Of a DNA stretch of 64,000 nucleotides, positions 1-64,000 are shown piece by piece. The DNA is taken from contig NZ_BMKD01000007.1 of NCBI RefSeq assembly GCF_014643835.1, positions 281,209-345,208 of the forward strand, read 5' to 3'. The stretch's first letter is position 1. Every line of letters begins with the position of its first letter. Source of the DNA: Mucilaginibacter rubeus (lineage in GTDB: Bacteria; Bacteroidota; Bacteroidia; Sphingobacteriales; Sphingobacteriaceae). A program made the translations under genes and the position numbers. Below the pieces are notes generated by a model, which saw only the letters and a list, made by a program, of their open reading frames with translations, was not told the DNA's origin and made no database searches.

Positions 1-731
1 TGGCCCTGTGCTTGTTTTTGTAATCGGTCGTCACCTATGGCGTTGGCCGCGTTCAGGGCTTCTTCAATGTCACCTTTATCAAGCACGTTTTTCATGGTTT
101 TTTCGTAATGTGCCCAAACGCCGGCATAAAAGTCGGCCTGCAGCTCCAGTTTTACAGAAAGCTTGTTGTATGCGCGTTCGCTCAATCGCGACCGTGCCTG
201 ATCCATTTTTTGGGAGATCCCCAACAGGTTTTGCACATGATGGCCAACCTCATGCGCTATCACATAGGCCTGCGCAAAATCGCCGGCGGCACCGAAACGG
301 TTCTTCAACTCATCGTAAAAAGAAAGATCAATATATACCCGCGAATCGCCCGGGCAATAAAACGGGCCGCTTGCCGAGCTGGCATTACCGCAGGCCGACT
401 GTACATAATCGCTAAATATGGTTAAACGCGGCTTTTCATAAGTACGGCCCATGTCGTTAAACAGTTTTGTCCAGATATCTTCGGTATCGGCCAAAACCAC
501 GCGCACAAATTTCTTGCCTTCATCTTCGGGGCCGTTATTAACGGTTTGCTCCTGCCGGGCCGGCTGGTTGGTTGCTACCTGGTTAAACAGCGCCGACGGA
601 TCGACTCCGGTAAAAAAATAAATAGCGGCCGCTATAAGTCCAAGCACACCGCCACCTATAGCTAATCTGCCGCCCCCACCACCGCGTTCATCATCAACAT
701 TGTCGCTTTCGCGTCTGCCAAACCATTGCAT
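1..731 (-). CDS. Neutral zinc metallopeptidase (YpfJ / Zn_peptidase family), C-terminus cut by window edge
   Basis: The first 243 residues are present and the reading frame is open to the window edge. The protein has a short charged N-terminus, a glycine-rich stretch and one membrane segment (about residues 22-41). A disordered linker and a peptidase domain follow. The zinc motif HEVGHH lies at residues 160-165 and the family's third-ligand region (LELQADFYAGVW) at 194-205. GDDRLQKQ near 233-240 is also typical of the Pfam Zn_peptidase family (E. coli YpfJ-like). It is probably anchored in the inner membrane with the peptidase outside; the substrate is unknown. The start is the ATG whose complement is 729-731. 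Family call is firm; role is not. Confidence 0.88.
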   Translation of the reverse strand, partial: MQWFGRRESDNVDDERGGGGGRLAIGGGVLGLIAAAIYFFTGVDPSALFNQVATNQPARQEQTVNNGPEDEGKKFVRVVLADTEDIWTKLFNDMGRTYEKPRLTIFSDYVQSACGNASSASGPFYCPGDSRVYIDLSFYDELKNRFGAAGDFAQAYVIAHEVGHHVQNLLGISQKMDQARSRLSERAYNKLSVKLELQADFYAGVWAHYEKTMKNVLDKGDIEEALNAANAIGDDRLQKQAQG

Positions 732-735
732 ATGT

Positions 736-762
736 TGCCCCCCGGCCCCCTAAAGGGGGAGT
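736..762. repeat. GC-rich palindromic intergenic repeat, copy 1 (CCCCCGGCC..CCTAAAGGGGGAG)
   Basis: This short element has the core CCCCCTAAAGGGGG preceded by CCCCCCGG. A near-identical element lies in inverted orientation at 10631-10660, at the 3' end of serS. It sits between the start of the metallopeptidase gene and the terminator of the SIMPL gene. Elements of this shape are common between genes in Bacteroidota; no function is known. Confidence 0.6.
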
Positions 763-780
763 TTTTTATACATGATAATA

Positions 781-812
781 AAAAAAAGCCTCCGTTTGTT
801 TGAACGGAGGCT
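781..812 (-). terminator. Rho-independent terminator of the SIMPL-domain gene
   Basis: A perfect 10-bp inverted repeat AGCCTCCGTT / AACGGAGGCT spans 787-812 with a 6-base loop. The A-run at 781-787 reads as a T-run on the minus strand directly after the stem. It lies 37 bases past the stop codon of the minus-strand gene at 849-1547. Confidence 0.85.
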
Positions 813-848
813 TCAGATTTTTTCACCCCCTTTGGGGGTACGAGCCGA

Positions 849-1547
849 TTATTTCACAATCTCAAATACGGCCTGGATCTGGAAACTTAGTTTGATGTTT
901 TTGAAACTGATATCCGAATCGCCAACATTGCTATCTGCCGAAGCTTTGAATGTCATCATATTGGCGGCATACATACGCGGTTGCGGGAAGCTGCTGTTAT
1001 CGCTTTCAGTGATGTTGATGGCGCCGCCTAATTTTTCGCCAAGGGCAGCCAACAGGTAAGTTGCTTTATCGCGTGCGGCTAACAGGGCTTTTATTTTAAG
1101 GTCACGCTTCAGATCGGCCATTTTTGAATAGTCGTAACTTTCAATATTGGTAGCCTGAATCCCTTTAGGATCAATTTTCGACATGATCTGGTTAAACTTG
1201 TTCAAGTCGCGCACACGCAGGCCATATTGTTTGCTGGCCAAAAAGTCGGGTGCTTTTTTCTTTTGATAGGTATTGTTCCAGGCAGATACATTGTTCACCG
1301 TAAAATCTGACGATGGAATGCCGGCATCTTTAACGGCTTTTTCCAGCTGGTCTTCCAGATCGTTAATGGCAATGTGCTTTTTGCCATCCATGTATTCCTG
1401 TAGTGATATGGTTACGTTTATAATATCAGGAGTAACCTCCTGCTCGGCAATGCCGGTAACTTCAATTTTACGCCTAAGGTCAACGTTTTGGGCAAATGCG
1501 CCAATGGTAGTTGCTAATAGTGCGGCAAGGATAAATAGCTTTTTCAT
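849..1547 (-). CDS. SIMPL domain-containing (DUF541) secreted protein
   Basis: This 232-residue protein has a clear Sec signal peptide ending in AFAQ at about residue 20. The mature part starts with the family hallmark 'VTGIAEQEVTPDIINVTISLQ' region (about residues 30-50). It continues with the long helix/strand pattern of SIMPL (BP26/OMP28-like, DUF541) proteins. These are periplasmic or outer-membrane-associated proteins, some of which form oligomeric channels or take part in oxidative-stress tolerance. No specific role can be assigned here. The gene is monocistronic, with its own terminator downstream and a 343-base gap upstream. Confidence 0.85.
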   Translation of the reverse strand: MKKLFILAALLATTIGAFAQNVDLRRKIEVTGIAEQEVTPDIINVTISLQEYMDGKKHIAINDLEDQLEKAVKDAGIPSSDFTVNNVSAWNNTYQKKKAPDFLASKQYGLRVRDLNKFNQIMSKIDPKGIQATNIESYDYSKMADLKRDLKIKALLAARDKATYLLAALGEKLGGAINITESDNSSFPQPRMYAANMMTFKASADSNVGDSDISFKNIKLSFQIQAVFEIVK

Positions 1548-1890
1548 GTGTATTTTATTTGATGTTATGACTAAGGTAACGTATGTTTAGTTTAATGTGT
1601 AACAGTAAGGCTACAATTAATTGCTAAGCCATTGGTATGCTTGTAAATAAACCGGCGGGTGGTTTTGTTTGAGGGGTGAAGTTAATTCCCTCCCTGGGGG
1701 GCACGTTGAAATGCGCGGTTGCAGGGAAGGGTTTCTTCGCTTTGCGTTAATAAAAACAGTTTAAAGAAATCCCTTCCTACACCTTCCCCTGGGAAGGAAT
1801 CAAGCAGCCCCCACTTTTGATATATCGCCCCTCCCTTCAAACCCTTTACCTTTTTAATAGTTATACTACAACGCACTAATTTATTTGGTT
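1548..1890. other. Intergenic region with degenerate GC-rich repeat
   Basis: No convincing gene lies between the divergent SIMPL and Ku genes. Positions 1681-1800 hold a repeat-like stretch: CCCTCCCTGGGGGG near the left edge, and CCCTTCC and CCTTCCCCTGGGAAGG near 1770-1796. These resemble the CCCCTC/GAGGGG elements near 29737 and 54042. A 64-codon minus-strand frame crosses it but has no recognisable content. I saw no clear promoter. Confidence 0.5.
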
Positions 1891-2661
1891 ATGAGATCGA
1901 TATGGAAAGGTTCGATAGGTTTTGGGCTGGTGAGCATCCCTGTTAAATTATATTCGGCAGTACAAACCAGCTCGCTTGATTTTGACATGCTGGATAGCCG
2001 TGATCATGCACGCATCCGTTTTCAGCGGGTAAACGAAAATACCCACAAGGAAGTCCCCTACGATAAAATTGTAAAAGGCTATAAGCTTGATGAAGATTAC
2101 GTGATCATGGACGAACAGGACTTTGAAGATGCAGCGCCCGAAAAAAGCAAGGTAATTGAAATTGAAAGTTTTGTGGACATTGCCGACGTAAACCCCATGT
2201 TTTACGAAACATCATACTACACCGAGCCCGATACCAAAAACAACAAAGCCTATGCCCTGCTTATCCAGGCACTTACGCAATCAAAAAAAGCAGGGCTGGC
2301 CCGTTTTGTGCTGCGCAGTACCGAAAGCCTTTGCATCGTTCACCCGCTTAAAAATGTACTGGTGGTAACCCGCATCCGTTTTGGACAGGAAATTCGTGGT
2401 ACGGAAGATCTTAACCTGCCCGATAAGATCGATGTAAGTAAAAAGGAGCTGGATATGGGCCTCACCCTGATCAACCAGTATGCAGAAGATTTTGATGTAT
2501 CTAAATTTAAAGACGAGTATAATGATGAGCTGCTCAGGATCATCGAGGCCAAATCAAAAGGCAAACGCGCCAAAGTTAAAAAGCTTAAACCCCGTAAAAC
2601 AGGTAGTGACGATTTGTACGACCAGCTGATGGCCAGTTTAAAAAGCAAGAAAGGAGCTTAA
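1891..2661 (+). CDS. ku: Ku protein (bacterial non-homologous end joining)
   Basis: Ku binds DNA double-strand ends as a homodimer and recruits ligase D. The 256-residue product begins MRSIWKGSIGFGLVSIPVKL, the canonical N-terminus. It carries the core Ku signature ('RIRFQRVN', 'VPYDKIVKGYKL', about residues 34-60) and the central bridge region. The lysine-rich C-terminal tail (about residues 218-256) is typical of bacterial Ku. The ATG at 1891 is preferred over the in-frame TTG at 1885 because the family starts at MRS. No ligase D gene is in the window, so the NHEJ partner must be elsewhere or absent. The gene stands alone. Confidence 0.95.
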   Translation: MRSIWKGSIGFGLVSIPVKLYSAVQTSSLDFDMLDSRDHARIRFQRVNENTHKEVPYDKIVKGYKLDEDYVIMDEQDFEDAAPEKSKVIEIESFVDIADVNPMFYETSYYTEPDTKNNKAYALLIQALTQSKKAGLARFVLRSTESLCIVHPLKNVLVVTRIRFGQEIRGTEDLNLPDKIDVSKKELDMGLTLINQYAEDFDVSKFKDEYNDELLRIIEAKSKGKRAKVKKLKPRKTGSDDLYDQLMASLKSKKGA

Positions 2662-2896
2662 TGAAGCCGGAAGTACGGGTTGAAAGTTTTAGGTCTGCGG
2701 ATGTTCCTTAAAAGGGTCACCATGCGTTGTTTTTAGCACTCACAATTGTACTTGTTTCAAAATTTATTTTTTTAGAGATAAAACCCCGTACTTATTCTCC
2801 AACAAATTATCCTAATAATTAATTTTATTTTTAAAAGAATAAGTTTTGGCTTTGTGTTTGTAGTGTTTATCTCACAAAAACATTAAAACATCTATC

Positions 2897-3442
2897 ATGG
2901 CAACTACTAAAGTAAAAACACCCGAACAAACTAATGATGTGCAGGAATCGGCACTGAATGAATTATTTATTGACGAATTAAAAGACATTTACTGGGCCGA
3001 AAAACATCTTACAAAAGCACTGCCTAAAATGGCTAAAGCCGCAACATCCGATGAATTACGCTCGGCTATCGAAAGCCACCTGGCCGAAACCGAGCGGCAG
3101 GTGATTCGTTTGGAAGATGCGTTTGCTTCCATTGGCCAAAAAGCCGTGGCTGTAAAATGTGAAGCGATGGCTGGCCTCATCAAAGAAGGTGAAGAAATTA
3201 TATCAGAAACCGAAAAAGGCAGTATTACCCGTGATGCCGGTATTATTTCGGCTGCTCAAAAAATTGAGCACTACGAAATAGCATCATATGGCACCCTCCG
3301 CACGCTGGCTGGCGTACTGGGCTATGACCATGCGGCCGAACTGCTTGATTCAACCTTGCAGGAAGAAAAAACCTGCGATAGCCTGCTCACTCAAATTGCC
3401 GAAGCCGGTATCAACCAGGCATCAAAAGCCGAAAAAGCTTAA
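2897..3442 (+). CDS. DUF892 / YciE-YciF ferritin-like protein
   Basis: The 181-residue product has 'LFIDELKDIYWAEKHLTKALPKMAKAA' near residues 23-50. It continues as four long helices carrying E and H residues (for example AQKIEHYEIASYGTL around 122-136), the four-helix ferritin-like fold of the DUF892 family. Members are stress-induced in enterobacteria (YciE, YciF) and often accompany catalase or osmotic-stress genes. Metal binding is known for YciF; physiology is otherwise unclear. The gene is monocistronic with a strong terminator. A possible promoter (TTTTGG near 2845, TAGTGTTT near 2861) is only approximate. Confidence 0.9.
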   Translation: MATTKVKTPEQTNDVQESALNELFIDELKDIYWAEKHLTKALPKMAKAATSDELRSAIESHLAETERQVIRLEDAFASIGQKAVAVKCEAMAGLIKEGEEIISETEKGSITRDAGIISAAQKIEHYEIASYGTLRTLAGVLGYDHAAELLDSTLQEEKTCDSLLTQIAEAGINQASKAEKA

Positions 3443-3461
3443 CGTTTATTAGTTTTTTAAG

Positions 3462-3500
3462 AGCGGTCGTGGGGGAATTATTCCTCGCGGCCGTTTTTTA
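3462..3500 (+). terminator. Rho-independent terminator of the DUF892 gene
   Basis: A GC-rich inverted repeat starts 20 bases past the DUF892 stop. GCGGTCGTGGGGGAAT pairs, with G-U pairs, with ATTCCTCGCGGCCGT across a very short loop. A T-run follows at 3493-3499. Confidence 0.8.
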
Positions 3501-3676
3501 TTTGAGCGTGTTGTCGCTAATCGATGAACGTAGCGCACAAGATTTCTCCTCGTTATTCGTCGAGATGACATTTCACGTTATATTAAGCAGCACCAACCGT
3601 TAATTACATATTAATTAAAGCATTTCCACAAACAATAAGCGGCAAACACGGTTTACCAACAAAAAACCGACGCCCT

Positions 3677-5071
3677 ATGAAACAATTCCTCCTGGCACTA
3701 TTCGCCTTTTTATTTTGCTTTTACGATAATGTTTTTGCCCAGGATAAATTAGATGGCGTTTATGCCGGATGCGAGTTTTCGCCAAGTCCGATATTTGGAG
3801 GGGGCATGAACAGAACTGACGTTGCTATATTATTCAGACCTGATGGTACTTTCAATTCTTCGCTTAACAGTGCCGACTGGCAAACCAGCGTAAGCGGGCA
3901 TTACACCATAATTAGAGGGGAAGTAACACTTAAATATACTAAAAGCTCATCTGTTTATGGCATAACCAAATATGGAAGCCTTTCCAATTATGCACATGAA
4001 CTGTTTAAACTTCAGGGGAACATTATACCTCCGGGCTATTACTCGTTCATCAGCGCTATGGGCGGTGGCGGCGCGGCCTATGGTACAACTTATGTAGGCG
4101 CTTTAAGCACACAGGGATTGAATTTCGACGGCAAGGGGCATTTTAGCAATTCGCGCTATTCGGGCTCAATGGTAGCCGGCGAAAATGTTGGCGGCGGCAG
4201 CTCAAGCAGCCGGGACGGCAGCGGCACCTATAAAATAAACAAAGGTGTGCTTACACTTACCTATACCGATGGCCACACTGAACTACACAGCTTTTTTTGT
4301 GATATGGGCGGTAAAACCCGCATGGCTGTAGTTGATGGGCGGGTATTTTTTGTAGACAATGATGACAATACCACCGCTAACAATACCAAATCATCAGCCG
4401 CGGCTAAAAAAACTTCCGAAAACTCCGCCACAAATACAAGTAATGCCACCGTGCCAAATGGAAAAACTCTGCTTTTAAAAGCCAATGCCGCCCATGGAGG
4501 CGACAAACTGAATGCATTGAAAACCGCCCGGTTAACAGGTTCCGTTTCGGGGTTAAAAGTAGTTGAGCTGATTGATATTCCCAACAGCAAGGTACGCGTT
4601 GAAATATGGAAAAACGGCAAACCGGTGTCGGTGCAACAAACCGAAGGCAGTAACGGATGGCAATGGAGCAGCGGCAACAAATCCGATCTTCCGGCCAATA
4701 ACGTTGCCGAGATAAAAACCGCCTTATACACCGGGGTTATTGGGTTGCGCAGATCATCGCTTGATCAAATGCAGATCATCAATACTCAAAAAATCCCCGA
4801 TAATGATATGTATACGGTTCAATGCAGGTTAAATGGCAACGAATACGTGTTTGCTATAAATAATCAAAACCAACTAATGGCTTACGGCTATAAGGTAGGC
4901 GACAAAACCCTGTTCGCTATGCTATCAGATCTTCGTCCGGTACAGGGCATTACCATTCCGTATCGTGAGGCTACAACAAGCGGCCAGCAAAAGCTCAATA
5001 TTCAATACGAGAGCATGGATGTAAACCCTGTTTTAGACGGGCAAAGCTGGGCAGTACCTACCGGAAACTAA
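3677..5071 (+). CDS. Secreted hypothetical protein with LolA-like C-terminal domain
   Basis: This 464-residue protein has a Sec signal peptide (residues 1-22, ending VFAQ). Residues 23-230 are beta-rich and glycine-rich with two similar segments: 'RPDGTFNSS...SGHYTIIRGEVTLKY' and 'DGKGHFSNS...SGTYKINKGVLTLTY'. This suggests an internal duplication of a small beta domain. A low-complexity Asn/Ser/Ala linker spans about 231-260. The C-terminal 200 residues start with 'LLLKANAAHGGDKLNALKTARLTGSV', resembling the start of LolA/outer-membrane lipoprotein-sorting-like domains in Bacteroidota. It is probably periplasmic or outer-membrane associated. I do not recognise the full architecture. It converges on the aspartyl-protease gene with an 8-base gap. 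Confidence 0.7.
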   Translation: MKQFLLALFAFLFCFYDNVFAQDKLDGVYAGCEFSPSPIFGGGMNRTDVAILFRPDGTFNSSLNSADWQTSVSGHYTIIRGEVTLKYTKSSSVYGITKYGSLSNYAHELFKLQGNIIPPGYYSFISAMGGGGAAYGTTYVGALSTQGLNFDGKGHFSNSRYSGSMVAGENVGGGSSSSRDGSGTYKINKGVLTLTYTDGHTELHSFFCDMGGKTRMAVVDGRVFFVDNDDNTTANNTKSSAAAKKTSENSATNTSNATVPNGKTLLLKANAAHGGDKLNALKTARLTGSVSGLKVVELIDIPNSKVRVEIWKNGKPVSVQQTEGSNGWQWSSGNKSDLPANNVAEIKTALYTGVIGLRRSSLDQMQIINTQKIPDNDMYTVQCRLNGNEYVFAINNQNQLMAYGYKVGDKTLFAMLSDLRPVQGITIPYREATTSGQQKLNIQYESMDVNPVLDGQSWAVPTGN

Positions 5072-5079
5072 ATTCTATT

Positions 5080-6246
5080 TCAGGTAGATAATTTATTGGG
5101 CTTCAGGTACAGGTAATCATTTTTAAAATCGAGAATCATATTGAACCGTTTTAAAAGACCGTTCCCCAAATAGTTGATTTCAAAACCCATCGGGTTTTTA
5201 TTGCTCAGCATAATGGCCGGCACATTACTAACAGGGAATCCATTGAGCCTGAATAGTGGTGTTTCTACAATCTTCATTTCGTATTTTACCCCGCGCGGAT
5301 CGCTGATGGTGGATGATTTGATGAGTTTAAGATCCCTGGGGAAATTATTTTTAACAGCCCATTCACTATCCAGTATCAATGACTGCTCGGATCCCGTATC
5401 CATAGAAAAATTGCCGGTGTATTTTTTGCCGTCTATTTCAAACGTACCGGTAACATATGGGAACGAATGGATAAACCCAATCTTCGAGCGTTCATAACCG
5501 TTTAAGTTTTTAGGCATTTTATTACGGATGATGATACGGTTGTTATCATAATCAACCTCTACCTGTTTACCCTCAAACAGGTTCCAGCCAAAACGGCCAT
5601 CCATTCCAGTCGAGGTTATGTTTGTGGGCAACATTTCCAGATTGTGCCAAACTGATGTGCCGATTTGCAGCTTCAAAGCTTTGCTCATGTCATTAAAATT
5701 TGGCTTTGCTTTACCGGCCAAAACATCAGCCTGGTTAGGCAGCAGTTTCGTTTTATTTAATATGGCATCCCTTGTTAAATGAAAGTCAAATGAGCTTAGA
5801 TCAAAGTGAAGAGATAAAGTGTCGGTATCATTCATCACTGCCTTTACCGCAATGGCATTATAGGCTGTAAGTTTAAAGGGAATGGTGTCGCTTTTGTTGG
5901 GATTGATTTGCTGTTCATCCGCCGGCGGTATAGCGCTTGCTATTTGCGTATAACATGAATCCTTACCGTTAAGCAGGATAACGAAGTTATACCTTGTGCC
6001 AGGCTTAACCTTTATCCTTATCGAATCGATATCTGTATAAAATGTAACCCATTTAGTTTCCCGGGTCCTATCGGCAGTATAAATGTCCGGTCGTGTTTTT
6101 GGCGAAAGCGACCATGCATTTTTATCCAAAAATCCGCCATCATTGATGGCTACTTTTTCAGAAGTGGCTTTGATTACCGGCAGTTTCGACTGGCCAAACA
6201 CAAGCCCGGCAGGCAGCAGGCAGATAAGCAGCAGAAAATATTTCAT
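5080..6246 (-). CDS. Secreted retropepsin-like aspartyl protease
   Basis: The 388-residue product has a Sec signal peptide (residues 1-19, ending VFGQ). A roughly 200-residue N-terminal region of unknown fold follows. The C-terminal half carries a single aspartyl-protease motif: 'GTFEIDGKKYTGNFSMDTGSE' contains D-T-G-S at about residues 281-284, followed by hydrophobic strands and a late 'LGNGLLKRFNMILDFKNDYLYLKPN'. This is the pattern of bacterial retropepsin-like (PF13650-type) proteins, which dimerise to form one active site. The substrate is unknown; location is periplasm or cell surface. Confidence 0.85.
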   Translation of the reverse strand: MKYFLLLICLLPAGLVFGQSKLPVIKATSEKVAINDGGFLDKNAWSLSPKTRPDIYTADRTRETKWVTFYTDIDSIRIKVKPGTRYNFVILLNGKDSCYTQIASAIPPADEQQINPNKSDTIPFKLTAYNAIAVKAVMNDTDTLSLHFDLSSFDFHLTRDAILNKTKLLPNQADVLAGKAKPNFNDMSKALKLQIGTSVWHNLEMLPTNITSTGMDGRFGWNLFEGKQVEVDYDNNRIIIRNKMPKNLNGYERSKIGFIHSFPYVTGTFEIDGKKYTGNFSMDTGSEQSLILDSEWAVKNNFPRDLKLIKSSTISDPRGVKYEMKIVETPLFRLNGFPVSNVPAIMLSNKNPMGFEINYLGNGLLKRFNMILDFKNDYLYLKPNKLST

Positions 6247-6412
6247 CGTTTTTATGAGGTAAGATGCCTAAAGATACACAGGGAATAAATCTTTCCAAAA
6301 CACAACGTTAAATGAGCTGTATCTCCCCTAAAAAATACAAAATCTAAAACTTTTCAGTGGTCACAGTTATTATACTAATATCTATGAAAATCATTAATTA
6401 AAACAAAGTATT

Positions 6413-6568
6413 ATGAACTCACTCCTGTATATCATTGCAGTCATCCTTATAATAGGATGGGCAATCGGCGTATTTTTTACAACGGTAGGCGGCCTGATCC
6501 ACATTTTGCTGGTGATAGCTATTATCGCGCTTCTGTTAGGCGTAATCAGGCGGTCAACAGCTATATAA
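6413..6568 (+). CDS. lmo0937-family small membrane protein (51 aa)
   Basis: This 51-residue ORF reads MNSLLYIIAVILIIGWAIG, then FFTTVGGLIHILLVIAIIAL and a basic C-terminus (VIRRSTAI). It has two hydrophobic segments around a GG-x-IH turn, exactly the lmo0937/DUF5670 pattern. Such proteins are widespread in Bacteroidota, often stress-induced, and of unknown function. An A-rich stretch (AAAACAAAGT) precedes the ATG. A long hairpin terminator follows. Confidence 0.75.
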   Translation: MNSLLYIIAVILIIGWAIGVFFTTVGGLIHILLVIAIIALLLGVIRRSTAI

Positions 6569-6621
6569 TGCTGCTGAAAATATAAAACTAATAGGCTATC
6601 TCCAAAGAGATGAGCTATCTG

Positions 6622-6698
6622 AACCTTGATTCGATTGATTTGCGGATTACCTGATAAAATCAGAAAGTCTTTAAATCAAACGGATCAAGGTTTTTTGT
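6622..6698 (+). terminator. Long hairpin with T-run after the lmo0937-family gene
   Basis: AACCTTGATTCGATTGATTT (6622-6641) pairs with AAATCAAACGGATCAAGGTT (6673-6692), 18 of 20 positions matching. A smaller internal CTGAT/ATCAG hairpin lies within it, and a T-run follows at 6691-6696. It probably terminates the small membrane gene. Confidence 0.65.
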
Positions 6699-6750
6699 AT
6701 ACTTGTTTAAATCATCAGGGAGAAATTCTTAATCAGGGGAGAATCAAGGT

Positions 6751-7578
6751 TTGAAAAATATATACTTTTTATTATTTATGGCAGTTGTAGCCACCATTAG
6801 CGCATGTTCGCCTAAAGTACAACCCTTCGCTGCCACGAATAAAGTATACCACAACCAAACCGATTCATTGACAGAGGTGATTAGCCGCGAGCAGCCGGCC
6901 ATGCTGGTTGACAGTGCGGGAGGCGCCATCCCTTCGGAGTGGGTTGGCACCGTGAATTTCAACCTGCGCAAACCCAACTATGTTATCATTCACTATACAG
7001 CTCAGGATTCGGTTAAGCAAACCCTCAATACTTTTACCCTGGTAAAGCCGCAGGTAAGCGCACACTATGTAGTAAGCAAAGACGGCAAGGTTTACCACAT
7101 GCTAAATGATTACCTGCGGGCCTGGCATGCCGGCATCAGCAAATGGGGCAGTATTACCGATATGAACAGCTGTTCCATCGGCATTGAGATTGACAATAAT
7201 GGGCACGAGCCTTTTAATGATGTACAGGTAAAAAGCCTGCTTGCTTTATTGGCTCAGCTCAAAAAAGCCTACAACATTCCGCAGGCAAATTTTATAGGGC
7301 ACCAGGATATAGCGCCATTGCGCAAACCCGATCCGGGGCCATTATTTCCCTGGAAACTATTAGCTCAAAAAGGTTTTGGGTTTTGGAGAGAAGAACTGCT
7401 TGAACTTCCGCCCGATAATTTTGATTATGCTACAGCACTTAAGGTGATTGGCTATGATATCAGCAATCTCCCGGTAGCCATTGTTGCCTTTAAGCGGCAC
7501 TTTGTACAAACGGATGAAACACCGGTAATGACACAGCTGGATTTGAATATTCTTTATAACATTTATAGGAAATATTAG
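6751..7578 (+). CDS. N-acetylmuramoyl-L-alanine amidase (Amidase_2), lipoprotein
   Basis: This enzyme cleaves the amide bond between MurNAc and the stem peptide. The 275-residue product has a lipoprotein signal (lipobox ATISAC, C19) and the Amidase_2 fold. Zinc ligands are likely the His in 'YVIIHYTAQD' (about residue 75) and the later 'GHQDIAP...KPDPG' segment (about 185-198). 'SAHYVVSKDGKVYHML' and 'SCSIGIEIDNNGH' are family blocks. The start must be TTG at 6751: the first ATG (6778) would remove the positive charge and half of the signal peptide. An AGGGGAG element 9-15 bases upstream supports it. Likely anchored on the periplasmic side for wall recycling or remodelling. Confidence 0.88.
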   Translation: MKNIYFLLFMAVVATISACSPKVQPFAATNKVYHNQTDSLTEVISREQPAMLVDSAGGAIPSEWVGTVNFNLRKPNYVIIHYTAQDSVKQTLNTFTLVKPQVSAHYVVSKDGKVYHMLNDYLRAWHAGISKWGSITDMNSCSIGIEIDNNGHEPFNDVQVKSLLALLAQLKKAYNIPQANFIGHQDIAPLRKPDPGPLFPWKLLAQKGFGFWREELLELPPDNFDYATALKVIGYDISNLPVAIVAFKRHFVQTDETPVMTQLDLNILYNIYRKY

Positions 7579-7641
7579 CCCGCAGGCTCTAAGGAGGAAG
7601 TGGAAATTGCTTTAGAAGCAACCTAACTTTTATCACATAAA

Positions 7642-8034
7642 ATGAAAAAAATCACACCGCAGTTTATTGTGGAATTTATTGCAACTAATAATATTCCTTT
7701 TATTCCAACGCAATCCAGATTATCTATACCCATAATCTCAAGAATGTGTAGCAAGATGGAACATCATGTAAAATTTGGCGAGATAAAAATATGCGGCAAA
7801 TTGATTATAGATGGGCATCACAGATACTTAAGTTCTTTGATCATGAATTTTGAGCTGGGACAAGTGGCGACTAACTTAACGTCGGCAACCAAAGAAACCC
7901 CATGGAACCAAATTGAGTTTGATGAAAATGATTGGGATTCTGCTGCAGGAATTGAACACCTAAATAGATTAGACGCGGAGTACAATAAATTAGAATTGGA
8001 ATTTTTAAGACGAATAACATCTAATGACGAATAA
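7642..8034 (+). CDS. ParB-like domain protein (130 aa), first gene of an AT-rich two-gene cassette
   Basis: I do not recognise a named family. The central segment 'KFGEIKICGKLIIDGHHRYLSSLI' (about residues 44-67, DGHHRY at 57-62) matches the signature of ParB/sulfiredoxin-like folds (typically DGHHR or DGNHR). This fold is used by ParB nucleases and CTPases and by ParB-like toxin or effector domains. The acidic C-terminal third (residues 95-130) looks like a partner-binding tail. It lies 16 bases before a HAD-domain gene, and both are visibly richer in A+T than their neighbours, suggesting a shared, possibly transferred unit. Function unknown. Confidence 0.6.
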   Translation: MKKITPQFIVEFIATNNIPFIPTQSRLSIPIISRMCSKMEHHVKFGEIKICGKLIIDGHHRYLSSLIMNFELGQVATNLTSATKETPWNQIEFDENDWDSAAGIEHLNRLDAEYNKLELEFLRRITSNDE

Positions 8035-8038
8035 GTAG

Positions 8039-8046
8039 TAATTTTG
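8039..8046 (+). promoter_or_regulatory. Possible -7 promoter element TAATTTTG before the HAD gene
   Basis: An exact TAnnTTTG match lies 4 bases upstream of the HAD start codon and just after the upstream stop codon. If active it would give the HAD gene its own, essentially leaderless, transcript. No -33 TTTG is evident, so support is partial. Confidence 0.35.
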
Positions 8047-8050
8047 TATT

Positions 8051-8524
8051 ATGTTGATTTTATTAGATATAGATGGAGTATTAGTCCCAGCAAACTCGTG
8101 GAAGAAACCTGAGTTTATGCCCGACGGCTTTCCCGTATTTAATTCAAGGGCGGTAAAGGCGCTTCAACATATTATAGCGGAAACTAATGCCTCTGTAATA
8201 TTAACTACTTCACATAAATCGAAGTATAAAGTCGCCGAATGGAAAGATCTATTAAAGACGAGAGGGATTAGCCCTAAAAAGGTTCACCGACTGACGACAA
8301 ATAGTTTAAAAAAGACACGTACTGAAGAAATATTGGAATGGTATAAAAAGAAACATCAACCGAGTCAAGAGTTTGTGATTATCGACGATGATAAAATGCT
8401 AAATGGATTACCTGAAAATATAAAACATAACCTTGTTTTAACCAGCCCATCGGTAGGGCTCACGGAAGATCTTGCAGAAGATGCCATTTCTATTTTAAGG
8501 AAAAAGAATTTTACTTTTTCTTAA
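8051..8524 (+). CDS. HAD-domain protein of the 'Swiss Army Knife RNA repair' type
   Basis: The 157-residue product has HAD motif I at 'LLDIDGVLV' (D6, D8), motif II at 'ASVILTTSHKS' (about residues 48-57) and motif IV at 'FVIIDDDKML' (D112-D114). The short size and overall pattern (N-terminal motif I, 'NSRAVKALQHI', 'TEEILEWY') match the HAD_SAK family. Pfam names that family for RNA-repair fusion proteins, and it is also common as stand-alone genes in conflict and accessory loci. A phosphatase acting on nucleic-acid ends or a nucleotide is plausible. It probably works with the ParB-like protein encoded just upstream. Confidence 0.75.
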   Translation: MLILLDIDGVLVPANSWKKPEFMPDGFPVFNSRAVKALQHIIAETNASVILTTSHKSKYKVAEWKDLLKTRGISPKKVHRLTTNSLKKTRTEEILEWYKKKHQPSQEFVIIDDDKMLNGLPENIKHNLVLTSPSVGLTEDLAEDAISILRKKNFTFS

Positions 8525-8538
8525 TTAAACAATAATAT

Positions 8539-8572
8539 AAAGCCTCGGCGCAATGCACCAGGGCTTTATTAT
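8539..8572 (+). terminator. Probable terminator of the ParB-like/HAD cassette
   Basis: AAAGCC (8539-8544) and GGCTTT (8562-8567) pair around a GC-rich loop that extends the stem imperfectly. Only a short A/T stretch follows. It lies 15 bases past the HAD stop codon. Confidence 0.5.
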
Positions 8573-8657
8573 GATCTTTTTTAACATGTCATGGGTGAAA
8601 GCTATCGCCTACAGTTCCACATTTTTATTTATTTTTAGGATCTGGCTCAACATCACC

Positions 8658-9467
8658 ATGCAAATAGCCCCACATCCCTTGCTTTCGGGTATTGTTAAGC
8701 ACTATTTAATTATAGCGCATAATCAGCGGGTTGTCATGAATTACCGCCTGTTTTCGGACGGTAATCCGGGGATGGTGTTTCATTTGAAAGATCCTTTACT
8801 CCAATATAACCAACAACATACCCTTGCCAGCAAGCAACCGGGCAGTTTTGTTTACGGACAAATAACTCATTATAATGATATTACTTCGGTTGGCGAACTG
8901 GCTATGCTGATTGTGGTTTTACAACCTAATGCTTTACTATCTTTACTTGATGTGGCGACCTATGAGTTAACTAACAATACCGTACCGTTAAAAGACCTTT
9001 TCGGGCAGGAAGCCCTTGAACTTGAAGACCGGATCGCAAATACAGCTAACCTCCAGGCAGCTGCGGCAATTGCCGAACAGTTTTTATTGAACAAAACGGC
9101 TTCGAAAGGAAAACACGCCGGCATTACAGATCAGGCTATAAGCATCATTCATACAAGCAAGGGTATCATCAATGTTAAAAACTTACTGGACGTGATGCCC
9201 ATAACCGAACGGCAGCTTGAGCGTAAGTTCGACGAAGAGGTAGGTATTTCGCCTAAAAAGTATATTGATGCCGTTAAGTTTCAAACCTATCTTAAACAAC
9301 TTCAAAAACTATCTTCAATAAAAGAGCTAAGCTCATTGAGTTATGCCTGCGGATATTACGATCAGGCGCATCTTAATCACTTTTTCCGGAAACATACAGG
9401 CCTTACTCCCCTGCAATACAAAGCCAATCATCATCTGTTGGCTATAAACTTTATGCCGCTCGTTTAA
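8658..9467 (+). CDS. AraC-family transcriptional regulator
   Basis: The 269-residue product has a C-terminal AraC helix-turn-helix pair (about residues 170-262). 'ISPKKYIDAVKFQTYLKQL' and 'SLSYACGYYDQAHLNHFFRKHTGLTPLQYK' are the family's hallmarks. The N-terminal 150 residues ('MQIAPHPLLSGIVKHYLII...FSDGNPGMVFHL') match the beta-barrel sensor domain usual in Bacteroidota (DUF6597 type). I chose the ATG at 8658 because the upstream in-frame part (from 8553) runs through the terminator of the previous gene. The amidohydrolase gene follows 71 bases downstream on the same strand and may be a target or co-transcribed. Confidence 0.88.
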   Translation: MQIAPHPLLSGIVKHYLIIAHNQRVVMNYRLFSDGNPGMVFHLKDPLLQYNQQHTLASKQPGSFVYGQITHYNDITSVGELAMLIVVLQPNALLSLLDVATYELTNNTVPLKDLFGQEALELEDRIANTANLQAAAAIAEQFLLNKTASKGKHAGITDQAISIIHTSKGIINVKNLLDVMPITERQLERKFDEEVGISPKKYIDAVKFQTYLKQLQKLSSIKELSSLSYACGYYDQAHLNHFFRKHTGLTPLQYKANHHLLAINFMPLV

Positions 9468-9538
9468 ATTGCGTTTGTCGGTTTTTTACAATGCTTTTCG
9501 GTATAGCTCTGGTAGTTTTGAAAAAAGATGATCAGCGT

Positions 9539-10480
9539 ATGGAAAACCTAACAATCGCCACTGCTCAATTTGAAAACAGAAGCGGTGATAAAGCCTATAA
9601 TTTATCAGTTATTGAAAAAATGACAGCGGATGCCGCGGCACAAGGTGCCCAAGCAATAGCTTTTCATGAATGCTCGATAACAGGCTATACCTTTGCCCGG
9701 AAACTTAATAAAGCACAAATGCTTGAGTTAGCCGAAGAAATCCCCGGCGGGCCAAGCATCGCCACATTAACCGAATACGCCCGGCGATACGACATTGCCA
9801 TACTGGCCGGGTTGTTTGAAAAGGACAAAGATGACAACCTTTACAAGGCTTATATATGCGTTGATAAAACCGGGATCGTTGCCAAACATCGTAAGCTGCA
9901 CCCTTTTATCAACCCGCATCTTTTACCCGGCACAGCATATACCGTATTTGATTTGTATGGATGGAAATGCGGCATATTGATTTGTTATGATAATAATATA
10001 ATTGAAAATGTACGTGCAACTACCCTCCTCGGTGCACAGGTTATTTTTATGCCGCACGTCACCATGTGCACACCATCAACCCGACCGGGCGCCGGTTTTG
10101 TTGACCCAGAATTATGGAAAGACAAAGAAGCAAATACAGTGTTACTTCGCCAGGAGTTTGACGGCCTTAAAGGCAGGCAATGGTTAATGAAATGGTTACC
10201 TGCCCGGGCATATGATAACGCAATTTATGCAGTATTCGCCAATCCGATAGGCATGGATGATGACCAGCTGAAAAATGGCTGCTCCATGATCCTCGATCCT
10301 TACGGCGATATTATAGCCGAATGCCGATCATTAGACAATGAGCTTGTTTTGGCTGAGCTAACCGCCGATAAACTAACCAAAGCGGGAGGCTATCGTTACA
10401 TCCAGGCCAGGAAGCCCGAACTATACCGGAATATTATCGGCCGTGAACATGAAAGCTTTCAAAAAGTGGTTTGGCTTTAG
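9539..10480 (+). CDS. Carbon-nitrogen hydrolase (nitrilase superfamily)
   Basis: The 313-residue product carries the full Glu-Lys-Cys triad. E44 lies in 'AIAFHECSITGY', K119 in 'VAKHRKLHPF' and C149 in 'GILICYDNNI'. This superfamily hydrolyses nitriles, amides or carbamoyl groups; the substrate here is unknown. It may be an omega-amidase/N-carbamoylputrescine-amidase-like enzyme, but the sequence does not decide. I chose the ATG at 9539 (MENLTIATAQFE) because the family begins at this strand; the ORF extension to 9491 has no family features. It is cytoplasmic and lies just downstream of the AraC regulator. Confidence 0.88.
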   Translation: MENLTIATAQFENRSGDKAYNLSVIEKMTADAAAQGAQAIAFHECSITGYTFARKLNKAQMLELAEEIPGGPSIATLTEYARRYDIAILAGLFEKDKDDNLYKAYICVDKTGIVAKHRKLHPFINPHLLPGTAYTVFDLYGWKCGILICYDNNIIENVRATTLLGAQVIFMPHVTMCTPSTRPGAGFVDPELWKDKEANTVLLRQEFDGLKGRQWLMKWLPARAYDNAIYAVFANPIGMDDDQLKNGCSMILDPYGDIIAECRSLDNELVLAELTADKLTKAGGYRYIQARKPELYRNIIGREHESFQKVVWL

Positions 10481-10491
10481 GCCTTAACAAC

Positions 10492-10570
10492 TTGCGCTCA
10501 TTTGTAATGAGCGGTTAATCTGGTTTGGCTATTGCATCGCCAGTCGCGTTATAAACGCTAACCCATGTTT
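10492..10570. repeat. GTTACAAAC-type multi-hairpin repeat, degenerate copy
   Basis: GCGCTCATTTGTAATGAGC (10496-10514) is a hairpin, and GCGTTATAAACGC (about 10545-10557) forms a second. The order of hairpins and spacers matches, in inverted orientation, the fresher copy at 57930-58017. The match includes the shared ACTTGCGCTC start and TGG(C/T)TTGGC(T/G) spacer. Confidence 0.6.
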
Positions 10571-10582
10571 AAACCATCGCAA

Positions 10583-10619
10583 GAAAAAAAATGCCCCGGC
10601 ACAACAAATGTACCGGGGC
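10583..10619 (-). terminator. Rho-independent terminator of serS
   Basis: GCCCCGG (10593-10599) pairs with CCGGGGC (10613-10619), with a further C-A/T-A continuation inward. The A-run at 10584-10590 is a T-run on the minus strand. It is 38 bases past the serS stop codon. Confidence 0.85.
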
Positions 10620-10630
10620 GCTATGCTTTT

Positions 10631-10660
10631 GACCTCCCCCTTTAGGAGGCCGGGGGCTAA
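10631..10660. repeat. GC-rich palindromic intergenic repeat, copy 2
   Basis: GACCTCCCCCTTTAGGAGG then CCGGGGGC. Read on the minus strand it is almost the same as the element at 736-762. Its left end abuts the serS terminator and its right end overlaps the serS stop codon. Confidence 0.55.
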
Positions 10661-11928
10661 TCAATCCACTCAAACTTAGTATAAGGCACAAGCACTTCAG
10701 GCACTTTAATACCTTTTTCAGTCTGGTTGTTCTCTAACAAAGTAGCAACAATCCGCGGCAGGGCCAGCGCGCTGCCGTTTAGCGTATGTGCTAACTGCGT
10801 TTTACCATCGGCATTCCGGAAACGCAGCTTAAGCCTGTTACTCTGGAAAGTTTCAAAGTTTGATACTGATGAAACTTCCAGCCAGCGTTGTTGTGCCGCG
10901 CTCCAGGTTTCCATATCGTAAGTTAAGGCAGAACCAAAACCCATATCGCCGCCACAAAGGCGTAATACACGGTATGGTAAGCCTAATTTTTGTAACAGGC
11001 CCTGTACATGGCTGCTCATCAGCTCCAATATTTCGTATGATTTATCGGGATGGGCAATGGTTACTATCTCTACCTTATCAAACTGATGCAAGCGGTTCAG
11101 TCCGCGAACGTGTGCGCCATATGAACCGGCCTCACGACGGAAACATGGCGTATGCCCGCAGTTACGCACCGGTAACTGATCTTCTTTCAATATCACTTCA
11201 CGGTACAGGTTAGTAATCGGCACCTCGGCGGTAGGGATCAGGTACAGGTTATCTACACCTACATGGTACATCTGTCCCTCTTTATCCGGCAATTGTGATG
11301 TGCCAAAGCCGGATGCTTCATTCACCATTAATGGTACACTTACCTCACTATAGCCTGCTTTTTCGGCCTCGTCGATAAAATAATTGATCAATGCGCGTTG
11401 CAATTTAGCACCCTTGTTTTTATATACTGGAAAACCGGCTCCGGTTATTTTAACGCCCAGTTCAAAATCAATCAGGTTGTATTTAGCGGCCAGTTCCCAA
11501 TGCGGTAGCGCATCGGCAGGTAACTCAGGCTTGGTACCGTCCTCCAATACTACCTCATTGTCTTCAGGAGTTAAGCCTTTGGGTACTGAACTATGTGGCA
11601 GGTTGGGCAGCAATACCAGTTTCTGGTAAAGTTCCTCTTCGGTAATGGTAAGCAGGTCGCCGAGCTTTTTGATCTCTTCTTTCCAGGCTCCGGTTTTACC
11701 CTTAAGACCTTCCGCTTCTTCTTTTTTACCGGCACGCATCAGCTCGCCTATTTGTTTTGCAGCTGCATTGGCCTCGGCCGAAACATTATCCATACTGGTT
11801 TGAGTGGAGCGGCGTTTGTCGTCCAGCTCAATTATTTCATCAACCAGTTGGGGCTGTTTAAAATTTTTTACAGCCAAACGTTCCAAAACCTGTTCCCGGT
11901 TATCACGGATATAACTAACTTGCAGCAT
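10657..11928 (-). CDS. serS: Seryl-tRNA synthetase
   Basis: This enzyme charges tRNA-Ser with serine. The 423-residue product has the N-terminal coiled-coil arm (about residues 25-100), then the class II catalytic core. Motif 2 is 'CFRREAGSYGAHVRGLNRLHQFDKVE' (about 265-290) and motif 3 is 'LNGSALALPRIVATLLENNQ' (about 384-403). The 'PTAEVPITNLY' and 'GDMGFGSALTYDMETW' serine-binding segments are intact. Length is normal for bacterial SerRS. It is divergent from rsmI, and a -7 element TATCTTTG lies about 17 bases upstream of the start on the minus strand. Confidence 0.98.
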   Translation of the reverse strand: MLQVSYIRDNREQVLERLAVKNFKQPQLVDEIIELDDKRRSTQTSMDNVSAEANAAAKQIGELMRAGKKEEAEGLKGKTGAWKEEIKKLGDLLTITEEELYQKLVLLPNLPHSSVPKGLTPEDNEVVLEDGTKPELPADALPHWELAAKYNLIDFELGVKITGAGFPVYKNKGAKLQRALINYFIDEAEKAGYSEVSVPLMVNEASGFGTSQLPDKEGQMYHVGVDNLYLIPTAEVPITNLYREVILKEDQLPVRNCGHTPCFRREAGSYGAHVRGLNRLHQFDKVEIVTIAHPDKSYEILELMSSHVQGLLQKLGLPYRVLRLCGGDMGFGSALTYDMETWSAAQQRWLEVSSVSNFETFQSNRLKLRFRNADGKTQLAHTLNGSALALPRIVATLLENNQTEKGIKVPEVLVPYTKFEWID

Positions 11929-11944
11929 TATTTTATTTTTTAGG

Positions 11945-12057
11945 CAAAGATATAAATAAGTCTATAGTCCATAGTCGATAGTCCATAGTAATTTACGTTA
12001 GCGGTGTAAGCCCGGAACGATGAAGAGCCATGGACCATCGACTATCGACTATCGACT
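11945..12057. repeat. serS-rsmI divergent control region with short ATAGTC repeats
   Basis: The minus-strand element TATCTTTG (11952-11945) is an exact -7 match for serS. Next to it, 11959-11989 holds tandem AGTC(T/C/G)ATAG-like units. 12029-12057 holds an inverted set (CATCGACT ATCGACT ATCGACT), so the two blocks could form a long imperfect hairpin around about 40 bases. It may supply part of both promoters, or be an inserted repeat. Confidence 0.5.
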
Positions 12058-12065
12058 CAAACAAC

Positions 12066-12794
12066 ATGAACAATCCAATAGGCAAACTATATTTAGTCCC
12101 CACCCCGATAGGTAATTTGGAGGATATGACCTTCAGGGCTATCCGCGTGTTGAAGGAGGTGGATCTGATATTGGCTGAGGATACCCGCACCTCCGCCCCG
12201 ATGTTGAAACACTTCGAGATCCATCAAAAAGTATTTGCGCATCATCAGCATAATGAGCATCAATCAAGCAACGAGATCATTAAGTTTTTGCTGCAGGGGA
12301 AAAATATCGCGCTCATTTCGGATGCAGGCACACCCGCTATTTCCGATCCGGGTTTTTTCCTGGTACGCGAGGCTTTGAAGTTTAATATCGCTGTGGAATG
12401 TCTGCCAGGCGCTACCGCATTTGTGCCGGCCCTGGTAAATTCGGGCTTTCCTACCGACAAGTTTTGTTTCGAGGGATTTTTGCCATTAAAAAAAGGCCGT
12501 CAAACCCGGTACAAGTTTTTGGCCGAAGAAGAGCGGACCATCATACTATATGAGTCGCCCCACCGTTTGTTAAAAACACTGGATGAGATGGCCACCTATT
12601 TTGGGGCCGACAGGCAGATCTCGGTATCCCGCGAGCTTACCAAAATGTTTGAAGAAACCGTGCGCGGCACTGTAGTTGAGGTAAAACAATACTTTGAAAC
12701 GCACCCCATGAAAGGCGAGTTTGTGATGTGCGTGGCCGGCGCAGCGGCTAAACCGGCAAAAGGGAAATATGAAAGGGATGAGGAAGAAGAGTAA
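12066..12794 (+). CDS. rsmI: 16S rRNA 2'-O-ribose C1402 methyltransferase
   Basis: RsmI methylates the 2'-OH of C1402 of 16S rRNA using SAM. The 242-residue product has the tetrapyrrole-methylase fold with 'LYLVPTPIGNLEDMTFRAIRVLKEVD' at the N-terminus, 'AEDTRTSAPMLKHF', and the SAM-binding 'ALISDAGTPAISDPGFFLVREA' segment. 'FEGFLPLKKGRQ' and 'YESPHRLLKTL' are also diagnostic. I chose the ATG at 12066 (MNNPIGKLY) because the upstream extension reads through the ATCGACT repeat. A dispersed palindromic repeat follows the stop. Confidence 0.96.
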   Translation: MNNPIGKLYLVPTPIGNLEDMTFRAIRVLKEVDLILAEDTRTSAPMLKHFEIHQKVFAHHQHNEHQSSNEIIKFLLQGKNIALISDAGTPAISDPGFFLVREALKFNIAVECLPGATAFVPALVNSGFPTDKFCFEGFLPLKKGRQTRYKFLAEEERTIILYESPHRLLKTLDEMATYFGADRQISVSRELTKMFEETVRGTVVEVKQYFETHPMKGEFVMCVAGAAAKPAKGKYERDEEEE

Positions 12795-12811
12795 AACTTC
12801 AACTCTCCCGC

Positions 12812-12897
12812 ATGTCATTGCGAGGCACGAGGCAATCGCATGCTATACAGAATTGCTTTGCTTCCGTGCGATTGCCACGCTACGCTCGCAATGACAT
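12812..12897. repeat. ATGTCATTGCGAGG palindromic repeat, copy 1
   Basis: The ends are inverted: ATGTCATTGCGAGGCACG on the left and CGCTCGCAATGACAT on the right. In between are GCAATCGCA and TGCGATTGCC. Three related copies lie at 30606-30704, 49792-49896 and 55212-55295. This copy fills the gap between rsmI and lnt. Confidence 0.8.
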
Positions 12898-12946
12898 TTT
12901 ACAATTTTAAATATAAGCGACAACAGCATAATTCTTGTCACTCTAC

Positions 12947-14581
12947 ATGAAAAAAAATCTACCATTAGCCATGCTATCTGGCTTGCTTTTATGGATAGCC
13001 TGGCCACCTACCCCTTATACTACGTTTTTACTTTTCATTGGCTTTGTGCCTATGCTGCTGGCCATTGAAAACATTATTAACGATGATAAACCTAAAAAAG
13101 GCAGGCGGGTATTTAATGTAACTTTCATCGGCTTTTTTATCTGGAACTCATTATCTGTTTATTGGGTTTATAATGCGTTAAAAATAGTGGGCAAGGTTGT
13201 GGCCATACCCATTACCCTTATCCCCTATTCGCTTGGGCCGTTGTTGATGGCGACGGCTTTCTGGCTGTATTACCGGTTTAGACTGGTTGCCCCTCGCTGG
13301 GTTGCACTAATTGGCTTAGTTTGCTTCTGGATCGGGTATGAATACCTGCATCAAAGCTGGGATCTCTACTTTCCGTGGATGACGCTTGGCAACGGTTTTG
13401 CCGTATCGCATCAATGGGTTCAATGGTATGAATATACCGGCGTATACGGCGGCACTTTATGGATCTGGGTTGTAAATATCCTGGCTTTTTTAATTTATAC
13501 AAGTCTTCACGAAGCTCAAACCAAACGCCACAGAATGGCATTGATCATGGCGATTGCAATTGTTGTAACAGTGCCTCTTGGCTATTCATTATCGGTTTAT
13601 CATAACTATGTTGAAGAAGTAAACCCATCAAACATCGTTATTGCCCAGCCCAATATAGATCCGTACGAGAAAGATGGTACCATTCCCCCTGCTTCACAAC
13701 TTGATATCCTGATCCAGCTTTCAAGACAGGTGGCCCAACCCAATACCGAGTTTTTTATATGGCCCGAAACAGCTATCCCCGCACCTGTTTATATTAACGA
13801 GGAACAGATAGGCCAAAATGATTTTATTAAGCAGGCCCAGCTTTTTTTACGGAAATATCCTAATGGCAACCTGGTTACCGGCGCCGAAACATACAGGCTA
13901 TATAACAACAGGGCAACCCCAACGGCGGTTCCCTCACCATGGGGAGGCGACCAGTTCGCAGACTTTTATAGTACAGCCCTCAATATTGAAAATGGCGACA
14001 GGATTCAAACTTACCATAAATCACGGTTAGTACCCGGGGCCGAATCATTGCCTTTTGGCGATGCGCTTTCATTCCTGAAACCCGTATTTGAACATTTAGG
14101 CGGCGCTACCGGCAACTATGCTCCCGAAAAAGACGCAAAAGTGCTTTATTCGCAAAGCGGCATAGGGGTTGATCCGGTTATTTGCTATGAATCGATATGG
14201 GGAGGTTACATTGCCCGCTCTGTTAAAAAGGGTGCCCAGTTCATCGCTATTATTACTAACGATGGCTGGTGGGAAAACACATCGGGTAAAGATCAGCATT
14301 TAGATTATGCCAAACTTCGGGCTATCGAAACACGCCGCTGGGTTTGTCAATCGGCCAATACCGGTATTTCCGGGTTTATCAACCAGCGCGGCGATGTGGT
14401 TAAACATACTGAATGGTGGGTTAAAACCGCCATCAAACAGGATATCAACCTCAACAGCGAACTTACTTTCTACGTTAAACATGGCGATTATATCCCACAA
14501 ACCGGCAGCGTATTGGCAGGGCTTGGCATTGTGTTTTTACTGGGGATGAGATTGAGGAAAAAACAAACGTTAACAGCTTAG
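12947..14581 (+). CDS. lnt: Apolipoprotein N-acyltransferase
   Basis: Lnt transfers the third acyl chain to the N-terminal cysteine of lipoproteins in the inner membrane. The 544-residue product has about six N-terminal membrane segments (residues 1-215), a periplasmic carbon-nitrogen hydrolase domain and a C-terminal membrane anchor (about 518-536). The triad is visible: Glu in 'FFIWPETAIPAP', Lys in 'YHKSRLVPGAESLPF', and Cys (about residue 413) in 'GVDPVICYESIWG'. The ATG at 12947 is preferred to the TTG at 12935. The length is normal. Many lipoproteins are encoded in this window. Confidence 0.95.
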   Translation: MKKNLPLAMLSGLLLWIAWPPTPYTTFLLFIGFVPMLLAIENIINDDKPKKGRRVFNVTFIGFFIWNSLSVYWVYNALKIVGKVVAIPITLIPYSLGPLLMATAFWLYYRFRLVAPRWVALIGLVCFWIGYEYLHQSWDLYFPWMTLGNGFAVSHQWVQWYEYTGVYGGTLWIWVVNILAFLIYTSLHEAQTKRHRMALIMAIAIVVTVPLGYSLSVYHNYVEEVNPSNIVIAQPNIDPYEKDGTIPPASQLDILIQLSRQVAQPNTEFFIWPETAIPAPVYINEEQIGQNDFIKQAQLFLRKYPNGNLVTGAETYRLYNNRATPTAVPSPWGGDQFADFYSTALNIENGDRIQTYHKSRLVPGAESLPFGDALSFLKPVFEHLGGATGNYAPEKDAKVLYSQSGIGVDPVICYESIWGGYIARSVKKGAQFIAIITNDGWWENTSGKDQHLDYAKLRAIETRRWVCQSANTGISGFINQRGDVVKHTEWWVKTAIKQDINLNSELTFYVKHGDYIPQTGSVLAGLGIVFLLGMRLRKKQTLTA

Positions 14582-14600
14582 GAGGCCAACTTAAAGGCTT

Positions 14601-15182
14601 TCAATCAAGTACAGAAAGGGTGGTTTTTATAATATCATCAAAAAAAGCCTTATCGGCCGTGGCTTTAGCTGATACCTGCATGCCTCTTACCGCATTCATG
14701 ATGAACCGGGCCAATGCCAGGGAATCCTGAGGGCTACGGATCTCACCACTGTCCTGCCCTTTTTTTATAGCCTGAAGAATGGCATCTTCGAACTGCTGCT
14801 CATTTCGGCATACCACATTCTTAACTTCAGCATCCAGCGATGCCAGTTCAATTTCGGCATTTACCATGAAACAGCCTTTACGTTGTTCATCGTTTAGCAA
14901 ATCGCGCATGGTAAGCTCCAAAAGCTTTTGTATAGCCTCTTTGGCCGATGCTGAATTATTGATAATATCACACATCTGGTTTCCACCCGCCTTTTGATAG
15001 CTATCCAAAGCTTTAATATATAAAGCGTGTTTATCACCAAAAGTATCATACAGGCTTGAGCGGCTGATGCCTAAGCCGTCAACCAAATCCTGCATAGACG
15101 TACCATTATAACCCTTATGCCAAAAAATGCAAACGGCCTTGCTCAGTACCTCGGCTTCATCAAAATCTTTACTTCGTGCCAT
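14601..15182 (-). CDS. TetR/AcrR-family transcriptional regulator
   Basis: The 193-residue product has the TetR DNA-binding domain at residues 5-55 ('AVCIFWHKGYNGTSMQDLVDGLGISRSSLYDTFGDKHALY'). An all-helical ligand domain follows, with 'RKGCFMVNAEIELA' around 100-113. That pattern belongs to the TetR subgroup often paired with short-chain dehydrogenase or quinone-related genes. It lies directly downstream of an SDR gene on the same strand. A perfect dyad sits just before its start codon, so autoregulation or attenuation is possible. Confidence 0.9.
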   Translation of the reverse strand: MARSKDFDEAEVLSKAVCIFWHKGYNGTSMQDLVDGLGISRSSLYDTFGDKHALYIKALDSYQKAGGNQMCDIINNSASAKEAIQKLLELTMRDLLNDEQRKGCFMVNAEIELASLDAEVKNVVCRNEQQFEDAILQAIKKGQDSGEIRSPQDSLALARFIMNAVRGMQVSAKATADKAFFDDIIKTTLSVLD

Positions 15183-15190
15183 AACAGAAA

Positions 15191-15215
15191 AGCTTTACCC
15201 GTTTTGGGCAAAGCT
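15191..15215 (-). promoter_or_regulatory. Dyad before tetR: operator or terminator of the SDR gene
   Basis: AGCTTTACCC and GGGCAAAGCT form an imperfect 10-bp inverted repeat around a 5-base loop, 8 bases upstream of the TetR start. On the minus strand it is followed by TTTTC, so it could end SDR transcription. Its position over the 5' leader also suits an autoregulatory operator. The sequence does not decide. Confidence 0.45.
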
Positions 15216-15283
15216 ATTCATTTTTAATTAATTGTTTAGTTATACCCTTCCCTGTTTACGCTAACCGGGCTTTACAGGCATTA

Positions 15284-16033
15284 TTATCTTACACCACCAC
15301 TGGCCAGGATAATTTCGCCGGTTAACCAGCGTGAATCATCAGATGCCAGGAATACTGCAACAGGCGCAATATCATCCGGCTGTCCAATACGGCCAAGCGG
15401 CGTGGTGCTTTCAATTTGTGTTTGAAAATCACTGCCGATAAACCCTGCAGTATGTGTACCCTCTGTTTCAACCATGCCCGGGTTAATAGCGTTTACGCGG
15501 ATCTTTTTAGGACCAAGCTCTTTTGACAAAACCTGTGTAATAGAATCAACCGCACCTTTAGTGCCTGTATAAATAGCACTTTGCGGTGGAGTAATACGGG
15601 TTACAGTTGAGCTTATGTTGATTATGCTGCCGCCTTTATCTCCAAAGCTATTTACCGCTCCCTGGGTAGCAAGTAATAAGCCGAGTACATTGATATCAAA
15701 CTGGCGGTGGAATTCTTCTTCGGTTACAGCTTCTATCGGTGTAAACTGGTATACGCCTGCGTTGTTCACCAAAACATCAACACCACCAAAAGCTTCTTTG
15801 GTTTCGGCAAAAAGATGGTCAACGTCGGCCTTCTTTGCCACGCTGCCTTGTACGGCGATAGCTTTCCCGCCTTCGGCGGTAATTTCGGCAACCACTTTAT
15901 CAGCACCGTTTTTATCTGATGCATAATTTACTACTACTGCAGCACCTGCCGAAGCCAGGCTTTTAGCTATACCTGCGCCAATACCTTTCGAAGCTCCTGT
16001 TACTACTGCCACCTTGTTTTCTAATTTTTTCAT
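15284..16033 (-). CDS. SDR-family oxidoreductase
   Basis: The 249-residue product is a classical short-chain dehydrogenase. The NAD(P) motif TGASKGIG is at residues 12-19 and 'LVNNAGVYQF' at about 87-96. The catalytic Ser precedes 'YTGTKGAVDS' with Y-x3-K near 155-159, and 'NAINPGMVETEG' follows near 182. The C-terminal 'FLASDDSRWLTGEIILASGG' is typical of 3-oxoacyl-ACP-reductase/glucose-dehydrogenase-like SDRs. The preference is probably NADP(H) because basic or small residues follow the first strand, but the substrate is unknown. The TetR gene is next on the same strand. Confidence 0.92.
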   Translation of the reverse strand: MKKLENKVAVVTGASKGIGAGIAKSLASAGAAVVVNYASDKNGADKVVAEITAEGGKAIAVQGSVAKKADVDHLFAETKEAFGGVDVLVNNAGVYQFTPIEAVTEEEFHRQFDINVLGLLLATQGAVNSFGDKGGSIINISSTVTRITPPQSAIYTGTKGAVDSITQVLSKELGPKKIRVNAINPGMVETEGTHTAGFIGSDFQTQIESTTPLGRIGQPDDIAPVAVFLASDDSRWLTGEIILASGGVR

Positions 16034-16067
16034 TTTCTGGAAGATTAATTTAATTTTGGATCAATCG

Positions 16068-16095
16068 TTCCACAAATATAAACTCATTTTGGAAC
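16068..16095 (-). promoter_or_regulatory. SDR promoter -7 element inside a GTTCCA/TGGAAC dyad
   Basis: On the minus strand TATATTTG (16080-16073) is an exact TAnnTTTG element, 40 bases upstream of the SDR start. It is enclosed by an inverted repeat GTTCCA (16068-16073) and TGGAAC (16090-16095) with 16 bases between arms. This is an arrangement expected of a repressor operator. The adjacent TetR is the obvious candidate; this is inference. Confidence 0.5.
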
Positions 16096-16375
16096 ATTCA
16101 TTCCCGAATTAATTTTTATTAGGCTGGGATGACAAATGAAGTTGGCTAATATGGTGGCGGCGCTAAAGACAGATAACCTACAAAACTGCGTTCCACAAAG
16201 AGTTAGGAATGGTGAAATATTGAATTATTTAAATCCTGGGCTGTAGAAGACGAAATGACAAAAGAGGGCCGGGTCAGTCTGAGCCTGTCGAAGACTCGCG
16301 CGCAGAGGCCTGCCCACTATGCTTCGACAAGCTCAGCATGACCCGGTTCTAATTTTGTCGCGGGTATAATTCTGC
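16096..16375. repeat. Intergenic region with dispersed repeat family B, copy 1 (16270-16345)
   Basis: No gene is seen between the kinase stop and the SDR promoter. Positions 16270-16345 hold a palindromic repeat with ends CGGGTCAGTCTGAGCCTGTCG and CTTCGACAAGCTCAGCATGACCCG. A second copy is at 56730-56799. The interior 'AGACTCGCGCG(C/G)AGAGGCCTGCCCAC' is shared by both. The remaining bases show nothing recognisable. Confidence 0.7.
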
Positions 16376-17242
16376 CTACTCTTCTGTTGCCATTTCATTC
16401 CTTTTCAGGATAAAGGCCATTAGGTCATTGATGGGGTGCTTGATGATCTTCCCTGTTTTTACGCCGTGCAGGTGGCACAGAGACACAAGCTCCTCAGAAA
16501 ATGAATAAGCTATGGAGCCAACAAAGTGGCATTTATATTTATGATACTCGGGGTATGATTTGATATTGGTTTCAATAAATTCAACCAACCCGTCAACCAA
16601 CATGGAATGTCCGTATTCGGTGGCCTTTATTTCGCTTACAAACTTACTGAACGATGCCAGGTAGGTATTGGCATTAGGCTTTTGATACACATTTTTGATC
16701 ACGATCTCCTTGTTCAGGTGGTAGGCCTTATCAAATTGCTGGCTGATATCATACGGCATATTGCCATATAAAAAATCGGTAACCAGCTTTTTGCCAAACC
16801 ATGTGCCGGCACCTTCATCGCCCAAAACAAAACCAAGGCCATGCTGCCCGTCATAGATATCTTCGCCATCAAAAAAGGAGATATTACTGCCGGTGCCCAG
16901 CACACAACAAATCCCTTTTTCCTGGCCACAGGTTGCATAAGCGCATCCCAGCAAATCGCTGTCAACACTGATATAGGCTTTGCTAAAATGCGTGCTCAGG
17001 GCATTTGATACTATTTCGTGCCTGTCGGGACTGCTGCATCCGGCACCAAAAAAATAAATTTCAGAAATTTCGCCGGCAAACGCCACCATTTCAGGGGCCT
17101 GCTCCAGCACAATGCGGGCTATCTCTTTTTCGGTTAAAAAATAGGGGTTTAATCCCGCAGTAAGGAATGAGCGGCTTTCCTGGTCTGAAACGGTCAGCAA
17201 CCAATCAGTTTTTGATGATCCGCTATCTGCTACTAAGATCAT
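16376..17242 (-). CDS. BadF/BadG/BcrA/BcrD ATPase family protein, N-acetylglucosamine kinase-like
   Basis: The 288-residue product has the ASKHA phosphate-1 motif 'LVADSGSSKTDWLL' at the N-terminus. 'GICCVLGTGSNISFFDG' (about residues 110-126) and 'GFVLGDEGAGTWFGKKL' (about 136-152) are the phosphate-2 and hinge blocks of the N-acetylglucosamine-kinase branch. It probably phosphorylates an amino sugar recovered from wall turnover. The start is the ATG at 17242: it overlaps the stop of the receiver-domain gene by four bases (ATGA), a typical translational coupling. The in-frame TTG at 17248 is less likely. Confidence 0.85.
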   Translation of the reverse strand: MILVADSGSSKTDWLLTVSDQESRSFLTAGLNPYFLTEKEIARIVLEQAPEMVAFAGEISEIYFFGAGCSSPDRHEIVSNALSTHFSKAYISVDSDLLGCAYATCGQEKGICCVLGTGSNISFFDGEDIYDGQHGLGFVLGDEGAGTWFGKKLVTDFLYGNMPYDISQQFDKAYHLNKEIVIKNVYQKPNANTYLASFSKFVSEIKATEYGHSMLVDGLVEFIETNIKSYPEYHKYKCHFVGSIAYSFSEELVSLCHLHGVKTGKIIKHPINDLMAFILKRNEMATEE

Positions 17243-17619
17243 TGACAAATTTCTTCGAGCGCTTTAACAGTAAGTGGCTTATGAATAAACTGTGTAATAT
17301 GCTTATTATCTTCCGAGTTCCTGATATCGGTAGGATCAAGCGATGACGATAACATATATATTTTTATTCCTTTTTTAGCGATATCCAAACCGGCAAATTC
17401 GTGCAGAAACTCAAAACCCGTCATTATTGGCATCCTGATATCTAAAAAAATAACGTCGGGGTTCACCGATCCATCTTTTAATGATTCAATAGCTTCCATT
17501 GGCGAGTGACGCACAATGATATCTTCGGCAAAGTTGCTGCTTTCCAAAACCCGGCGTGTTATAAAGCTATCAATGTAGTTATCATCAATAAGCATACAGG
17601 TTTTGAAAGGCGCGGTCAT
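17239..17619 (-). CDS. Single-domain response regulator (CheY-like receiver)
   Basis: The 126-residue product is a receiver domain with no output domain. The acidic pocket is D12 and D13, the phospho-acceptor is D60 in 'VIFLDIRMP', the switch residue is S91 or S92 in 'MLSSSLDP', and the conserved lysine is K114 in 'FIHKPLT'. Single-receiver proteins of this type ('CMLIDDNYIDSFITRRVLE') are very common in Sphingobacteriaceae and usually relay phosphate from hybrid kinases. It is translationally coupled to the sugar-kinase-like gene; a functional link is not obvious. Confidence 0.93.
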   Translation of the reverse strand: MTAPFKTCMLIDDNYIDSFITRRVLESSNFAEDIIVRHSPMEAIESLKDGSVNPDVIFLDIRMPIMTGFEFLHEFAGLDIAKKGIKIYMLSSSLDPTDIRNSEDNKHITQFIHKPLTVKALEEICQ

Positions 17620-17623
17620 GATT

Positions 17624-17645
17624 CAAAAATAAGTTTTTAAACTTA
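17624..17645 (-). terminator. Probable terminator of the RND efflux operon
   Basis: TAAGTTT (17630-17636) and AAACTTA (17639-17645) form a 7-bp stem followed on the minus strand by TTTTTG. It is 15 bases past the TolC-like stop codon and just before the receiver-domain start. AT-rich and therefore a moderate prediction. Confidence 0.55.
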
Positions 17646-17660
17646 CTATTAAAATATTTT

Positions 17661-18983
17661 TTATTTGATGTTAATACTGTTTGTTATCTGTTTTAACATG
17701 ATCTCGGCCTGTTTACTTTGGTATTGCGCAGCAAAGAATTTTGATTGTGCGTCAAGATAGTTACGCTGTGCTTCCCTTACCTCAAGCGGGGTAATATTAC
17801 CTAACTTATACTTATCAAGCGTAATATCCAGGTTTTTTTTGTTAAGGTTTACATTGGCTTCTTCCAGCTTTACCAGGTCAAGCCCCGAAAGGTATGCCAC
17901 AAACAAGCTGTTGATCTGGCTTTCAATATCCAGTTTGGTTTGTTTAGCGGCAATGCCGGCATTGTCAATCTGGATCTTGGCATTCTTTTCGCGCCTGTTT
18001 TGGTTAAAGCCATTAAAAATGTTAATGCTTGCGGTGAGGCCGTAATTAAAGCCATGTACATTTTGCGACAAGGTAAACCCTGCCGGTGTTTTGCTGTTGG
18101 TAAAAGTATATCCCGATGTTACCCCCACCTGCGGATACCGTGTAGCGCGCACCTGTTTAAGATTGATCTCGGCCAGGCGCTGGTTTATTTGTGCCGATAA
18201 TATCGCCGGATTTTGCAGTTGCGCGTTGTTAAGCACATCGGCCAGCGCAAGCTTTTCATCAATTACAATGGTATCGGCAACAGAAAAATCGGTTTGCAGG
18301 TCGCGGATCAGTAACTGGTTAAGCTGTATTTTGGTTGTCTTGAATTGCTGGTACTGGATCACCAGGTTGCCGGTATCTGTATTCAGGTTTACCTGGGCAT
18401 TCAATACTTCCAATCGCGAAGCCCTGCCTACAGCAAACTTATCATTGGCAATGCGCAACTGCGTGCGGGAAATATCAATAGCTCCTTTTAATGCCTTGAT
18501 CTGTTCGTTCTGGCTGATCAAGTTATAATAGGTATCGATAACGCTGGCCACTGTTCTTTGTACGGTATCCTGTAATCTCAGCACACCCAGTTTATCCATC
18601 TGCTTTAGCTGATCATAGTTTGCAAACATGGCGAAGCCATCAAAAATTGTCCAGTTAAGGTTTACCCCATAATTATTATTGGAGTTTTTGGCATTGCGGA
18701 TATTGTTAACCGTACCATCATTACGGGTTTGCTTGGTTGTTTGGCGACTGTTATTGTCATTAAAGTCGCCGGTAACCACCGGCAAGATCCCGGCATTACC
18801 AAGTGTAACATTATTTGATGCTATGGTTGAGTTGTTTTGCGACAACTTGATATTATAGTTGTTTTTCAGTGCTATTTCAACCGCGTCTTTTAAAGTAAGT
18901 AAGGGCGCATCCTGCTGGGCTAAAGCCATGGTTGATATCATAGCGAAACAACAAACCAGGCAGGCTATTTTCTTGATCATCAT
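17661..18983 (-). CDS. TolC-family outer membrane efflux protein
   Basis: The 440-residue product has a Sec signal peptide (about residues 1-22, ending ALAQ). It contains the repeated OEP helical pattern: 'LTLKDAVEIALKNNYNIKLSQNN' at about 28-50, and a second half-repeat with 'LNKKNLDITLDKYKLGNITPLEVREAQRNYLDAQ' at about 375-408. It is the outer-membrane channel of a tripartite efflux pump. It is the last gene of a four-gene set (MarR, adaptor, RND pump, channel), only 6 bases after the RND gene, so co-transcription is near certain. Confidence 0.95.
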   Translation of the reverse strand: MMIKKIACLVCCFAMISTMALAQQDAPLLTLKDAVEIALKNNYNIKLSQNNSTIASNNVTLGNAGILPVVTGDFNDNNSRQTTKQTRNDGTVNNIRNAKNSNNNYGVNLNWTIFDGFAMFANYDQLKQMDKLGVLRLQDTVQRTVASVIDTYYNLISQNEQIKALKGAIDISRTQLRIANDKFAVGRASRLEVLNAQVNLNTDTGNLVIQYQQFKTTKIQLNQLLIRDLQTDFSVADTIVIDEKLALADVLNNAQLQNPAILSAQINQRLAEINLKQVRATRYPQVGVTSGYTFTNSKTPAGFTLSQNVHGFNYGLTASINIFNGFNQNRREKNAKIQIDNAGIAAKQTKLDIESQINSLFVAYLSGLDLVKLEEANVNLNKKNLDITLDKYKLGNITPLEVREAQRNYLDAQSKFFAAQYQSKQAEIMLKQITNSINIK

Positions 18984-18989
18984 ATTATG

Positions 18990-21900
18990 TTACAAGTTTT
19001 CGATCAGTTTAGGTTCTTGATGGTGCGGGTGACGGGCAGCTTCGGCTATTTCAGCCTCTGCAGCCAGGTCCTCCGGATCGTGGTCATGGTCTTTACGGGT
19101 TTTAGCAGCCAGCAGCAGGTACATCATCGGGATGATGTAAAGGGTTAACACCAATGAAAACAGCATCCCCCCCATAATCACAATCCCTAATGAAACACGG
19201 CTTTTTGCACCGGCGCCCAATGCAAACGCAATTGGCACAGCACCAAGCACCACGGCTAAGCTGGTCATTAATATGGGGCGTAAACGCGCCGTTGCCGCTT
19301 CAATAACTGCCTCGTATTTGGCTACGCCCTGCTCCATCCGTTGGTTTGCAAACTCCACGATAAGAATACCGTTTTTAGTTACCAGCCCTACAAGGGTGAT
19401 GATCCCAATCTCGCTGAAAATATTGAGGGTTTGATTAAACAACCACAGTGATAAAAACGCACCCGAAATGGCCAGCGGAACGGTAAGCATCACGATAAGC
19501 GGATCCATAAAGCTTTCAAACTGGGCCGCCAGTACCAGGTAGATCAGCAGCAAGGCAAAGCCAAAAGCAAAAAGAATGTTTGACGAACCTTCGGCATAGT
19601 CACGTGAGGGGCCGCTTAACGCGGTACTAAATGTATCGTCAAGTAAGCTTTTGGAGATCCTGTCCATCTCCTTGATACCATCGCCTACAGTATAACCCGG
19701 AGCAAGACCGGCCGAAAGTGTTGCCGATTTATAACGGTTAAAATGGTAAATGGCCGGAGGCGTGGCGCCTTCGGATGTTTTAACTACGTTATCCAGCTGA
19801 ACCAACGTCCCTTTTGAGCTGCGCACATAAATTGATTTCAGATCAAGCGGCTGATCGCGGTTAGCGCGGTCAACCTGTGCTATTACCTGGTATTGCTTAC
19901 CGTTTATCAGGAAGTAGTCGAGCCGGCCTGCGCTATAATATAATTGCAGCGTTTGGGCAATATCATCAACCGAAACACCTAAGTCACGGGCACGCTCACG
20001 GTCGGTAACCACGCGCAACTCGGGTTTAGTAAATTTGAGATTAACATCCGTTCCCTGGAAAACCGGGCTTTTTGACACCTCGGCAAAAAAGGTCGGCAGC
20101 ACTTTACGGATCTTTTCAAAATCCTGGTTTTGGATAACATACTGCACCGGCAACGATGTTTTTGATCCGGAACCACCGCCACTGATAGTTTGCTCCTGCA
20201 CCACAATGGCACGCGCATCGGGCATTTTGCGTAGCTTACCATTCAGCCAGTCGGCAAGTTCCTGCTGGGTTCGTTTTCGTTCATCCGGACCAACCAGCCC
20301 TACCCTTCCAAAGCCGGTATTTGAAGCACCGCCGCCGCCAAATGATGGCGAAACAATTTCAAGGTTAACATTAGCCTCCGGAATTGAATCTGCAACCAGG
20401 TTAGACACCTTATCCATATACCGGGTCATGTACTCATAGGTTGCGCCTTCCGAACCGGTAACGCTGTAACGGAGCAAACTACGATCATCAAGCGGGGCAA
20501 GCTCGGATGGGATAACTTTTACCAGGACGCCGATGATAACCAAAGATGCAGCAAGAATGGCAAATGATACCCATTTACGCTTCATGAACTTAATGAGCGA
20601 TTCGGTATATGAAGTGGTCATATTAATGAAGAACGGCTCCGTTCTTTCGTAAAACTTCGATTTCTTTTGGTTTTTGCGAATCAGCTTTACGTTAAGCATC
20701 GGGGTTAATGACAGGGACACGAATGCCGATATCAACACCGCTCCGGCCACTACTACCGCAAACTCGCGGAACAAACGCCCGGTAAAGCCCTGTAAAAACA
20801 CAATAGGTAAAAACACAGCTGCCAGTGTAACCGATGTGGATACTACCGCGAAAAAAATCTCGGCCGAACCTTCAAAAGCCGCTTTACGGATCGCCATGCC
20901 CGCCTCTACCTTCTTATAGATGTTTTCTGTTACTACAATACCGTCATCCACCACCAGGCCCGTCGCCAGAACTATCCCCAAAAGGGTTAAGATATTAATA
21001 GAAAAACCGAAGATGTACATAATAAAGAAAGCACCGATCAATGATACCGGGATATCAATCAGCGGGCGGAAAGCTATCAGCCAATCGCGAAAGAAAAGGT
21101 AGATGATAATTACCACCAGTACAAAGGCCACGATCAATGTTTCCTGCACCTCAGATATCGACTGATTAATGAACCTCGTATTATCCAAAGCCACTTTTAC
21201 CGAAATATCAGGCGGAAGATCTTTTTTAATCTGTTCTAAACGGGTATAAAAATCCTTGGCTATCTGTACATAATTAGCACCCGGCTGTGGTACCAGTGCC
21301 AGACCAACCATCGGCACCCCCGACTCTTTAAATATGGTTTCCTCGTTTGCCGAGCCCAACACAGCATAACCAATATCGCTCAGCCTGATCACCCTGTTGC
21401 TATCGGCACGGATAATGAGGTTGTTAAAATCTTTTTCCGTTGCCAGTTTGCCCAAAGCCCTGATGGTAACTTCGGTATTATTACCCTCAATTTTACCTGC
21501 AGGCAACTCTACGTTTTCTTTAGCTAAAGCCGCACCAATGTCGGTAGCTGTAACGCCAAGTGCCGAAAGCTTGGTAGGGTCTATCCACAGGCGCATAGCA
21601 TACTGGCGCTGCCCCTGTACGTTAATGGTACTTACACCGGGGATGGTTTGTAAGCCTTCCAGCAGCACATTTTCTGCATAATCATCCAACTGGTTGATGT
21701 TACGGGTGTCACTGCTCACGGTAAGGGTAATGATTTGGTCGGCGCTGGCATCGGCTTTGGTTACTACCGGCGGGGCGTTAATATCCTGCGGTAGCTGGCG
21801 CTGGGCCTGGCCCACTTTATCGCGCACGTCGTTTGCTGCTGTTTCCAGGTCGGCATCAAGGTCAAACTCAACAGTGATATTGCTTTGCCCAACCGAACTG

Positions 21901-22148
21901 GTTGACGATATGTTACGGATGCCCGGCACACCGTTGATAGATTTTTCAAGCGGCTCTGTGATCTGCGATTCAATTACATCGGCATTGGCCCCGGAGTAAC
22001 TGGTTGATACCGAAATTATGGGCGGGTCGACCGAGGGAAAATCCCGCACGCCCAAAAACTTATAGCCGATAATACCAAATACAACAATAACCACAGACAT
22101 TACTGTTGCCAATACCGGCCGCTTAATACTTACTGAGGATAAACTCAT
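18990..22148 (-). CDS. Efflux RND transporter permease subunit (HAE/AcrB-like)
   Basis: The 1052-residue product has the full AcrB architecture. TM1 is at about residues 12-30, followed by a porter domain, then TM2-TM6 (about 340-500) with 'GLVVDDGIVVTENIYKKVE', which contains the paired Asp residues of the proton relay. A second porter/docking loop follows, and TM7-TM12 (about 845-1020) include 'GLVTKNGILIVEFANQ'. It exports amphiphilic drugs or metabolites using the proton gradient. The charged, His-rich C-terminal tail is not conserved. Partners are the adaptor (6 bases upstream) and the TolC-like channel (6 bases downstream). Confidence 0.97.
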   Translation of the reverse strand: MSLSSVSIKRPVLATVMSVVIVVFGIIGYKFLGVRDFPSVDPPIISVSTSYSGANADVIESQITEPLEKSINGVPGIRNISSTSSVGQSNITVEFDLDADLETAANDVRDKVGQAQRQLPQDINAPPVVTKADASADQIITLTVSSDTRNINQLDDYAENVLLEGLQTIPGVSTINVQGQRQYAMRLWIDPTKLSALGVTATDIGAALAKENVELPAGKIEGNNTEVTIRALGKLATEKDFNNLIIRADSNRVIRLSDIGYAVLGSANEETIFKESGVPMVGLALVPQPGANYVQIAKDFYTRLEQIKKDLPPDISVKVALDNTRFINQSISEVQETLIVAFVLVVIIIYLFFRDWLIAFRPLIDIPVSLIGAFFIMYIFGFSINILTLLGIVLATGLVVDDGIVVTENIYKKVEAGMAIRKAAFEGSAEIFFAVVSTSVTLAAVFLPIVFLQGFTGRLFREFAVVVAGAVLISAFVSLSLTPMLNVKLIRKNQKKSKFYERTEPFFINMTTSYTESLIKFMKRKWVSFAILAASLVIIGVLVKVIPSELAPLDDRSLLRYSVTGSEGATYEYMTRYMDKVSNLVADSIPEANVNLEIVSPSFGGGGASNTGFGRVGLVGPDERKRTQQELADWLNGKLRKMPDARAIVVQEQTISGGGSGSKTSLPVQYVIQNQDFEKIRKVLPTFFAEVSKSPVFQGTDVNLKFTKPELRVVTDRERARDLGVSVDDIAQTLQLYYSAGRLDYFLINGKQYQVIAQVDRANRDQPLDLKSIYVRSSKGTLVQLDNVVKTSEGATPPAIYHFNRYKSATLSAGLAPGYTVGDGIKEMDRISKSLLDDTFSTALSGPSRDYAEGSSNILFAFGFALLLIYLVLAAQFESFMDPLIVMLTVPLAISGAFLSLWLFNQTLNIFSEIGIITLVGLVTKNGILIVEFANQRMEQGVAKYEAVIEAATARLRPILMTSLAVVLGAVPIAFALGAGAKSRVSLGIVIMGGMLFSLVLTLYIIPMMYLLLAAKTRKDHDHDPEDLAAEAEIAEAARHPHHQEPKLIENL

Positions 22149-22154
22149 ATCGGT

Positions 22155-23237
22155 TTATTTAATAACTTTTAAAATTTTCAAAGGCACTTTTGGCCGCATT
22201 TGGATCAGGCCCGATACTACCACACTGTCGCCAGGCTTTAAGCCTTCAATTACCTGGATCTTTGTATCGGTACGCAGATCTGTTTTTACAGGTTTTGACA
22301 TGGCTTTACCATTGTGGTAGATCCAAACCAGGCTGCTTTTCAAATCGGGAATAACCGCCTCTGTTGGCAGCAAAATGGTTTTAGGAATTTGATCAAGCGT
22401 TAAATTGATCTTGGCAAAGCTGCCCGCGGTAAGGATCCCTTTAGGATTGGGTGCCTTAGCGCGCACAGTAATAGTGCGCGAGCTTGCATCAATTGAAGGG
22501 TCAATGGCATACACTGTACCCACAAAACTCTCCATCGAGCTTTCTGTTTTGAACCTGATCTTACTGCCCGGGCCAAGTATAGAAAGGTACCTTTCAGGCA
22601 CAGCAAAGGTTACTTTTGCCGGATCGATATTAACCAGATCGGCAATAGGCGATGATGGAGAGAGGTAACTGCCCGGGCTCACATTCCTTAAACCGATAGT
22701 CCCCGAAAAGGGCGCCCGGATCTCGGTACGGGCAATCTGCGCCTTAATTACATTTGCAGCAGCTTTTAACGAATTTAATGATGTTAATGAAGTATCATAT
22801 TCCTCTTGGCTTATGGCTTCTTTTTGAAGCAACTGACGGTTGCGGCTTTCCTGTTGTTTTGCCAATGCCACCTGGTACTGGTTTTGCTGCAACGATGCTT
22901 CCAGGTCCTGGTTGTACACTTTAACCAGCAACTGGCCCTTTGTTACTTTAGTGCCTTCATTAAAATAGATCCCGGTAATATTCCCTGCTGTTTGGCTTAT
23001 CAGGCTTACCTTTTCATTGGCATCAATGGTGCCGGTAATATCAATAATGTTGTTTACGGCGGTATCTTTAACTATCATTACTTTAACCCCTACCGCGCCG
23101 CCGCCTTTTTTCTTATCACCTTTACCCGAAGCCATAGCCGCGGCCGATTTCTTTGCCCCTTCGCTAAAAAATTTATTGTAAATTAAATAGGCAACCAGCA
23201 GGGCCAGCGCCGTGTAAATAATATATTTCGTTTTCAT
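22155..23237 (-). CDS. RND efflux periplasmic adaptor subunit (membrane fusion protein)
   Basis: The 360-residue product has one N-terminal membrane anchor (residues 5-22) and a Lys/Gly-rich linker. The lipoyl-like half domain follows ('ITGTIDANEKVSLISQTAGNITGIYFNEGTKVTKGQLLVKVYN', about 65-108), then a helical hairpin (about 110-170). The second lipoyl half is 'IRAPFSGTIGLRNVSPGSYLSP' and a beta-barrel region follows. It links the RND pump to the outer-membrane channel. The pattern fits MdtA/AcrA-type adaptors. It is encoded between the MarR regulator (7 bases) and the RND gene (6 bases). Confidence 0.95.
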   Translation of the reverse strand: MKTKYIIYTALALLVAYLIYNKFFSEGAKKSAAAMASGKGDKKKGGGAVGVKVMIVKDTAVNNIIDITGTIDANEKVSLISQTAGNITGIYFNEGTKVTKGQLLVKVYNQDLEASLQQNQYQVALAKQQESRNRQLLQKEAISQEEYDTSLTSLNSLKAAANVIKAQIARTEIRAPFSGTIGLRNVSPGSYLSPSSPIADLVNIDPAKVTFAVPERYLSILGPGSKIRFKTESSMESFVGTVYAIDPSIDASSRTITVRAKAPNPKGILTAGSFAKINLTLDQIPKTILLPTEAVIPDLKSSLVWIYHNGKAMSKPVKTDLRTDTKIQVIEGLKPGDSVVVSGLIQMRPKVPLKILKVIK

Positions 23238-23244
23238 ACTTTGT

Positions 23245-23712
23245 TTAATCCGTGTGTGATTTAGCTTGTAGGGTTGTTTCGGGTGATACCAATGGTTTTA
23301 AATTTTTATGCATGCGGGTAAGTACGCTTTCAAATACCTGCATATCGGCTTCGGATATGCCTTCGGTAATATCCGCGTTGATGGCTTCAAATGTTTCAAT
23401 GATCTGAGGAACGGCCAGTTTTGCCTTATCGGTAACGCGAAGCAATTGCTGCCGCCTGTCGTTCGGGTTGTTTTCGCGGTAAACAAAACCTTTTGCTGTA
23501 AGCAGATTAATGATGCTTACCATAGCCGATTTATCCTTGCCCAGCAGATGTGCCAACGCGTTTTGGGTAAGTTGCCCGTCATGAAAGTAAATGAGCGAAA
23601 GTATATAGTGATACCGGGTAACATCCAGGTGAACGGTATGCTTTACCAGTACATTAAGGTACAGTTTACCTAAGCGTATCAGCTTGCGCGAAATAGGTTC
23701 AATCAGTTCCAT
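23245..23712 (-). CDS. MarR-family transcriptional regulator of the efflux operon
   Basis: The 155-residue product has the winged-helix core: 'YFHDGQLTQNALAHLLGKDKSAMVSIINLLTAKGFVYRENNPNDRRQQLLRVTDKAKL' at about residues 47-104, including the wing motif NPNDRR. It is the first gene of the efflux operon, 7 bases before the adaptor, so it very likely represses its own operon and is released by a pump substrate. A dyad upstream (23756-23774) is a good operator candidate. Confidence 0.93.
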   Translation of the reverse strand: MELIEPISRKLIRLGKLYLNVLVKHTVHLDVTRYHYILSLIYFHDGQLTQNALAHLLGKDKSAMVSIINLLTAKGFVYRENNPNDRRQQLLRVTDKAKLAVPQIIETFEAINADITEGISEADMQVFESVLTRMHKNLKPLVSPETTLQAKSHTD

Positions 23713-23755
23713 TTACTTAAAAATCGATGTAAAACTAATAGCATAATATCAACAA

Positions 23756-23774
23756 TAGTTGCATGTATCAACCA
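23756..23774 (-). promoter_or_regulatory. Candidate MarR operator upstream of the efflux operon
   Basis: TAGTTGCATGTATCAACCA contains GTTG-N7-CAAC, a pseudo-palindrome of the size MarR proteins bind. It lies 44 bases upstream of the MarR start and next to a possible minus-strand -7 element TAGTTTTA (23737-23730). A second TATCAAC direct repeat sits at 23747-23753. Confidence 0.5.
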
Positions 23775-23847
23775 TTTTACAACGGTGTTTAGGGCGCTGT
23801 AACGCCACATACATAACTGATTATATAATATTTTATAAATTGCGGCC

Positions 23848-25650
23848 ATGAAACTGACCAACCTACGCACGTTATTTTTTCTAACGATTTTTATTATGAG
23901 TACTACTATCAGCAAAGCCGCCGCCAGCGCTCAGATTACCTACAATGTTTCGTTTCCTGAAGCCCAGGCCCATTATGCTGATATTGAAATGCATATTACC
24001 GGCCTTCAGCAAAACACCCTTGAGCTCAAAATGCCGGTATGGACACCGGGCTCATACCTGGTGCGCGAGTTCGCAAAAAACATCGAATCATTAACTGCTG
24101 AAGCTAACGGCAAACCCGTTGCAGCACCCAAAATCAATAAGAATACCTGGCAAATTGTTACAAAAGGAATTTCATCGGTAACGGTAAAATACAGGGTTTA
24201 TGCCTTTGAGCTCTCCGTACGTACCAGCTTTATAGATGCCTCGCATGGCTTCCTTTCCACTACGGGCATCTTTATTTACCCGGCCAGCATGCTGCATTCG
24301 CCCGCTATCATCCACATCAAACCATATAAAAACTGGGATAAAGTTTCAACAAGCCTCGATATGGTGAATAATGATCCGTTTACCCGTTTATCACCAAGCT
24401 TCGATATCCTGTTCGATTCGCCAATTGAAGTAGGCAACCAGGATGTTTTTGGATTTGATGCATCTGGTGTTCATTATGAAATTTGCATGTACGGCGGCGG
24501 CAATTATGATAAGGAAAAATTAAAAGCCGATATCCACAAAATTGTTGACCAGGAAGCAGCTGTTTTTGGCGAAAACCCCAATAAACACTATGTATTTATT
24601 GTACATAACCGCCAACGTAATGGTGGTGGTTTGGAGCACCTGAGCTCAACAGTTTTAGGAGCATCTCGCGATAACTACACCAACGATAAAGGATATCAAA
24701 GCTTTTTAGGCCTTGTTGCCCACGAGCATTTTCACTTATGGAACGTGAAACGCCTGCGCCCGATTGTGTTAGGCCCTTTTGATTATGACAATGAAAACTA
24801 TACTACCAATTTGTGGATAGCCGAAGGTTTTACCGAGTACTACCAGGGTATCATTGTACGCCGTACGCAACTGTTCCCGGTTCAGAATTATTTTGATGTT
24901 TTGGAGGGCGAGTTCAATGTTCTGGAAAACCTACCCGGAAAAAATGTACAAACCGTTGCCGAATCAAGCTTTGATGCCTGGATCAAAGCTTACCGCCCTA
25001 ACGAAAACTCTAACAATACTACTATTTCATACTACAACAAAGGGGCAATCATTGGTATGATGCTTGATCTGGAGATCATCAACGACAGCAAAGGCAAATA
25101 CTCGTTAGATGATGCCATGAAGTACATGTACACCCAGTATTATAAAATCAAAAAGCGCGGTTATACCGATGCTGAGTTTAAAGCAGCCTTTGAAAAATTT
25201 GCAGGTAAAAAACTGGATGATTTTTATGCCAGATACATCAATGGTCTAACCCCTATCGATTATAATAAATATTTAGGTTATGCCGGTTATAAGGTAGAGG
25301 ATGAACTGGCCGATAAAAACGATGCGGCTTTAGGTATCACTACTACAACAACCGCAGCTAAAAAAATTATTGTTACGAGCGTGCAGCGTGGTACTGCCGC
25401 TTATATTGATGGCATTAACGTAAACGACGAGATCACTGCTATTGACGGAACGCCGGTTACTGATGCTGCAACCCTGATCAATGGTAAAAATCCCGGCGAT
25501 AAAATTGAGGTTACCGTGACTCGCGACGGGCAAGCTATAACCCTACCGGTTACCCTACTGAAAAGCAACCGCGTTAAATACAATATTGTTACCCTTGATA
25601 GCCCAACCGAGCAGCAATTGGCTGTTAGGAAGAAGTGGTTAAGCATATAA
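23848..25650 (+). CDS. M61-family metallopeptidase (glycyl aminopeptidase type) with PDZ domain
   Basis: The 600-residue product has a signal peptide (about residues 1-30) and the M61 N-terminal beta domain ('ITYNVSFPEAQAHYADIEMHITGL'). The catalytic domain has the zinc motif HEHFH at residues 292-296 and the downstream Glu in 'LWIAEGFTEYYQGI' (about 324-337). A C-terminal PDZ domain (about 500-580, 'VQRGTAAYIDGINVNDEITAIDG') follows. It is a periplasmic peptidase likely trimming N-terminal glycine or alanine. It is divergent from the efflux operon. Confidence 0.93.
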   Translation: MKLTNLRTLFFLTIFIMSTTISKAAASAQITYNVSFPEAQAHYADIEMHITGLQQNTLELKMPVWTPGSYLVREFAKNIESLTAEANGKPVAAPKINKNTWQIVTKGISSVTVKYRVYAFELSVRTSFIDASHGFLSTTGIFIYPASMLHSPAIIHIKPYKNWDKVSTSLDMVNNDPFTRLSPSFDILFDSPIEVGNQDVFGFDASGVHYEICMYGGGNYDKEKLKADIHKIVDQEAAVFGENPNKHYVFIVHNRQRNGGGLEHLSSTVLGASRDNYTNDKGYQSFLGLVAHEHFHLWNVKRLRPIVLGPFDYDNENYTTNLWIAEGFTEYYQGIIVRRTQLFPVQNYFDVLEGEFNVLENLPGKNVQTVAESSFDAWIKAYRPNENSNNTTISYYNKGAIIGMMLDLEIINDSKGKYSLDDAMKYMYTQYYKIKKRGYTDAEFKAAFEKFAGKKLDDFYARYINGLTPIDYNKYLGYAGYKVEDELADKNDAALGITTTTTAAKKIIVTSVQRGTAAYIDGINVNDEITAIDGTPVTDAATLINGKNPGDKIEVTVTRDGQAITLPVTLLKSNRVKYNIVTLDSPTEQQLAVRKKWLSI

Positions 25651-25669
25651 AAACTACTATTTACAGGGA

Positions 25670-25698
25670 AAGGCTGGCTGAGAAGCTTGCCTTTCTTT
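25670..25698 (+). terminator. Terminator-like hairpin, left of the toxin-antitoxin pair (direct-repeat copy 1)
   Basis: GAAAGGC (25668-25674) and GCCTTTC (25689-25695) form a stem, followed by TTTAT, so it can terminate the M61 gene. The same roughly 29-base sequence recurs at 26208-26236 after the toxin gene with about four or five differences. The toxin-antitoxin unit is thus framed by direct repeats. Confidence 0.65.
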
Positions 25699-25731
25699 AT
25701 CTAAGGTTAATGCCAATTGGTATTTATTAAT

Positions 25732-25739
25732 TAAATTTG
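25732..25739 (+). promoter_or_regulatory. -7 promoter element TAAATTTG of the toxin-antitoxin operon
   Basis: An exact TAnnTTTG match lies 3 bases before the antitoxin ATG (25743), so the transcript would be nearly leaderless. TTGG at 25717-25720 is a possible but closely spaced upstream element. Confidence 0.45.
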
Positions 25740-25742
25740 TTT

Positions 25743-25946
25743 ATGGAAACATTCATTGTACATCCTGAAAACAAAGAACAATCAGCTGCTGTCAAAGCTT
25801 TTTTAAAAGCTCTTAAGATCAATTTTGAGAAGCATGACCAAGGCTCATACAATGCTGAATTTGTTGAACAGGTATTAGCGGGTGAAACAGCACGAAAAGC
25901 AGGTAAAAAAGGCGTTAGGGTAAACACCGACGACCTATGGAAATAG
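25743..25946 (+). CDS. Antitoxin of a YoeB-type module (DUF2683-like)
   Basis: The 67-residue product METFIVHPENKEQSAAVKAF... has a small N-terminal segment similar to the DUF2683 family. A basic/acidic C-terminal half contains 'YNAEFVEQVLAGETARKAGKKG', the kind of tail that wraps around a RelE/YoeB toxin. Its end overlaps the toxin start by 10 bases, the usual arrangement for type II modules. The ATG at 25743 is used rather than the TTG at 25737. It probably neutralises the toxin and represses the operon. The family label is from memory of the motif, so moderate certainty. Confidence 0.78.
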   Translation: METFIVHPENKEQSAAVKAFLKALKINFEKHDQGSYNAEFVEQVLAGETARKAGKKGVRVNTDDLWK

Positions 25947-26197
25947 ACTTATACGAAAAAGCTATCCGGGATTTTGAGTATTGGAAAAAATCTGGAAATA
26001 AGTCTGTTCAAAAAAAGATCTCACAAATATTTAATGATATGAAAGCTCATCCCTTTGAGGGAATAGGGAAACCGGAGCCTCTTAAATATAAATTAACAGG
26101 AAAATGGTCAAGGCGCATAAACTCCGAGCACAGAATTATATATGACGTTGTTGACGAAACCATTAATATTTACTCTTTACGAGGGCATTATGAATGA
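25937..26197 (+). CDS. yoeB: Txe/YoeB-family toxin (ribosome-dependent mRNA endonuclease)
   Basis: The 86-residue product is full length. E47, R66, H84 and Y85 line up with the catalytic E46, R65, H83 and Y84 of E. coli YoeB; the C-terminus 'INIYSLRGHYE' is diagnostic. YoeB cuts mRNA in the ribosomal A site. The gene overlaps the antitoxin gene by 10 bases and is followed by a terminator-like hairpin. All catalytic residues are present, so it looks functional. Confidence 0.92.
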   Translation: MEIDLYEKAIRDFEYWKKSGNKSVQKKISQIFNDMKAHPFEGIGKPEPLKYKLTGKWSRRINSEHRIIYDVVDETINIYSLRGHYE

Positions 26198-26207
26198 TCC
26201 CATCAAT

Positions 26208-26236
26208 AAGGTCGGCTGAAAAGCTGGCCTTTCTTT
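26208..26236 (+). terminator. Terminator-like hairpin after yoeB (direct-repeat copy 2)
   Basis: AAGGTCGGCTGAAAAGCTGGCC then TTTCTTTT. It repeats the sequence of 25670-25698 in the same orientation and ends in a T-rich tract 11 bases past the toxin stop. Confidence 0.55.
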
Positions 26237-26318
26237 TGGCCCCCTATCCTCATTCCGAACTTGTTTCAGCTCAATAAAAAAATAAAATATTAACGCATAA
26301 GTTATATTTTTATAGCTT

Positions 26319-27641
26319 ATGCCCGCTGCAACCTCGTTAAAAAAAATACGCCCGATACAGCTTGTTGCTGTTATTTTTTTTACTGTATCCGGTGGCCCTT
26401 ACGGCCTTGAGCCGCTATTAAGTTATGCAGGCGATCATGGCGCGTTAATCATCCTGCTCATAACCCCGTTAATGTGGGATGTGCCGGCCATATTTACCGT
26501 GCTTGAGCTTAACAGCATGATGCCTGTTACCGGCGGCTATTACAAATGGGTAAAATATGCCCTCGGTACCCACTGGGGTTTTATTGAGGGCTGGTGGACC
26601 TGGCTCTATACTTTTGTCGACCTTGCCATTTACCCTGTGTTGTTTGTACAATACGCCGGTTTCTTTTTCCCCGAATTGCTAAATTTTCAGATTCCGGTTT
26701 GTTTGGTGATCATCTGGGCATCAGCCGGGTTAAATATTTTAGGCATTATGCCGGTGGGTAGGGTATCTGTATTTTTGAGTGCGGCCGTTCTCGCCCCGAT
26801 CATATTAATGATAGCGTTAGGTATTTATCACCATAGCGGGCCAATGCACATCCCCTCAACATCATTAAAAGGGCTCAGCTTTCCGTCGTTTGGTATGGCT
26901 TTGTACACGGTAATGTGGAATTGCCTCGGCTGGGATAATGTAACCACCTATGCCGAAGAAGTTGAAAAGCCGGTACGCTCCTACCTTATTTCTATTTTTA
27001 CAGCTTTCGCGTTGGTAATGGTGGTGTACTTTTTTGCCATCTGGGTTGCCCAGCAATCGGGCATTAACCATGATACCTTAACCGAAAATGGGTTTCCTGC
27101 ATTAGGCGAATTGATTGGAGGGCATTGGCTGGGTATAGTAGTTGCAGCAGGCGGTATGGCCAGTACCCTCGGAATCTATACCGCTGTATTGTTATCGGTA
27201 TCACGTGTGCCGCAGGTAATGTCTGAAGACAATTTACTTCCAAAAGGAGTTAACAAACTACACTCTCGTTTTAAAACACCTTTTGTTTCCATCATCATCT
27301 GCTCCATAGTAGTGAGCTTTATGGTACTGTGGACCTTTGCCGATTTGCTTATCATTGATGTAACTGTTTACGGCGCGGGGCTTTCTTTAGAATACATCGC
27401 CCTCGTAAAACTCCGCGTCAAGGAGCCGATGAAAGAGCGGCCTTTCCGCATCCCGCTTAGCGTTACCGGCCTATGCCTAATAATGCTGTTGCCATTTATT
27501 GTTTACAGCGTAGCACTTGGCGGGGCATTAAGCTCAACACCGAAGGCCCTTTCGGCTGCTGTTTTTGCACTGGTTGCATTATCAAGTGCGGAAGTGGCCT
27601 GGCAAATTATTAAACTAAGCAAGCCTGAGCTGAAGCAATAA
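26319..27641 (+). CDS. APC-family amino acid permease
   Basis: The 440-residue product has about 12 membrane segments. The APC signature is at the N-terminus ('LVAVIFFTVSGGPYGLEPLL', about residues 14-33, with the GG-x-YG unwound segment of TM1). 'NSMMPVTGGYYKWVKYALG' (about 66-84) is the TM3 loop block, and 'WNCLGWDNVTTYAEEVEKPVRSY' (about 199-221) is also typical. It resembles the amino-acid/polyamine antiporter branch common in plants and Bacteroidota; the substrate is not predictable. A TATATTTT-like -7 element lies about 10 bases upstream of the ATG. Confidence 0.92.
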   Translation: MPAATSLKKIRPIQLVAVIFFTVSGGPYGLEPLLSYAGDHGALIILLITPLMWDVPAIFTVLELNSMMPVTGGYYKWVKYALGTHWGFIEGWWTWLYTFVDLAIYPVLFVQYAGFFFPELLNFQIPVCLVIIWASAGLNILGIMPVGRVSVFLSAAVLAPIILMIALGIYHHSGPMHIPSTSLKGLSFPSFGMALYTVMWNCLGWDNVTTYAEEVEKPVRSYLISIFTAFALVMVVYFFAIWVAQQSGINHDTLTENGFPALGELIGGHWLGIVVAAGGMASTLGIYTAVLLSVSRVPQVMSEDNLLPKGVNKLHSRFKTPFVSIIICSIVVSFMVLWTFADLLIIDVTVYGAGLSLEYIALVKLRVKEPMKERPFRIPLSVTGLCLIMLLPFIVYSVALGGALSSTPKALSAAVFALVALSSAEVAWQIIKLSKPELKQ

Positions 27642-28052
27642 TAATACATGAATCAATTGGCCATCTAATACAATTAATTCCAACTTCGCAAATCGTGGTG
27701 CAGAAACAGGGCAATCGTTTTTAAACAATTCGATCTGTTTTACAAATCTCACACTGAAAAATTTTCACACAAATGCTTTGCATGCTGTCCACAATTAATC
27801 GAATTACACGAATCTCAAATTAATTCAATTCGTGTAACTCGATTAATACGTAAAAATTAGTGTGAAAATTTTCATTTATTGCTTTTCAATATACAACTGG
27901 TTAAAGGCTATTTCCCTGAGTGAGGAAAGAAAAATTCGTGCAATTCGATTAATTCGGAAAAATTTGTGGCGATAATTTCTTCAACGTTTCAATGATTGGA
28001 TAATTGACCGGGATTTGCGTAAATTCGATCCTTTCCCGAAAACTCATATCAT
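27642..28052. repeat. AT-rich intergenic repeat cluster (family D, copy 1)
   Basis: There is no gene here. From about 27700 to 27875 the sequence is an imperfect inverted copy of 42140-42315: shared blocks include CACAAATGCTTTGCA, CCACAATTAATCGAAT, and TACGTAAAAATTAGTGTGAA. Positions 27780-27860 are themselves a hairpin (AATTAATCGAATTACACGAAT against AATTCGTGTAACTCGATTAAT). A further partial unit GTGCAATTCGATTAATTCGG lies at about 27939. Confidence 0.75.
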
Positions 28053-29699
28053 ATGAAAATCAAATACCGATACCTGATGCTTATTGGTGGCCTTGCTATT
28101 TTTGCAGGCTGCCAAAATAATAAAAGCGTGCCCGCCGAAAAGGCCATAACTGCGGCCGAAATAAAAAAATACATCTCGGCTTTAGCCAATGATTCCATGA
28201 TGGGCCGCAAACCTTTCACCGCCGGCGAAGACAAGGCGATCAAATACATTTCGGAGCAGTTTAAACTGGCCGGGCTCGAACCGGGTAACAATGGCAGCTA
28301 TTTCCAGGATGTGCCCATGGTGCAGATCACCAGTACGCCATCTCCTGTCATGGAAATAACCGGCGGTAAAACGCCGCTCAGTCTGCATGCTACTACAGAT
28401 TTCGTAACCTTCAGCCGCCGCGAGGTTGATTCGGTAACGCTTAAAAACTCCCCGCTGGTTTTTGCCGGGTATGGTGTTGTTGCTCCCGAATATCACAGGA
28501 ATGATTATGCCGGACTTGATGTTAAAGGTAAAACTGTTGTGGTGCTGGTGAACGACCCGGGCTTTAAAAACGGCGATCCTACATTTTTCAAAGGCGATAC
28601 CATGACCTACTACGGCCGGTGGACTTACAAGTATGAGGAAGCCGCGCGTCAGGGCGCTGCAGGGGTGCTTATCATCCACCAAAAAGAGCCTGCAAGCTAT
28701 GGCTGGGAAGTGGTATCCAACAGTAACACAGGTGCCAAACTTTACCTGCAGCAAAAGGACAAGCACATGAACCGCTGCAAGGTTGAAGGCTGGATCACCG
28801 AAGATATGGGTAAAAAGCTTTTAGCTGAAGTGGGCATAACCGGCGATTTCCGCGCCCTGGCCCGTAAAAAAGATTTTAAAGCCATTCCGCTTAAGCAATC
28901 AGTTACTTTAACCATCAACAACCAGTTAAAGTATTCCACATCGCACAATGTGATCGGCACACTTAAAGGCAGTTCACAGCCGGGCGAATATGTATTATAC
29001 ACCGCCCATTGGGACCACCTGGGCATAGGCAAGCCTAACGCCAAAGGTGATAGCATTTACAATGGCGCTGTTGATAATGCCGATGGTGTGGCTGCTATTA
29101 TCAGTGTGGCTAAAGCATTTAACAAGGCCAAAGAAAAGCCCAAACGCTCTATTGTATTTTTAGCTGTTACAGCCGAAGAGCAGGGTTTACTGGGTTCGGA
29201 ATATTATGCCACCCATCCCATTTACCCGGTTAACAAAACAGTTGCCGATCTCAACATGGATGCCCTGGGCGATTACGGCGAAACCAAAGACATTGCTGTA
29301 ACCGGGAAAGGTCAAAACGATTTGGAAGATTATGTTGACGAAATAGTAAAAGCACAAGGGCTTAGCACTGTTGGCGACAGGCACCCCGGCTCTGGCAGCT
29401 ACTACCGGTCGGACCATTTTAACTTTGCCAAGGTTGGTGTACCGGCCCTTGACATTAACAATGGCAGCATCAGCGCAGTACACGACGGCAGCTACGGCGA
29501 AGCTAAACAAAAAGATTATGGCGACAACCGCTATCACCAACAGGCCGATAATTACACCGATACTATGGATGCCACAGGCATGGCACAGATAGCTAATATC
29601 CTTTATGAAGTTGGCACTAAGCTGGGTAACGAAACAACCTTCCCCGGCTGGAAAAATGGCTCGGAGTTTAAGGCGATAAGGGAAAAATCGATGAAGTAA
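28053..29699 (+). CDS. M28-family zinc aminopeptidase, lipoprotein with PA-domain insert
   Basis: The 548-residue product has a lipoprotein signal (AIFAGC, C20). An N-terminal region is followed by a protease-associated (PA) insert (about residues 130-260, 'PLVFAGYGVVAPEYHRNDYAGLDVKGKTVVVLVNDPG'). The M28 di-zinc core follows: 'YTAHWDHLGIG' (H and D, about 318-325), 'GAVDNADGVAA' (D), 'VTAEEQGLLGS' (E-E), 'LNMDALGDYG' and a late 'YRSDHFNFAKVGVPAL' histidine. It is a periplasmic exopeptidase. The gene ends in a strong bidirectional terminator. Confidence 0.93.
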   Translation: MKIKYRYLMLIGGLAIFAGCQNNKSVPAEKAITAAEIKKYISALANDSMMGRKPFTAGEDKAIKYISEQFKLAGLEPGNNGSYFQDVPMVQITSTPSPVMEITGGKTPLSLHATTDFVTFSRREVDSVTLKNSPLVFAGYGVVAPEYHRNDYAGLDVKGKTVVVLVNDPGFKNGDPTFFKGDTMTYYGRWTYKYEEAARQGAAGVLIIHQKEPASYGWEVVSNSNTGAKLYLQQKDKHMNRCKVEGWITEDMGKKLLAEVGITGDFRALARKKDFKAIPLKQSVTLTINNQLKYSTSHNVIGTLKGSSQPGEYVLYTAHWDHLGIGKPNAKGDSIYNGAVDNADGVAAIISVAKAFNKAKEKPKRSIVFLAVTAEEQGLLGSEYYATHPIYPVNKTVADLNMDALGDYGETKDIAVTGKGQNDLEDYVDEIVKAQGLSTVGDRHPGSGSYYRSDHFNFAKVGVPALDINNGSISAVHDGSYGEAKQKDYGDNRYHQQADNYTDTMDATGMAQIANILYEVGTKLGNETTFPGWKNGSEFKAIREKSMK

Positions 29700-29736
29700 A
29701 GTCTCTTAGGGGAGACTTGAAAATGGCCTTCTTAAG

Positions 29737-29811
29737 CCCCCTCCCTTGGAGAGGGTTTGGGTGAGGTTAACAAAAAAATCCACCCCGTAACAGAAGGTGG
29801 ATTTTTTTTTG
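29737..29811. terminator. GC-rich repeat plus bidirectional terminator between M28 and TM2 genes
   Basis: AATCCACC (about 29778-29784) pairs with GGTGGATT (29797-29802 and on), flanked by an A-run on the left and a T-run on the right, so it serves both converging genes. Just before it, 29737-29768 (CCCCCTCCCTTGGAGAGGGTTTGGGTGAGG) is a common Bacteroidota intergenic repeat. Confidence 0.8.
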
Positions 29812-29842
29812 ATATATAGTGAAACTATACCCTTAAAGGGAT

Positions 29843-30205
29843 TTAGTTGCTCATTTTAGCTATGTTGAAGCTTTCGTAAGCCATTTGCCTGTTGTAATCG
29901 TTGGCGATGGTTTTGTAGTTGATCAGGTCGACAATGGTACCGATGAAACAAAAACCGGCTGTGAAAAAGTACAGGATCCCCATCCCAATCTGATCAGTCA
30001 TGAAACGCTGTACACCTGATACACCAAGGAAACCTGCAAGCGTTGCGAACATAATATCCTGTGGGTTGCGTCTTTTGCTGGCATAAAATGACATAAAAGT
30101 GCGAGCCTGGTTTTCTGTTAATGAGGCAGTAGCCTGTTGCAGAAATGTATATTCTTCGGGAGTGATACCGTCGAAAGACATATATGGATTTTGATAAGCG
30201 TTCAT
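29843..30205 (-). CDS. TM2 domain-containing membrane protein
   Basis: The 120-residue product has a soluble helical N-terminus (residues 1-50). The TM2 domain follows: 'ATLAGFLGVSGVQRFMTDQIGMGILYFFTAGFCFIGTIVDLINYK' (about 55-99), two membrane helices joined by a short turn with the G-x-HRF-like motif here as GVQRF. The function of the TM2 family in bacteria is unknown. DUF2752 and DUF4199 genes lie upstream on the same strand, 511 bases away; TM2/DUF2752 neighbours are common in this phylum. Confidence 0.9.
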   Translation of the reverse strand: MNAYQNPYMSFDGITPEEYTFLQQATASLTENQARTFMSFYASKRRNPQDIMFATLAGFLGVSGVQRFMTDQIGMGILYFFTAGFCFIGTIVDLINYKTIANDYNRQMAYESFNIAKMSN

Positions 30206-30716
30206 TTCAGTAAGTTTTAAAGTTTGCGATTGTTTTATGATATAAAGGTACAGTGGTGCTCATAAAACGCCTAAGGGAGATAGGTTAGCGGAGATAAGTA
30301 ATCGGTGAAATGACAGGTTTTAACGGTGAAAAGTAGCGTGGAAATTTTACCGAGGATAAGAGTAGCAATAAAATGTCATTGCTGTAAGAAACGACCTGAG
30401 AAATCCCGGAAAAAAACCGTGATGGCGTATAAAGTATATTTTGGTGATAGTGCGCTGGGGCCGCGTTAGTGATAGGAGCGGATACCGGCCGGTGGCTAAT
30501 GCCTGCGCAGTATGAGCGGATAGCACGGGCCGCAGGCAACGCCCCAATTTATAATATCGATCAAAAACACACCTGATAATCAAAAACTTACAATCACATC
30601 ATTATACAGAACGAAGCAATCGCACGGAAGCATAACCAACCTGTATAACATGCAATTGCCACGCCGCGCCCTGCTCATACCCCTCCTGCTCCTCGCAATG
30701 ACATGATTTATAAAAT
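30206..30716. repeat. Gene-free region with palindromic repeat family A, copy 2 (30606-30704)
   Basis: No supported gene. The right end CCTCGCAATGACAT (30691-30704) and the block GAAGCAATCGCACGGAAGC (about 30613-30631) identify a copy of the repeat at 12812, with an eroded left end. Two overlapping minus-strand frames at 30285-30583 have no recognisable content. The rest shows nothing I can name. Confidence 0.65.
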
Positions 30717-31025
30717 TTAGGTAAGGCTCTTAAACTGATTCCTCTCCGGCAGCCTTGCTTTGGTAAGCACATAAATCCGGTTAAAGATCACGGCCACCGC
30801 AGGAATGCCAAGCCAGTGGGCACGGAAAGAATTGCTGATATCGCCATGAAAAAGATAAATAATACTATGCCCTAAGCCGCAGCCCGGGCACCACCCTATG
30901 CCCATCAGCTTAAGAGGGCACAAGGTAAAGTGTGACGCTTCCGTTGGCGAGGCCATCGCCAATGAAAGCATCGCGGCTGTCCAGAACAAGAGTTCAAAAT
31001 ATTTTGAAAAATAACGCTTAATCAA
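30717..31025 (-). CDS. DUF2752 membrane protein
   Basis: About 102 residues with the DUF2752 signature: 'FTLCPLKLMGIGWCPGCGLGHSIIYLFHGDISNSF'. It has paired Cys motifs (C-P-x-K and C-P-G-C-G-L) between two membrane helices. Function unknown; the conserved Cys and 'FHGD' are family hallmarks. The start is uncertain. TTG at 31025 gives the usual 'MIKRYF..' type N-terminus and overlaps the DUF4199 gene by 8 bases; the first ATG (31082) would overlap by 65. I prefer TTG because the overlap then fits translational coupling. Confidence 0.8.
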   Translation of the reverse strand: MIKRYFSKYFELLFWTAAMLSLAMASPTEASHFTLCPLKLMGIGWCPGCGLGHSIIYLFHGDISNSFRAHWLGIPAVAVIFNRIYVLTKARLPERNQFKSLT

Positions 31026-31428
31026 GTTTGTTTGCTTTGTTGGTGAATAATAATGATACCGCGAAGGCGAGCAGTACCCCAACTATTAACGCACCAAAAA
31101 TCCGTTCAGAAAAATCCTTTATGTTAGCACCGGATGACGATACGTAGCTGATATAAAGTATTGAGCCGAAAACGGCGATGATGCCGCCTACAATTAATAT
31201 TTTAAAACTTTGAAAAAGAGCTTCCAAAAAGCCCATCTGGCCATTACACTCGTTTTTTCGATAACTCATAATCCCGAAAAAAAGCCCGATAGCCGGTATA
31301 ATAAATGAAAAGTATTCGACTGGGGCCACAACGTCTTTTTGCGGCATAACGCCAAGCCGTGGCATAGCAAAGATCCAGATGATACTTAATACGCCGATGA
31401 TACCCCCTGATAACACTGCATTCTTCAT
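31018..31428 (-). CDS. DUF4199 membrane protein
   Basis: The 136-residue product has four hydrophobic segments (about residues 6-24, 40-56, 73-92, 108-128). The DUF4199 central block 'FFGIMSYRKNECNGQMGFLEALFQSFKILIVGGIIAVFGSILYISYV' contains the charged loop followed by G-F-x-E-A. Members are inner-membrane proteins of unknown function, very common in Bacteroidota. It is the first gene of a pair with the DUF2752 gene. Confidence 0.82.
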   Translation of the reverse strand: MKNAVLSGGIIGVLSIIWIFAMPRLGVMPQKDVVAPVEYFSFIIPAIGLFFGIMSYRKNECNGQMGFLEALFQSFKILIVGGIIAVFGSILYISYVSSSGANIKDFSERIFGALIVGVLLAFAVSLLFTNKANKLD

Positions 31429-31549
31429 AATTATATAATTAAGATTGATTTATAAATCGGTATGCGCGTTTACATACATAAATTTATCATTAAAAAGTAA
31501 ATAAGCCCTCATATTGTTTGCATTAATTTTTAGCCCAACGCTTTTTTAT

Positions 31550-31577
31550 TTTGGCTTTCCTTTTTTGTTTATCTTTG
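31550..31577 (+). promoter_or_regulatory. mfd promoter (TTTG, N16, TATCTTTG)
   Basis: TTTG at 31550-31553 and TATCTTTG at 31570-31577 match the Bacteroidota -33/-7 consensus. Only 7 bases separate the -7 element from the TTG start codon of mfd, so the mRNA should have no or almost no leader. Confidence 0.65.
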
Positions 31578-31584
31578 CCGCGGT

Positions 31585-34500
31585 TTGAACATCCGTGATA
31601 TATTAGACAGATATAAGGCTGATGACCGGATAAAAACGTTGGCTACTGCGCTTAACGCATCAAAAAATCCAAGGGTACAGCTACGTGGTTTGGTGGGATC
31701 AAGTGATTCGGCCATGGCGGTAGCATTGTATTTTTTGCAGCACAAACACATGGTATTTGTACTGCCCGACCGCGAAGAAGCAGGTTATTTCCAGGCCGAC
31801 CTGGAAAACCTTACCGGTAAAGAAGCCCTGCTGTTCCCTTCATCATACCGCAAGCCTTTTGAATTTACCCAGCCCGATAGCAGTAATGTACTGGCCCGTG
31901 CCGAGGTATTGAATGAGCTTAACCATAGTACAGAATACGGCCAGCTCATTGTTACCTACCCGGAGGCCCTGGCCGAAAAAGTAATTGATCGCTCTTCGCT
32001 TGAAAAAAACACCCTTGAAATAGCCGTTAGCAACAAGCTCAGTATTGATTTCATCAACGAGTTTTTGATAGAGTATGATTTTGAACGGGTTGATTTTGTA
32101 TATGAGCCGGGGCAATTTTCTATCCGTGGCGGTATTGTTGATATCTTCTCTTTTTCGCATATGCTCCCCTACCGGGTTGAGTTTTTTGGTGATTTCATTG
32201 AGTCGATCCGTACGTTTGAAATCGAGAGCCAGCTGTCGGTTGAGCATGTTAAAAGCATTACCATTGTTCCCAACGTACAATCTAAATTTCTAACGGAGAA
32301 TAATATCTCCCTGCTTGAATATGTTGAAGCAGGTACACAGGTGTGGATCAAAGACGTTCAGTTTACGCTGGACATTATCCAAACCGGTTATAAAAAGGCT
32401 GTAAATCTTTGGAAAGCCCTCTCTGCAGATGAAAAAGCACAAAACCCTGATTGGATAGATCCCAAATTTGGTTTTACCGACGAAAAACTGATTGGTGATC
32501 AATTGCATGATTTCCCTGTGGTAGAGTTTGGAAAGCAGTTCTTTTACCATGATGCTACCGCTATCAATTTTGATATGCGCCCGCAGCCATCATTTAATAA
32601 GGACTTTACGCTGCTCATTCACAATTTCAAAAACAACGAGACTGATAAGATAGAGAACTTCATCTTTACCGATTCGGCCAAACAGGTTGAGCGTTTATAC
32701 GCCATTTTGGACGACCTGGACAAAACGGTAAAATTTACGCCGGTAAGCATCTCCATACGCGAAGGCTTCATTGATCACGAGCAAAAGATAGCCTGCTATA
32801 CCGATCACCAGATCTTTGACCGTTACTATAAATACAAAACCCGCAAGGGCTACCAGCGTTCCCAAGCTATTACACTAAAAGAGCTCCGCGACCTTAAACC
32901 TGGCGATTATGTTACCCATATCGATCACGGTATAGGCAAATATGCAGGTTTGGAAAAGGTTGACGTGAACGGCAAACAACAGGAAATGATCCGCCTGATT
33001 TATGCTGATAACGACCTGCTGTATGTGAATATCAACTCACTTAACCGCATTTCCAAATTTAGCGGCAAAGAAGGTTTCGTTCCCAAAATGAACAAACTGG
33101 GTACCGACACCTGGGAACGTTTGAAGAAAACAACAAAAAAAAAAGTTAAGGACATAGCCCGCGACCTGATCAAGCTTTACGCCCTTCGTAAAGCCCAGCA
33201 TGGCAATGCCTTTTCGCCCGATAGCTACCTGCAAACCGAGCTGGAGGCATCATTCCTGTACGAGGACACTCCCGACCAGGAAAAAGCCACTGCCGATTTT
33301 AAAAAAGATATGGAATCGCCCCACCCTATGGACCGCCTTATTTGCGGCGACGTGGGTTTTGGCAAAACCGAAGTTGCGGTCCGTGCTGCTTTCAAAGCCG
33401 TTGCCGATAGCAAGCAGGTGGCCATTCTGGTACCAACAACCATCCTGGCAGCGCAGCACTACAAAACTTTTACCGACAGGCTCAAAGGTTTTCCTGCCAA
33501 TATTGATTATGTTAACCGCTTTAAATCAACCCGGCAGATCAAGGATACCCTGGAGAAACTAAAAGAAGGTAAAGTAGATATCATCATAGGCACACATCGT
33601 TTGGTAAGCAAGGATGTGAAATTTAAAGACCTTGGCCTGATGATCATTGACGAAGAGCAGAAGTTTGGCGTATCGACCAAAGAGAAGCTGAAACAGATGC
33701 GCGCTAATGTGGATACGCTTACCTTAACGGCAACGCCCATTCCGCGAACGCTTCATTTTTCGTTAATGGGTGCACGCGACCTTTCTATCATATCAACTCC
33801 GCCGCCAAACCGCCAGCCGGTTGTTACCGAGCTGCATGTGTTTAATGATAAACTCATTAAAGAAGCGGTTGAATTTGAGATTGACCGCGGCGGGCAGGTG
33901 TTCTTTATCCACAACCGCGTGGCCGATCTGCCGCAATTGGGCGGCATGATCCGTAAGCTCGTTCCTAAAGCACGTATCGGCATAGCTCACGGCCAATTGG
34001 AAGGTGACGACCTGGAAGATGTAATGCTCAAATTTGTGAACCACGAGTATGATGTATTAGTGGCCACAACCATTATCGAAGCCGGGTTGGATATTCCCAA
34101 TGCCAATACCATCATCATCAACTACGCCCACATGTTTGGCTTGAGCGACCTGCACCAGATGCGTGGCCGTGTGGGCAGGAGTAATAAAAAGGCGTATTGT
34201 TATTTGCTAAGTCCGCCTTTGTCAACGTTAACCAGCGAGGCCCGCAAACGCCTGAGTGCCATTGAAGAGTTCAGCGACCTGGGCAGCGGCTTCAACGTGG
34301 CTATGAGGGATTTGGACATCCGCGGCAGCGGTAACCTGCTTGGTGCCGAACAAAGCGGCTTCATTGCCGAAATTGGCTTTGAAATGTATCATAAGATCCT
34401 CGACGAAGCCATACAGGAACTTAAGGAAGATGAGTTTAAAGGCGTATTCCCAGAGGATAAGCCCCGCCCCTACATTTCTTTTACCCAAATTGATACCGAC

Positions 34501-34932
34501 CTGGAGATCCTCATCCCCGATGAGTATGTAACCAATCTCTCCGAGCGATATAACCTGTATACCGAGCTTTCCAAACTGGAAAACGAGGTAGAATTACAGG
34601 CCTTTCAACAAAAACTGAACGACCGTTTTGGCCCGGTGCCGGCCCAGGTTGACGGTTTACTCAATACCCTACGCCTGCAATGGCTGGGCAAGGCCATTGG
34701 TTTTGAAAAAATCTCGCTCAAGAAAAACGTTTTGCGTGGTTATTTTATCACTAACCAGCAATCAAGTTACTTTGAAACCGAGGTCTTCCGTAATGTGCTC
34801 GACTTTGTGAAGAATAACCCAAGGCGCACCAATTTGAAAGAAGTTAAAAACACGCTCCGATTGGGCATTGAGGGAATTGATAGTGTTGACGAGGCGGTGA
34901 GCATGCTGAGCGAAGTGGCGGGGATTGGGTAA
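31585..34932 (+). CDS. mfd: Transcription-repair coupling factor
   Basis: Mfd removes RNA polymerase stalled at DNA lesions and recruits UvrA. The 1115-residue product has all domains. The UvrB-like N-terminal modules span about residues 1-450. The RNA-polymerase-interaction CarD-like domain follows ('LKPGDYVTHIDHGIGKYAGLEKV', about 437-459). The RecG-like translocase has Walker A GDVGFGKTE (about 588) and the DEEQ box (about 687). The TRG motif region and C-terminal domain ('RFGPVPAQVDGLL') complete it. The start is TTG at 31585: the sequence from there matches the family N-terminus and no suitable ATG exists nearby. Essentially leaderless from its predicted promoter. Confidence 0.97.
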   Translation: MNIRDILDRYKADDRIKTLATALNASKNPRVQLRGLVGSSDSAMAVALYFLQHKHMVFVLPDREEAGYFQADLENLTGKEALLFPSSYRKPFEFTQPDSSNVLARAEVLNELNHSTEYGQLIVTYPEALAEKVIDRSSLEKNTLEIAVSNKLSIDFINEFLIEYDFERVDFVYEPGQFSIRGGIVDIFSFSHMLPYRVEFFGDFIESIRTFEIESQLSVEHVKSITIVPNVQSKFLTENNISLLEYVEAGTQVWIKDVQFTLDIIQTGYKKAVNLWKALSADEKAQNPDWIDPKFGFTDEKLIGDQLHDFPVVEFGKQFFYHDATAINFDMRPQPSFNKDFTLLIHNFKNNETDKIENFIFTDSAKQVERLYAILDDLDKTVKFTPVSISIREGFIDHEQKIACYTDHQIFDRYYKYKTRKGYQRSQAITLKELRDLKPGDYVTHIDHGIGKYAGLEKVDVNGKQQEMIRLIYADNDLLYVNINSLNRISKFSGKEGFVPKMNKLGTDTWERLKKTTKKKVKDIARDLIKLYALRKAQHGNAFSPDSYLQTELEASFLYEDTPDQEKATADFKKDMESPHPMDRLICGDVGFGKTEVAVRAAFKAVADSKQVAILVPTTILAAQHYKTFTDRLKGFPANIDYVNRFKSTRQIKDTLEKLKEGKVDIIIGTHRLVSKDVKFKDLGLMIIDEEQKFGVSTKEKLKQMRANVDTLTLTATPIPRTLHFSLMGARDLSIISTPPPNRQPVVTELHVFNDKLIKEAVEFEIDRGGQVFFIHNRVADLPQLGGMIRKLVPKARIGIAHGQLEGDDLEDVMLKFVNHEYDVLVATTIIEAGLDIPNANTIIINYAHMFGLSDLHQMRGRVGRSNKKAYCYLLSPPLSTLTSEARKRLSAIEEFSDLGSGFNVAMRDLDIRGSGNLLGAEQSGFIAEIGFEMYHKILDEAIQELKEDEFKGVFPEDKPRPYISFTQIDTDLEILIPDEYVTNLSERYNLYTELSKLENEVELQAFQQKLNDRFGPVPAQVDGLLNTLRLQWLGKAIGFEKISLKKNVLRGYFITNQQSSYFETEVFRNVLDFVKNNPRRTNLKEVKNTLRLGIEGIDSVDEAVSMLSEVAGIG

Positions 34933-34956
34933 AATTTTAGCCTGAACCCCGACCAG

Positions 34957-36027
34957 CTACTCGGCTATATTTTGATTAAAGTTGATGTATTTTGCTATGC
35001 CATACCGCGTATCATGCCCTTTAACTATTAAAGACATAACTATTTTTGTTCTAAATGGAATCCCAAAACGGGTTTGAGGACTCCATCCTTTTTCTTGTAG
35101 TAGCGGAGAATTCTTTATTTTTTCTTTCAAACCAGAATCTAAATCCCCCGATATTTCAATATTTGATAAAGTTCCATTTTTCTCTATGATAAACGAGATT
35201 TCGGCATCATCCTTCAGTGATATCTTTGCACCGTTTTGATCTCTCAACTTTCTACCAATATAGTCATCTAACGATTCTACAAATGTAATCGGACTGTTTT
35301 TGTATCCGGCTGGTGTGCTTTCGGTAACAAAGGGGTAAGAAACACCGTCTTTGTCAGTGCCGTTGCCCTCTATAAATCGGCCCTTAATATAAGTCATTGT
35401 GTACTTAATCGAATCGCTGTTTCCCGTTGCACCATGCCATACTCCATCCATCAAGCCCTTATCAACAGGTCCTTCAAAAACATTTTTTGTAAAATCATCA
35501 TTATATATAATCCAATGCCCCTTGCCATTTTCGCAGATCATATTTCCCGACTTATCATAACAATCGATAAACGCAGTTTTTACATTAAAGTAAAGTTTCC
35601 CGGGTGAGTTTTTAACCCTTGAAAAAAGTTTTCCAGATGGATAATATGAATATTCTTCTCCGCTTTTGTACCCTTTCTCGTAATGAGATATCTGCTTCCG
35701 CTTGCCATCAGGAAAAAAGCACATCCCCTCGCCAGCCAAAAGCATTTCGGAAGCTCGAAGGTCGGTTGGTTTGTTAGAATAGGCTTTCCCAACAAACTTT
35801 ATCTTTCCATTAATATAATACTCTTGTACGTTTGGCTTATCGTCGCCGGAATCTGCAGGGAGGATTGTTCTGAAATAATCTGCACTATCAATTGTTGGCC
35901 AAAGAAGGTCTTTGGCTCCTTTTATCACATTGTACCTGAAGTAATATACAACTGTGTCTTTTTGCTGCCCGTTGACATTGATAGAACAACCTAATAGGAA
36001 AATAAGGTATAGGCTATTTTTTAACAT
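34957..36027 (-). CDS. Secreted YwqK-like / TonB-like C-terminal domain protein
   Basis: The roughly 356-residue product has a signal peptide that also shows a possible lipobox ('LIFLLGCSINVNGQ'). The middle part has MORN-variant repeats of the YwqK type: 'YYINGKIKFVGKA', 'CFFPDGKRKQISHYEKGYKSGEEYSYYPSGKLFS', about residues 65-130. The C-terminal 100 residues ('EISFIIEKNGTLSNIEISGDLD...LQEKGWSPQTRFGIPFRTKIVM') resemble the TonB C-terminal fold usual in Bacteroidota envelope proteins. I start at the ATG at 36027 because the signal peptide begins there; the ORF reaches 36066. The exact role is unknown. Confidence 0.75.
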   Translation of the reverse strand: MLKNSLYLIFLLGCSINVNGQQKDTVVYYFRYNVIKGAKDLLWPTIDSADYFRTILPADSGDDKPNVQEYYINGKIKFVGKAYSNKPTDLRASEMLLAGEGMCFFPDGKRKQISHYEKGYKSGEEYSYYPSGKLFSRVKNSPGKLYFNVKTAFIDCYDKSGNMICENGKGHWIIYNDDFTKNVFEGPVDKGLMDGVWHGATGNSDSIKYTMTYIKGRFIEGNGTDKDGVSYPFVTESTPAGYKNSPITFVESLDDYIGRKLRDQNGAKISLKDDAEISFIIEKNGTLSNIEISGDLDSGLKEKIKNSPLLQEKGWSPQTRFGIPFRTKIVMSLIVKGHDTRYGIAKYINFNQNIAE

Positions 36028-36157
36028 AGCCGAAATTACAAAATAAATAATAATACGCGGCGACAAATCTTTTCCGCTATCGGTGTAAAGGCGTAGGGAA
36101 GAGCATTCTAACTGGGGTCGACAGAGAAACTTTATTTTTTACTTTCTCATAGCCGTT

Positions 36158-36203
36158 TAAAACAAAAGAGCTACAGTGGCAACCGATAGCTCTTTTGTTT
36201 AAT
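36158..36203 (-). terminator. Terminator of the 36243-36743 lipoprotein gene
   Basis: ACAAAAGAGCTA (36162-36173) and TAGCTCTTTTGT (36187-36198) form a perfect 12-bp stem around a 13-base loop. The minus strand then reads TTTTAAA. It is 45 bases past the stop of the minus-strand lipoprotein gene. Confidence 0.75.
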
Positions 36204-36242
36204 GTGATTATTTGCTGTATAGTTGCAGCAACCTTGTAAAAA

Positions 36243-36743
36243 TTAATAAACCGCTAAGCTGTAATTAAGCGTTTGTCCTTCTTGCAAAAACAAATTCGGT
36301 GCTTTTGCTTTGTCTGAGTCGTTGATAACGCCATCGTTATTGGTATCTTTAAATTTCACTGAGCCAATTATCGCTGCAGGTGTTTGTTTAGGGCTGCTGT
36401 CAATATCGGCCTGGGTTTTAAAAATACCTATCGGAATCAGTCCATTGTAATAGCTTTTTTGGGTTCCTTTTTCAGCAACAATGTAATACTCTCCTATATA
36501 GGCAACTACTGCGGTCGCTTTTCCTGACGCATCCGTAGTAAGTGTGTATGAGGGCGCTTCCCCGGTATTGGGTTTATTTACATCATCATACAGTTTTACT
36601 GTTGCACCTGCCGATGCAGCGCCGGTCTGGCCATCAGTTATGGTAATAGCAACAGTTGAAGTAGCCGGCCCTTTTTTATCACATGAAGAAAACAAAAACG
36701 ATGCTGCTATGCAGCCTGATAAAAGTAAAGATGTATATTTCAT
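36243..36743 (-). CDS. Lipoprotein of unknown function with beta-sandwich and Ca-binding-like loop
   Basis: The 166-residue product has a lipoprotein signal (lipobox FLFSSC, C21). 'VAITITDGQTGAASAGATVKLYDDV...YTLTTDASGKATAVVAYIGEYYIVAEKG' (about residues 31-93) looks like a carboxypeptidase-regulatory or Ig-like beta-sandwich. 'FKDTNNDGVINDSDKA' (about 131-146) is a dockerin/EF-hand-like calcium loop. This suggests a cell-surface protein; I cannot assign a family. It lies downstream of hpt on the same strand with a 115-base gap and its own terminator. Confidence 0.7.
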   Translation of the reverse strand: MKYTSLLLSGCIAASFLFSSCDKKGPATSTVAITITDGQTGAASAGATVKLYDDVNKPNTGEAPSYTLTTDASGKATAVVAYIGEYYIVAEKGTQKSYYNGLIPIGIFKTQADIDSSPKQTPAAIIGSVKFKDTNNDGVINDSDKAKAPNLFLQEGQTLNYSLAVY

Positions 36744-36858
36744 AAACCCTAAAACGAAACAAGGGAGCTATTGTTTTAATCAGTTGTTAAAAAAATTACC
36801 TGTAATGTGCTATCCCTCAATAGCAACCGCTACATTTTCTGTTAAGATCTGTTTATTC

Positions 36859-37398
36859 TTATCCTACCTTTTTATAAATATCTTTTAAATTACGCCCCAT
36901 TTCCTTGTAATCAAGGCCATAACCTACTACAAATTCGTTTCCTATTTCAAAGCCTACATACTTAAGCTCCTCTATTTTTTTTTGAAGAGCGGCCGGCTTT
37001 AATAATAATGAGCATAACCTTAATGAGGCGGGCTCTCTTTCCTTCAGTTTCTGGATTAGATAGTGAGCTGTATTGCCCGTATCAACAATATCTTCAATAA
37101 TAACTACATCGCGTCCCTTAATATCAACCGTTAAATCAATATCTTCCCGTATTTTTAGCTTACTGGAGGTGCCGCCATAGTATGATGCTAATTTGGTGAA
37201 GTTAATTTCGCATGGAATGCTCACTTGTTTGATCAGGTCGGCTGTAAAAAGAAAGCTGCCGCTGAGTACCCCTATAAAAACGGGTATGCTATTATTATAA
37301 TCTTCATTTAATTGTATGCCAATGGCTTTAACACGTTCTTCAATCTTATCGGCAGTTAGTAGTATCTCAAATTCCAGATCGGCTATTTGTTTTGTCAT
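36859..37398 (-). CDS. hpt: Hypoxanthine phosphoribosyltransferase
   Basis: The enzyme converts hypoxanthine (or guanine) plus PRPP to IMP (or GMP) in purine salvage. The 179-residue product carries the PRPP loop 'VVIIEDIVDTGNTAHYL' (about residues 93-109). 'PVFIGVLSGSFLFTADLI' lies near the N-terminus and the purine-binding 'VGFEIGNEFVVGYGLDYKEMGRNL' at about 150-173. This is the normal bacterial HPRT layout and length. Confidence 0.95.
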   Translation of the reverse strand: MTKQIADLEFEILLTADKIEERVKAIGIQLNEDYNNSIPVFIGVLSGSFLFTADLIKQVSIPCEINFTKLASYYGGTSSKLKIREDIDLTVDIKGRDVVIIEDIVDTGNTAHYLIQKLKEREPASLRLCSLLLKPAALQKKIEELKYVGFEIGNEFVVGYGLDYKEMGRNLKDIYKKVG

Positions 37399-37532
37399 TG
37401 GGTTTAGTTTGTGTTTTTTAAAGGCAGTATAATTCCGCCGTTTACATTAATCCCGGCGAAATTGGATTTTAAGCGCCTAAAATACTATTAATCACTTACA
37501 ATAGCGTGAAAAATAATTGTGACATATAAGCT

Positions 37533-37540
37533 TATCTTTG
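37533..37540 (+). promoter_or_regulatory. -7 promoter element TATCTTTG of the M16 peptidase gene
   Basis: An exact TAnnTTTG element lies 7 bases upstream of the ATG at 37548, the same geometry as at mfd. A TTG at 37517-37519 is a possible -33 element with short spacing. Confidence 0.55.
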
Positions 37541-37547
37541 CAGCCGA

Positions 37548-38780
37548 ATGATTGACTATCAACTTTATACTTTACCTAATGGTATCCGCATACTGTATAA
37601 GCACTGGCCATCGGCAATTACACATTGTTGCTTTATTGTAAACGCGGGATCGCGCGATGAAGCTCCGGGACAGGAAGGCCTTGCCCATTTTATTGAGCAC
37701 CTGCTGTTTAAAGAAACCGAACGCCGTAACACCAGCCAGATCCTCAACAGGCTCGAGCTTGTTGGCGCCGATCTTAACGCTTATACCACTAAAGAATATA
37801 CCTGCATCCACGCGTCGTTGCTTAACCAGCACCTTGACCGCACTATGGATCTTTTTGAGGATATATTATTTCATTCCACGTTCCCGGATGATGAACAGGA
37901 GAAAGAGCGCGGTGTCATTTTAGATGAAATAGCTTCCTATCTTGACCAACCGGAAGAAGCCATACAGGATGATTTTGAAGAGCTGCTGTTTAAGGAGCAC
38001 CCCATGGGCCAAAACATTTTAGGTACGCCCGAAACCGTTGGCAGGCTTAACGGGGACGACATCCGGGGGTTTATAGCGGCAAACTATAATACAACCGAAA
38101 TGATCTTTGCTGTACACGGCAATTATGAGTTCAGGAAACTGGTGGCCATGTCTGAAAAGTATTTCGGCCATGTGCCTTTAAATGAGCTTCAAAAAACTCG
38201 GGTAAAGCCCGTACAAAGTACGGGTAGTATCCATATCGTTAACAAACCTATCTCACAAACGCACTGTATTATAGGCACACAGGCTTATTCATCGTCGCAT
38301 GAGCATAAATGGGGCTTATTATTGCTTAACAACCTCCTGGGCGGAGTGGGCATGAGCAGCAGGCTCAACCTCGAAATCAGGGAAAAACATGGTATAGCCT
38401 ATACTGTCGAATCAAATTACACCCCTTTAACTGACACCGGCATCTTCTCTATTTACTTTGGTACCGATACCGAAAAAGCGAACAAAGCTTCAAAACTGAT
38501 TCATAAGGAACTGAAAAAGCTGCGTGAACAAAAGCTGGGCAGTTTGCAATTGCACCAGGCCCGGCAAAAGTTTATCGGGCAAATAGCATTAGCGGAAGAA
38601 AACCGCATGAGCCTCATTATAGCCATGGCCAAAAGCATGATTGATTTTAACCGTGTTGACACTCTCGAAGAGATCTTTGCAAAAATTAACCTGGTAAGTG
38701 CCGAGCAATTGCTGACCATCAGCAATGAAATTTTTGATAATAACCGCCTGATCACTTTGCTATTTGAGCCTAAGCAATAA
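37548..38780 (+). CDS. M16-family zinc peptidase (insulinase/processing-peptidase type)
   Basis: The 410-residue product has the inverted zinc motif H47-F-I-E50-H51 and the downstream Glu in 'ERGVILDEIASYLDQPEEAI' (about residues 124-143). The C-terminal inactive half contains 'LNNLLGGVGMSSRLNLEIREKHGIAYTVESNYTP', typical of the R-Y/substrate-binding domain. No signal peptide is seen, so it may be cytoplasmic. It is followed after 17 bases by def on the same strand. Confidence 0.93.
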   Translation: MIDYQLYTLPNGIRILYKHWPSAITHCCFIVNAGSRDEAPGQEGLAHFIEHLLFKETERRNTSQILNRLELVGADLNAYTTKEYTCIHASLLNQHLDRTMDLFEDILFHSTFPDDEQEKERGVILDEIASYLDQPEEAIQDDFEELLFKEHPMGQNILGTPETVGRLNGDDIRGFIAANYNTTEMIFAVHGNYEFRKLVAMSEKYFGHVPLNELQKTRVKPVQSTGSIHIVNKPISQTHCIIGTQAYSSSHEHKWGLLLLNNLLGGVGMSSRLNLEIREKHGIAYTVESNYTPLTDTGIFSIYFGTDTEKANKASKLIHKELKKLREQKLGSLQLHQARQKFIGQIALAEENRMSLIIAMAKSMIDFNRVDTLEEIFAKINLVSAEQLLTISNEIFDNNRLITLLFEPKQ

Positions 38781-38785
38781 TCCTT

Positions 38786-38793
38786 TATTTTTG
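38786..38793 (+). promoter_or_regulatory. Possible -7 element TATTTTTG before def
   Basis: A TAnnTTTG match lies 4 bases before the def ATG and within the 17-base gap after the M16 gene. It could give def a leaderless transcript in addition to read-through. Confidence 0.4.
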
Positions 38794-38797
38794 CAAG

Positions 38798-39370
38798 ATG
38801 AAGTATCCTATCATTGCCTACGGTGATCCTGTTTTAAGAAAGAAAGCAACAGCTATAGAGCCCGACGAGTATCCGCATATAAAAGAACTGGTTGAAAATA
38901 TGTTTGAAACCATGTACACGGCCCGTGGTGTTGGCCTGGCAGCGCCGCAGGTAGGCATGTCAATGCGTTTATTTGTAGTGGATGCCACCCCTTTTGATGA
39001 TGACGAACCGGAACTGAAAGATTTCAAAAAAGCGTTCATCAATGCTACCATACTGGAAGAAACCGGTGAGGAATGGAGTTTTAACGAAGGCTGCCTGAGC
39101 ATTCCGGATATTCGTGAAGATGTATACCGCAAGCCGGTTGTACGCATGTCATACTATGACGAGAACTGGAAACACCATGAAGAAACTTTTAAGGGCATGG
39201 CCGCACGTGTTATCCAGCACGAATACGATCACATTGAAGGCAAATTGTTTACCGATAAGCTAAGCCCGTTACGTAAACGGCTTATCGAAAAAAAGCTTAA
39301 CGATATATCAAAAGGCATGGTTGATGTGGATTATAAAATGAAGTTTCCCAACATTAAAAAAGGAAGATAA
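38798..39370 (+). CDS. def: Peptide deformylase
   Basis: The enzyme removes the formyl group from nascent proteins. All three motifs are present: 'GVGLAAPQVG' (about residues 46-55), 'EGCLSIP' (C99, a metal ligand) and 'QHEYDH' (H141, E142, H145). The 190-residue length suits type I deformylases of Bacteroidota. It is probably co-transcribed with the M16 peptidase and ends in a clear terminator. Confidence 0.97.
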   Translation: MKYPIIAYGDPVLRKKATAIEPDEYPHIKELVENMFETMYTARGVGLAAPQVGMSMRLFVVDATPFDDDEPELKDFKKAFINATILEETGEEWSFNEGCLSIPDIREDVYRKPVVRMSYYDENWKHHEETFKGMAARVIQHEYDHIEGKLFTDKLSPLRKRLIEKKLNDISKGMVDVDYKMKFPNIKKGR

Positions 39371-39390
39371 TACTTTACCCAAAGCATATG

Positions 39391-39420
39391 AAGAGCCGCC
39401 ACACAGCGGCTTTTTCTTTT
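39391..39420 (+). terminator. Rho-independent terminator of def
   Basis: AGCCGC (39394-39399) and GCGGCT (39406-39411) with a 6-base loop, followed by TTTTTCTTTTT, 20 bases past the def stop. Confidence 0.85.
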
Positions 39421-39505
39421 TGTATATTTTTATAAATATTCAGCTAAGCCTGTAAAAATTACAATACTATACCTCTGCATTAAACCAATCGGCGTAATTT
39501 CGGTC

Positions 39506-39537
39506 TTTGTTTTGGCATTTTTAATGCGTTATATTTA
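39506..39537 (+). promoter_or_regulatory. Probable promoter of the sugar isomerase gene
   Basis: TTTG (39506-39509), 20 bases, then TATATTTA (39530-39537), matching seven of eight positions of TTTG/TAnnTTTG. The ATG is at 39566, so the leader would be about 25 bases. Confidence 0.5.
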
Positions 39538-39565
39538 CACAACCAATCATAAAAATCATAAACCA

Positions 39566-40450
39566 ATGACTACCAGACGATCTTTTCTAAAAACTTCGGC
39601 GCTACTTTCAGCAGGCCTGTTGGCAGCTCCTAATTTGTTTGCATATGATAAAAAATATATAGGCTTACAATTATATACTGTGCGTGATGCAATGGCTGCC
39701 GACCCTGTTGCTGCATTGGCAAAGGTTGCCAAAACAGGTTTCACATCTGTTGAAGGTGCAACTTATACCGGTACCGAATTGTTTTATGGCATGCGCCCCG
39801 GCGATTTTGCAAATGTTTTAAAACAGAACGGCCTCATCATGCCCAGCGCGCATTACCGTTTAGGCGAGGAGCTGGTTAACGGCGAACAACAAAAAGGAAC
39901 CATCATGAACGACTGGAAAAAAGCCGTTGATGACGCCGCCGAAGCCGGTGTGCAATACATGGTTTGCGCATATCTTTCACAATCTGAACGCGGCAATCTT
40001 GACCATTATAAAAACGTGGCCAACATGCTTGATATAGCCGGCGAAACCTGTAAAGGCGCGGGTATCCAGCTTTGCTATCACAACCACGACTTTGAATTTA
40101 TACAGGAAAACGGTAAATACCCATATGAGATCCTTTTGGAGAACACCGATAAAGACCTGGTAAAAATGGAAATGGACCTGTATTGGGTTAATAAAGCAAA
40201 CCAGGACCCAATCGCCCTTATTGATAAACACCCGGGCCGTTTCCCGCTTTGGCATGTTAAGGATATGGACAAAACCCCTGAAAAGAAATTTACTGAAGTT
40301 GGCAACGGGGTTATCGACTTTAAAAAGATCTTTACCCAGGCTAAAAAATCAGGCCTCAAATATTTCTTTGTTGAGCAGGATGTTTGCCCGGGCGATCCGT
40401 TTGTAAGCATTGCACAAAGTATCAGTTATATTAAAAAGAACCTGGTGTAA
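39566..40450 (+). CDS. Sugar phosphate isomerase/epimerase family protein with Tat signal
   Basis: The 294-residue product begins MTTRRSFLKTSALLSAGLLA, a twin-arginine (Tat) signal. The rest is a xylose-isomerase-like TIM barrel: 'IGLQLYTVRDAMAADPVAALAKVAKTGFTSVEGA' (about residues 28-62), 'LCYHNHDFEF' with metal-binding H/D (about 170), 'DLYWVNKANQDPIALIDKHPGRFPLWHVKDMD' (about 205-236) and 'VEQDVCPGDPF'. It probably acts in the periplasm on a sugar or inositol derivative. The ATG at 39566 is chosen because the Tat motif starts there. Confidence 0.9.
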   Translation: MTTRRSFLKTSALLSAGLLAAPNLFAYDKKYIGLQLYTVRDAMAADPVAALAKVAKTGFTSVEGATYTGTELFYGMRPGDFANVLKQNGLIMPSAHYRLGEELVNGEQQKGTIMNDWKKAVDDAAEAGVQYMVCAYLSQSERGNLDHYKNVANMLDIAGETCKGAGIQLCYHNHDFEFIQENGKYPYEILLENTDKDLVKMEMDLYWVNKANQDPIALIDKHPGRFPLWHVKDMDKTPEKKFTEVGNGVIDFKKIFTQAKKSGLKYFFVEQDVCPGDPFVSIAQSISYIKKNLV

Positions 40451-40474
40451 TATTGCTTTTACACCGATATCCTG

Positions 40475-40512
40475 AAGGCCTGCATTTAAAACAAATGGCA
40501 GGCCTTTTTTAT
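40475..40512 (+). terminator. Rho-independent terminator of the sugar isomerase gene
   Basis: AGGCCTGCATTT (40476-40487) pairs with AAATGGCAGGCCT (40493-40505) with one bulge and a 5-base loop, followed by TTTTTA. Confidence 0.88.
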
Positions 40513-40558
40513 TCTACAAGGGCAAATTGTTTTATAACACATTTAACGGCAAAGGAAA

Positions 40559-40687
40559 ATGAGCGCAACTATAATCAAATACCTCATAGTCATTTTGATG
40601 GCTTCGCTTCTTTTTGCCTGTGTTGCTGAAGCGCAAACCGATAAACAGCCGATTCAGGCCGCACAGCAACATGTTACCTGCCTTTAA
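40559..40687 (+). CDS. Possible small secreted peptide or lipoprotein (42 aa)
   Basis: A 42-codon ORF (MSATIIKYLIVILMASLLFA...) begins 6 bases after an AAAGGAAA ribosome-binding-like run. It encodes a signal peptide with either a lipobox-like LLFAC or an AEAQ signal-peptidase I site, leaving a mature peptide of fewer than 20 residues. No homologue is recognised. It lies between the isomerase terminator and the convergent MFS gene. Confidence 0.4.
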   Translation: MSATIIKYLIVILMASLLFACVAEAQTDKQPIQAAQQHVTCL

Positions 40688-40707
40688 GGTCTGGCGGGAT
40701 TTGAAGC

Positions 40708-42075
40708 TCAATGATGAGCGGTTCTTTTTTTGCCCCTGTTCCTACGCTCCCTGAACCGGTTAAAGAAAACAAAAGCCAGCAAACAGAGTACACAACCGCA
40801 AATGCCATTCAGGCGCAGGCCATAATCGTTGCCCGGGTCTTTTCCGTAAATGGTTAAAAACGCAAACAATGCAATACCCAGTGTTTGGCCCAGTTTTACA
40901 AACAGGTATTTAACCGCAAAAAACATCCCCTCGCGATTCTCGCCGGTACGTTTAGCCTCGTTCTGTGCTATTTCGGCAAGTATCGCATTGGGCAAAATAC
41001 CCAGCGAGGCCAGCGGAAACGATGCGCTGATAACCAGCGTATAGATTTGCACCTGCGGTGTAAATGGAAGTTTGCCCAGGAAAAATATCGCTACAAAAAT
41101 CAAACTCAGTAGCCCGAACGAAAAAAGCACGATAGGTTTTTTGCCAATCTTTTGCGACAGGTAATTAACCAGCGGATAAAACAGCAGTGATACCAATACC
41201 ATCGTAGCCATAAGTTCTCCGCCCATAGATTCGGGCAGATTTAACAACGATTTTAAAAAAAACAGTAAGCCGCTTGATATGATGCTTAATGCCATATAGT
41301 ACGAAAAATCGGATATCAGGTAATATTTGAAATTCCGGTTTTCAAAGGTTTTTTGAATAGCAGGCAATAGCGGCAAGTGCGATGGGTGACCGTTTGAATA
41401 CCGTTTTTCGTCTATGGTGAATACAGGTACGAGCATTACCAGCCCGGCAAATATGGCCAGCCCCCAAATGGTGTACTGCACGGCGGTATCCCGATTGGGG
41501 GTACCGGCAAAGCGTTGTACCCAGTCGGCAAAATTATTAACCATCGCCGATAGGATAATCCCTATTACAAAACCCACCTGCTGTAATGATGAAAGCTTAA
41601 CCCGTTCGCTGCCTGTGCGGGTGAGCTCCGGCAGCAGGGCGTTGTACGGGATAATATAGGCCGTAGCGCCCATAAAAAAGCAAATAAGCGTAAAGGTAAG
41701 CCAGTAAGCGTTATGAATACTTTCGCCCTTTACCACGGGGTAAAAGGTTAATCCGCAAAATAAAGCGGCAGGTAAAACAGCCCATTGCATAAAAGGAATT
41801 CGCCGCCCACGACGGTTTTCGCTTTTATCACTTAGCGAGGCAATAAAAGGATCAAAAAAAGCATCCACCAACCGCCCGGAAGCTGTAATCACAGACATGA
41901 TATTGAACAGGCCAAAAAGCAACAATTGAGGTACCAGCGTAGTAAGCCCGGCATTGTTTGGCGGCAGGTAAAAGTAAGGCAGCATCACAATGATAATATT
42001 GGTCATGATGCTCCACCCTATCATTCCGCAGGCATAAGCAAGCTGTTTGGAAAGTGGTAGTTTATTGGCCGGCAT
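40708..42075 (-). CDS. MFS transporter of the GPH (glycoside-pentoside-hexuronide:cation symporter) type
   Basis: The 455-residue product has 12 predicted membrane segments. The N-terminus 'LSKQLAYACGMIGWSIMTNIIIVMLPYFYL' and the loop 'ASGRLVDAFFDPFIASLSDKSENRRGRRIPFM' (about residues 60-92) are hallmarks of the MelB/GPH group. It probably imports a sugar or glycoside with a cation. It converges on the sugar isomerase gene region, which may hint at sugar use, but co-regulation is not shown. Confidence 0.88.
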   Translation of the reverse strand: MPANKLPLSKQLAYACGMIGWSIMTNIIIVMLPYFYLPPNNAGLTTLVPQLLLFGLFNIMSVITASGRLVDAFFDPFIASLSDKSENRRGRRIPFMQWAVLPAALFCGLTFYPVVKGESIHNAYWLTFTLICFFMGATAYIIPYNALLPELTRTGSERVKLSSLQQVGFVIGIILSAMVNNFADWVQRFAGTPNRDTAVQYTIWGLAIFAGLVMLVPVFTIDEKRYSNGHPSHLPLLPAIQKTFENRNFKYYLISDFSYYMALSIISSGLLFFLKSLLNLPESMGGELMATMVLVSLLFYPLVNYLSQKIGKKPIVLFSFGLLSLIFVAIFFLGKLPFTPQVQIYTLVISASFPLASLGILPNAILAEIAQNEAKRTGENREGMFFAVKYLFVKLGQTLGIALFAFLTIYGKDPGNDYGLRLNGICGCVLCLLAFVFFNRFRERRNRGKKRTAHH

Positions 42076-42139
42076 TTAATGCAATATGCAAATATTACAT
42101 CAATATATAATGGCGGTTTACCATGCGGATTGAAAAACA

Positions 42140-42315
42140 ATAAATAAAAAATTTTCACACTAATTTTTACGTATTAATCGAATTACACGAATTGAATCAA
42201 TTTAAGATTCGATTAATTGTGGAGAGCTTGCAAAGCATTTGTGTAGAAATTTTCCAGTATGAGATTAGTAAAACAGATGGAATTATTTTAAACGCGACTT
42301 CCCTGACCCGTTCTT
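42140..42315. repeat. AT-rich repeat family D, inverted partner of 27700-27875
   Basis: Reading the minus strand gives, in order, the same blocks as 27700-27875: CAGGGA, TTTAAA, ATCTGTTTTAC, AATCTCA, CACAAATGCTTTGCA, CCACAATTAATCGAAT, AATTCGTGTAA, TACGTAAAAATTAGTGTGAA. It abuts the stop of the molybdoenzyme gene. Confidence 0.75.
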
Positions 42316-43124
42316 TACAACCCTGCATAATAATCATACCCCTGTTCGGCCCAGTAATCGCGGGGGCGGTTATTACTGAAAGTAATGCTACCTATCCGTT
42401 TCAGGTTTTTGATGCCATATTTTACAGGGATAATGAGCCTTAGCGGTGCGCCATGCTTTGGAGGCAAGGGTTTTTCGTTAACCTCATAGGCCAGCAGGGT
42501 TTGCGGGTGCATAGCACTTGGCATGTCAACGCCCACGTAATACTCCTTGTCAGGCGTTTCCATGCCTACATACTCAAACCGGGTTTCGGCATCAAGCTTA
42601 AAGTGAGCTATAAAATCGCTAAATTTTACACCGCCCCAGTGCGAAATCTGGTCCCAGCCCTCTACGCACTTAAAATCATAAATGATCTCGGTTTTAGGAA
42701 GTTTCTTTATTTCATCGATACCGATATTCAAGAGCTCACCGTTCTGCTTTTTGACCGACAGTTTCCAGTTGTCTACATCAATCAAACCATCCGAGCCTAT
42801 ATCGCTATTATGACGTACTACTTTGGCGGCCATTTCCTTAGGATAAGTTTTAACCAGGTTTTTATTGCTGTATAGCTGGCGAACCACCTTTTCGTTAGCA
42901 TTAAGCACCGCACGCAATGGCTTATGGGCCTCTCCGGTGATACCCGGCGCCTCATTGGGCGAAGTATACAACCAGCGCCAGCCGCCATATGCGGCACCTC
43001 CCAATACCAGGAGGCTGCCGAAGGAGATAAAATTGCGACGGCTGATCTTTTGCTCAACGGTAAGCTCCTTTTTGGGGCCTTTATTTTTGCTGAAAACCTT
43101 ATTCAGTTTTTTTGTTAGTTTCAT
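42315..43124 (-). CDS. Molybdopterin-dependent oxidoreductase, MsrP/YedY-like catalytic subunit
   Basis: The 269-residue product has a Tat signal (S-R-R-N-F-I at residues 28-33, then a hydrophobic stretch) and the sulfite-oxidase-type Mo fold. The Mo-coordinating cysteine is C153 in 'IYDFKCVEGWDQI', followed by 'WGGVKFSDFI' and 'RLIIPVKYGIKNLKRI'. In MsrP this enzyme reduces methionine sulfoxide in periplasmic proteins with electrons from a membrane cytochrome b. I chose the ATG at 43124; it overlaps the end of the cytochrome b gene by 26 bases. A sulfite-oxidase-like role is not excluded. Confidence 0.88.
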   Translation of the reverse strand: MKLTKKLNKVFSKNKGPKKELTVEQKISRRNFISFGSLLVLGGAAYGGWRWLYTSPNEAPGITGEAHKPLRAVLNANEKVVRQLYSNKNLVKTYPKEMAAKVVRHNSDIGSDGLIDVDNWKLSVKKQNGELLNIGIDEIKKLPKTEIIYDFKCVEGWDQISHWGGVKFSDFIAHFKLDAETRFEYVGMETPDKEYYVGVDMPSAMHPQTLLAYEVNEKPLPPKHGAPLRLIIPVKYGIKNLKRIGSITFSNNRPRDYWAEQGYDYYAGL

Positions 43125-43806
43125 CGTTTTGAATTTGAATAGCGGGCTGCGGTTTTTCATCTATCACCTCAAACCCCGAAATAACCGACCTGAAATTATT
43201 CCAGCCGGCAAGTATTACCTGTACAACATGCACCAGGAAAAACAGCACATAGCCAATAGTAAGCACAAAATGCCAGATACGGGCCAGGTGGTACCCGCCG
43301 CAGAGCCAGGCCAAATAATTAAACTGTACCGGTTTGTAAATAGCCAGCCCTGTTATCAGCGAGCCAAAGCCCATAACAATAATAGCCGTATAGGCAATAC
43401 GCTGGGCCGCATTGTATTTGTTTTGAGGTGGGGCCGTTTTGCGGATATGCAGGTCGTGCAAAACCACCAGCCAGGCTTCTTTAAACGAGTGCCGGCTTGG
43501 CAACAGCTCCCGCCACCGGCCCGATATAATGGTATATGTAACATACAGAAAGCCGTTCAGCGCAAAAAACCACATAAACAAAAAGTGGAAAGCCATGCCC
43601 TCGGCCAGCCGCCGGGGAATGTGCAGCGCATCATAAAAACCCTGCGGAAAAAAGCGAATAAAAGTAACACCGAAGAGCGTGAACGTGTAAGTATCGTTGG
43701 CCCAGTAAATGAGTAAGCCACTCCAGATCATGATGGTGAGGATGGGGAAGTTTACCCAATGCGTCCAACGCATTAACAGGGTGTGTTTCTCTTTAATTAC
43801 TTTCAT
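43099..43806 (-). CDS. Cytochrome b (b561 / thiosulfate-reductase-type) membrane subunit
   Basis: The 235-residue product has four membrane segments with haem-ligand histidines in 'LLMRWTHWVNFPILTIMIWSG' (about residues 10-30), 'MAFHFLFMWFFALNGFLYVTY' (about 71-91) and 'ARIWHFVLTIGYVLFFLVHVVQVILAG' (about 175-201). This is the di-haem cytochrome b fold of hydrogenase, formate and thiosulfate reductase membrane subunits. It very likely hands quinol electrons to the Mo enzyme encoded by the overlapping next gene. It takes the MsrQ role with a different fold. Confidence 0.88.
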   Translation of the reverse strand: MKVIKEKHTLLMRWTHWVNFPILTIMIWSGLLIYWANDTYTFTLFGVTFIRFFPQGFYDALHIPRRLAEGMAFHFLFMWFFALNGFLYVTYTIISGRWRELLPSRHSFKEAWLVVLHDLHIRKTAPPQNKYNAAQRIAYTAIIVMGFGSLITGLAIYKPVQFNYLAWLCGGYHLARIWHFVLTIGYVLFFLVHVVQVILAGWNNFRSVISGFEVIDEKPQPAIQIQNDETNKKTE

Positions 43807-43835
43807 CTAAATGCTCTTAATGCTATTCAACACAA

Positions 43836-44669
43836 CTATTGTATGTTTTTATCTTGTCGCTCCACATCCGCCGAAACTTTGAACAGGCTTTTCGATGCTG
43901 CCAAAACAGCACCGTTGCTTGTATTTTGCACAAAACCTATTACTTCCCATCCCCGGGCCTCAACCCCGGCAGGCAAAGCAATAGTTGCGCTGCCATTGTT
44001 TTTGTTTAAAGGCATAGTTTGAAGGTTTCGTACAATTTGAGCGTGGGCCAAAGTGCGGCCGCCGTTTTCACCACGCTCAACTTTTACAACAGCTTGTTTT
44101 TGTACCAATGCCACTGATATCACATTAGGTGCGCTCCCGGTATTGCCTTCAACTTTGTATTGTACCGAAGCTGTATTATTCGCATTAAGAGTAACACCTA
44201 AGTTTAATTGAACACTGCCGCTCCCCTGCAAGCCGCTTTTAATAGTGCTGCGTAAACGCTCCTCCTGCGAACCTACAAACTCCGTTTTACCATTAACCAC
44301 AATTTGCGGCGTGTAAACCTGCGACAGGTTTAACCAACGCGCATATTCATTTTGCCGTTTTGAATAATCGGCACTACTGAAAACGTCTTTCCAGCCAAGA
44401 CGGTTCCAGTAATCAACATGGTAGGCTAAAATATAAACGGGCTTATCGCCAATCTCTTTTTGAACTTTGGCTACCAATTCGTCGGCAGGCGGGCAGCTTG
44501 AACAGCCTTCGGAAGTAAATAGTTCAACGAGGGCAAAACCTTTACCATCAAACTTTAAATTATCGTTTTGGCTGGTTTTAGCCCCGCTTTTGCAATTTAT
44601 AAATGCAACAGAAACGATTACTGCACCTATAACAAACGGCACAAACGCAAGTATTCTGATCTTTCTCAT
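43836..44669 (-). CDS. DUF1223 thioredoxin-like secreted protein
   Basis: The 277-residue product has an N-terminal membrane/lipoprotein-like signal (C26 in 'VAFINCKSG'). The DUF1223 domain begins 'FALVELFTSEGCSSCPPADELVAKVQ', with a redox C56-S-S-C59 motif, then 'VYILAYHVDYWNRLGWKD' and 'RWLNLSQVYTPQIVVNGK', the family's thioredoxin-like cores. A periplasmic disulfide or peroxide-related redox function is plausible. It is the first gene of a set with the cytochrome b (29-base gap) and the Mo enzyme. It carries a promoter motif shared with the divergent sigma factor gene. Confidence 0.9.
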   Translation of the reverse strand: MRKIRILAFVPFVIGAVIVSVAFINCKSGAKTSQNDNLKFDGKGFALVELFTSEGCSSCPPADELVAKVQKEIGDKPVYILAYHVDYWNRLGWKDVFSSADYSKRQNEYARWLNLSQVYTPQIVVNGKTEFVGSQEERLRSTIKSGLQGSGSVQLNLGVTLNANNTASVQYKVEGNTGSAPNVISVALVQKQAVVKVERGENGGRTLAHAQIVRNLQTMPLNKNNGSATIALPAGVEARGWEVIGFVQNTSNGAVLAASKSLFKVSADVERQDKNIQ

Positions 44670-44702
44670 TTCACTTAGATTAAATGATATACGTTTTTTA
44701 CT

Positions 44703-44734
44703 GCTTTGTCGGGTTCATGGGGATAACCTTACAA
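44703..44734 (-). promoter_or_regulatory. Predicted ECF-type promoter of the DUF1223-cytochrome b-molybdoenzyme operon
   Basis: On the minus strand TTGTAAGG (44734-44727), 13 bases, then CCCGACAAAGC (44713-44703). The same motif with the same 13-base spacing occurs on the plus strand before the sigma factor gene. The distance from CCCGAC to the start codon is 38 bases. GTAAGG-N15-CGAC resembles the GTAACC-N16-CGAA type of ECF promoters. Confidence 0.75.
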
Positions 44735-44857
44735 TAATTTTTAACTTTTTTTGACTGATATAAATATCGGCATAATAAGCTCAAATCAAGGCATGTAGCG
44801 TAACTTAGCAATCATCAGGAATGTCTTGGATTAAAATAAAATAAATTTGAACTTATT

Positions 44858-44889
44858 TTGTAAGGATTAAGCCCAGCGCCCGACTAAGC
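44858..44889 (+). promoter_or_regulatory. Predicted ECF-type autoregulated promoter of the sigma factor gene
   Basis: TTGTAAGG (44858-44865), 13 bases, then CCCGACTAAGC (44879-44889); the sigma ATG is 34 bases after CCCGAC. It matches the divergent promoter at 44703-44734. A separate housekeeping -7 element TAAATTTG (44842-44849) just upstream could provide basal transcription. Confidence 0.75.
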
Positions 44890-44918
44890 CTGTAATTTTA
44901 TTAGCATTACCGCATTTC

Positions 44919-45494
44919 ATGTTAACCGAAACTAATGTATTAAACCCACATAAATGGGTTGCCGCCTATGCCGATTACCTGTATATGTACGCCATTGTGC
45001 GCATCAACGATGAGGACACGGCCAAAGACCTGGTACAGGAAACTTTTTTGGCAGCCCTTGAAAAAGTGGACCGGTTTGAGGGCAAAAGCACCGAACGAAC
45101 GTGGCTTACCGCTATCCTTAAAAATAAGATTATTGATGTATACCGCAAAAAATCATCAGGTTTGGCTATAGCTTCGGCTAATAAAGCAGCTCAGGAGCAA
45201 GATGATTTTTTTGAGGAAGACAATGGGCACTGGAAAGCTGAATATGCTCCTCAGCCCATCGCGGCAATGGATGATCAGGACCCTTTGTTAAAAAAAGAAT
45301 TGAACGGCATCCTGCAAAAATGCCTTCAAAAATTACCTGCCCTGTGGAACGCGGTATTTACCATGAAACACATAGACGATGCGGCTACCGAAAACATTTG
45401 TACCGAACTGCATGTTAGCCAGGCCAACTTCTGGGTTATCATTCACCGGGCAAAAGTTAACCTGAGGGCATGCCTTCAAAAAAACTGGAATTAA
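44919..45494 (+). CDS. ECF-type RNA polymerase sigma-70 family factor
   Basis: The 191-residue product has region 2 at about residues 15-80, including 'DTAKDLVQETFLAALEKVDRFEGKSTERTWLTAILKNKIIDVYRKK'. An unusually long acidic linker follows (about 85-115). Region 4 is at about 130-185 ('LQKLPALWNAVFTMKHIDDAATENICTELHVSQANFWVIIHRAKVNLRACL'). The linker and the atypical region 4 suggest a dedicated stress sigma of the 'ECF with short ZAS partner' kind. The anti-sigma gene starts 6 bases downstream. It likely drives its own promoter and the divergent DUF1223 operon. Confidence 0.9.
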   Translation: MLTETNVLNPHKWVAAYADYLYMYAIVRINDEDTAKDLVQETFLAALEKVDRFEGKSTERTWLTAILKNKIIDVYRKKSSGLAIASANKAAQEQDDFFEEDNGHWKAEYAPQPIAAMDDQDPLLKKELNGILQKCLQKLPALWNAVFTMKHIDDAATENICTELHVSQANFWVIIHRAKVNLRACLQKNWN

Positions 45495-45500
45495 ACTGAA

Positions 45501-45770
45501 ATGAGCTATTTAAAAAAAATTATATATAACTGTAAACAAGCCACTTTTCTCATTGAAAAAAAGCAGCTTAAACGACTTACCTTCCGCGAGGAAATGGAAC
45601 TGCGCATTCACCTGGCCGGTTGCGGCGTGTGTGTATTATACAATAAACAAAGCCGCGCTATCAATGATATGGTGCAGCAGCTATTTCATGATTCGCTAAA
45701 AAATGAGCTGAAACTTGATGATGCTTTTAAAGCAGATTTGCAGGCAAGGATTGAAGAGGGCTTGGCGTAA
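45501..45770 (+). CDS. Small cytoplasmic zinc-finger anti-sigma factor
   Basis: The 89-residue product has no membrane segment. It carries the anti-sigma zinc motif H37-x3-C41-x2-C44 in 'IHLAGCGVC' and an additional C11 in 'IIYNCKQATFLIEKKQLKRLT', the ZAS arrangement in which a redox-sensitive thiol can release zinc and the sigma factor. It directly follows the sigma gene, so it is the cognate inhibitor. A soluble ZAS of this size typically senses cytoplasmic redox state (RsrA-like); that role is inference. Confidence 0.85.
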   Translation: MSYLKKIIYNCKQATFLIEKKQLKRLTFREEMELRIHLAGCGVCVLYNKQSRAINDMVQQLFHDSLKNELKLDDAFKADLQARIEEGLA

Positions 45771-45815
45771 TAAGATTTTATCACGAATGGATTTGCATTA
45801 TGACTAAAATTTGAG

Positions 45816-45853
45816 CGAATTACACGAATCCATGTTTGACACGAATCTTTGCT
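45816..45853 (+). repeat. Left 38-bp inverted repeat flanking the GxxExxY gene
   Basis: CGAATTACACGAATCCATG then TTTGACACGAATCTTTGCT. It matches the reverse complement of 46412-46449 at 37 of 38 positions. It belongs to the AT-rich repeat family D, of which further fragments lie at 45855-45905. Confidence 0.85.
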
Positions 45854-45917
45854 TGGCGTAGATAATAGGATCGAATTATACGAATTGGCGTGGGTGATTA
45901 GATAGCCGGATCCTTTT

Positions 45918-46292
45918 TTAGAAAACAACTCGTTGATATTCAATTGAAGGTTTTCCGAAATTTATTACAAGGCCTAATTTGAGGCCAGAGGCTTTTAAGT
46001 AGTTAAGCGTTTGTTTGATATATGGGTCGCCGATGTAATTGCCTATTTTTACTTCGAGAATGATACCGTCATAAACTACAAAGTCAGCAACAAAGAAATG
46101 CTTGAGCTTTTGTTCTTTATATGTAATGGTAAATGGTCTTTCTCGTACAAATGGGATATTTAACCTGGCAAACTCAAACTCGAGGGCATCCTTATAAACT
46201 GCTTCTTTAAATCCGTGCCCCAATATGTTATGAACCTCAAAACATGCCCCGATAATTTTGTAAGATTCTTCCTTAAATAAGATTTCAACCAC
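45918..46292 (-). CDS. GxxExxY protein (PD-(D/E)xK nuclease-like)
   Basis: The 124-residue product is a full GxxExxY protein with the name-giving motif G27-F-K-E30-A-V-Y33 after 'SYKIIGACFEVHNILGH'. A nuclease-like core follows ('KHFFVADFVVYDGIILEVK', about residues 70-88, with D and E-x-K) and then 'YLKASGLKLGLVINFGKP'. The family is widespread in Bacteroidota as lone intergenic genes; the function is unknown, possibly a nuclease associated with mobile DNA. The start appears to be GTG at 46292; no early ATG exists. It sits between 38-bp inverted repeats. Confidence 0.9.
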   Translation of the reverse strand: MVEILFKEESYKIIGACFEVHNILGHGFKEAVYKDALEFEFARLNIPFVRERPFTITYKEQKLKHFFVADFVVYDGIILEVKIGNYIGDPYIKQTLNYLKASGLKLGLVINFGKPSIEYQRVVF

Positions 46293-46411
46293 GGTTAACA
46301 GAATTGGTGACCAAAATATAGAATGATTTTAATTTCATCAATAATTTAATTAACTCTCGCGAGGAGTCGATAAAAAACAATTCGTGTAATTCAAAATAAT
46401 TCTCTTCAGAG

Positions 46412-46449
46412 AGCAAGGATTCGTGTCAAACATGGATTCGTGTAATTCG
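46412..46449 (-). repeat. Right 38-bp inverted repeat flanking the GxxExxY gene
   Basis: AGCAAGGATTCGTGTCAAA then CATGGATTCGTGTAATTCG. Reverse complement of 45816-45853 with one mismatch. A further AATTCGTGTAATTC unit lies just upstream at 46379-46392. Confidence 0.85.
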
Positions 46450-46482
46450 ATCTAATTGTAATCGACACGCAAAATATTCGTG

Positions 46483-46938
46483 TTAAAACTCCCTATCCTT
46501 CGTATCCATTATAATAGTTACCGGGCCATCATTTAACAGGCTGATCTTCATATCAGCACCAAAAATACCGGTTGCTATCTTTTTGCCTGTCAAGGTTTCA
46601 AGCGTTTGTACCATTTGCTCATACATCGGGATAGCCTTGTCAGGTTTAGCAGCCCTTAAAAACGACGGACGGTTTCCCTTTTTAGTTTGAGCAAATAAAG
46701 TAAACTGGGAAATCAGTAATATATTCCCGTCAATATCTGCAAGGGCTTTGTTCATGAGGCCGTTCTCATCTCCAAAAACACGCATGCCTGTAATTTTATT
46801 AGCAAGCCACTGCATATCCTCTGGGGTATCGGCATCTTCAATCCCTAATAATACCAAAAATCCGGCACCTATTTCGCCGGTTATCTTTCCATCCACCATG
46901 CAGCTTGCCTGGGTAACTCGTTGCAGTACAGCCCTCAT
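46483..46938 (-). CDS. dtd: D-aminoacyl-tRNA deacylase
   Basis: DTD hydrolyses D-amino acids mischarged onto tRNA. The 151-residue product starts MRAVLQRVTQASCMVDGKITGEIGAG. It has the catalytic 'SQFTLFAQTKKGNRPSF' block (about residues 77-93) and the 'NDGPVTIIMDT' block near the C-terminus, which carries the cross-subunit Gly-cis-Pro motif. The ATG at 46938 is chosen because the family always begins MRAV. The 5' flank is the AT-rich repeat family. Confidence 0.96.
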   Translation of the reverse strand: MRAVLQRVTQASCMVDGKITGEIGAGFLVLLGIEDADTPEDMQWLANKITGMRVFGDENGLMNKALADIDGNILLISQFTLFAQTKKGNRPSFLRAAKPDKAIPMYEQMVQTLETLTGKKIATGIFGADMKISLLNDGPVTIIMDTKDREF

Positions 46939-47190
46939 AATTTTTACACTAATTTCTTTTTTTATTGCTGCCCACAATTTAGGCTAATTTCACTGATCCT
47001 ACTTGCTATAGATAAGATAATCGTGTAATTAGATCAGATTATAAACGTTATAAACTTACTCGCGCGCTATTAATATTAGTGTCAATTAGATATCATTCGT
47101 ACAATTAGTGCTAATTCCATTCGTGTAATTAGTGCGTAATTAATTAAGTTCGCAACCGCTATTATGTATATCTAATTAATAGGATTTAAA
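46939..47190. repeat. AT-rich family D repeat fragments between dtd and the PLP enzyme gene
   Basis: This 252-base divergent gap contains repeated motifs TCGTGTAATTAG (about 47030), ATTAGTGTCAATTAG (about 47075), TCGTACAATTAGTG (about 47097) and TCGTGTAATTAGTG (about 47121), spaced irregularly. No clear promoter or riboswitch is seen. Confidence 0.5.
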
Positions 47191-48429
47191 ATGAGTGCAA
47201 AAAAAGGCTTCACTACCACCATATTACATGCCGACCGGCTTGGTAAACCCGAGCATGGTTCGTTACATAAACCCATCCACACCTCTGTAACCTACGGGCA
47301 CGAGGATGTGCAGGACCTGGTTGATATTTTCCAGAATAAAAAAAGTGGTTACGCTTATTCGCGCCAGGGTAACCCTACTATTACCGCCCTGGAGCAAAAG
47401 GTAACCCAAATGGAACACGGGGTATCAAGTATCGCTTTCTCAACCGGTATGGCGGCAATTTCGGCGACGGTGATGGCCCTTATTAAAGGCACTGACCATA
47501 TCGTAGCCAGCTCGTTCCTGTTTGGGAACAGCCGCAGTATTTTTCAAACCTTTATTGATATGGGTATCAGCATTGATTTTGTTGATGCTACCTCGGTTGA
47601 TAATGTACGCGCGGCAATAAAAGCAAATACCCGCATGGTATTTGTTGAAACCATTGCCAACCCGGCTACTCAAATTGCCGACCTAAAAAACATTGGCGAC
47701 CTGTGCGAGGAAAAAGGCATTATGTACGTGGTTGATAACACCATGACCTCGCCATATCTGTTTAACCCAATTAATGTTAAAGCAAGTTTAGTGATTAATT
47801 CACTTACCAAATACATTGGCGGTCACGGTAATGCTCTGGGCGGTGCTGTAACCAACACCGGTTTGTTTGACTGGGCAAACTATCCAAACATTTTCCCGGG
47901 CTTCAAGGCAGTGGTAAAACCCGAGAACCTGGGCATGACCCAGATCCGTAAGAAAGGGTTACGTGACGCCGGCGGCACTTTATCGCCCGAGGCCGCGCAC
48001 ACCATTTCTGTTGGTGCCGAAACCCTGGCCCTGCGCCTTGACCGTGCCTGCAGCAACGCTTTGGCACTGGCTAAATATTTCGATAATCACCCAAAAGTTA
48101 AAAAGGTATTTTACCCGGGCGTTGAATCGCACCCGCAGCATGAATTGGCCGGTGAGTTATTTACACGCTATGGCGGCTTGATGAGCATTGAGCTTGATGA
48201 AAGTATCAACTGCCTGGCATTTTTAAATAAACTGAAACTGGTTGTAAAATCAAGCAACCTTGGTGATACCCGTACCCTAGCCATACCGGTTGCACAAACC
48301 ATTTTCTTTGAGCTTGGTGCCGAGCGCCGCGCAGAAATGGGCATTCCTGAAAGCATGATCCGCCTCTCGGTAGGTATTGAAGACCTCGACGATTTGCTCG
48401 AAGATTTCAAAACCGCTTTAGGCGAATAA
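47191..48429 (+). CDS. Trans-sulfuration family PLP-dependent enzyme (cystathionine gamma-synthase/lyase or methionine gamma-lyase type)
   Basis: The 412-residue product is a Cys/Met-metabolism PLP enzyme. 'YSRQGNPTITALEQKVTQME' (about residues 51-70) and 'FSTGMAAISATVMAL' (about 81-95) are the phosphate-binding and substrate segments. 'VVDNTMTSPYLFNP' contains the PLP-ring Asp. The Schiff-base Lys is in 'INSLTKYIGGHGNALGG' (about residue 207). It makes or breaks a C-S bond on homocysteine, cysteine or methionine. The sequence alone does not say which; sulfhydrylase activity on O-acetylhomoserine is also possible. Confidence 0.9.
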   Translation: MSAKKGFTTTILHADRLGKPEHGSLHKPIHTSVTYGHEDVQDLVDIFQNKKSGYAYSRQGNPTITALEQKVTQMEHGVSSIAFSTGMAAISATVMALIKGTDHIVASSFLFGNSRSIFQTFIDMGISIDFVDATSVDNVRAAIKANTRMVFVETIANPATQIADLKNIGDLCEEKGIMYVVDNTMTSPYLFNPINVKASLVINSLTKYIGGHGNALGGAVTNTGLFDWANYPNIFPGFKAVVKPENLGMTQIRKKGLRDAGGTLSPEAAHTISVGAETLALRLDRACSNALALAKYFDNHPKVKKVFYPGVESHPQHELAGELFTRYGGLMSIELDESINCLAFLNKLKLVVKSSNLGDTRTLAIPVAQTIFFELGAERRAEMGIPESMIRLSVGIEDLDDLLEDFKTALGE

Positions 48430-48435
48430 ATATTG

Positions 48436-48465
48436 GGCCTTGTGAATAACACAAGGCCTTTTTTG
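48436..48465 (+). terminator. Rho-independent terminator of the PLP enzyme gene
   Basis: GGCCTTGTG (48436-48444) and CACAAGGCC (48450-48458) form a perfect 9-bp stem with a 5-base loop, followed by TTTTTTG. Confidence 0.9.
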
Positions 48466-48562
48466 TTGAATACCATACCTGTTCGCGACTATCATAGCAG
48501 AACATAAAATAATTTTCATTGATCGATAGGGGTTTATATGCTGTTTGTTGTAATATAGACGT

Positions 48563-49756
48563 ATGAAAACCTATAAAACCTTGAAAACACTTCTTCGTGT
48601 GCTAACCCTTGCACTTATAACCAGCGGCATCCAGGCGCAAACCCAACCAGACTCTTTAACCATCAAATTACAACAGGCTTTTACGCATGAAAGTCTGCCC
48701 GGCATGTATGTGATCATGACCGATGGTAATAAAGTTAGCTACTCCCATAGTTTTGGCTATGCAGATGAAGCCAACCAAGTACCCTATTTAGCTAATACAA
48801 TTCAAAACATTGGCTCGGTGAGTAAAACTGTTATTGCCGTAGCGTTGATGAAAGCTATCGAATTAAAGTATTTTACGCTGGAAACAGATATCAACGATGT
48901 GCTACCTTTTAAGGTAACCAATCCTAATGACCCAAACGGAAAAATAACCATCAGGCAGTTAACCAACCATACATCAGGGATTGTTGATAACCCTGAAATA
49001 TATCATTACTGCTATCATTTTTATCCTAAACTAAGGGCTTATGACAGTATTTCGATAAAAACCCTGAACCAAATGGGTTTTGGTGATAAATTAAAGGATA
49101 CAACTTTAGCCCAGTTCTTTTACAATTATTTATCGCCGCAAGGCCAATACTATAGTAAGGCCAATTTTGGTGAAGGCCCGGCAGGAAGCGTTTCTTCGTA
49201 TTCTAACATCGGCTCGGCACTAGCGGCATATCTCATTGAACTTAAATCGGGCCTTTCTTATGCAGAGTTTACCCAAAAGTATATCCTGAAGCCGTTAAAG
49301 ATGGATCACTCAGGCTGGCATATCCAGGATGTGGATTTGAAGAAACATGCCTATTTATATCTCGATCTAAAGAACCGGTTCCCGTTATATGACCTGGTTA
49401 CGTATCCGGATGGAGGGCTAAAAACTTCGCCCGAAGATTTGAGCAAATATTTAATGGCAATTGCCAGGCACGATAAAAAGCTGCTGACTAAGGCATCATA
49501 CCAGGCTATGTTCACTCCGCAGTTCAGTAAAGAGCATCCGCCTAAAAACATCAATTTAACCTATCGTAACAAAGGCATATTCTGGAATTTATATACCACC
49601 GGCACCATCGGTCATGACGGAGATGATCCCGGTGTTGGTACTTATTTGTTCTTTAATTCCTCGACAGGTAAAGGTGGTTTGTTTTTGACTAATAAATATT
49701 TGCCCAATAAACAGGCTATTGTTGATGTGCTGGTGAAGGAAGCGGCGGGGAAATAG
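48563..49756 (+). CDS. Serine hydrolase of the beta-lactamase/class C-like family
   Basis: The 397-residue product has a signal peptide (about residues 1-26, ending IQAQ). The nucleophile motif S85-V-S-K88 is in 'NIGSVSKTVIAVAL', the second motif Y213-S-N215 in 'SSYSNIGSALAAYL', and an H-D-G motif in 'TGTIGHDGDDPGVGTYLF' (about 350). This is the penicillin-binding/AmpC-like fold used by D-aminopeptidases, esterases and class C beta-lactamases. The HDG in place of KTG suggests an esterase or peptidase rather than a lactamase. Confidence 0.9.
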   Translation: MKTYKTLKTLLRVLTLALITSGIQAQTQPDSLTIKLQQAFTHESLPGMYVIMTDGNKVSYSHSFGYADEANQVPYLANTIQNIGSVSKTVIAVALMKAIELKYFTLETDINDVLPFKVTNPNDPNGKITIRQLTNHTSGIVDNPEIYHYCYHFYPKLRAYDSISIKTLNQMGFGDKLKDTTLAQFFYNYLSPQGQYYSKANFGEGPAGSVSSYSNIGSALAAYLIELKSGLSYAEFTQKYILKPLKMDHSGWHIQDVDLKKHAYLYLDLKNRFPLYDLVTYPDGGLKTSPEDLSKYLMAIARHDKKLLTKASYQAMFTPQFSKEHPPKNINLTYRNKGIFWNLYTTGTIGHDGDDPGVGTYLFFNSSTGKGGLFLTNKYLPNKQAIVDVLVKEAAGK

Positions 49757-49791
49757 GCCTGGACGAGGTGCAGTCTTAACATTGATAAACC

Positions 49792-49896
49792 ATGTCATTG
49801 CACGAAGCAATCGCACGGAAACATAGCCGCCCTGTATAGCATGCGATTGCCGCGTCGCGCCCCGGCTTATTCCCGTTGGGCTCCTCGCAATGACAT
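49792..49896. repeat. ATGTCATTGCGAGG palindromic repeat, copy 3
   Basis: The left end is ATGTCATTGCACGAAGCAAT and the right end is CTCCTCGCAATGACAT. Internal GCAATCGCACGGAA and GCATGCGATTGCCG are shared with the copies at 12812, 30606 and 55212. It lies between the convergent serine hydrolase and rsgA genes. Confidence 0.8.
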
Positions 49897-49984
49897 ATTT
49901 TATGCTTGTTTTTCTTGTTTCCTGATTCTAACAGTCCTGGCTCTTTCCTCCTGACTCTTTATTCTTGCTGTCTTGATTCTTTCC

Positions 49985-50905
49985 CTAAGCTCTTGTATCG
50001 TTACCATGATAAATACTCAGGTAACTCTCGTAGCGCGATAGGGTTATCTCTCCTTCTTCCAAAGCTTCGAGTACGGCGCAGCCGGGTTCATTGATGTGGC
50101 GGCAATTGTTAAAACGGCATTGGTTCATCCGTTCGCGCATTTCGGGGAAGAAATGACCAAGCTCTTGTTTTTCTATGTCGATAACGCCCAGTTCGCGGAT
50201 GCCGGGGGTATCAATAATAAAACCACCCTGCGGCAGTTCAAACATTTCGGCAAAGGTAGTGGTGTGCATCCCCTTATCGCTCCAGTCGGATACCATGTGT
50301 GTGCGCAGGTCCAACTCGGGTAGCAACGCGTTGATCAGGCTTGATTTACCCACGCCCGAGTGGCCGGAAAACAAGGTGACCTTATCCTTCAACAAATCCT
50401 GCACCTGGCTGATATTAGTACCCTCAATGGCCGAAACTTCAAAACAGGGATAGCCAATGTCTTCATAAATGGCTTTATAATCGGCCAAAACTTCCAGGCC
50501 TTCATCGCTAAACAGATCGAGCTTATTGAACACCAATCTTGCAGGGATATCGTAAGCCTCGGCACTTACCAAAAAGCGATCGATGAAACCCAGGGAAGTA
50601 CGCGGAGAAGCCAGCGTAACTACCAAAATAGCCTGGTCAAGATTGGCAGCAATGATCTGCGCCTGTTTGCTCAGGTTAATAGCTTTGCGGATGATGTAGT
50701 TTTTTCGTTGATGCAGGTTGGTGATCACGCCATCTTCCCTGTCGGGCTCCATTTCAAAATCAACCACATCGCCAACGGCAATAGGGTTGGTTGTGGTAAT
50801 ACCTTTTATACGGAACTTACCTTTGATGCGGCAATCTATCTTTTGCCCATCGGGGGTGTGTACCTGGTACCAGCTTCCGGTTGATTTTGTTATTAATCCC
50901 TGCAT
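49985..50905 (-). CDS. rsgA: Ribosome small subunit-dependent GTPase A
   Basis: RsgA is a late 30S assembly factor. The 306-residue product has an N-terminal OB fold (residues 1-70) and a circularly permuted GTPase with motif order G4-G1-G3: 'LVFNKLDLF', then 'LFSGHSGVGKSSLINAL' (P-loop), then 'IIDTPGIRELG'. A C-terminal zinc-binding helix 'MNQCRFNNCRHINEPGCAV' follows. The ATG at 50905 gives the normal start (MQGLITKSTG). The minus-strand element TACTTTTG lies about 13 bases upstream, another near-leaderless arrangement. Confidence 0.96.
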   Translation of the reverse strand: MQGLITKSTGSWYQVHTPDGQKIDCRIKGKFRIKGITTTNPIAVGDVVDFEMEPDREDGVITNLHQRKNYIIRKAINLSKQAQIIAANLDQAILVVTLASPRTSLGFIDRFLVSAEAYDIPARLVFNKLDLFSDEGLEVLADYKAIYEDIGYPCFEVSAIEGTNISQVQDLLKDKVTLFSGHSGVGKSSLINALLPELDLRTHMVSDWSDKGMHTTTFAEMFELPQGGFIIDTPGIRELGVIDIEKQELGHFFPEMRERMNQCRFNNCRHINEPGCAVLEALEEGEITLSRYESYLSIYHGNDTRA

Positions 50906-51377
50906 ATAATCAAGCTTCAAAAGTAGCAAATTAATTTTGACACTAATTTTTTCGAATTTGAGCGAATTACACGAAGTGCCATTCTACGTCATAATTTGTG
51001 TAATTCGGTTAATTGTGAATGGCATGCTGAGCATTCGTGGTAAAAATCTCTCCACGAATTTATTCGAATTAGCGAATTACACAAACTGCCTTTCCGAGCC
51101 GTAATTAGGGTCATTCGATCGAATCATACCCCTTGCTCAGCATTAGGTTGAAATAATTCGCGTAATTCGCATAAATTATTGACGCCCTGCAAGCATTCGT
51201 GCTAAATAATCAAAATATTTAACTGCATATAGGATCCGCAGTCGTTTCCCTGTACGCTTACAATAATCCGCAATGACAGATAAAACCTTTTACCTATCCC
51301 CCTCATTATCAAATCCATCAATCACCCCCTCAATCGCCTTACAATTATTACGAAAATCATAATTTGTTAAATAATCC
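50906..51377. repeat. Gene-free AT-rich family D repeat region between rsgA and the thr leader
   Basis: From about 50936 to 51200 the sequence is built from family D motifs in both orientations: GCGAATTACACGAA (50962), TTGTGTAATTCGGTTAATTGTGAA (50997), TTAGCGAATTACACAAA (51069), TTCGCGTAATTCGC (51158). GCATTCGTGGT and GCATTCGTGCT recur. 51201-51377 shows nothing recognisable apart from A/T richness. Four short relatives are thus packed into one gap. Confidence 0.6.
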
Positions 51378-51409
51378 TTGCAAATCAGAAAATAATCTAC
51401 TTACTTTAC
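51378..51409 (+). promoter_or_regulatory. Probable promoter of the thr operon leader
   Basis: TTG (51378-51380), 21 bases, then TACTTTAC (51402-51409), six of eight positions of TAnnTTTG. Transcription would start a few bases before the leader ATG at 51421. Confidence 0.5.
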
Positions 51410-51420
51410 AGACATTATAT

Positions 51421-51486
51421 ATGACAATTAACAACACCATTTCTACAATTATTATTACCACCGGTATAAACCTCGGAGGAAGATAA
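51421..51486 (+). CDS. thr operon leader peptide (21 aa, Thr/Ile-rich)
   Basis: The ORF encodes MTINNTISTIIITTG followed by INLGGR and TAA. Thr occurs at residues 2, 6, 9, 13 and 14, Ile at 3, 7, 10, 11, 12 and 16: 11 of 21 residues. It lies 96 bases upstream of thrA, and a rho-independent terminator separates them. The last codons (51474-51482, CGGAGGAAG) are exactly complementary to 51528-51536 in the 5' arm of that terminator. By analogy with E. coli thrL, starvation for charged tRNA-Thr or tRNA-Ile would stall the ribosome early. That leaves the 3' end of the leader free to pair with the terminator arm, so transcription continues into thrA. The peptide itself has no other role. Confidence 0.85.
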   Translation: MTINNTISTIIITTGINLGGR

Positions 51487-51524
51487 TCGTATGGTGTAAA
51501 ACATAAAATGAAAGCCAAAAGAAA

Positions 51525-51557
51525 AACCTTCCTCCGCAAAGAGGAAGGTTTTTTTGT
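51525..51557 (+). terminator. thr attenuator: leader terminator before thrA
   Basis: AACCTTCCTC (51525-51534) and GAGGAAGGTT (51541-51550) form a perfect 10-bp stem with loop CGCAAA, followed by TTTTTTG. It lies only 25 bases before the thrA ATG, so it must control thrA rather than end another gene. The competing pairing is 51474-51482 with 51528-51536 (9 bp), which destroys the terminator stem. Confidence 0.88.
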
Positions 51558-51581
51558 TACAGAACGATTACTAACCCATAA

Positions 51582-54032
51582 ATGAAAGTTTTAAAATTCG
51601 GAGGTACTTCCGTTGGATCTGTAAACAGCATCCAAACCCTGTTAAGCATCCTGAAGGATGAAGTAAAAAATGAAGAAAAGCCGGTGGTGGTATTGTCAGC
51701 CATGGGCGGTGTAACCAACCTGCTTTCGGCCATGGCCGAAGATGCAGCCAACGGTATTGATTTTACCGCCGGGCTTGCCGAACTGGAAAAGCGCCACTTT
51801 GATGCGGTAAAGGCTTTGCTCGACGTGCAGAACCAGAATCCCGCCCTCACCCGTTTAAAAATTCACTTCAACCAACTGGAAGAATTGCTGCAGGGTGTAC
51901 TTACCCTCCGTGAGCTTACGCCTAAAACCCGCGACCAGGTGCTGGCTTTCGGCGAGCGCTGCTCAACACTGATGGTGAGCAAAATTGCAGCCCAGCATTT
52001 TGGCGATGTACTTTTTGTTGATGCTGCTGATGTAATTAAAACCGACAGCGCTTTCGGCAATGCTAAGGTAAACACCGAGCTTACCGAAAGGCTGGTACAA
52101 GGCCTGTATACCGAAAACAAAGGCAAAACATTGATCGTTACCGGTTTCATCGCCTCAAACGATGCAGGGCAAACTACAACATTAGGTCGCGGTGGGTCTG
52201 ATTATACTGCAGCCATATTCGGCGCAGCGTTAAATGCTCAGGAGGTTCAAATCTGGACAGATGTTAACGGTATGATGACCGCTGATCCGCGCATGGTTAA
52301 AAAAGCGTTCTCTTTAACCGAGCTTACTTATACCGAAGCCATGGAGCTTTCCTACTTCGGCGCCAAAGTGATCTATCCGCCAACCATGATCCCGGCATTT
52401 CTAAAAAAGATCCCTATCGTGATCAAAAATACCTTTGAGCCTGAGTTTGAAGGGACGGTGATCCGTCATGATTGCAAGGCCTCTACCCTGCCCATCAAAG
52501 GGATCTCATCTATCAATAATATCAGCATCCTCAATTTGGAGGGTAGCGGCATGGTAGGCAAATCGGGCTTTAGCGGCCGCTTGTTCTCCTTGCTTGCCCG
52601 CGAGCAAATCAACGTAATCCTGATCACCCAATCGTCATCTGAGCACAGCATTACTTTTGCAGTTCAGCCGCAAGATACAGACAGGGCAAAACAGGTTATC
52701 GAACAGGAGTTTGAACTGGAGCTTGCCGCCAAAAAATTGGAACATCTGGTTATCGAAAAGAATCTGGCCATCCTGGCCATTGTTGGCGAAAACATGAAAC
52801 AAACTCCGGGCATGTCGGGCAAGTTGTTCCATGCGCTGGGCCGTAACGGTGTTAACGTAAGGGCTATAGCACAAGGCTCATCAGAATATAACATCTCGGT
52901 GATCATCTCGGCGAACGATCTGTCAAAAGCCTTGAACGCCGTGCACGACGCCTTCTTTGTACAGTTGACCAAAACCCTGCATGCGTTTTGCCTGGGTACC
53001 GGCAACATCGGCAAAACATTGTTTAATCAATTGAACGCCCATAGCGAATACCTGAAAGATAACAACGGCATCCAGGTTAAAATAGCCGGTATCAGCAATA
53101 CCCGCAAAATGACGTTCAATAGTGATGGCATCTCTTTAGATACCTGGCAAAATGACCTGCAATCGTCGCCTTATGAAGCCGATCTGCAATCGTTCATCAA
53201 CCGGATGAAAGAAATGAACCTGCCAAACTGTGTATTTATTGACAACACTGCAAGTCCCGTTCCTATCGGTTTTTACGAGGAGATCTTTAAAGCCAATATC
53301 TCGGTGATCACCTGTAATAAAATAGGCAACTCGGGCAGTTATAAGCAGTACCGCACGTTTAAAGATACCGCACGCGCTCATGGCGTTGATTTCTTCTACG
53401 AAACCAACGTTGGTGCCGGTTTGCCAATCATCAATACCCTTAAAAACCTGATGAACAGCGGCGACAGAGTGCAGCGTATCGAAGCAATACTTTCGGGCAC
53501 TATATCGTTCATCTTTAATAACTTTAAAGGCGATGCCAATTTCCACGATGTGGTAAAAGAAGCCCAGGACAAAGGCTATACCGAACCAGACCCGCGTGAT
53601 GACCTTAGCGGTAAGGATTTTATGCGCAAAATGCTCATCCTTGCCCGCGATGCCGGATATGCTATGGAAGAGGCCGACGTTGAAATAGAAAGCGTGCTGC
53701 CAAAAGCGAGCCTTGAAGCTAAAACTGTTGAGGATTTTTATGCAACATTAAAAACCGAAGACGCGCATTTTGCCAAACTTAAAGATGCAGCCGAAAAAGA
53801 CGGCAAAGTATTGCGTTACATTGGCAAGTTAGAGGAAGGTAAAGTAACTATAACCCTGCAAATGGTTGATGAAAACCATCCGTTCTACATGCTGTCGGGC
53901 AGTGATAATATCATATCCTTTACTACCGACAGGTACCGCGAACGCCCGCTGGTTGTAAAAGGCCCCGGCGCAGGCGCCGAAGTAACCGCCGCAGGCGTAT
54001 TTGCTGATTTAATAAATGTGGGCGCTAATTAG
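51582..54032 (+). CDS. thrA: Bifunctional aspartate kinase / homoserine dehydrogenase I
   Basis: This enzyme catalyses the first and third steps from aspartate to threonine, methionine and isoleucine. The 816-residue product has the aspartokinase domain (KFGGTSVGS at residues 4-12). 'TTLGRGGSDYTAAIFGAALNA' (about 199-219) lies within it. Two regulatory ACT domains (about 315-460) include 'SSSEHSITFAVQP' and 'GSSEYNISVIIS'. The homoserine dehydrogenase domain has the NAD(P) loop 'CLGTGNIGKTLF' at about 470. 'YETNVGAGLPIINTLKNL' and 'DPRDDLSGKDFMRKMLILARDAGY' complete the catalytic region. It is preceded by a Thr/Ile leader and attenuator and followed by thrB and thrC. Confidence 0.97.
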   Translation: MKVLKFGGTSVGSVNSIQTLLSILKDEVKNEEKPVVVLSAMGGVTNLLSAMAEDAANGIDFTAGLAELEKRHFDAVKALLDVQNQNPALTRLKIHFNQLEELLQGVLTLRELTPKTRDQVLAFGERCSTLMVSKIAAQHFGDVLFVDAADVIKTDSAFGNAKVNTELTERLVQGLYTENKGKTLIVTGFIASNDAGQTTTLGRGGSDYTAAIFGAALNAQEVQIWTDVNGMMTADPRMVKKAFSLTELTYTEAMELSYFGAKVIYPPTMIPAFLKKIPIVIKNTFEPEFEGTVIRHDCKASTLPIKGISSINNISILNLEGSGMVGKSGFSGRLFSLLAREQINVILITQSSSEHSITFAVQPQDTDRAKQVIEQEFELELAAKKLEHLVIEKNLAILAIVGENMKQTPGMSGKLFHALGRNGVNVRAIAQGSSEYNISVIISANDLSKALNAVHDAFFVQLTKTLHAFCLGTGNIGKTLFNQLNAHSEYLKDNNGIQVKIAGISNTRKMTFNSDGISLDTWQNDLQSSPYEADLQSFINRMKEMNLPNCVFIDNTASPVPIGFYEEIFKANISVITCNKIGNSGSYKQYRTFKDTARAHGVDFFYETNVGAGLPIINTLKNLMNSGDRVQRIEAILSGTISFIFNNFKGDANFHDVVKEAQDKGYTEPDPRDDLSGKDFMRKMLILARDAGYAMEEADVEIESVLPKASLEAKTVEDFYATLKTEDAHFAKLKDAAEKDGKVLRYIGKLEEGKVTITLQMVDENHPFYMLSGSDNIISFTTDRYRERPLVVKGPGAGAEVTAAGVFADLINVGAN

Positions 54033-54039
54033 TTTAAAA

Positions 54040-54150
54040 ATCCCCTCTTGAGAGGGGGCCCGGCGGGAATCGCGTTAGCAGGGGTGTGTTGAGGATCGAT
54101 AAGTCGCATGCAGAATAACACACCCCTACACCCCTCTCAAGAGGGGAATC
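54040..54150. repeat. Palindromic GC-rich element between thrA and thrB
   Basis: Two self-complementary 16-mers, CCCCTCTTGAGAGGGG (54042-54057) and CCCCTCTCAAGAGGGG (54131-54146), bracket an 11-bp inverted repeat AGGGGTGTGTT (54080-54090) / AACACACCCCT (54117-54127). The whole can fold as nested hairpins. A shorter relative, CTCCCCCTTTAAGGAG, lies at 54228-54243 just before thrB. Confidence 0.75.
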
Positions 54151-54247
54151 GCACAGCCCTCGCCTAAAAGCGACATATGATAGTTTGATATTTTGAATAA
54201 TGGAAGATAATAAGTTACAAGAATTAGCTCCCCCTTTAAGGAGCGGG

Positions 54248-55183
54248 ATGCGCGACAGTATCCACGTTTTTGCTCCGGCAACTGTAGCCAATGTGGTTTG
54301 CGGTTTTGATGTGTTGGGCTTTGCGGTTGATGAACCTGGCGATGAGGTAATCATGCGTGTGACGGGCAAACCTGGCATCACCCTCAGCAAGATTACCGGC
54401 GATGACGGCAGGCTGCCGCTTGATCCGGCAAAGAATACCGTAAGCGTGAGCGTTCAGCATTATTTACAAAGTATTGGCCGTACCGATATTGGTTTAGATA
54501 TCGAGCTGCATAAAAAAATGCCTATTGGCAGTGGTTTAGGTTCAAGCTCGGCCAGTACAGTTGCCGGTTTGTTTGCTATTAAAACATTATTAGGCGATGA
54601 TTCCGACCCGATAAAACTACTTCCGTTTGCCATGAAAGGCGAGGAAATGGCCTGCGGTCATGGCCATGCGGACAACGTTGCTCCTGCCCTGTTTGGTGGT
54701 TTTGTGCTCATCCGCAGTTATGAGCCCCTTGATGTGGTAAGGTTGCCGCATCCTAAAAACCTGTGGTGTGCCATCGTGTTCCCTGATGTTGATGTACCTA
54801 CAAGAGAGGCCCGCCAAATAATCCGTAAAAACATCCAGATGAAGGATGCCGTTACCCAGTGGGGCAATATTGCCGGCTTAGTAAGCGGTTTATTTATGCA
54901 GGATATCGACCTGATTGGCCGCAGTATGAAAGATGTGCTCGTTGAGCCAGTACGCTCTATGCTGATCCCAGACTTTTATAAAATGCGTGAAATGGCTATG
55001 GAACTTGGTGCGGTAAGCTTTGGCATCTCAGGATCAGGCCCGTCTGTTTTTGCTTTTACCAAAGACGAAGCCACCGCACGAGCCATCACCCAAAAGCTGC
55101 AACAGCACTTAACCGGCCTAAAGATCGGTTCAAACAGTTATGTATCAACTATAAATGACGCGGGGCCGAAGGTTTTGGGATAG
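54248..55183 (+). CDS. thrB: Homoserine kinase
   Basis: The enzyme phosphorylates homoserine for threonine synthase. The 311-residue GHMP kinase begins MRDSIHVFAPATVANVVCGFDVLGFAV. It has the ATP loop 'MPIGSGLGSSSASTVAGLFAI' (about residues 92-112), 'GHGHADNVAPALFGGFVLI' (about 136-154), and the C-terminal GHMP block 'VSFGISGSGPSVFAFT'. The longer frame starting at 54200 reads through a CTCCCCCTTTAAGGAG element. The ATG at 54248 has AAGGAG 6 bases upstream and matches the family start. It is separated from thrA by 215 bases containing a repeat, but is in the same direction. Confidence 0.95.
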   Translation: MRDSIHVFAPATVANVVCGFDVLGFAVDEPGDEVIMRVTGKPGITLSKITGDDGRLPLDPAKNTVSVSVQHYLQSIGRTDIGLDIELHKKMPIGSGLGSSSASTVAGLFAIKTLLGDDSDPIKLLPFAMKGEEMACGHGHADNVAPALFGGFVLIRSYEPLDVVRLPHPKNLWCAIVFPDVDVPTREARQIIRKNIQMKDAVTQWGNIAGLVSGLFMQDIDLIGRSMKDVLVEPVRSMLIPDFYKMREMAMELGAVSFGISGSGPSVFAFTKDEATARAITQKLQQHLTGLKIGSNSYVSTINDAGPKVLG

Positions 55184-55211
55184 CCTTAAATCCATCGCAA
55201 TACAAATCACT

Positions 55212-55295
55212 ATGTCATTGCGAGGTACGAAGCAATCGCACGGAAGCAGGTCCTCCCTGTATAGCATGCGATTGCTTCGTACCTCGCAATGACAT
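55212..55295. repeat. ATGTCATTGCGAGG palindromic repeat, copy 4 (perfect 29-bp arms)
   Basis: The arms are 55212-55240 and 55267-55295 and are exact reverse complements over 29 bases: ATGTCATTGCGAGG, TACGAAGCAATCGCA. The loop is 26 bases. It is the best preserved member of a family with copies at 12812, 30606 and 49792. It fills the thrB-thrC gap; a transcript through it would form a very stable hairpin. Confidence 0.9.
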
Positions 55296-55353
55296 GGTAG
55301 GATGAGCTCTAATAAACCTAATTAAATCCGAAATCGAACATCCGAAATCAAAA

Positions 55354-56664
55354 ATGAAACTCTACAGTACTAATAATACCCTATCTGAAGTATCGTTCAA
55401 AGACGCGGTTTTTAACAGCATGCCGCAGGATAAAGGCTTATATATGCCTTACAGCATCCCCCGTTTGGATGACGACTTTATCAACAACCTTGATAAATAC
55501 TCCCTTCCCGAAATTGCTTTTAAAGTAGCCCAAAACCTGCTTGGCGACTCTATTCCGGAAGCAGATTTGAAAGCCCTGATCGATGACGCTATTAACTTTC
55601 CGGCTCCTATCGTAAAGCTGGAAGACAATGTGTATGTCCTCGAGCTTTTCCACGGACCATCACTGGCATTTAAAGATTTTGGCGCCCGCTTTATGAGCCG
55701 CGTAATGAGCTATTTCCTTGAGCCCGGCGAAAAACAACTGGACGTACTGGTTGCCACCAGTGGCGATACCGGCGGTGCGGTGGCTCTTGGCTTTTTAGGT
55801 GTCCCCAATACCCGGGTTACCATCCTTTATCCTAAAGGCAAGGTAAGCGGCGTGCAGGAGCAGCAGCTCACCACAAACGGCCAAAACATCCGCGCTTTGG
55901 AAGTCGATGGTACCTTCGATGATTGCCAAGCCCTGGTGAAACAGGCTTTTGTTGATGAGGAACTGAACGAGAAATTCCGCCTTACATCGGCCAATTCTAT
56001 TAACATAGCACGCCTGGTTCCGCAGACTTTTTACTACTTCAATGCCTATGCACAATTGTTAAGGCAGGGTATTAAAAAAGTGGTATTCTCGGTACCGAGC
56101 GGCAACTTCGGTAATATCGGCGCGGGTTTGTTGGCCTGGAAAATGGGGTTACCTGTCGAAAAATTTATCGCGGCTACCAATGTTAATGATACCGTACCTG
56201 AGTTTTTAAAAACCGGTGTTTATCAGCCTAAACCATCTGTAGCAACTTTATCTAACGCAATGGACGTAGGTAACCCAAGTAACTGGGTACGCATTGCCGA
56301 CCTGTTTAAAAACGACACCGAAGCGCTTAAAGAATTGGTTGTTGGCTTTAAGTACGATGACGAGGAAACTGTAAAAGCCATCAACTGGGTATTTGATAAC
56401 TATAATTATGTGGTTTGCCCACACACTGCTATCGCATGGCAGGCTTTAACCGATTATAAGCAGGACCATGCCGCTGTTGACACCGCCGGTGTATTCCTTT
56501 CAACCGCACATCCTTGTAAATTCCCTGACGTATTTAGCGATGAGGTTGCTGCTAAAATTGAAGTCCCGGAACAGGTAAAAGAACTGGAAGCAAAAACCAA
56601 GCTCGCAGTAGCCATTAGCAAAGATTTTGCTGATTTTAAAGGCTATCTTTTAGGGGTTAATTAA
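55354..56664 (+). CDS. thrC: Threonine synthase
   Basis: This PLP enzyme converts O-phosphohomoserine to threonine. The 436-residue product has 'MKLYSTNNTLSEVSFKDAVFNSMPQDKGLYMP' at the start and the PLP Lys in 'HGPSLAFKDFGARFMSRVM' (about residue 107). 'VATSGDTGGAVALGFLG' (about 131-147) binds the cofactor phosphate, and 'TSANSINIARLVPQTFYYF' follows. It has the class of long N-terminal domain typical of gamma-proteobacterial/Bacteroidota ThrC. It is in the same direction as thrA and thrB but separated from thrB by a repeat. Confidence 0.97.
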   Translation: MKLYSTNNTLSEVSFKDAVFNSMPQDKGLYMPYSIPRLDDDFINNLDKYSLPEIAFKVAQNLLGDSIPEADLKALIDDAINFPAPIVKLEDNVYVLELFHGPSLAFKDFGARFMSRVMSYFLEPGEKQLDVLVATSGDTGGAVALGFLGVPNTRVTILYPKGKVSGVQEQQLTTNGQNIRALEVDGTFDDCQALVKQAFVDEELNEKFRLTSANSINIARLVPQTFYYFNAYAQLLRQGIKKVVFSVPSGNFGNIGAGLLAWKMGLPVEKFIAATNVNDTVPEFLKTGVYQPKPSVATLSNAMDVGNPSNWVRIADLFKNDTEALKELVVGFKYDDEETVKAINWVFDNYNYVVCPHTAIAWQALTDYKQDHAAVDTAGVFLSTAHPCKFPDVFSDEVAAKIEVPEQVKELEAKTKLAVAISKDFADFKGYLLGVN

Positions 56665-56729
56665 TTTCAGTATTTTTAGCTGCTGGAAAACCAACAACTA
56701 CCCGTTATTGCAGAAAGCTGGGTAGGCCT

Positions 56730-56799
56730 GTCAGTCTGAGCCTGTCGAAGACTCGCGCGGAGAGGCCTGCCCACCATACTTCGACAGGCTCAGCATGAC
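56730..56799. repeat. Dispersed repeat family B, copy 2
   Basis: GTCAGTCTGAGCCTGTCGAA on the left and TTCGACAGGCTCAGCATGAC on the right are near-perfect inverted ends. The interior ACTCGCGCGGAGAGGCCTG is shared with the copy at 16270-16345. The gap is between thrC and a lipoprotein gene; no gene is otherwise present there. Confidence 0.75.
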
Positions 56800-56875
56800 A
56801 CCCTTTTTTGGTCGTGGGAAAGCTACGCAATAACAGGCAGTTGAAATATGGCCGGCTTCAATACCGAAACATACA

Positions 56876-57232
56876 ATGCTTAGCAAAACCCTGATATTTA
56901 TCTGCCTCCTGGCAGTTTGCCTAACCGCCTGCAGCCGTAAACAAAAGTTCGACCGTGATAAATGGGATGATGGAGATGGCCTTACGTTCGCTTATCGCCC
57001 GGGTATGGTTAATGACCTGATTGAAAGTAAACAGCTTAATAATCTTAAATATCAACAGGTGATCCATTTGCTCCACCGCCCTCAATTAAGCAGTAAAGAC
57101 AGCATGGTATACGACCTTGACCGGGAATACAGCAAAGGCAAATTGATTTATACTCAAACGCTTGTTGTTTTTTTGAAAGATTCGGTTGTTACAAAGGCCG
57201 AGGTTCATGAAACCCACGCAAAGAAAAAATGA
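56876..57232 (+). CDS. Small lipoprotein of unknown function
   Basis: The 118-residue product has a lipoprotein signal (lipobox CLTAC, C19). 'MVNDLIESKQLNNLKYQQVIHLLHRPQ...VYDLDREYSKGKLIYTQTLVVFLKDSVVTKAEVHET' resembles the SmpA/OmlA (BamE-like) layout: a short helical region 'L..L.Y.QV..LL..P' followed by beta strands with a 'V.K..V' end. This suggests an outer-membrane-associated helper, but similarity is only by pattern. Its stop overlaps the start of the HAD gene by four bases. Confidence 0.7.
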   Translation: MLSKTLIFICLLAVCLTACSRKQKFDRDKWDDGDGLTFAYRPGMVNDLIESKQLNNLKYQQVIHLLHRPQLSSKDSMVYDLDREYSKGKLIYTQTLVVFLKDSVVTKAEVHETHAKKK

Positions 57233-57834
57233 TCAACACCATAATATTCGATCTGGGGGCCGTTTTAATTGATTGGAACCCGCATTATATGTACCGTACC
57301 CTGTTTACTGATGAACAGGAAATGAAAGATTTTTTAGCCAACATCTGTACTTCCGACTGGAATGAAGAACAGGATGCCGGCCGGCCCTTACAGGAAGGTA
57401 CAGATCTGCTTGTCGCTCAATTTCCCGAGCATGAAGCCAATATCCGCGCGTTTTATTCCCGTTGGATAGAAATGCTTGGTGAGCCGTTTCATGGCACTGT
57501 AGAGATCTTTAAGCAACTAAAAGAGAAAGACAAATACAAGATCTATGCATTAACCAACTGGTCGGCTGAGACTTTTCCGATGGCTCAGGAGCGCTTTGAT
57601 TTTTTAAACTGGTTTGATGGCATTGTAGTATCCGGCGCCGAAAAAATGCGTAAACCCACCCCTGCCTTTTACCAGATCCTGCTCGACCGCTACAATGTGA
57701 AAACCGACGAGGCTTTATTTATCGACGATAACTACCGCAATATTTTAGCAGCCGAAAAAATGGGGATCAAATGTATTCATTTTACATCATCTGATGCCCT
57801 GGAGGCGGAACTAAGGGGGTTGGAGATTTTGTAA
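57229..57834 (+). CDS. HAD-IA family phosphatase
   Basis: The 201-residue product has motif I 'IIFDLGAVLIDWNP' (D8; the usual second Asp is Gly, as in the YihX/sugar-phosphatase branch). Motif II is 'YALTNWSAETFPMA' (about residues 105-118), with the Lys of 'SGAEKMRKPTPAFYQILLDRY' (about 138-158), and motif IV 'ALFIDDNYRNILAAEKMGIKCIHF' (about 164-187). It dephosphorylates a small phosphoester, probably a sugar phosphate. It is coupled to the lipoprotein gene (ATGA overlap). Confidence 0.92.
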   Translation: MINTIIFDLGAVLIDWNPHYMYRTLFTDEQEMKDFLANICTSDWNEEQDAGRPLQEGTDLLVAQFPEHEANIRAFYSRWIEMLGEPFHGTVEIFKQLKEKDKYKIYALTNWSAETFPMAQERFDFLNWFDGIVVSGAEKMRKPTPAFYQILLDRYNVKTDEALFIDDNYRNILAAEKMGIKCIHFTSSDALEAELRGLEIL

Positions 57835-57929
57835 ATCTTTGCAGCCGTGCTGCGAAGACACAGCTGCCGGGTATAAAATAAATATATGTCATTTCCGTCT
57901 TGCGCACATCTGTGATGTTGGGCTTAAAA

Positions 57930-58017
57930 TGGGCTTACGTTTGTAACGTAAGCGTGGTCAATGGCGTTACAAACGCCAAGCCATGTTAAGCACTCGTTAC
58001 AAACGAGCGCAAGTTTA
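57930..58017. repeat. GTTACAAAC triple-hairpin repeat, fresh copy
   Basis: There are three consecutive small palindromes: ACGTTTGTAACGT (about 57937-57949), GGCGTTACAAACGCC (about 57964-57978) and CTCGTTACAAACGAG (about 57993-58007). Each has the same GTTACAAAC or GTTTGTAAC core. The order is repeated, inverted and eroded, at 10492-10570. No protein is encoded. Confidence 0.75.
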
Positions 58018-58032
58018 TGACCGGCAGTTAGG

Positions 58033-58245
58033 TTATTTCGCCGGCACAAATATCATCGCCCCGATCACTATTGCCAGTATCCCGCCTATAATCAAATAAC
58101 TTAACGGGTGGGCAAAATTCACTGTCCAGCCCATGTACTTAATTCTTTTGGGCACAATGATCCGGCTATCATCTTTGTTGTAATAAAATACGCCGTATTT
58201 ATAATTATTACTATCCTCTGTAGGTTCCATTCGGTATTTATCCAA
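58033..58245 (-). CDS. DUF5808 small membrane protein
   Basis: The 70-residue product has 'GVFYYNKDDSRIIVPKRIKYMGWTVNFAHPLSYLIIGGILAIVIGAMIF'. This is the DUF5808 signature (Y-x-N-x-D-D-x-R-x-x-V-P-K-R ... G-W-T-x-N-F-x-x-P), then one membrane helix. Function unknown. Its start overlaps the cysM stop by 8 bases, so it is translationally coupled to the cysteine genes. Confidence 0.85.
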   Translation of the reverse strand: MDKYRMEPTEDSNNYKYGVFYYNKDDSRIIVPKRIKYMGWTVNFAHPLSYLIIGGILAIVIGAMIFVPAK

Positions 58246-59110
58246 ATAACTCGCTACTCAAATACCTGTCGCCCCGGTCACAGCAAATAAAAACGATTAG
58301 CCCCTCTTCCAGTTCCTGCGCAAGTCTTACAGCAGCAGATAGTGCGCCGCCGCTGCTCATGCCTGCAAATACGCCTTCTACTTTGGCCATCTGACGCGCC
58401 ATCTGGGTAGCTTCTTCCTGTGAGATATCCATCACCCTGTCAACGCGTTTAGCATCAAAGATCTTGGGCAGGTATTCCTCCGGCCACCTGCGGATGCCCG
58501 GGATAGATGAGCCTTCAACCGGTTGGCAACCTACTATCTGTACGGTGGCGTTTTGCTCTTTCAAATATCTTGAACAGCCCATGATGGTGCCGGTAGTACC
58601 CATCGCACTTACAAAATGGGTGATCTTGCCTTCGGTATCCCGCCAGATTTCGGGACCGGTAGTTTTTACGTGTGCCATGTAGTTATCCGGGTTGGCAAAC
58701 TGGTTCAACAGAAAGTACTCACCGGTAGTGGCCTTTTCTTCAGCATAATCGCGACAAAGCTCTATCCCTTCAAGCAACGTAACTTTAGCACCAAAGGCCT
58801 CCATGGTAAGCGTACGTTCGCGGGTGGAGTTGGATGGCATTACCAGTTCTATCTCCAGATCAAATAACCTTGCAATCATAGCCAATGCTATCCCTGTATT
58901 GCCGCTGGTAGCTTCAATCAACTTTGTGCCGGGCTTAATATCGCCGCGCTCGATAGCACTCCTGATCATGTTGAGCGACGCACGGTCTTTTACGCTGCCG
59001 CCCGGATTATTGCCTTCCAGCTTGGCGAAGATCCGCACTTTTGGATTTGGGTTCAGCTTTTTAATTTCTACCATAGGCGTGTTGCCTATCAGGTCTATCA
59101 ATGAAGCCAT
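58238..59110 (-). CDS. cysM: Cysteine synthase B-type (O-acetylserine sulfhydrylase)
   Basis: The 290-residue product has the PLP Lys41 in 'GNNPGGSVKDRASLNMI', the substrate loop 'EATSGNTGIALAMIA' (about residues 64-78), and 'GTTGTIMGCSRYLKE' (about 170-184). The C-terminal 'VFICCDRGDRYLSSELF' is characteristic of the CysM group. It makes cysteine from O-acetylserine and sulfide (or thiosulfate). It forms an operon with the serine acetyltransferase gene (24-base gap) and the DUF5808 gene. Confidence 0.93.
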   Translation of the reverse strand: MASLIDLIGNTPMVEIKKLNPNPKVRIFAKLEGNNPGGSVKDRASLNMIRSAIERGDIKPGTKLIEATSGNTGIALAMIARLFDLEIELVMPSNSTRERTLTMEAFGAKVTLLEGIELCRDYAEEKATTGEYFLLNQFANPDNYMAHVKTTGPEIWRDTEGKITHFVSAMGTTGTIMGCSRYLKEQNATVQIVGCQPVEGSSIPGIRRWPEEYLPKIFDAKRVDRVMDISQEEATQMARQMAKVEGVFAGMSSGGALSAAVRLAQELEEGLIVFICCDRGDRYLSSELFG

Positions 59111-59134
59111 TATATATTTTTTATGGTAAATGTT

Positions 59135-59965
59135 CTATTTCTTGTGGCCGAACAATTTAATGCTCAATCTTTTCAGTACCCTGTGGTTAGGTGTGTGGTA
59201 TACCCTTGAATTTGGCGGCAAACTCTTGGTGAGCCAAACGTTTCCTCCTACCACACTGTTATGCCCGATGATGGTTTCGCCGCCTAAAATGGTGGCCCCC
59301 GAGTAAATCACCACATTATCCTCCACCGTTGGGTGCCGCTTGGTATTGGCCATACTTTTATCCACACTTAAAGCACCTAAAGTAACGCCCTGGTACAGCT
59401 TTACATGCTTACCTATTTTACAGCTTTCGCCAATAACAATACCGGTACCATGATCTATATAGAAATACTCGTCTATTTGGGCAGCAGGATGAATATCTAT
59501 CCCTGTTTTAGAATGCGCATATTCTGTAAGGATCCTTGGCAACAGAGGAATATCATCGATATAAAGGCTGTGCGCCACCCTGTAAAGCGAAATGGCATAA
59601 AAGCCCGGATAAGTACGGATCACTTCAAATTCGCTGCGAGCGGCCGGATCGCCGTTAAAAATAGCCTGGATATCGGTATTCAGAATGCGGAATAGCTCGG
59701 GAAGGCCCTCAAAAAACTTTTTGGCCAGCTTTGAGGTATCACAGTTACTGCAGGCTTTGGTGGCATGCATAATGTCACAAAGTTCATTCTCAAGCCTTAA
59801 AAACTCATCCTTCAGCTCCTCAACTGAAGCATACTGTTGCCCGGTTTGTTCGGGGTACAGCAAATGGATCACTTTTAGTGCCCAGGCAGTAATCTCCCTG
59901 TTTGAAGGCACAGCCTCCAGCTTTTGCTGTTTAGCAAAAATATGTTGATAAAAATCCTGACTCAT
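59135..59965 (-). CDS. cysE: Serine O-acetyltransferase
   Basis: This enzyme makes O-acetylserine for cysteine synthase. The 276-residue product has an N-terminal helical domain (about residues 1-165) and a left-handed parallel beta helix: 'HSKTGIDIHPAAQIDEYFYIDHGTGIVIGESCKIGKHVKLYQGVTLGALSV' (about 169-219), then 'RHPTVEDNVVIYSGATILGGETIIGHNSVVGGNVWLTKSLPPNSRVY'. The catalytic His/Asp pair lies in IDHGTG. It resembles the EpsC-type serine acetyltransferases used in Bacteroidota. It is the first gene of the cysE-cysM-DUF5808 set. Confidence 0.93.
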   Translation of the reverse strand: MSQDFYQHIFAKQQKLEAVPSNREITAWALKVIHLLYPEQTGQQYASVEELKDEFLRLENELCDIMHATKACSNCDTSKLAKKFFEGLPELFRILNTDIQAIFNGDPAARSEFEVIRTYPGFYAISLYRVAHSLYIDDIPLLPRILTEYAHSKTGIDIHPAAQIDEYFYIDHGTGIVIGESCKIGKHVKLYQGVTLGALSVDKSMANTKRHPTVEDNVVIYSGATILGGETIIGHNSVVGGNVWLTKSLPPNSRVYHTPNHRVLKRLSIKLFGHKK

Positions 59966-60090
59966 GTTTTATGGTGGGGCTGTTTTGGGAAAACAACCAA
60001 TAACAGTACAAGTTTATATAAAAGATTGTTGTTAATATGTAAAATGAGCTGGATAATTGATATTTGAGTGAATTTAACCTACGCAAAACC

Positions 60091-60531
60091 ATGAAAGAGC
60101 AGATAATTGAAACGGTAATAAGGCTGTTTGCCGGAGCTGACGAGCGCGACTGGGGCAAAGTTAAAAATACATTTGCCGAAAATGTCGAGCTTGACTATAG
60201 TTCGATGACCGGCAATCCGGCAAGTGTTGTACCATCCGAAGGTATTATTACGGCGTGGCGCGGCTTTTTGCCCGGCTTCGACAAAACCCATCACCAACTG
60301 GCCGATTTTTATGTCATGCAAAACGGATCGGCAGCGCTTGTTCATTATTATGGCAAAGCCGATCATTTTATTGGTGACGACCTATGGATTGTTGAAGGCA
60401 CTTATGATACCGAGCTTATTGAAACTCATGGCAAATGGGTCATCACCAAACATAAGCTTAACCTCATTAAGCAGGATGGTAATATGGACTTACCGGTACA
60501 GGCAGCCGCCCGGGTATCTGAACGGGGTTAA
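60091..60531 (+). CDS. NTF2-like (SnoaL-type) protein
   Basis: The 146-residue product is a single alpha+beta cone domain. 'IIETVIRLFAGADERDWGKVKNTFAENVELDYSSMTG' (residues 4-40), 'WRGFLPGFDKTHHQLADFYVMQNGSAALVHYYGKADH' and a C-terminal 'WVITKHKLNLI' follow the NTF2/SnoaL pattern. Members bind small hydrophobic ligands or act as isomerases; no catalytic set is evident. The ATG at 60091 is chosen; the in-frame TTG at 60064 has no support. Confidence 0.82.
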   Translation: MKEQIIETVIRLFAGADERDWGKVKNTFAENVELDYSSMTGNPASVVPSEGIITAWRGFLPGFDKTHHQLADFYVMQNGSAALVHYYGKADHFIGDDLWIVEGTYDTELIETHGKWVITKHKLNLIKQDGNMDLPVQAAARVSERG

Positions 60532-60544
60532 TAAAAGACCTTGA

Positions 60545-60577
60545 AGATTTACGAAGTCTTGAAAACTTCGTAAATCT
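60545..60577. terminator. Hairpin between the convergent NTF2-like and EamA genes
   Basis: AGATTTACGAAGT (60545-60557) and ACTTCGTAAATCT (60565-60577) form a perfect 13-bp stem with a 7-base loop. No T-run follows on the plus strand; the minus strand has a weak one. It probably ends transcription of one or both genes. Confidence 0.55.
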
Positions 60578-60593
60578 GGGATTATGTAACTCA

Positions 60594-61475
60594 TTACAAA
60601 TCTGCCCCTGCCCTTTTTCTCCGGCTTAGTCCCGCCTGTAAGATTACGGATATGATGATGATCAACAGGCCTCCATAAAAGGATAAATTGAGCTGCCGGG
60701 ATTCATTGAATAAAATCATTGCCAGTAAAATACTGTAAACAGGCTCCAGGTTAAAGGTTAGGTTAACCGTAAAGGCAGACATTTTCCTCAAAACCTCGGC
60801 CACCATAACATAAAGGCCAACCGTGCAAAAAAGCGATAAAAGCAGCAAATAAATGATATCCAATGTGCCTGGTATTATCGTTTTTGAAGGGAAGAAATAA
60901 AGATATAGCGGCGAGGCCAGTATTAGCGCGGCAGATCCAACCAGCATCTGATACAAGTTCATAACGGTTGAATCATACTTTTTAACCAGACGCTCGTTCA
61001 ATATGGTATAAAGTGATGCCAGGAAAGATGATATTACACCGAGTATGATCCCCGTTCTGAATGAGGTATCAAAATGAAATATCAAACCGATACCGGCAAG
61101 GGTAAGCATGCTTAGCAGCAGTTCAGTAATATTGAAAGGTTTTTTGTTGATAAGCGGAGACAGAAATGCAGTAAAAAAACTGGTGAGGCAATAGCAAACT
61201 ACGCCTACAGAAACGTTGGAATATTTGATGCTGGCATAAAAGAACACCCAGTGAAAGGCAATTAGTAATCCAGCCTTACCCATTTCCGTTATGTTATTCC
61301 ATGAGTACTTAAATTGTGGCTTTTTGATCCATACCATAATCATCAGGAATAAAAAAGAGAACAGGGTACGGTAACAGGTAAGCAGGTATTCATTTAAAGA
61401 AATAAGTTTACCAAACACCCCGGTAAAGCCGGCAAGTATTACGGCTATGTGCAATAGAACAAATGTCTTTTTCAT
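60594..61475 (-). CDS. EamA/DMT-family transporter
   Basis: The 293-residue product has ten membrane segments in two five-helix EamA repeats. The first ('IAVILAGFTGVFGKLISLNEYLLTCYRTLFSFLF', residues 10-43) and second ('IGLIFHFDTSFRTGIILGVISSFLASLYTILNERLVKKYDS', about 130-170) halves each carry the typical short loops. The C-terminus is basic. It exports or exchanges a small metabolite; the substrate is unknown. Confidence 0.9.
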   Translation of the reverse strand: MKKTFVLLHIAVILAGFTGVFGKLISLNEYLLTCYRTLFSFLFLMIMVWIKKPQFKYSWNNITEMGKAGLLIAFHWVFFYASIKYSNVSVGVVCYCLTSFFTAFLSPLINKKPFNITELLLSMLTLAGIGLIFHFDTSFRTGIILGVISSFLASLYTILNERLVKKYDSTVMNLYQMLVGSAALILASPLYLYFFPSKTIIPGTLDIIYLLLLSLFCTVGLYVMVAEVLRKMSAFTVNLTFNLEPVYSILLAMILFNESRQLNLSFYGGLLIIIISVILQAGLSRRKRAGADL

Positions 61476-62077
61476 TTTTTGCTAAATTAAGAATAGGTTG
61501 GGCAAAGCATAACAATACCTGCAATTGCCCGCATTGAATAAATTGTTTTGAAAATAGTGTTGAAAAAATTCAGACCCGATAGAATAATCGATGATCTGTT
61601 AGCAAAAAAGAGCTGGTGGTGAATCATTGAAAAATGGCTCCGACGCAAGGATATTGCGAGTAAGGGATTTTGATGTCCCAACTGTGCCATATTTAATGTT
61701 TGCTGTTATCATTTGTTGACGAGCCAAAAATATGGAAAAGTTTTGTTTTAACTAAAGATTTGTGATTGTCTTGTCACTTTGGCTATTACCATTAAATTGA
61801 AGGCCATTTTGTTCACAGAGATAACTTCTACCGAAGATAACTTGAGCAGAGACCGGTGCGTCCCCACAAGCCGAACGGCCGGGGCACACAACCTATGTGT
61901 ATGAGCCGGGACACTTATATAATAAATATTTACAGGCGAGCTGCCTATATTTAGATGGATATAACTATGTATCATTTCTTTTTAAATTTATCGGTGATAT
62001 AGCAACACAAAAGCCTTACGCTCCGTATCATTGCGTATTGATAAAAGCAGCAATGTTAAATTGATACAAATTATAGA
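61476..62077. other. 602-base gap with no supported gene; possible structured segment near 61850-61920
   Basis: Two minus-strand frames (61487-61690 and 61748-61975) have no recognisable content or ribosome-binding signals. At 61856-61895 the plus strand has GTGCGTCCCC, GCCG-AAC-GGC and GGGGCACAC, which can form a nested GC-rich hairpin in otherwise AT-rich DNA. A non-coding RNA or regulatory leader is possible but unproven. Confidence 0.35.
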
Positions 62078-64000
62078 ATGCCGCTAAAAAGCCCTTTTTT
62101 TAAACTTTTAATATTAACATTGTTTCTATTCCCGGGCCGGGTATATGCCGACATTCCATATCAGTTAGTTTACCTGAAAAATTATAGCGCCCCTGATGGC
62201 CTGCCCAGTTCAAGGGTTAACTATTTAATGCAGGACAGCAGGGGTTTTATCTGGCTGGCCACCGATAAAGGCGTGAGCAGGTTTGACGGCCAGCATTTTA
62301 AAAACTTCACATCGGCCGATGGGCTGGAAAACAATGAGTGTTTCCGGATTGCCGAGGATAATTATCACCGGATTTTCTTTTACTGTAATAACTACCGGGT
62401 ATGTTACTATGAAAACGGACTTATACATAAGCTTAATTCATCTCAAAAAGTAATCGTTTCACCCTTCGCCAATTTCTTTTTTAACCGTTATAATGAGCTC
62501 TGTGTAAATTACAGGCTTAGTACCAAAGTATATCATTTTGAAGAGTTAAAATCGGAAAGACATGCCATAAGGCATTTGAACGGGTACATTTATGGTTCTG
62601 ACGGAGAAGAGATCGTCCTATCTGAAAATGATCTTGATATCCTCGAAGAAGAGCTTAAGGCCGGCCAGTTAAGTTTTCAAACCGCCAATACCAATACCAA
62701 ACCTTACCGGTTGGCTTTACAGCAAAATTATTTGTTATTGATAACTAAAGACTGGGTACATGTTTATCGGTATCAAAAAACCGGGATCATCCCCCTCAAT
62801 AAAATCTATTTTACCGGCAATGTGACTTCGGTTTACCTTACCGGCAAAAATACGTTTGCCGTTACAACGGTAAAACAGGGCACCTACATTATTAACTATC
62901 TTACCGGCGAACGGAAAAATTACCTTAATAATAACATCACTACCGCCACGGTTATTGACCGGGAAAATAATTTATGGTTTGGCAGTTATGACAAAGGCTT
63001 CTTTTTAAGTACTAACCCCGAAGTAAAAATCATTAACAAAGAAAGCGGGCTGGCCAATGAAGATGTTTTAAAACTGGCCATTGCAGGAGGCTACCTTTTT
63101 ACCGGGCATGTTTTAAGCACACTGAGTTATATGAAACTTGGCGCAAATCAAACGCCGCCGATTGGTACTATAACTATAAATCAAGACAGGTCTGACTTTA
63201 ACCGGATAACCAATCTGCTTACAATTCCGGGCAACAGGCTCATGATTGGTACCGATAATGGCATATTCAGATTAGATATTTCGAACAAGAACCCGGCGTT
63301 ATGGCATCCCGAAAGTTATTTTGAAGGCCCTGTAAAATTTGATGGCCCTATAAAAGGAATCACCCATCAACATGATACAGTGTATTTTATTTCACAAAAT
63401 GCCGTTGTTGTAATATCAAATCAGTTCAAACGTCTAAAAGGTTATAGATTCAAGCCTATACGCATGACATCTCTTACCTGGTATAAAAACAAGCTGCTGA
63501 TAGGTTCACTTTATGGGTTATACCAGTTAATGCCCACTACTAATGATATCACCTATGTGCGGATATTAGCCAATAAAGGAATAAATGTTGTTAAGAGCCT
63601 GGCATCAAATAATGAAGTATGTGCGATAGGCACAGAAGCTCAGGGGGTGTTTTTGCTGGCCGGCAAAAAAATTGTTCAATTTAGATCTCCTGCTATTTTT
63701 TCAGGCGATATCCGTAAACTGGTATGGACAGATGACAATACACTATGGGTCTGCACCGCAAACGGTGTAAGCATTATCAGCTTCTATAATCATTATCAAA
63801 ATTACCGGATAAGTTTACTCAATACCAGTAACGGGCTCCCCTCGGATAACGTTGCCGATGTGGTACAGAACGGTCATGATTATTATATAGCTACAGATCA
63901 GGGCATAGCCGTTACTCAAAATTTAGGGAACACCGCCCTGCCTAAACCGGTGTTGATTAATGATGGGATACCCGGAACTCAAAACAGCTTTACTTACGGC
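62078..64000 (+). CDS. Two-component regulator propeller protein (sensor), C-terminus cut by window edge
   Basis: The frame is open for 641 codons to the window end. It starts with a signal peptide (about residues 1-25, ending VYADI). Beta-propeller (Reg_prop) repeats follow: 'YSAPDGLPSSRVNYLMQDSRGFIWLATDKGVSRFDGQHFKNFTSADGLENNECF' (about 36-89). Later weak repeats end with 'NTSNGLPSDNVADVVQNGHDYYIATDQGIAV' (about 588-618). Such propellers form the periplasmic sensor of hybrid two-component or LytS-type kinases, with a Y_Y_Y domain, membrane helix and kinase following. Those parts are outside the window, so the output type is unknown. Confidence 0.88.
   Translation, partial: MPLKSPFFKLLILTLFLFPGRVYADIPYQLVYLKNYSAPDGLPSSRVNYLMQDSRGFIWLATDKGVSRFDGQHFKNFTSADGLENNECFRIAEDNYHRIFFYCNNYRVCYYENGLIHKLNSSQKVIVSPFANFFFNRYNELCVNYRLSTKVYHFEELKSERHAIRHLNGYIYGSDGEEIVLSENDLDILEEELKAGQLSFQTANTNTKPYRLALQQNYLLLITKDWVHVYRYQKTGIIPLNKIYFTGNVTSVYLTGKNTFAVTTVKQGTYIINYLTGERKNYLNNNITTATVIDRENNLWFGSYDKGFFLSTNPEVKIINKESGLANEDVLKLAIAGGYLFTGHVLSTLSYMKLGANQTPPIGTITINQDRSDFNRITNLLTIPGNRLMIGTDNGIFRLDISNKNPALWHPESYFEGPVKFDGPIKGITHQHDTVYFISQNAVVVISNQFKRLKGYRFKPIRMTSLTWYKNKLLIGSLYGLYQLMPTTNDITYVRILANKGINVVKSLASNNEVCAIGTEAQGVFLLAGKKIVQFRSPAIFSGDIRKLVWTDDNTLWVCTANGVSIISFYNHYQNYRISLLNTSNGLPSDNVADVVQNGHDYYIATDQGIAVTQNLGNTALPKPVLINDGIPGTQNSFTYG

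Follow-up and report, generated by a model that had tools for sequence, protein, structure and literature searches.

Description of the locus

The locus lies in a window of 64,000 nt (the whole stretch of DNA analysed) from a soil Bacteroidota bacterium. A short leader ORF with an intrinsic terminator stands directly 5' of a thrABC cluster, whose three genes all score over the cut-offs of their family profiles. Features, all on the forward strand:

51378..51409, +, likely promoter, a Bacteroidota-like -33/-7 pair: TTG (51378-51380), 21 nt, TACTTTAC (51402-51409)
51421..51486, +, leader ORF MTINNTISTIIITTGINLGGR; read in the sequence, conserved in relatives
51434..51464, +, strand 1 (codons 5-15), 1:2 partner of strand 2 in the protector form; fold, swap test, codon-permutation test
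51436..51462, +, sensing codons 6-14 (Thr/Ile); codon counts over relatives
51473..51497, +, strand 2, with the antiterminator strand CGGAGGAAG (51474-51482) and, after the stop codon, ATGGTGT (51491-51497); fold, swap test
51521..51555, +, intrinsic terminator (3:4), stem 51521-51534/51541-51554, U-run 51549-51555; fold
51528..51536, +, strand 3 CTTCCTCCG, 2:3 antiterminator partner of 51474-51482 over 9 bp; fold, swap test
51582..54032, +, thrA, bifunctional aspartate kinase/homoserine dehydrogenase I; NF006959, 1047.5 bits against a cut-off of 726
54200..55183, +, thrB, homoserine kinase; NF002288, TIGR00191
55354..56664, +, thrC, threonine synthase; TIGR00260

Homology of thrB starts at about residue 22 of the called ORF, and the real start may lie further inside.

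Leader ORF, terminator and predicted promoter

Leader ORF of 21 codons, from ATG (51421-51423) to TAA (51484-51486), with 5 Thr and 6 Ile codons; direct reading bears out the first-pass annotation on this point. The terminator stem comprises 14 pairs, including A-U pairs and one G-U, at -18.8 kcal/mol (fold of 51521-51556), and its last U lies 26 bases 5' of the thrA ATG (51582). The terminator had been described as a perfect 10-bp hairpin at 51525-51556, 25 bases from thrA; its presence is confirmed, and its stem and spacing are corrected accordingly.

Transcription is predicted from the sequence to start upstream of the leader, a few bases before the ORF. The predicted 5' UTR is very short and has no evident Shine-Dalgarno sequence. 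The -33/-7 consensus used for the call is one that we take to be Bacteroidota-like. The pattern TTG-N17-24-TAn(n)TTT[AG], loosened before this count, precedes the leader at 137 of the 192 family loci, against 8.3 expected from shuffles. The promoter claim is weak, since the loosening followed a stricter form (TAnnTTT) that was found in 25/192.

Pairings and stall geometry

CGGAGGAAG is the exact reverse complement of CTTCCTCCG, as had been noted for the last leader codons and the 5' arm of the terminator. Strand 1 had been overlooked: codons 5-15 pair with the leader end and the post-stop ATGGTGT. A complete set of 1:2, 2:3 and 3:4 pairings at the locus is thus supported. The lowest-energy fold of the leader RNA in the absence of a ribosome is 1:2 with 3:4. 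Before strand 4 emerges, the ribosome-free fold favours 2:3 (-19.9, versus -16.5 for the earlier 1:2 fold), so that termination without translation would depend on kinetics.

With the standard ribosome footprint (E. coli sizes), stalls at codons 6-14 free all 9 antiterminator pairs, a stall at codon 15 frees 7, at codon 16 frees 4, and from codon 17 onward 0. This makes Thr13-Thr14 the last sites at which a stall is still useful. The geometry had earlier been judged compact, with a stall at these two codons reaching close to strand 2 and early stalls perhaps mattering most; by the footprint calculation it is not tight, and stalls at these two codons are not marginal.

Conservation in Mucilaginibacter and Sphingobacteriaceae

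The 81 Mucilaginibacter-type thrA loci (the window and L001-L080) all have leader end, post-stop segment and terminator except L073, which is cut by a contig end and was dropped before the codon counts, leaving 80. A Thr/Ile-rich leader with terminator occurs in 18 of the 21 sampled Sphingobacteriaceae genera that have a fused thrA at threshold, one of the 18 (L199) having been assigned by reading; four sampled genera without fused thrA were left out. Matches were obtained in 132 family genomes, with upstream regions read in 129 and three skipped. The 209 family regions with an ORF include the named loci and some near-duplicates.

The terminator with its U-run was detected by scan in 195 of these 209 loci. 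Among the 14 misses, 8 prove on reading to have a stem, either followed by an interrupted U-run or irregular in itself, and the remaining 6 are the three divergent Sphingobacteriaceae genera. The terminator stem covaries, with double changes in 8/10 consensus pairs (RNAalifold, 39-row alignment).

In Mucilaginibacter-type leaders (80 loci), codons 6-14 are Thr or Ile in 683/720 cases, codons 2-5 in 131/320 and codons 16-18 in 64/240. Codons 13 and 14 are each Thr in 78/80 loci, spelled ACC in 155 of these 156; at codon 9, ACA makes up 58 of 70 Thr codons. This contrast in spelling is consistent with ACCACCGG pairing to strand 2. Among 99 Mucilaginibacter-type leaders none has fewer than 4 Thr codons, and Ile codons number 0 in L046 and L066. 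Judged by codon content, the constant signal is Thr and Ile is optional, a refinement of the joint Thr/Ile control first proposed for the leader. The end of the peptide is conserved within the genus (TTG, GG[RK]-stop) and is QRG, RRK, GEGKCMV or other in other genera.

Thr/Ile codons stop almost exactly where a stalled ribosome would start to cover strand 2. Counted from the last permissive codon (position 0), Thr/Ile codons make up a fraction of 0.82-0.96 at -8 to -1, 0.35 at 0, 0.44 at +1 and 0.18 at +2, and never exceed 0.10 at +3 or beyond (170 distinct sequences, left from about 180 once any with fewer than 5 antiterminator pairs had been removed). The positive control, thrL of E. coli K-12, matches this profile.

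Comparative tests of the pairings

In our interpretation, the register of strands 1 and 2 shifts from genus to genus, and swap tests were chosen for this reason. The pool comprised 194 sequences in 17 genera (the 209 regions less the 14 without a detected terminator and the low-Thr/Ile leader L101), from which 57 were drawn, at most 6 per genus. Own 1:2 partners paired better than foreign ones in 51/57 (p 3.6e-8, 16/17 genera), own 2:3 partners in 42/57 (p 3.2e-6, 14/17 genera). For the control, strand 1 with strand 3, own partners were better in only 31/57 (p 0.86). The redefined strand 2 region with strand 3 gave 37/57 (p 0.0017) in the same run; it now contains the antiterminator strand and hence is not a clean control, as strand 1 with strand 3 is. 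The region had been redefined by distance to the terminator because strand 2 lies inside the ORF in several genera. Under the other definition, in the first swap test (55 sequences, 16 genera), own partners were better in 37/55 for 1:2 (p 0.01, 9/16 genera) and in 43/55 for 2:3 (p 1.9e-6, 13/16 genera).

For 1:2, the order of the leader codons makes a difference in 16/17 genera (codon-permutation test); taken individually, only 28% of 179 sequences pass p 0.05. Where strand 3 is other than the CTTCC type, strand 2 is usually altered too, e.g., CGGGGC/GTCCCG (L108) and ATCGGGAGC/GCTCCCGAT (L217). The own 2:3 partner is better in 15/20 non-CTTCC-type sequences and in 40/40 sampled, of 153, of the usual type. 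These comparisons support the 2:3 antiterminator pairing, which one genus has re-paired. Support for 1:2 is moderate, and was weaker in the first version of the test.

On a plain alignment the 2:3 helix is 73.7% paired, hardly more than the 72.2% in shuffles (50 of 500 shuffles as high), and RNAalifold on the 39-row alignment recovered the terminator only, neither 1:2 nor 2:3. Its 39 rows were taken from 60 picked sequences after leaders whose length differed or whose start was doubtful had been set aside. Of the conservation expected in relatives by the first-pass annotation, ORF and terminator are thus present, and the pairing is seen in the swap tests and not in the plain alignment.

Proposed mechanism and alternatives

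Ribosome-mediated transcription attenuator of the thr operon, working like E. coli thrL (probability about 0.93). Most likely, translation of a short decoy ORF rich in Thr codons decides whether the thr genes are transcribed. The attenuation of thrA that had been proposed is strongly supported on three counts: conservation, the pairings as probed by swap tests, and where the sensing codons sit. Transcription would start a few bases before the leader ORF, and a ribosome would begin to translate the leader at once. Under a shortage of charged tRNA-Thr (or tRNA-Ile), the ribosome would stall in codons 6-14 and cover part of strand 1, leaving strand 2 free to pair as 2:3; the terminator would then be blocked and thrABC transcribed. 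When Thr is plentiful, a ribosome at the stop codon would cover strand 2, the 3:4 terminator would form, and transcription would end near 51555. An RNA free of ribosomes would form 1:2 and 3:4, and termination would be expected as well.

Control at the translation start of thrA, or via Rho, would dispense with the intrinsic terminator. Many other Bacteroidota thr leaders and six hisG leaders were read as having no U-run terminator, which speaks for such control; in the family under study, however, the U-run terminator is present in 195/209 loci and its stem covaries, and this explanation is very unlikely here. Equally slight is the chance that the peptide itself carries the main function, as a trans-acting small protein or a ribosome-arresting nascent chain, with the bias to Thr/Ile then a feature of the peptide. 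The C-terminal end conserved in the genus is as such a function would have it, but this end tracks RNA strand 2 and its residues change in other genera; Thr and Ile interchange at codons 7-12 and seldom yield to other residues, and the choice of Thr codon at 13-14 is fixed at the nucleotide level. A chance Thr/Ile-rich ORF before an ordinary terminator serving other transcription can practically be dismissed: AT-rich DNA easily yields low-complexity ACN/ATN runs and terminators are common between genes, but the arrangement recurs in 80/81 loci and 18/21 genera with the sensing codons fixed relative to strand 2, and a phylum-wide scan found Thr-rich leaders in 0/67 reverse-complement controls and 3/335 shuffles.

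Horizontal transfer from gammaproteobacteria is not favoured, since over the first 273 residues the window ThrA is nearer to Bacteroidota ThrA outside the family (38-55% identical to full-length proteins of the 800-aa class, among the matches listed) than to E. coli ThrA (33%).

Other leaders in Bacteroidota and significance

Many thr leaders elsewhere in Bacteroidota, and the hisG leaders read in these genomes, are of a terminator-less design. No leader of the same kind was recognised by eye upstream of ilvD in six genomes. The many thr leaders and six hisG leaders without a U-run terminator suggest that another mechanism probably exists in the phylum. A tentative reading, to which we give less than even odds, is that Bacteroidota hold two differently built thr leader-peptide switches: Sphingobacteriaceae would have reached a near-identical 21-codon thrL design independently of gammaproteobacteria, and in other lineages and in the his operons of the same genomes the leader stop codon would be placed within or next to a GC hairpin, an intrinsic terminator being absent. 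If so, the latter design would be an undescribed attenuation mechanism. With one design in E. coli and Sphingobacteriaceae and a different one in other Bacteroidota, convergence of attenuators becomes directly testable.

Bacteroidota mostly do without Shine-Dalgarno sequences. Since only a few bases separate the leader ATG from the predicted transcription start, sensing would fall to an almost leaderless ORF. The locus provides comparative evidence for classic ribosome-mediated attenuation in Bacteroidota, which would imply close coupling of ribosome and RNA polymerase there. For these genomes it also allows a prediction of the short ORFs and terminated RNAs that act as regulators and are not genes.

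Comparison with known systems

By covariance models, no Rfam family reaches its gathering score anywhere in the 64,000-nt window, T-boxes and metabolite riboswitches included. Bacteroid-trp (RF01692), a candidate cis-regulatory RNA in Bacteroidetes (PMC2864571), differs in its operon, which its name suggests is trp, and has no match in the window.

Flavobacterium psychrophilum, of the same phylum, is reported to have short peptides upstream of amino-acid operons as clues to leader-peptide attenuation, and 5' elements of hisG and pheA without Rfam matches; the relevant passages mention no leader for thr and do not detail the mechanism (PMC9723704). The earlier statement that such control is not described for the phylum accordingly holds for thrA, for which no description was found in the open-access papers searched, and holds less well, given those clues, for leader-peptide attenuation in general.

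The nearest system is thrL of E. coli. The window locus differs from it in the strand sequences (GGAGGAAG versus GGTGCGGGC), in a ThrA 37% identical, in the very short predicted 5' UTR without evident Shine-Dalgarno sequence, and in that Ile codons can be wholly absent from Mucilaginibacter-type leaders. The window leader works like Thr_leader (RF00506), yet falls outside this Rfam family: its full-length match scores 38.2 bits, below the gathering cut-off of 55, and E. coli scores 122.1. Shared by both are a 21-residue leader of Thr and Ile codons, Gly-rich last codons that form strand 2 and pair with the 5' arm of the terminator, the same stall-position profile, and thrA and thrB as the next genes; the E. 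coli operon continues with thrC, as in the window. The attenuator is of a known kind, thrL-like, here conserved in most sampled genera of Sphingobacteriaceae.

Structure of the thrA leader locus

Sequence comparison gives good support for a putative thr attenuator of the classic kind upstream of thrA in the window. The elements, on the forward strand, are as follows.

51421–51486: leader ORF of 21 codons, 5 Thr and 6 Ile, upstream of thrA
51521–51534/51541–51554: stem of the intrinsic terminator, between leader and thrA; U-run at 51549–51555
51582–54032: thrA, NCBIfam model match above cut-off
54200–55183: thrB, NCBIfam model match above cut-off
55354–56664: thrC, NCBIfam model match above cut-off

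The leader ORF, the terminator and the exact complementarity of CGGAGGAAG at the leader end to CTTCCTCCG in the terminator 5′ arm are all present as reported in the first-pass annotation, whose reading of the region as an attenuator proved essentially right with respect to conservation, pairing tests and sensing-codon position. The N-terminal part of ThrA is 97–98% identical to that of M. gossypii and five neighbours (L001–L006), which makes the source a Mucilaginibacter-like genome. A promoter-like TTG/TACTTTAC pair (within 51378–51423) ends 11 bases upstream of the leader ATG, so that, if the predicted promoter holds, the 5′ UTR would measure just a few bases and the sensing ORF would be nearly leaderless. 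A loosened promoter pattern occurs upstream of the leader in 137/192 loci versus 8.3 expected; a stricter pattern, in 25/192 only.

Proposed mechanism

Strand 1 is formed by codons 5–15, strand 2 by the leader end and the post-stop segment, strands 3 and 4 by the terminator arms. The ribosome-free fold of the window consists of 1:2 (protector) plus 3:4 (terminator), −36.9 kcal/mol, and both pairings would form without translation. A ribosome stalled at Thr or Ile codons would free strand 2, allowing 2:3 (antiterminator) to form and transcription to enter thrABC. Translation to the leader end would mask strand 2 and allow the terminator.

Conservation of the leader

Confirmed relatives number 230. 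Upstream sequences were read for the best 80 of these, giving 81 loci with the window; L073, whose contig ends too early, was left out of the counts (80 loci remaining). The comparison of thrA upstream regions proposed in the first-pass annotation revealed conserved Thr/Ile codons and terminator: leader, GG(R/K/S)-stop end, post-stop segment and terminator are present in 80/80 readable loci, and the segment 3′ of the stop is strongly conserved (TAATCGTATGGTGTAA and close variants). Thr or Ile occupies 683/720 codons at positions 6–14, with Thr and Ile exchanging at codons 7–12. Thr is found at codon 13 in 78/80 loci and at codon 14 likewise in 78/80, and 155 of the 156 Thr codons at these two positions are ACC; at codon 9, ACA is used in 58/70 Thr codons. 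Ile-free leaders exist (L046, L066), yet the Thr count is never below 4 among 99 Mucilaginibacter-type leaders, so Thr appears to be the constant signal.

An insert made of a GC-rich inverted repeat, CCTCACCCTGCCCTCTCC with its complement, lies between terminator and thrA in L014, L017–L020, L023, L024, L026, L029, L031, L034, L038, L041 and L077. Its 18-mer has 11–19 matches per genome (≤2 mismatches) in five genomes of the genus, and it looks like a dispersed palindromic repeat.

Within Sphingobacteriaceae, the ThrA N-terminus matched (E 1e-60 or better) in 132/151 sampled genomes and 21/25 genera; upstream regions were read for 129 of the 132. Adding the named loci and the window gives 210 regions, near-duplicates included, with an ORF in 209. 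Thr/Ile leader and terminator were detected by scan in 17 genera, and by reading in an eighteenth (L199), where the U-run is interrupted. One genus (L237–L239) has a leader of a different kind, and no leader was found in the thrA upstream regions of two genera (L234–L236). In these three genera ThrA is more divergent than anywhere else in the family list (44–47% identity).

RNA pairings

Given the low complexity of the leader, controls preserving leader content were chosen. In swap tests of 57 sequences from 17 genera, against partners from other genera, the own partner paired better in 51/57 for 1:2 and 42/57 for 2:3; the control, strand 1 with strand 3, gave no signal (31/57). An earlier swap test with the region defined differently gave a weaker 1:2 result (37/55). 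Permuting leader-codon order weakened 1:2 in 16/17 genera (mean z −1.23), p 0.05 being reached by only 28% of 179 individual sequences. Where strand 3 departs from the CTTCC type, as in genus g14 and a small number of others, strand 2 is usually altered in step (CGGGGC/GTCCCG, ATCGGGAGC/GCTCCCGAT, TGGGGG/CCCCCA); the own 2:3 partner is better in 15/20 of the non-CTTCC-type sequences. For the covariation check proposed in the first-pass annotation, swap tests favour 2:3, but on a plain alignment pair counts are weak and RNAalifold recovered the terminator alone, which covaries well; both limits are tentatively attributed to slipping register.

Stall geometry

The ribosome 3′ edge was assumed to lie 12 bases past the first base of the A-site codon, the E. 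coli value. With this footprint, all nine 2:3 pairs in the window are free for stalls at codons 6–14, seven at codon 15, four at 16 and none from 17 onward. Across the family (170 distinct sequences), the fraction of Thr/Ile codons is 0.82–0.96 from −8 to −1 relative to the last permissive codon, 0.35 at that codon, 0.44 at the next and 0.18, 0.10, 0.04 and 0.01 further downstream. The positive control, E. coli K-12 thrL, behaves in the same way, with Thr/Ile codons up to codon 16 and pairing falling from 10 to 9, 6 and 0 at codons 15, 16 and 17. Sensing-codon position is taken as the strongest functional argument for a ribosome-positioned switch, since such a switch predicts this codon profile and no other reason for it is seen.

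Second leader design

The survey drew 67 upstream regions from a sampling of the whole phylum and 6 from the divergent family genera, 73 in all; one of the 67 belongs to a Sphingobacteriaceae member and has the first design. A Thr-rich ORF ending in a GC hairpin that contains, touches or just precedes the stop codon was found in 19/73 (e.g. ACCCC-TTA-GGGGT, ACGGG-GTAA-CCCGT, CAACCC-GTTAA-GGGTTG), 18 of the 19 without a terminator by scan. Two of the 73 have leader and terminator without stop-codon hairpin, and no Thr leader was found by scan in 52. The same detection gave 0/67 on reverse complements and 3/335 on shuffles. Absences are soft, since 11 of one set of 40 regions have no start codon at the position taken as the beginning of thrA, and a stop-hairpin Thr leader visible by eye in L131 looks missed by the scan.

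Stop-hairpin thrA leaders occur in L118, L120, L122, L123, L126, L127, L137, L139–L141, L237–L239, L242, L245, L248, L252, L258 and L261. Their hairpin covaries (ACCCC/GGGGT, ACGGG/CCCGT, CAACCC/GGGTTG), and several have ACATAT(A/C)ATCC downstream, followed by a second hairpin by eye. The same design with His codons precedes hisG in six Sphingobacteriaceae genomes, three of the window's genus, so both designs occur within the same genomes. These hisG leaders (L291–L296) are His-rich (e.g. HHLHLHHHH), with ATCGCC/GGCGAT or CACCAC/GTGGTG as terminal hairpin; a U-run terminator was not seen, and a small second hairpin with TACG-like loop seems by eye to covary. Scanning 17 second-design loci (4 hisG, 13 thrA) against Rfam gave no hit to a regulatory family at gathering score. 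By eye, neither an Ile/Val/Leu leader ORF nor a terminator was recognised within 400 bases upstream of ilvD in L281–L283, which are three genomes of the window's genus. L116, from another family (ThrA N-terminus ~55% identical), has upstream of thrA a Thr-poor ORF and a stem resembling a terminator, GCCTTCCTCC...GAGGAAGGC, with TGGAGGTAAGGC ahead of it, and is possibly a variant of the Sphingobacteriaceae thrA design.

Comparison with known systems

PMC9723704 reports hints of attenuation by leader peptides upstream of amino-acid operons in a flavobacterium, and 5′ elements at hisG and pheA. The authors of PMC2965389 (2010) state that they knew of no demonstrated leader-peptide system outside Proteobacteria and Actinobacteria before their own Firmicutes case. 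No description of thr attenuation in Bacteroidota was found in the open-access papers searched, and none of a thr attenuator in Sphingobacteriaceae. The window ThrA shares 37% identity with E. coli ThrA over its length, and 33% when only the N-terminal 273 residues are compared; other Bacteroidota fused ThrA, among the matches listed, reach 38–55% over the same N-terminal part. Because ThrA is closer to these, and other Bacteroidota with a recognisable Thr leader mostly have another design, the comparison favours convergence or ancient descent over recent transfer. The window leader would work like E. coli thrL. It aligns full length to Rfam Thr_leader (E about 1e-5), but its 38.2 bits are below the cut-off of 55, so that it is not filed in that family; the E. 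coli sequence scores 122.1. The mechanism itself is textbook; new are the setting, a design almost identical to that of E. coli and the difference from the second leader class.
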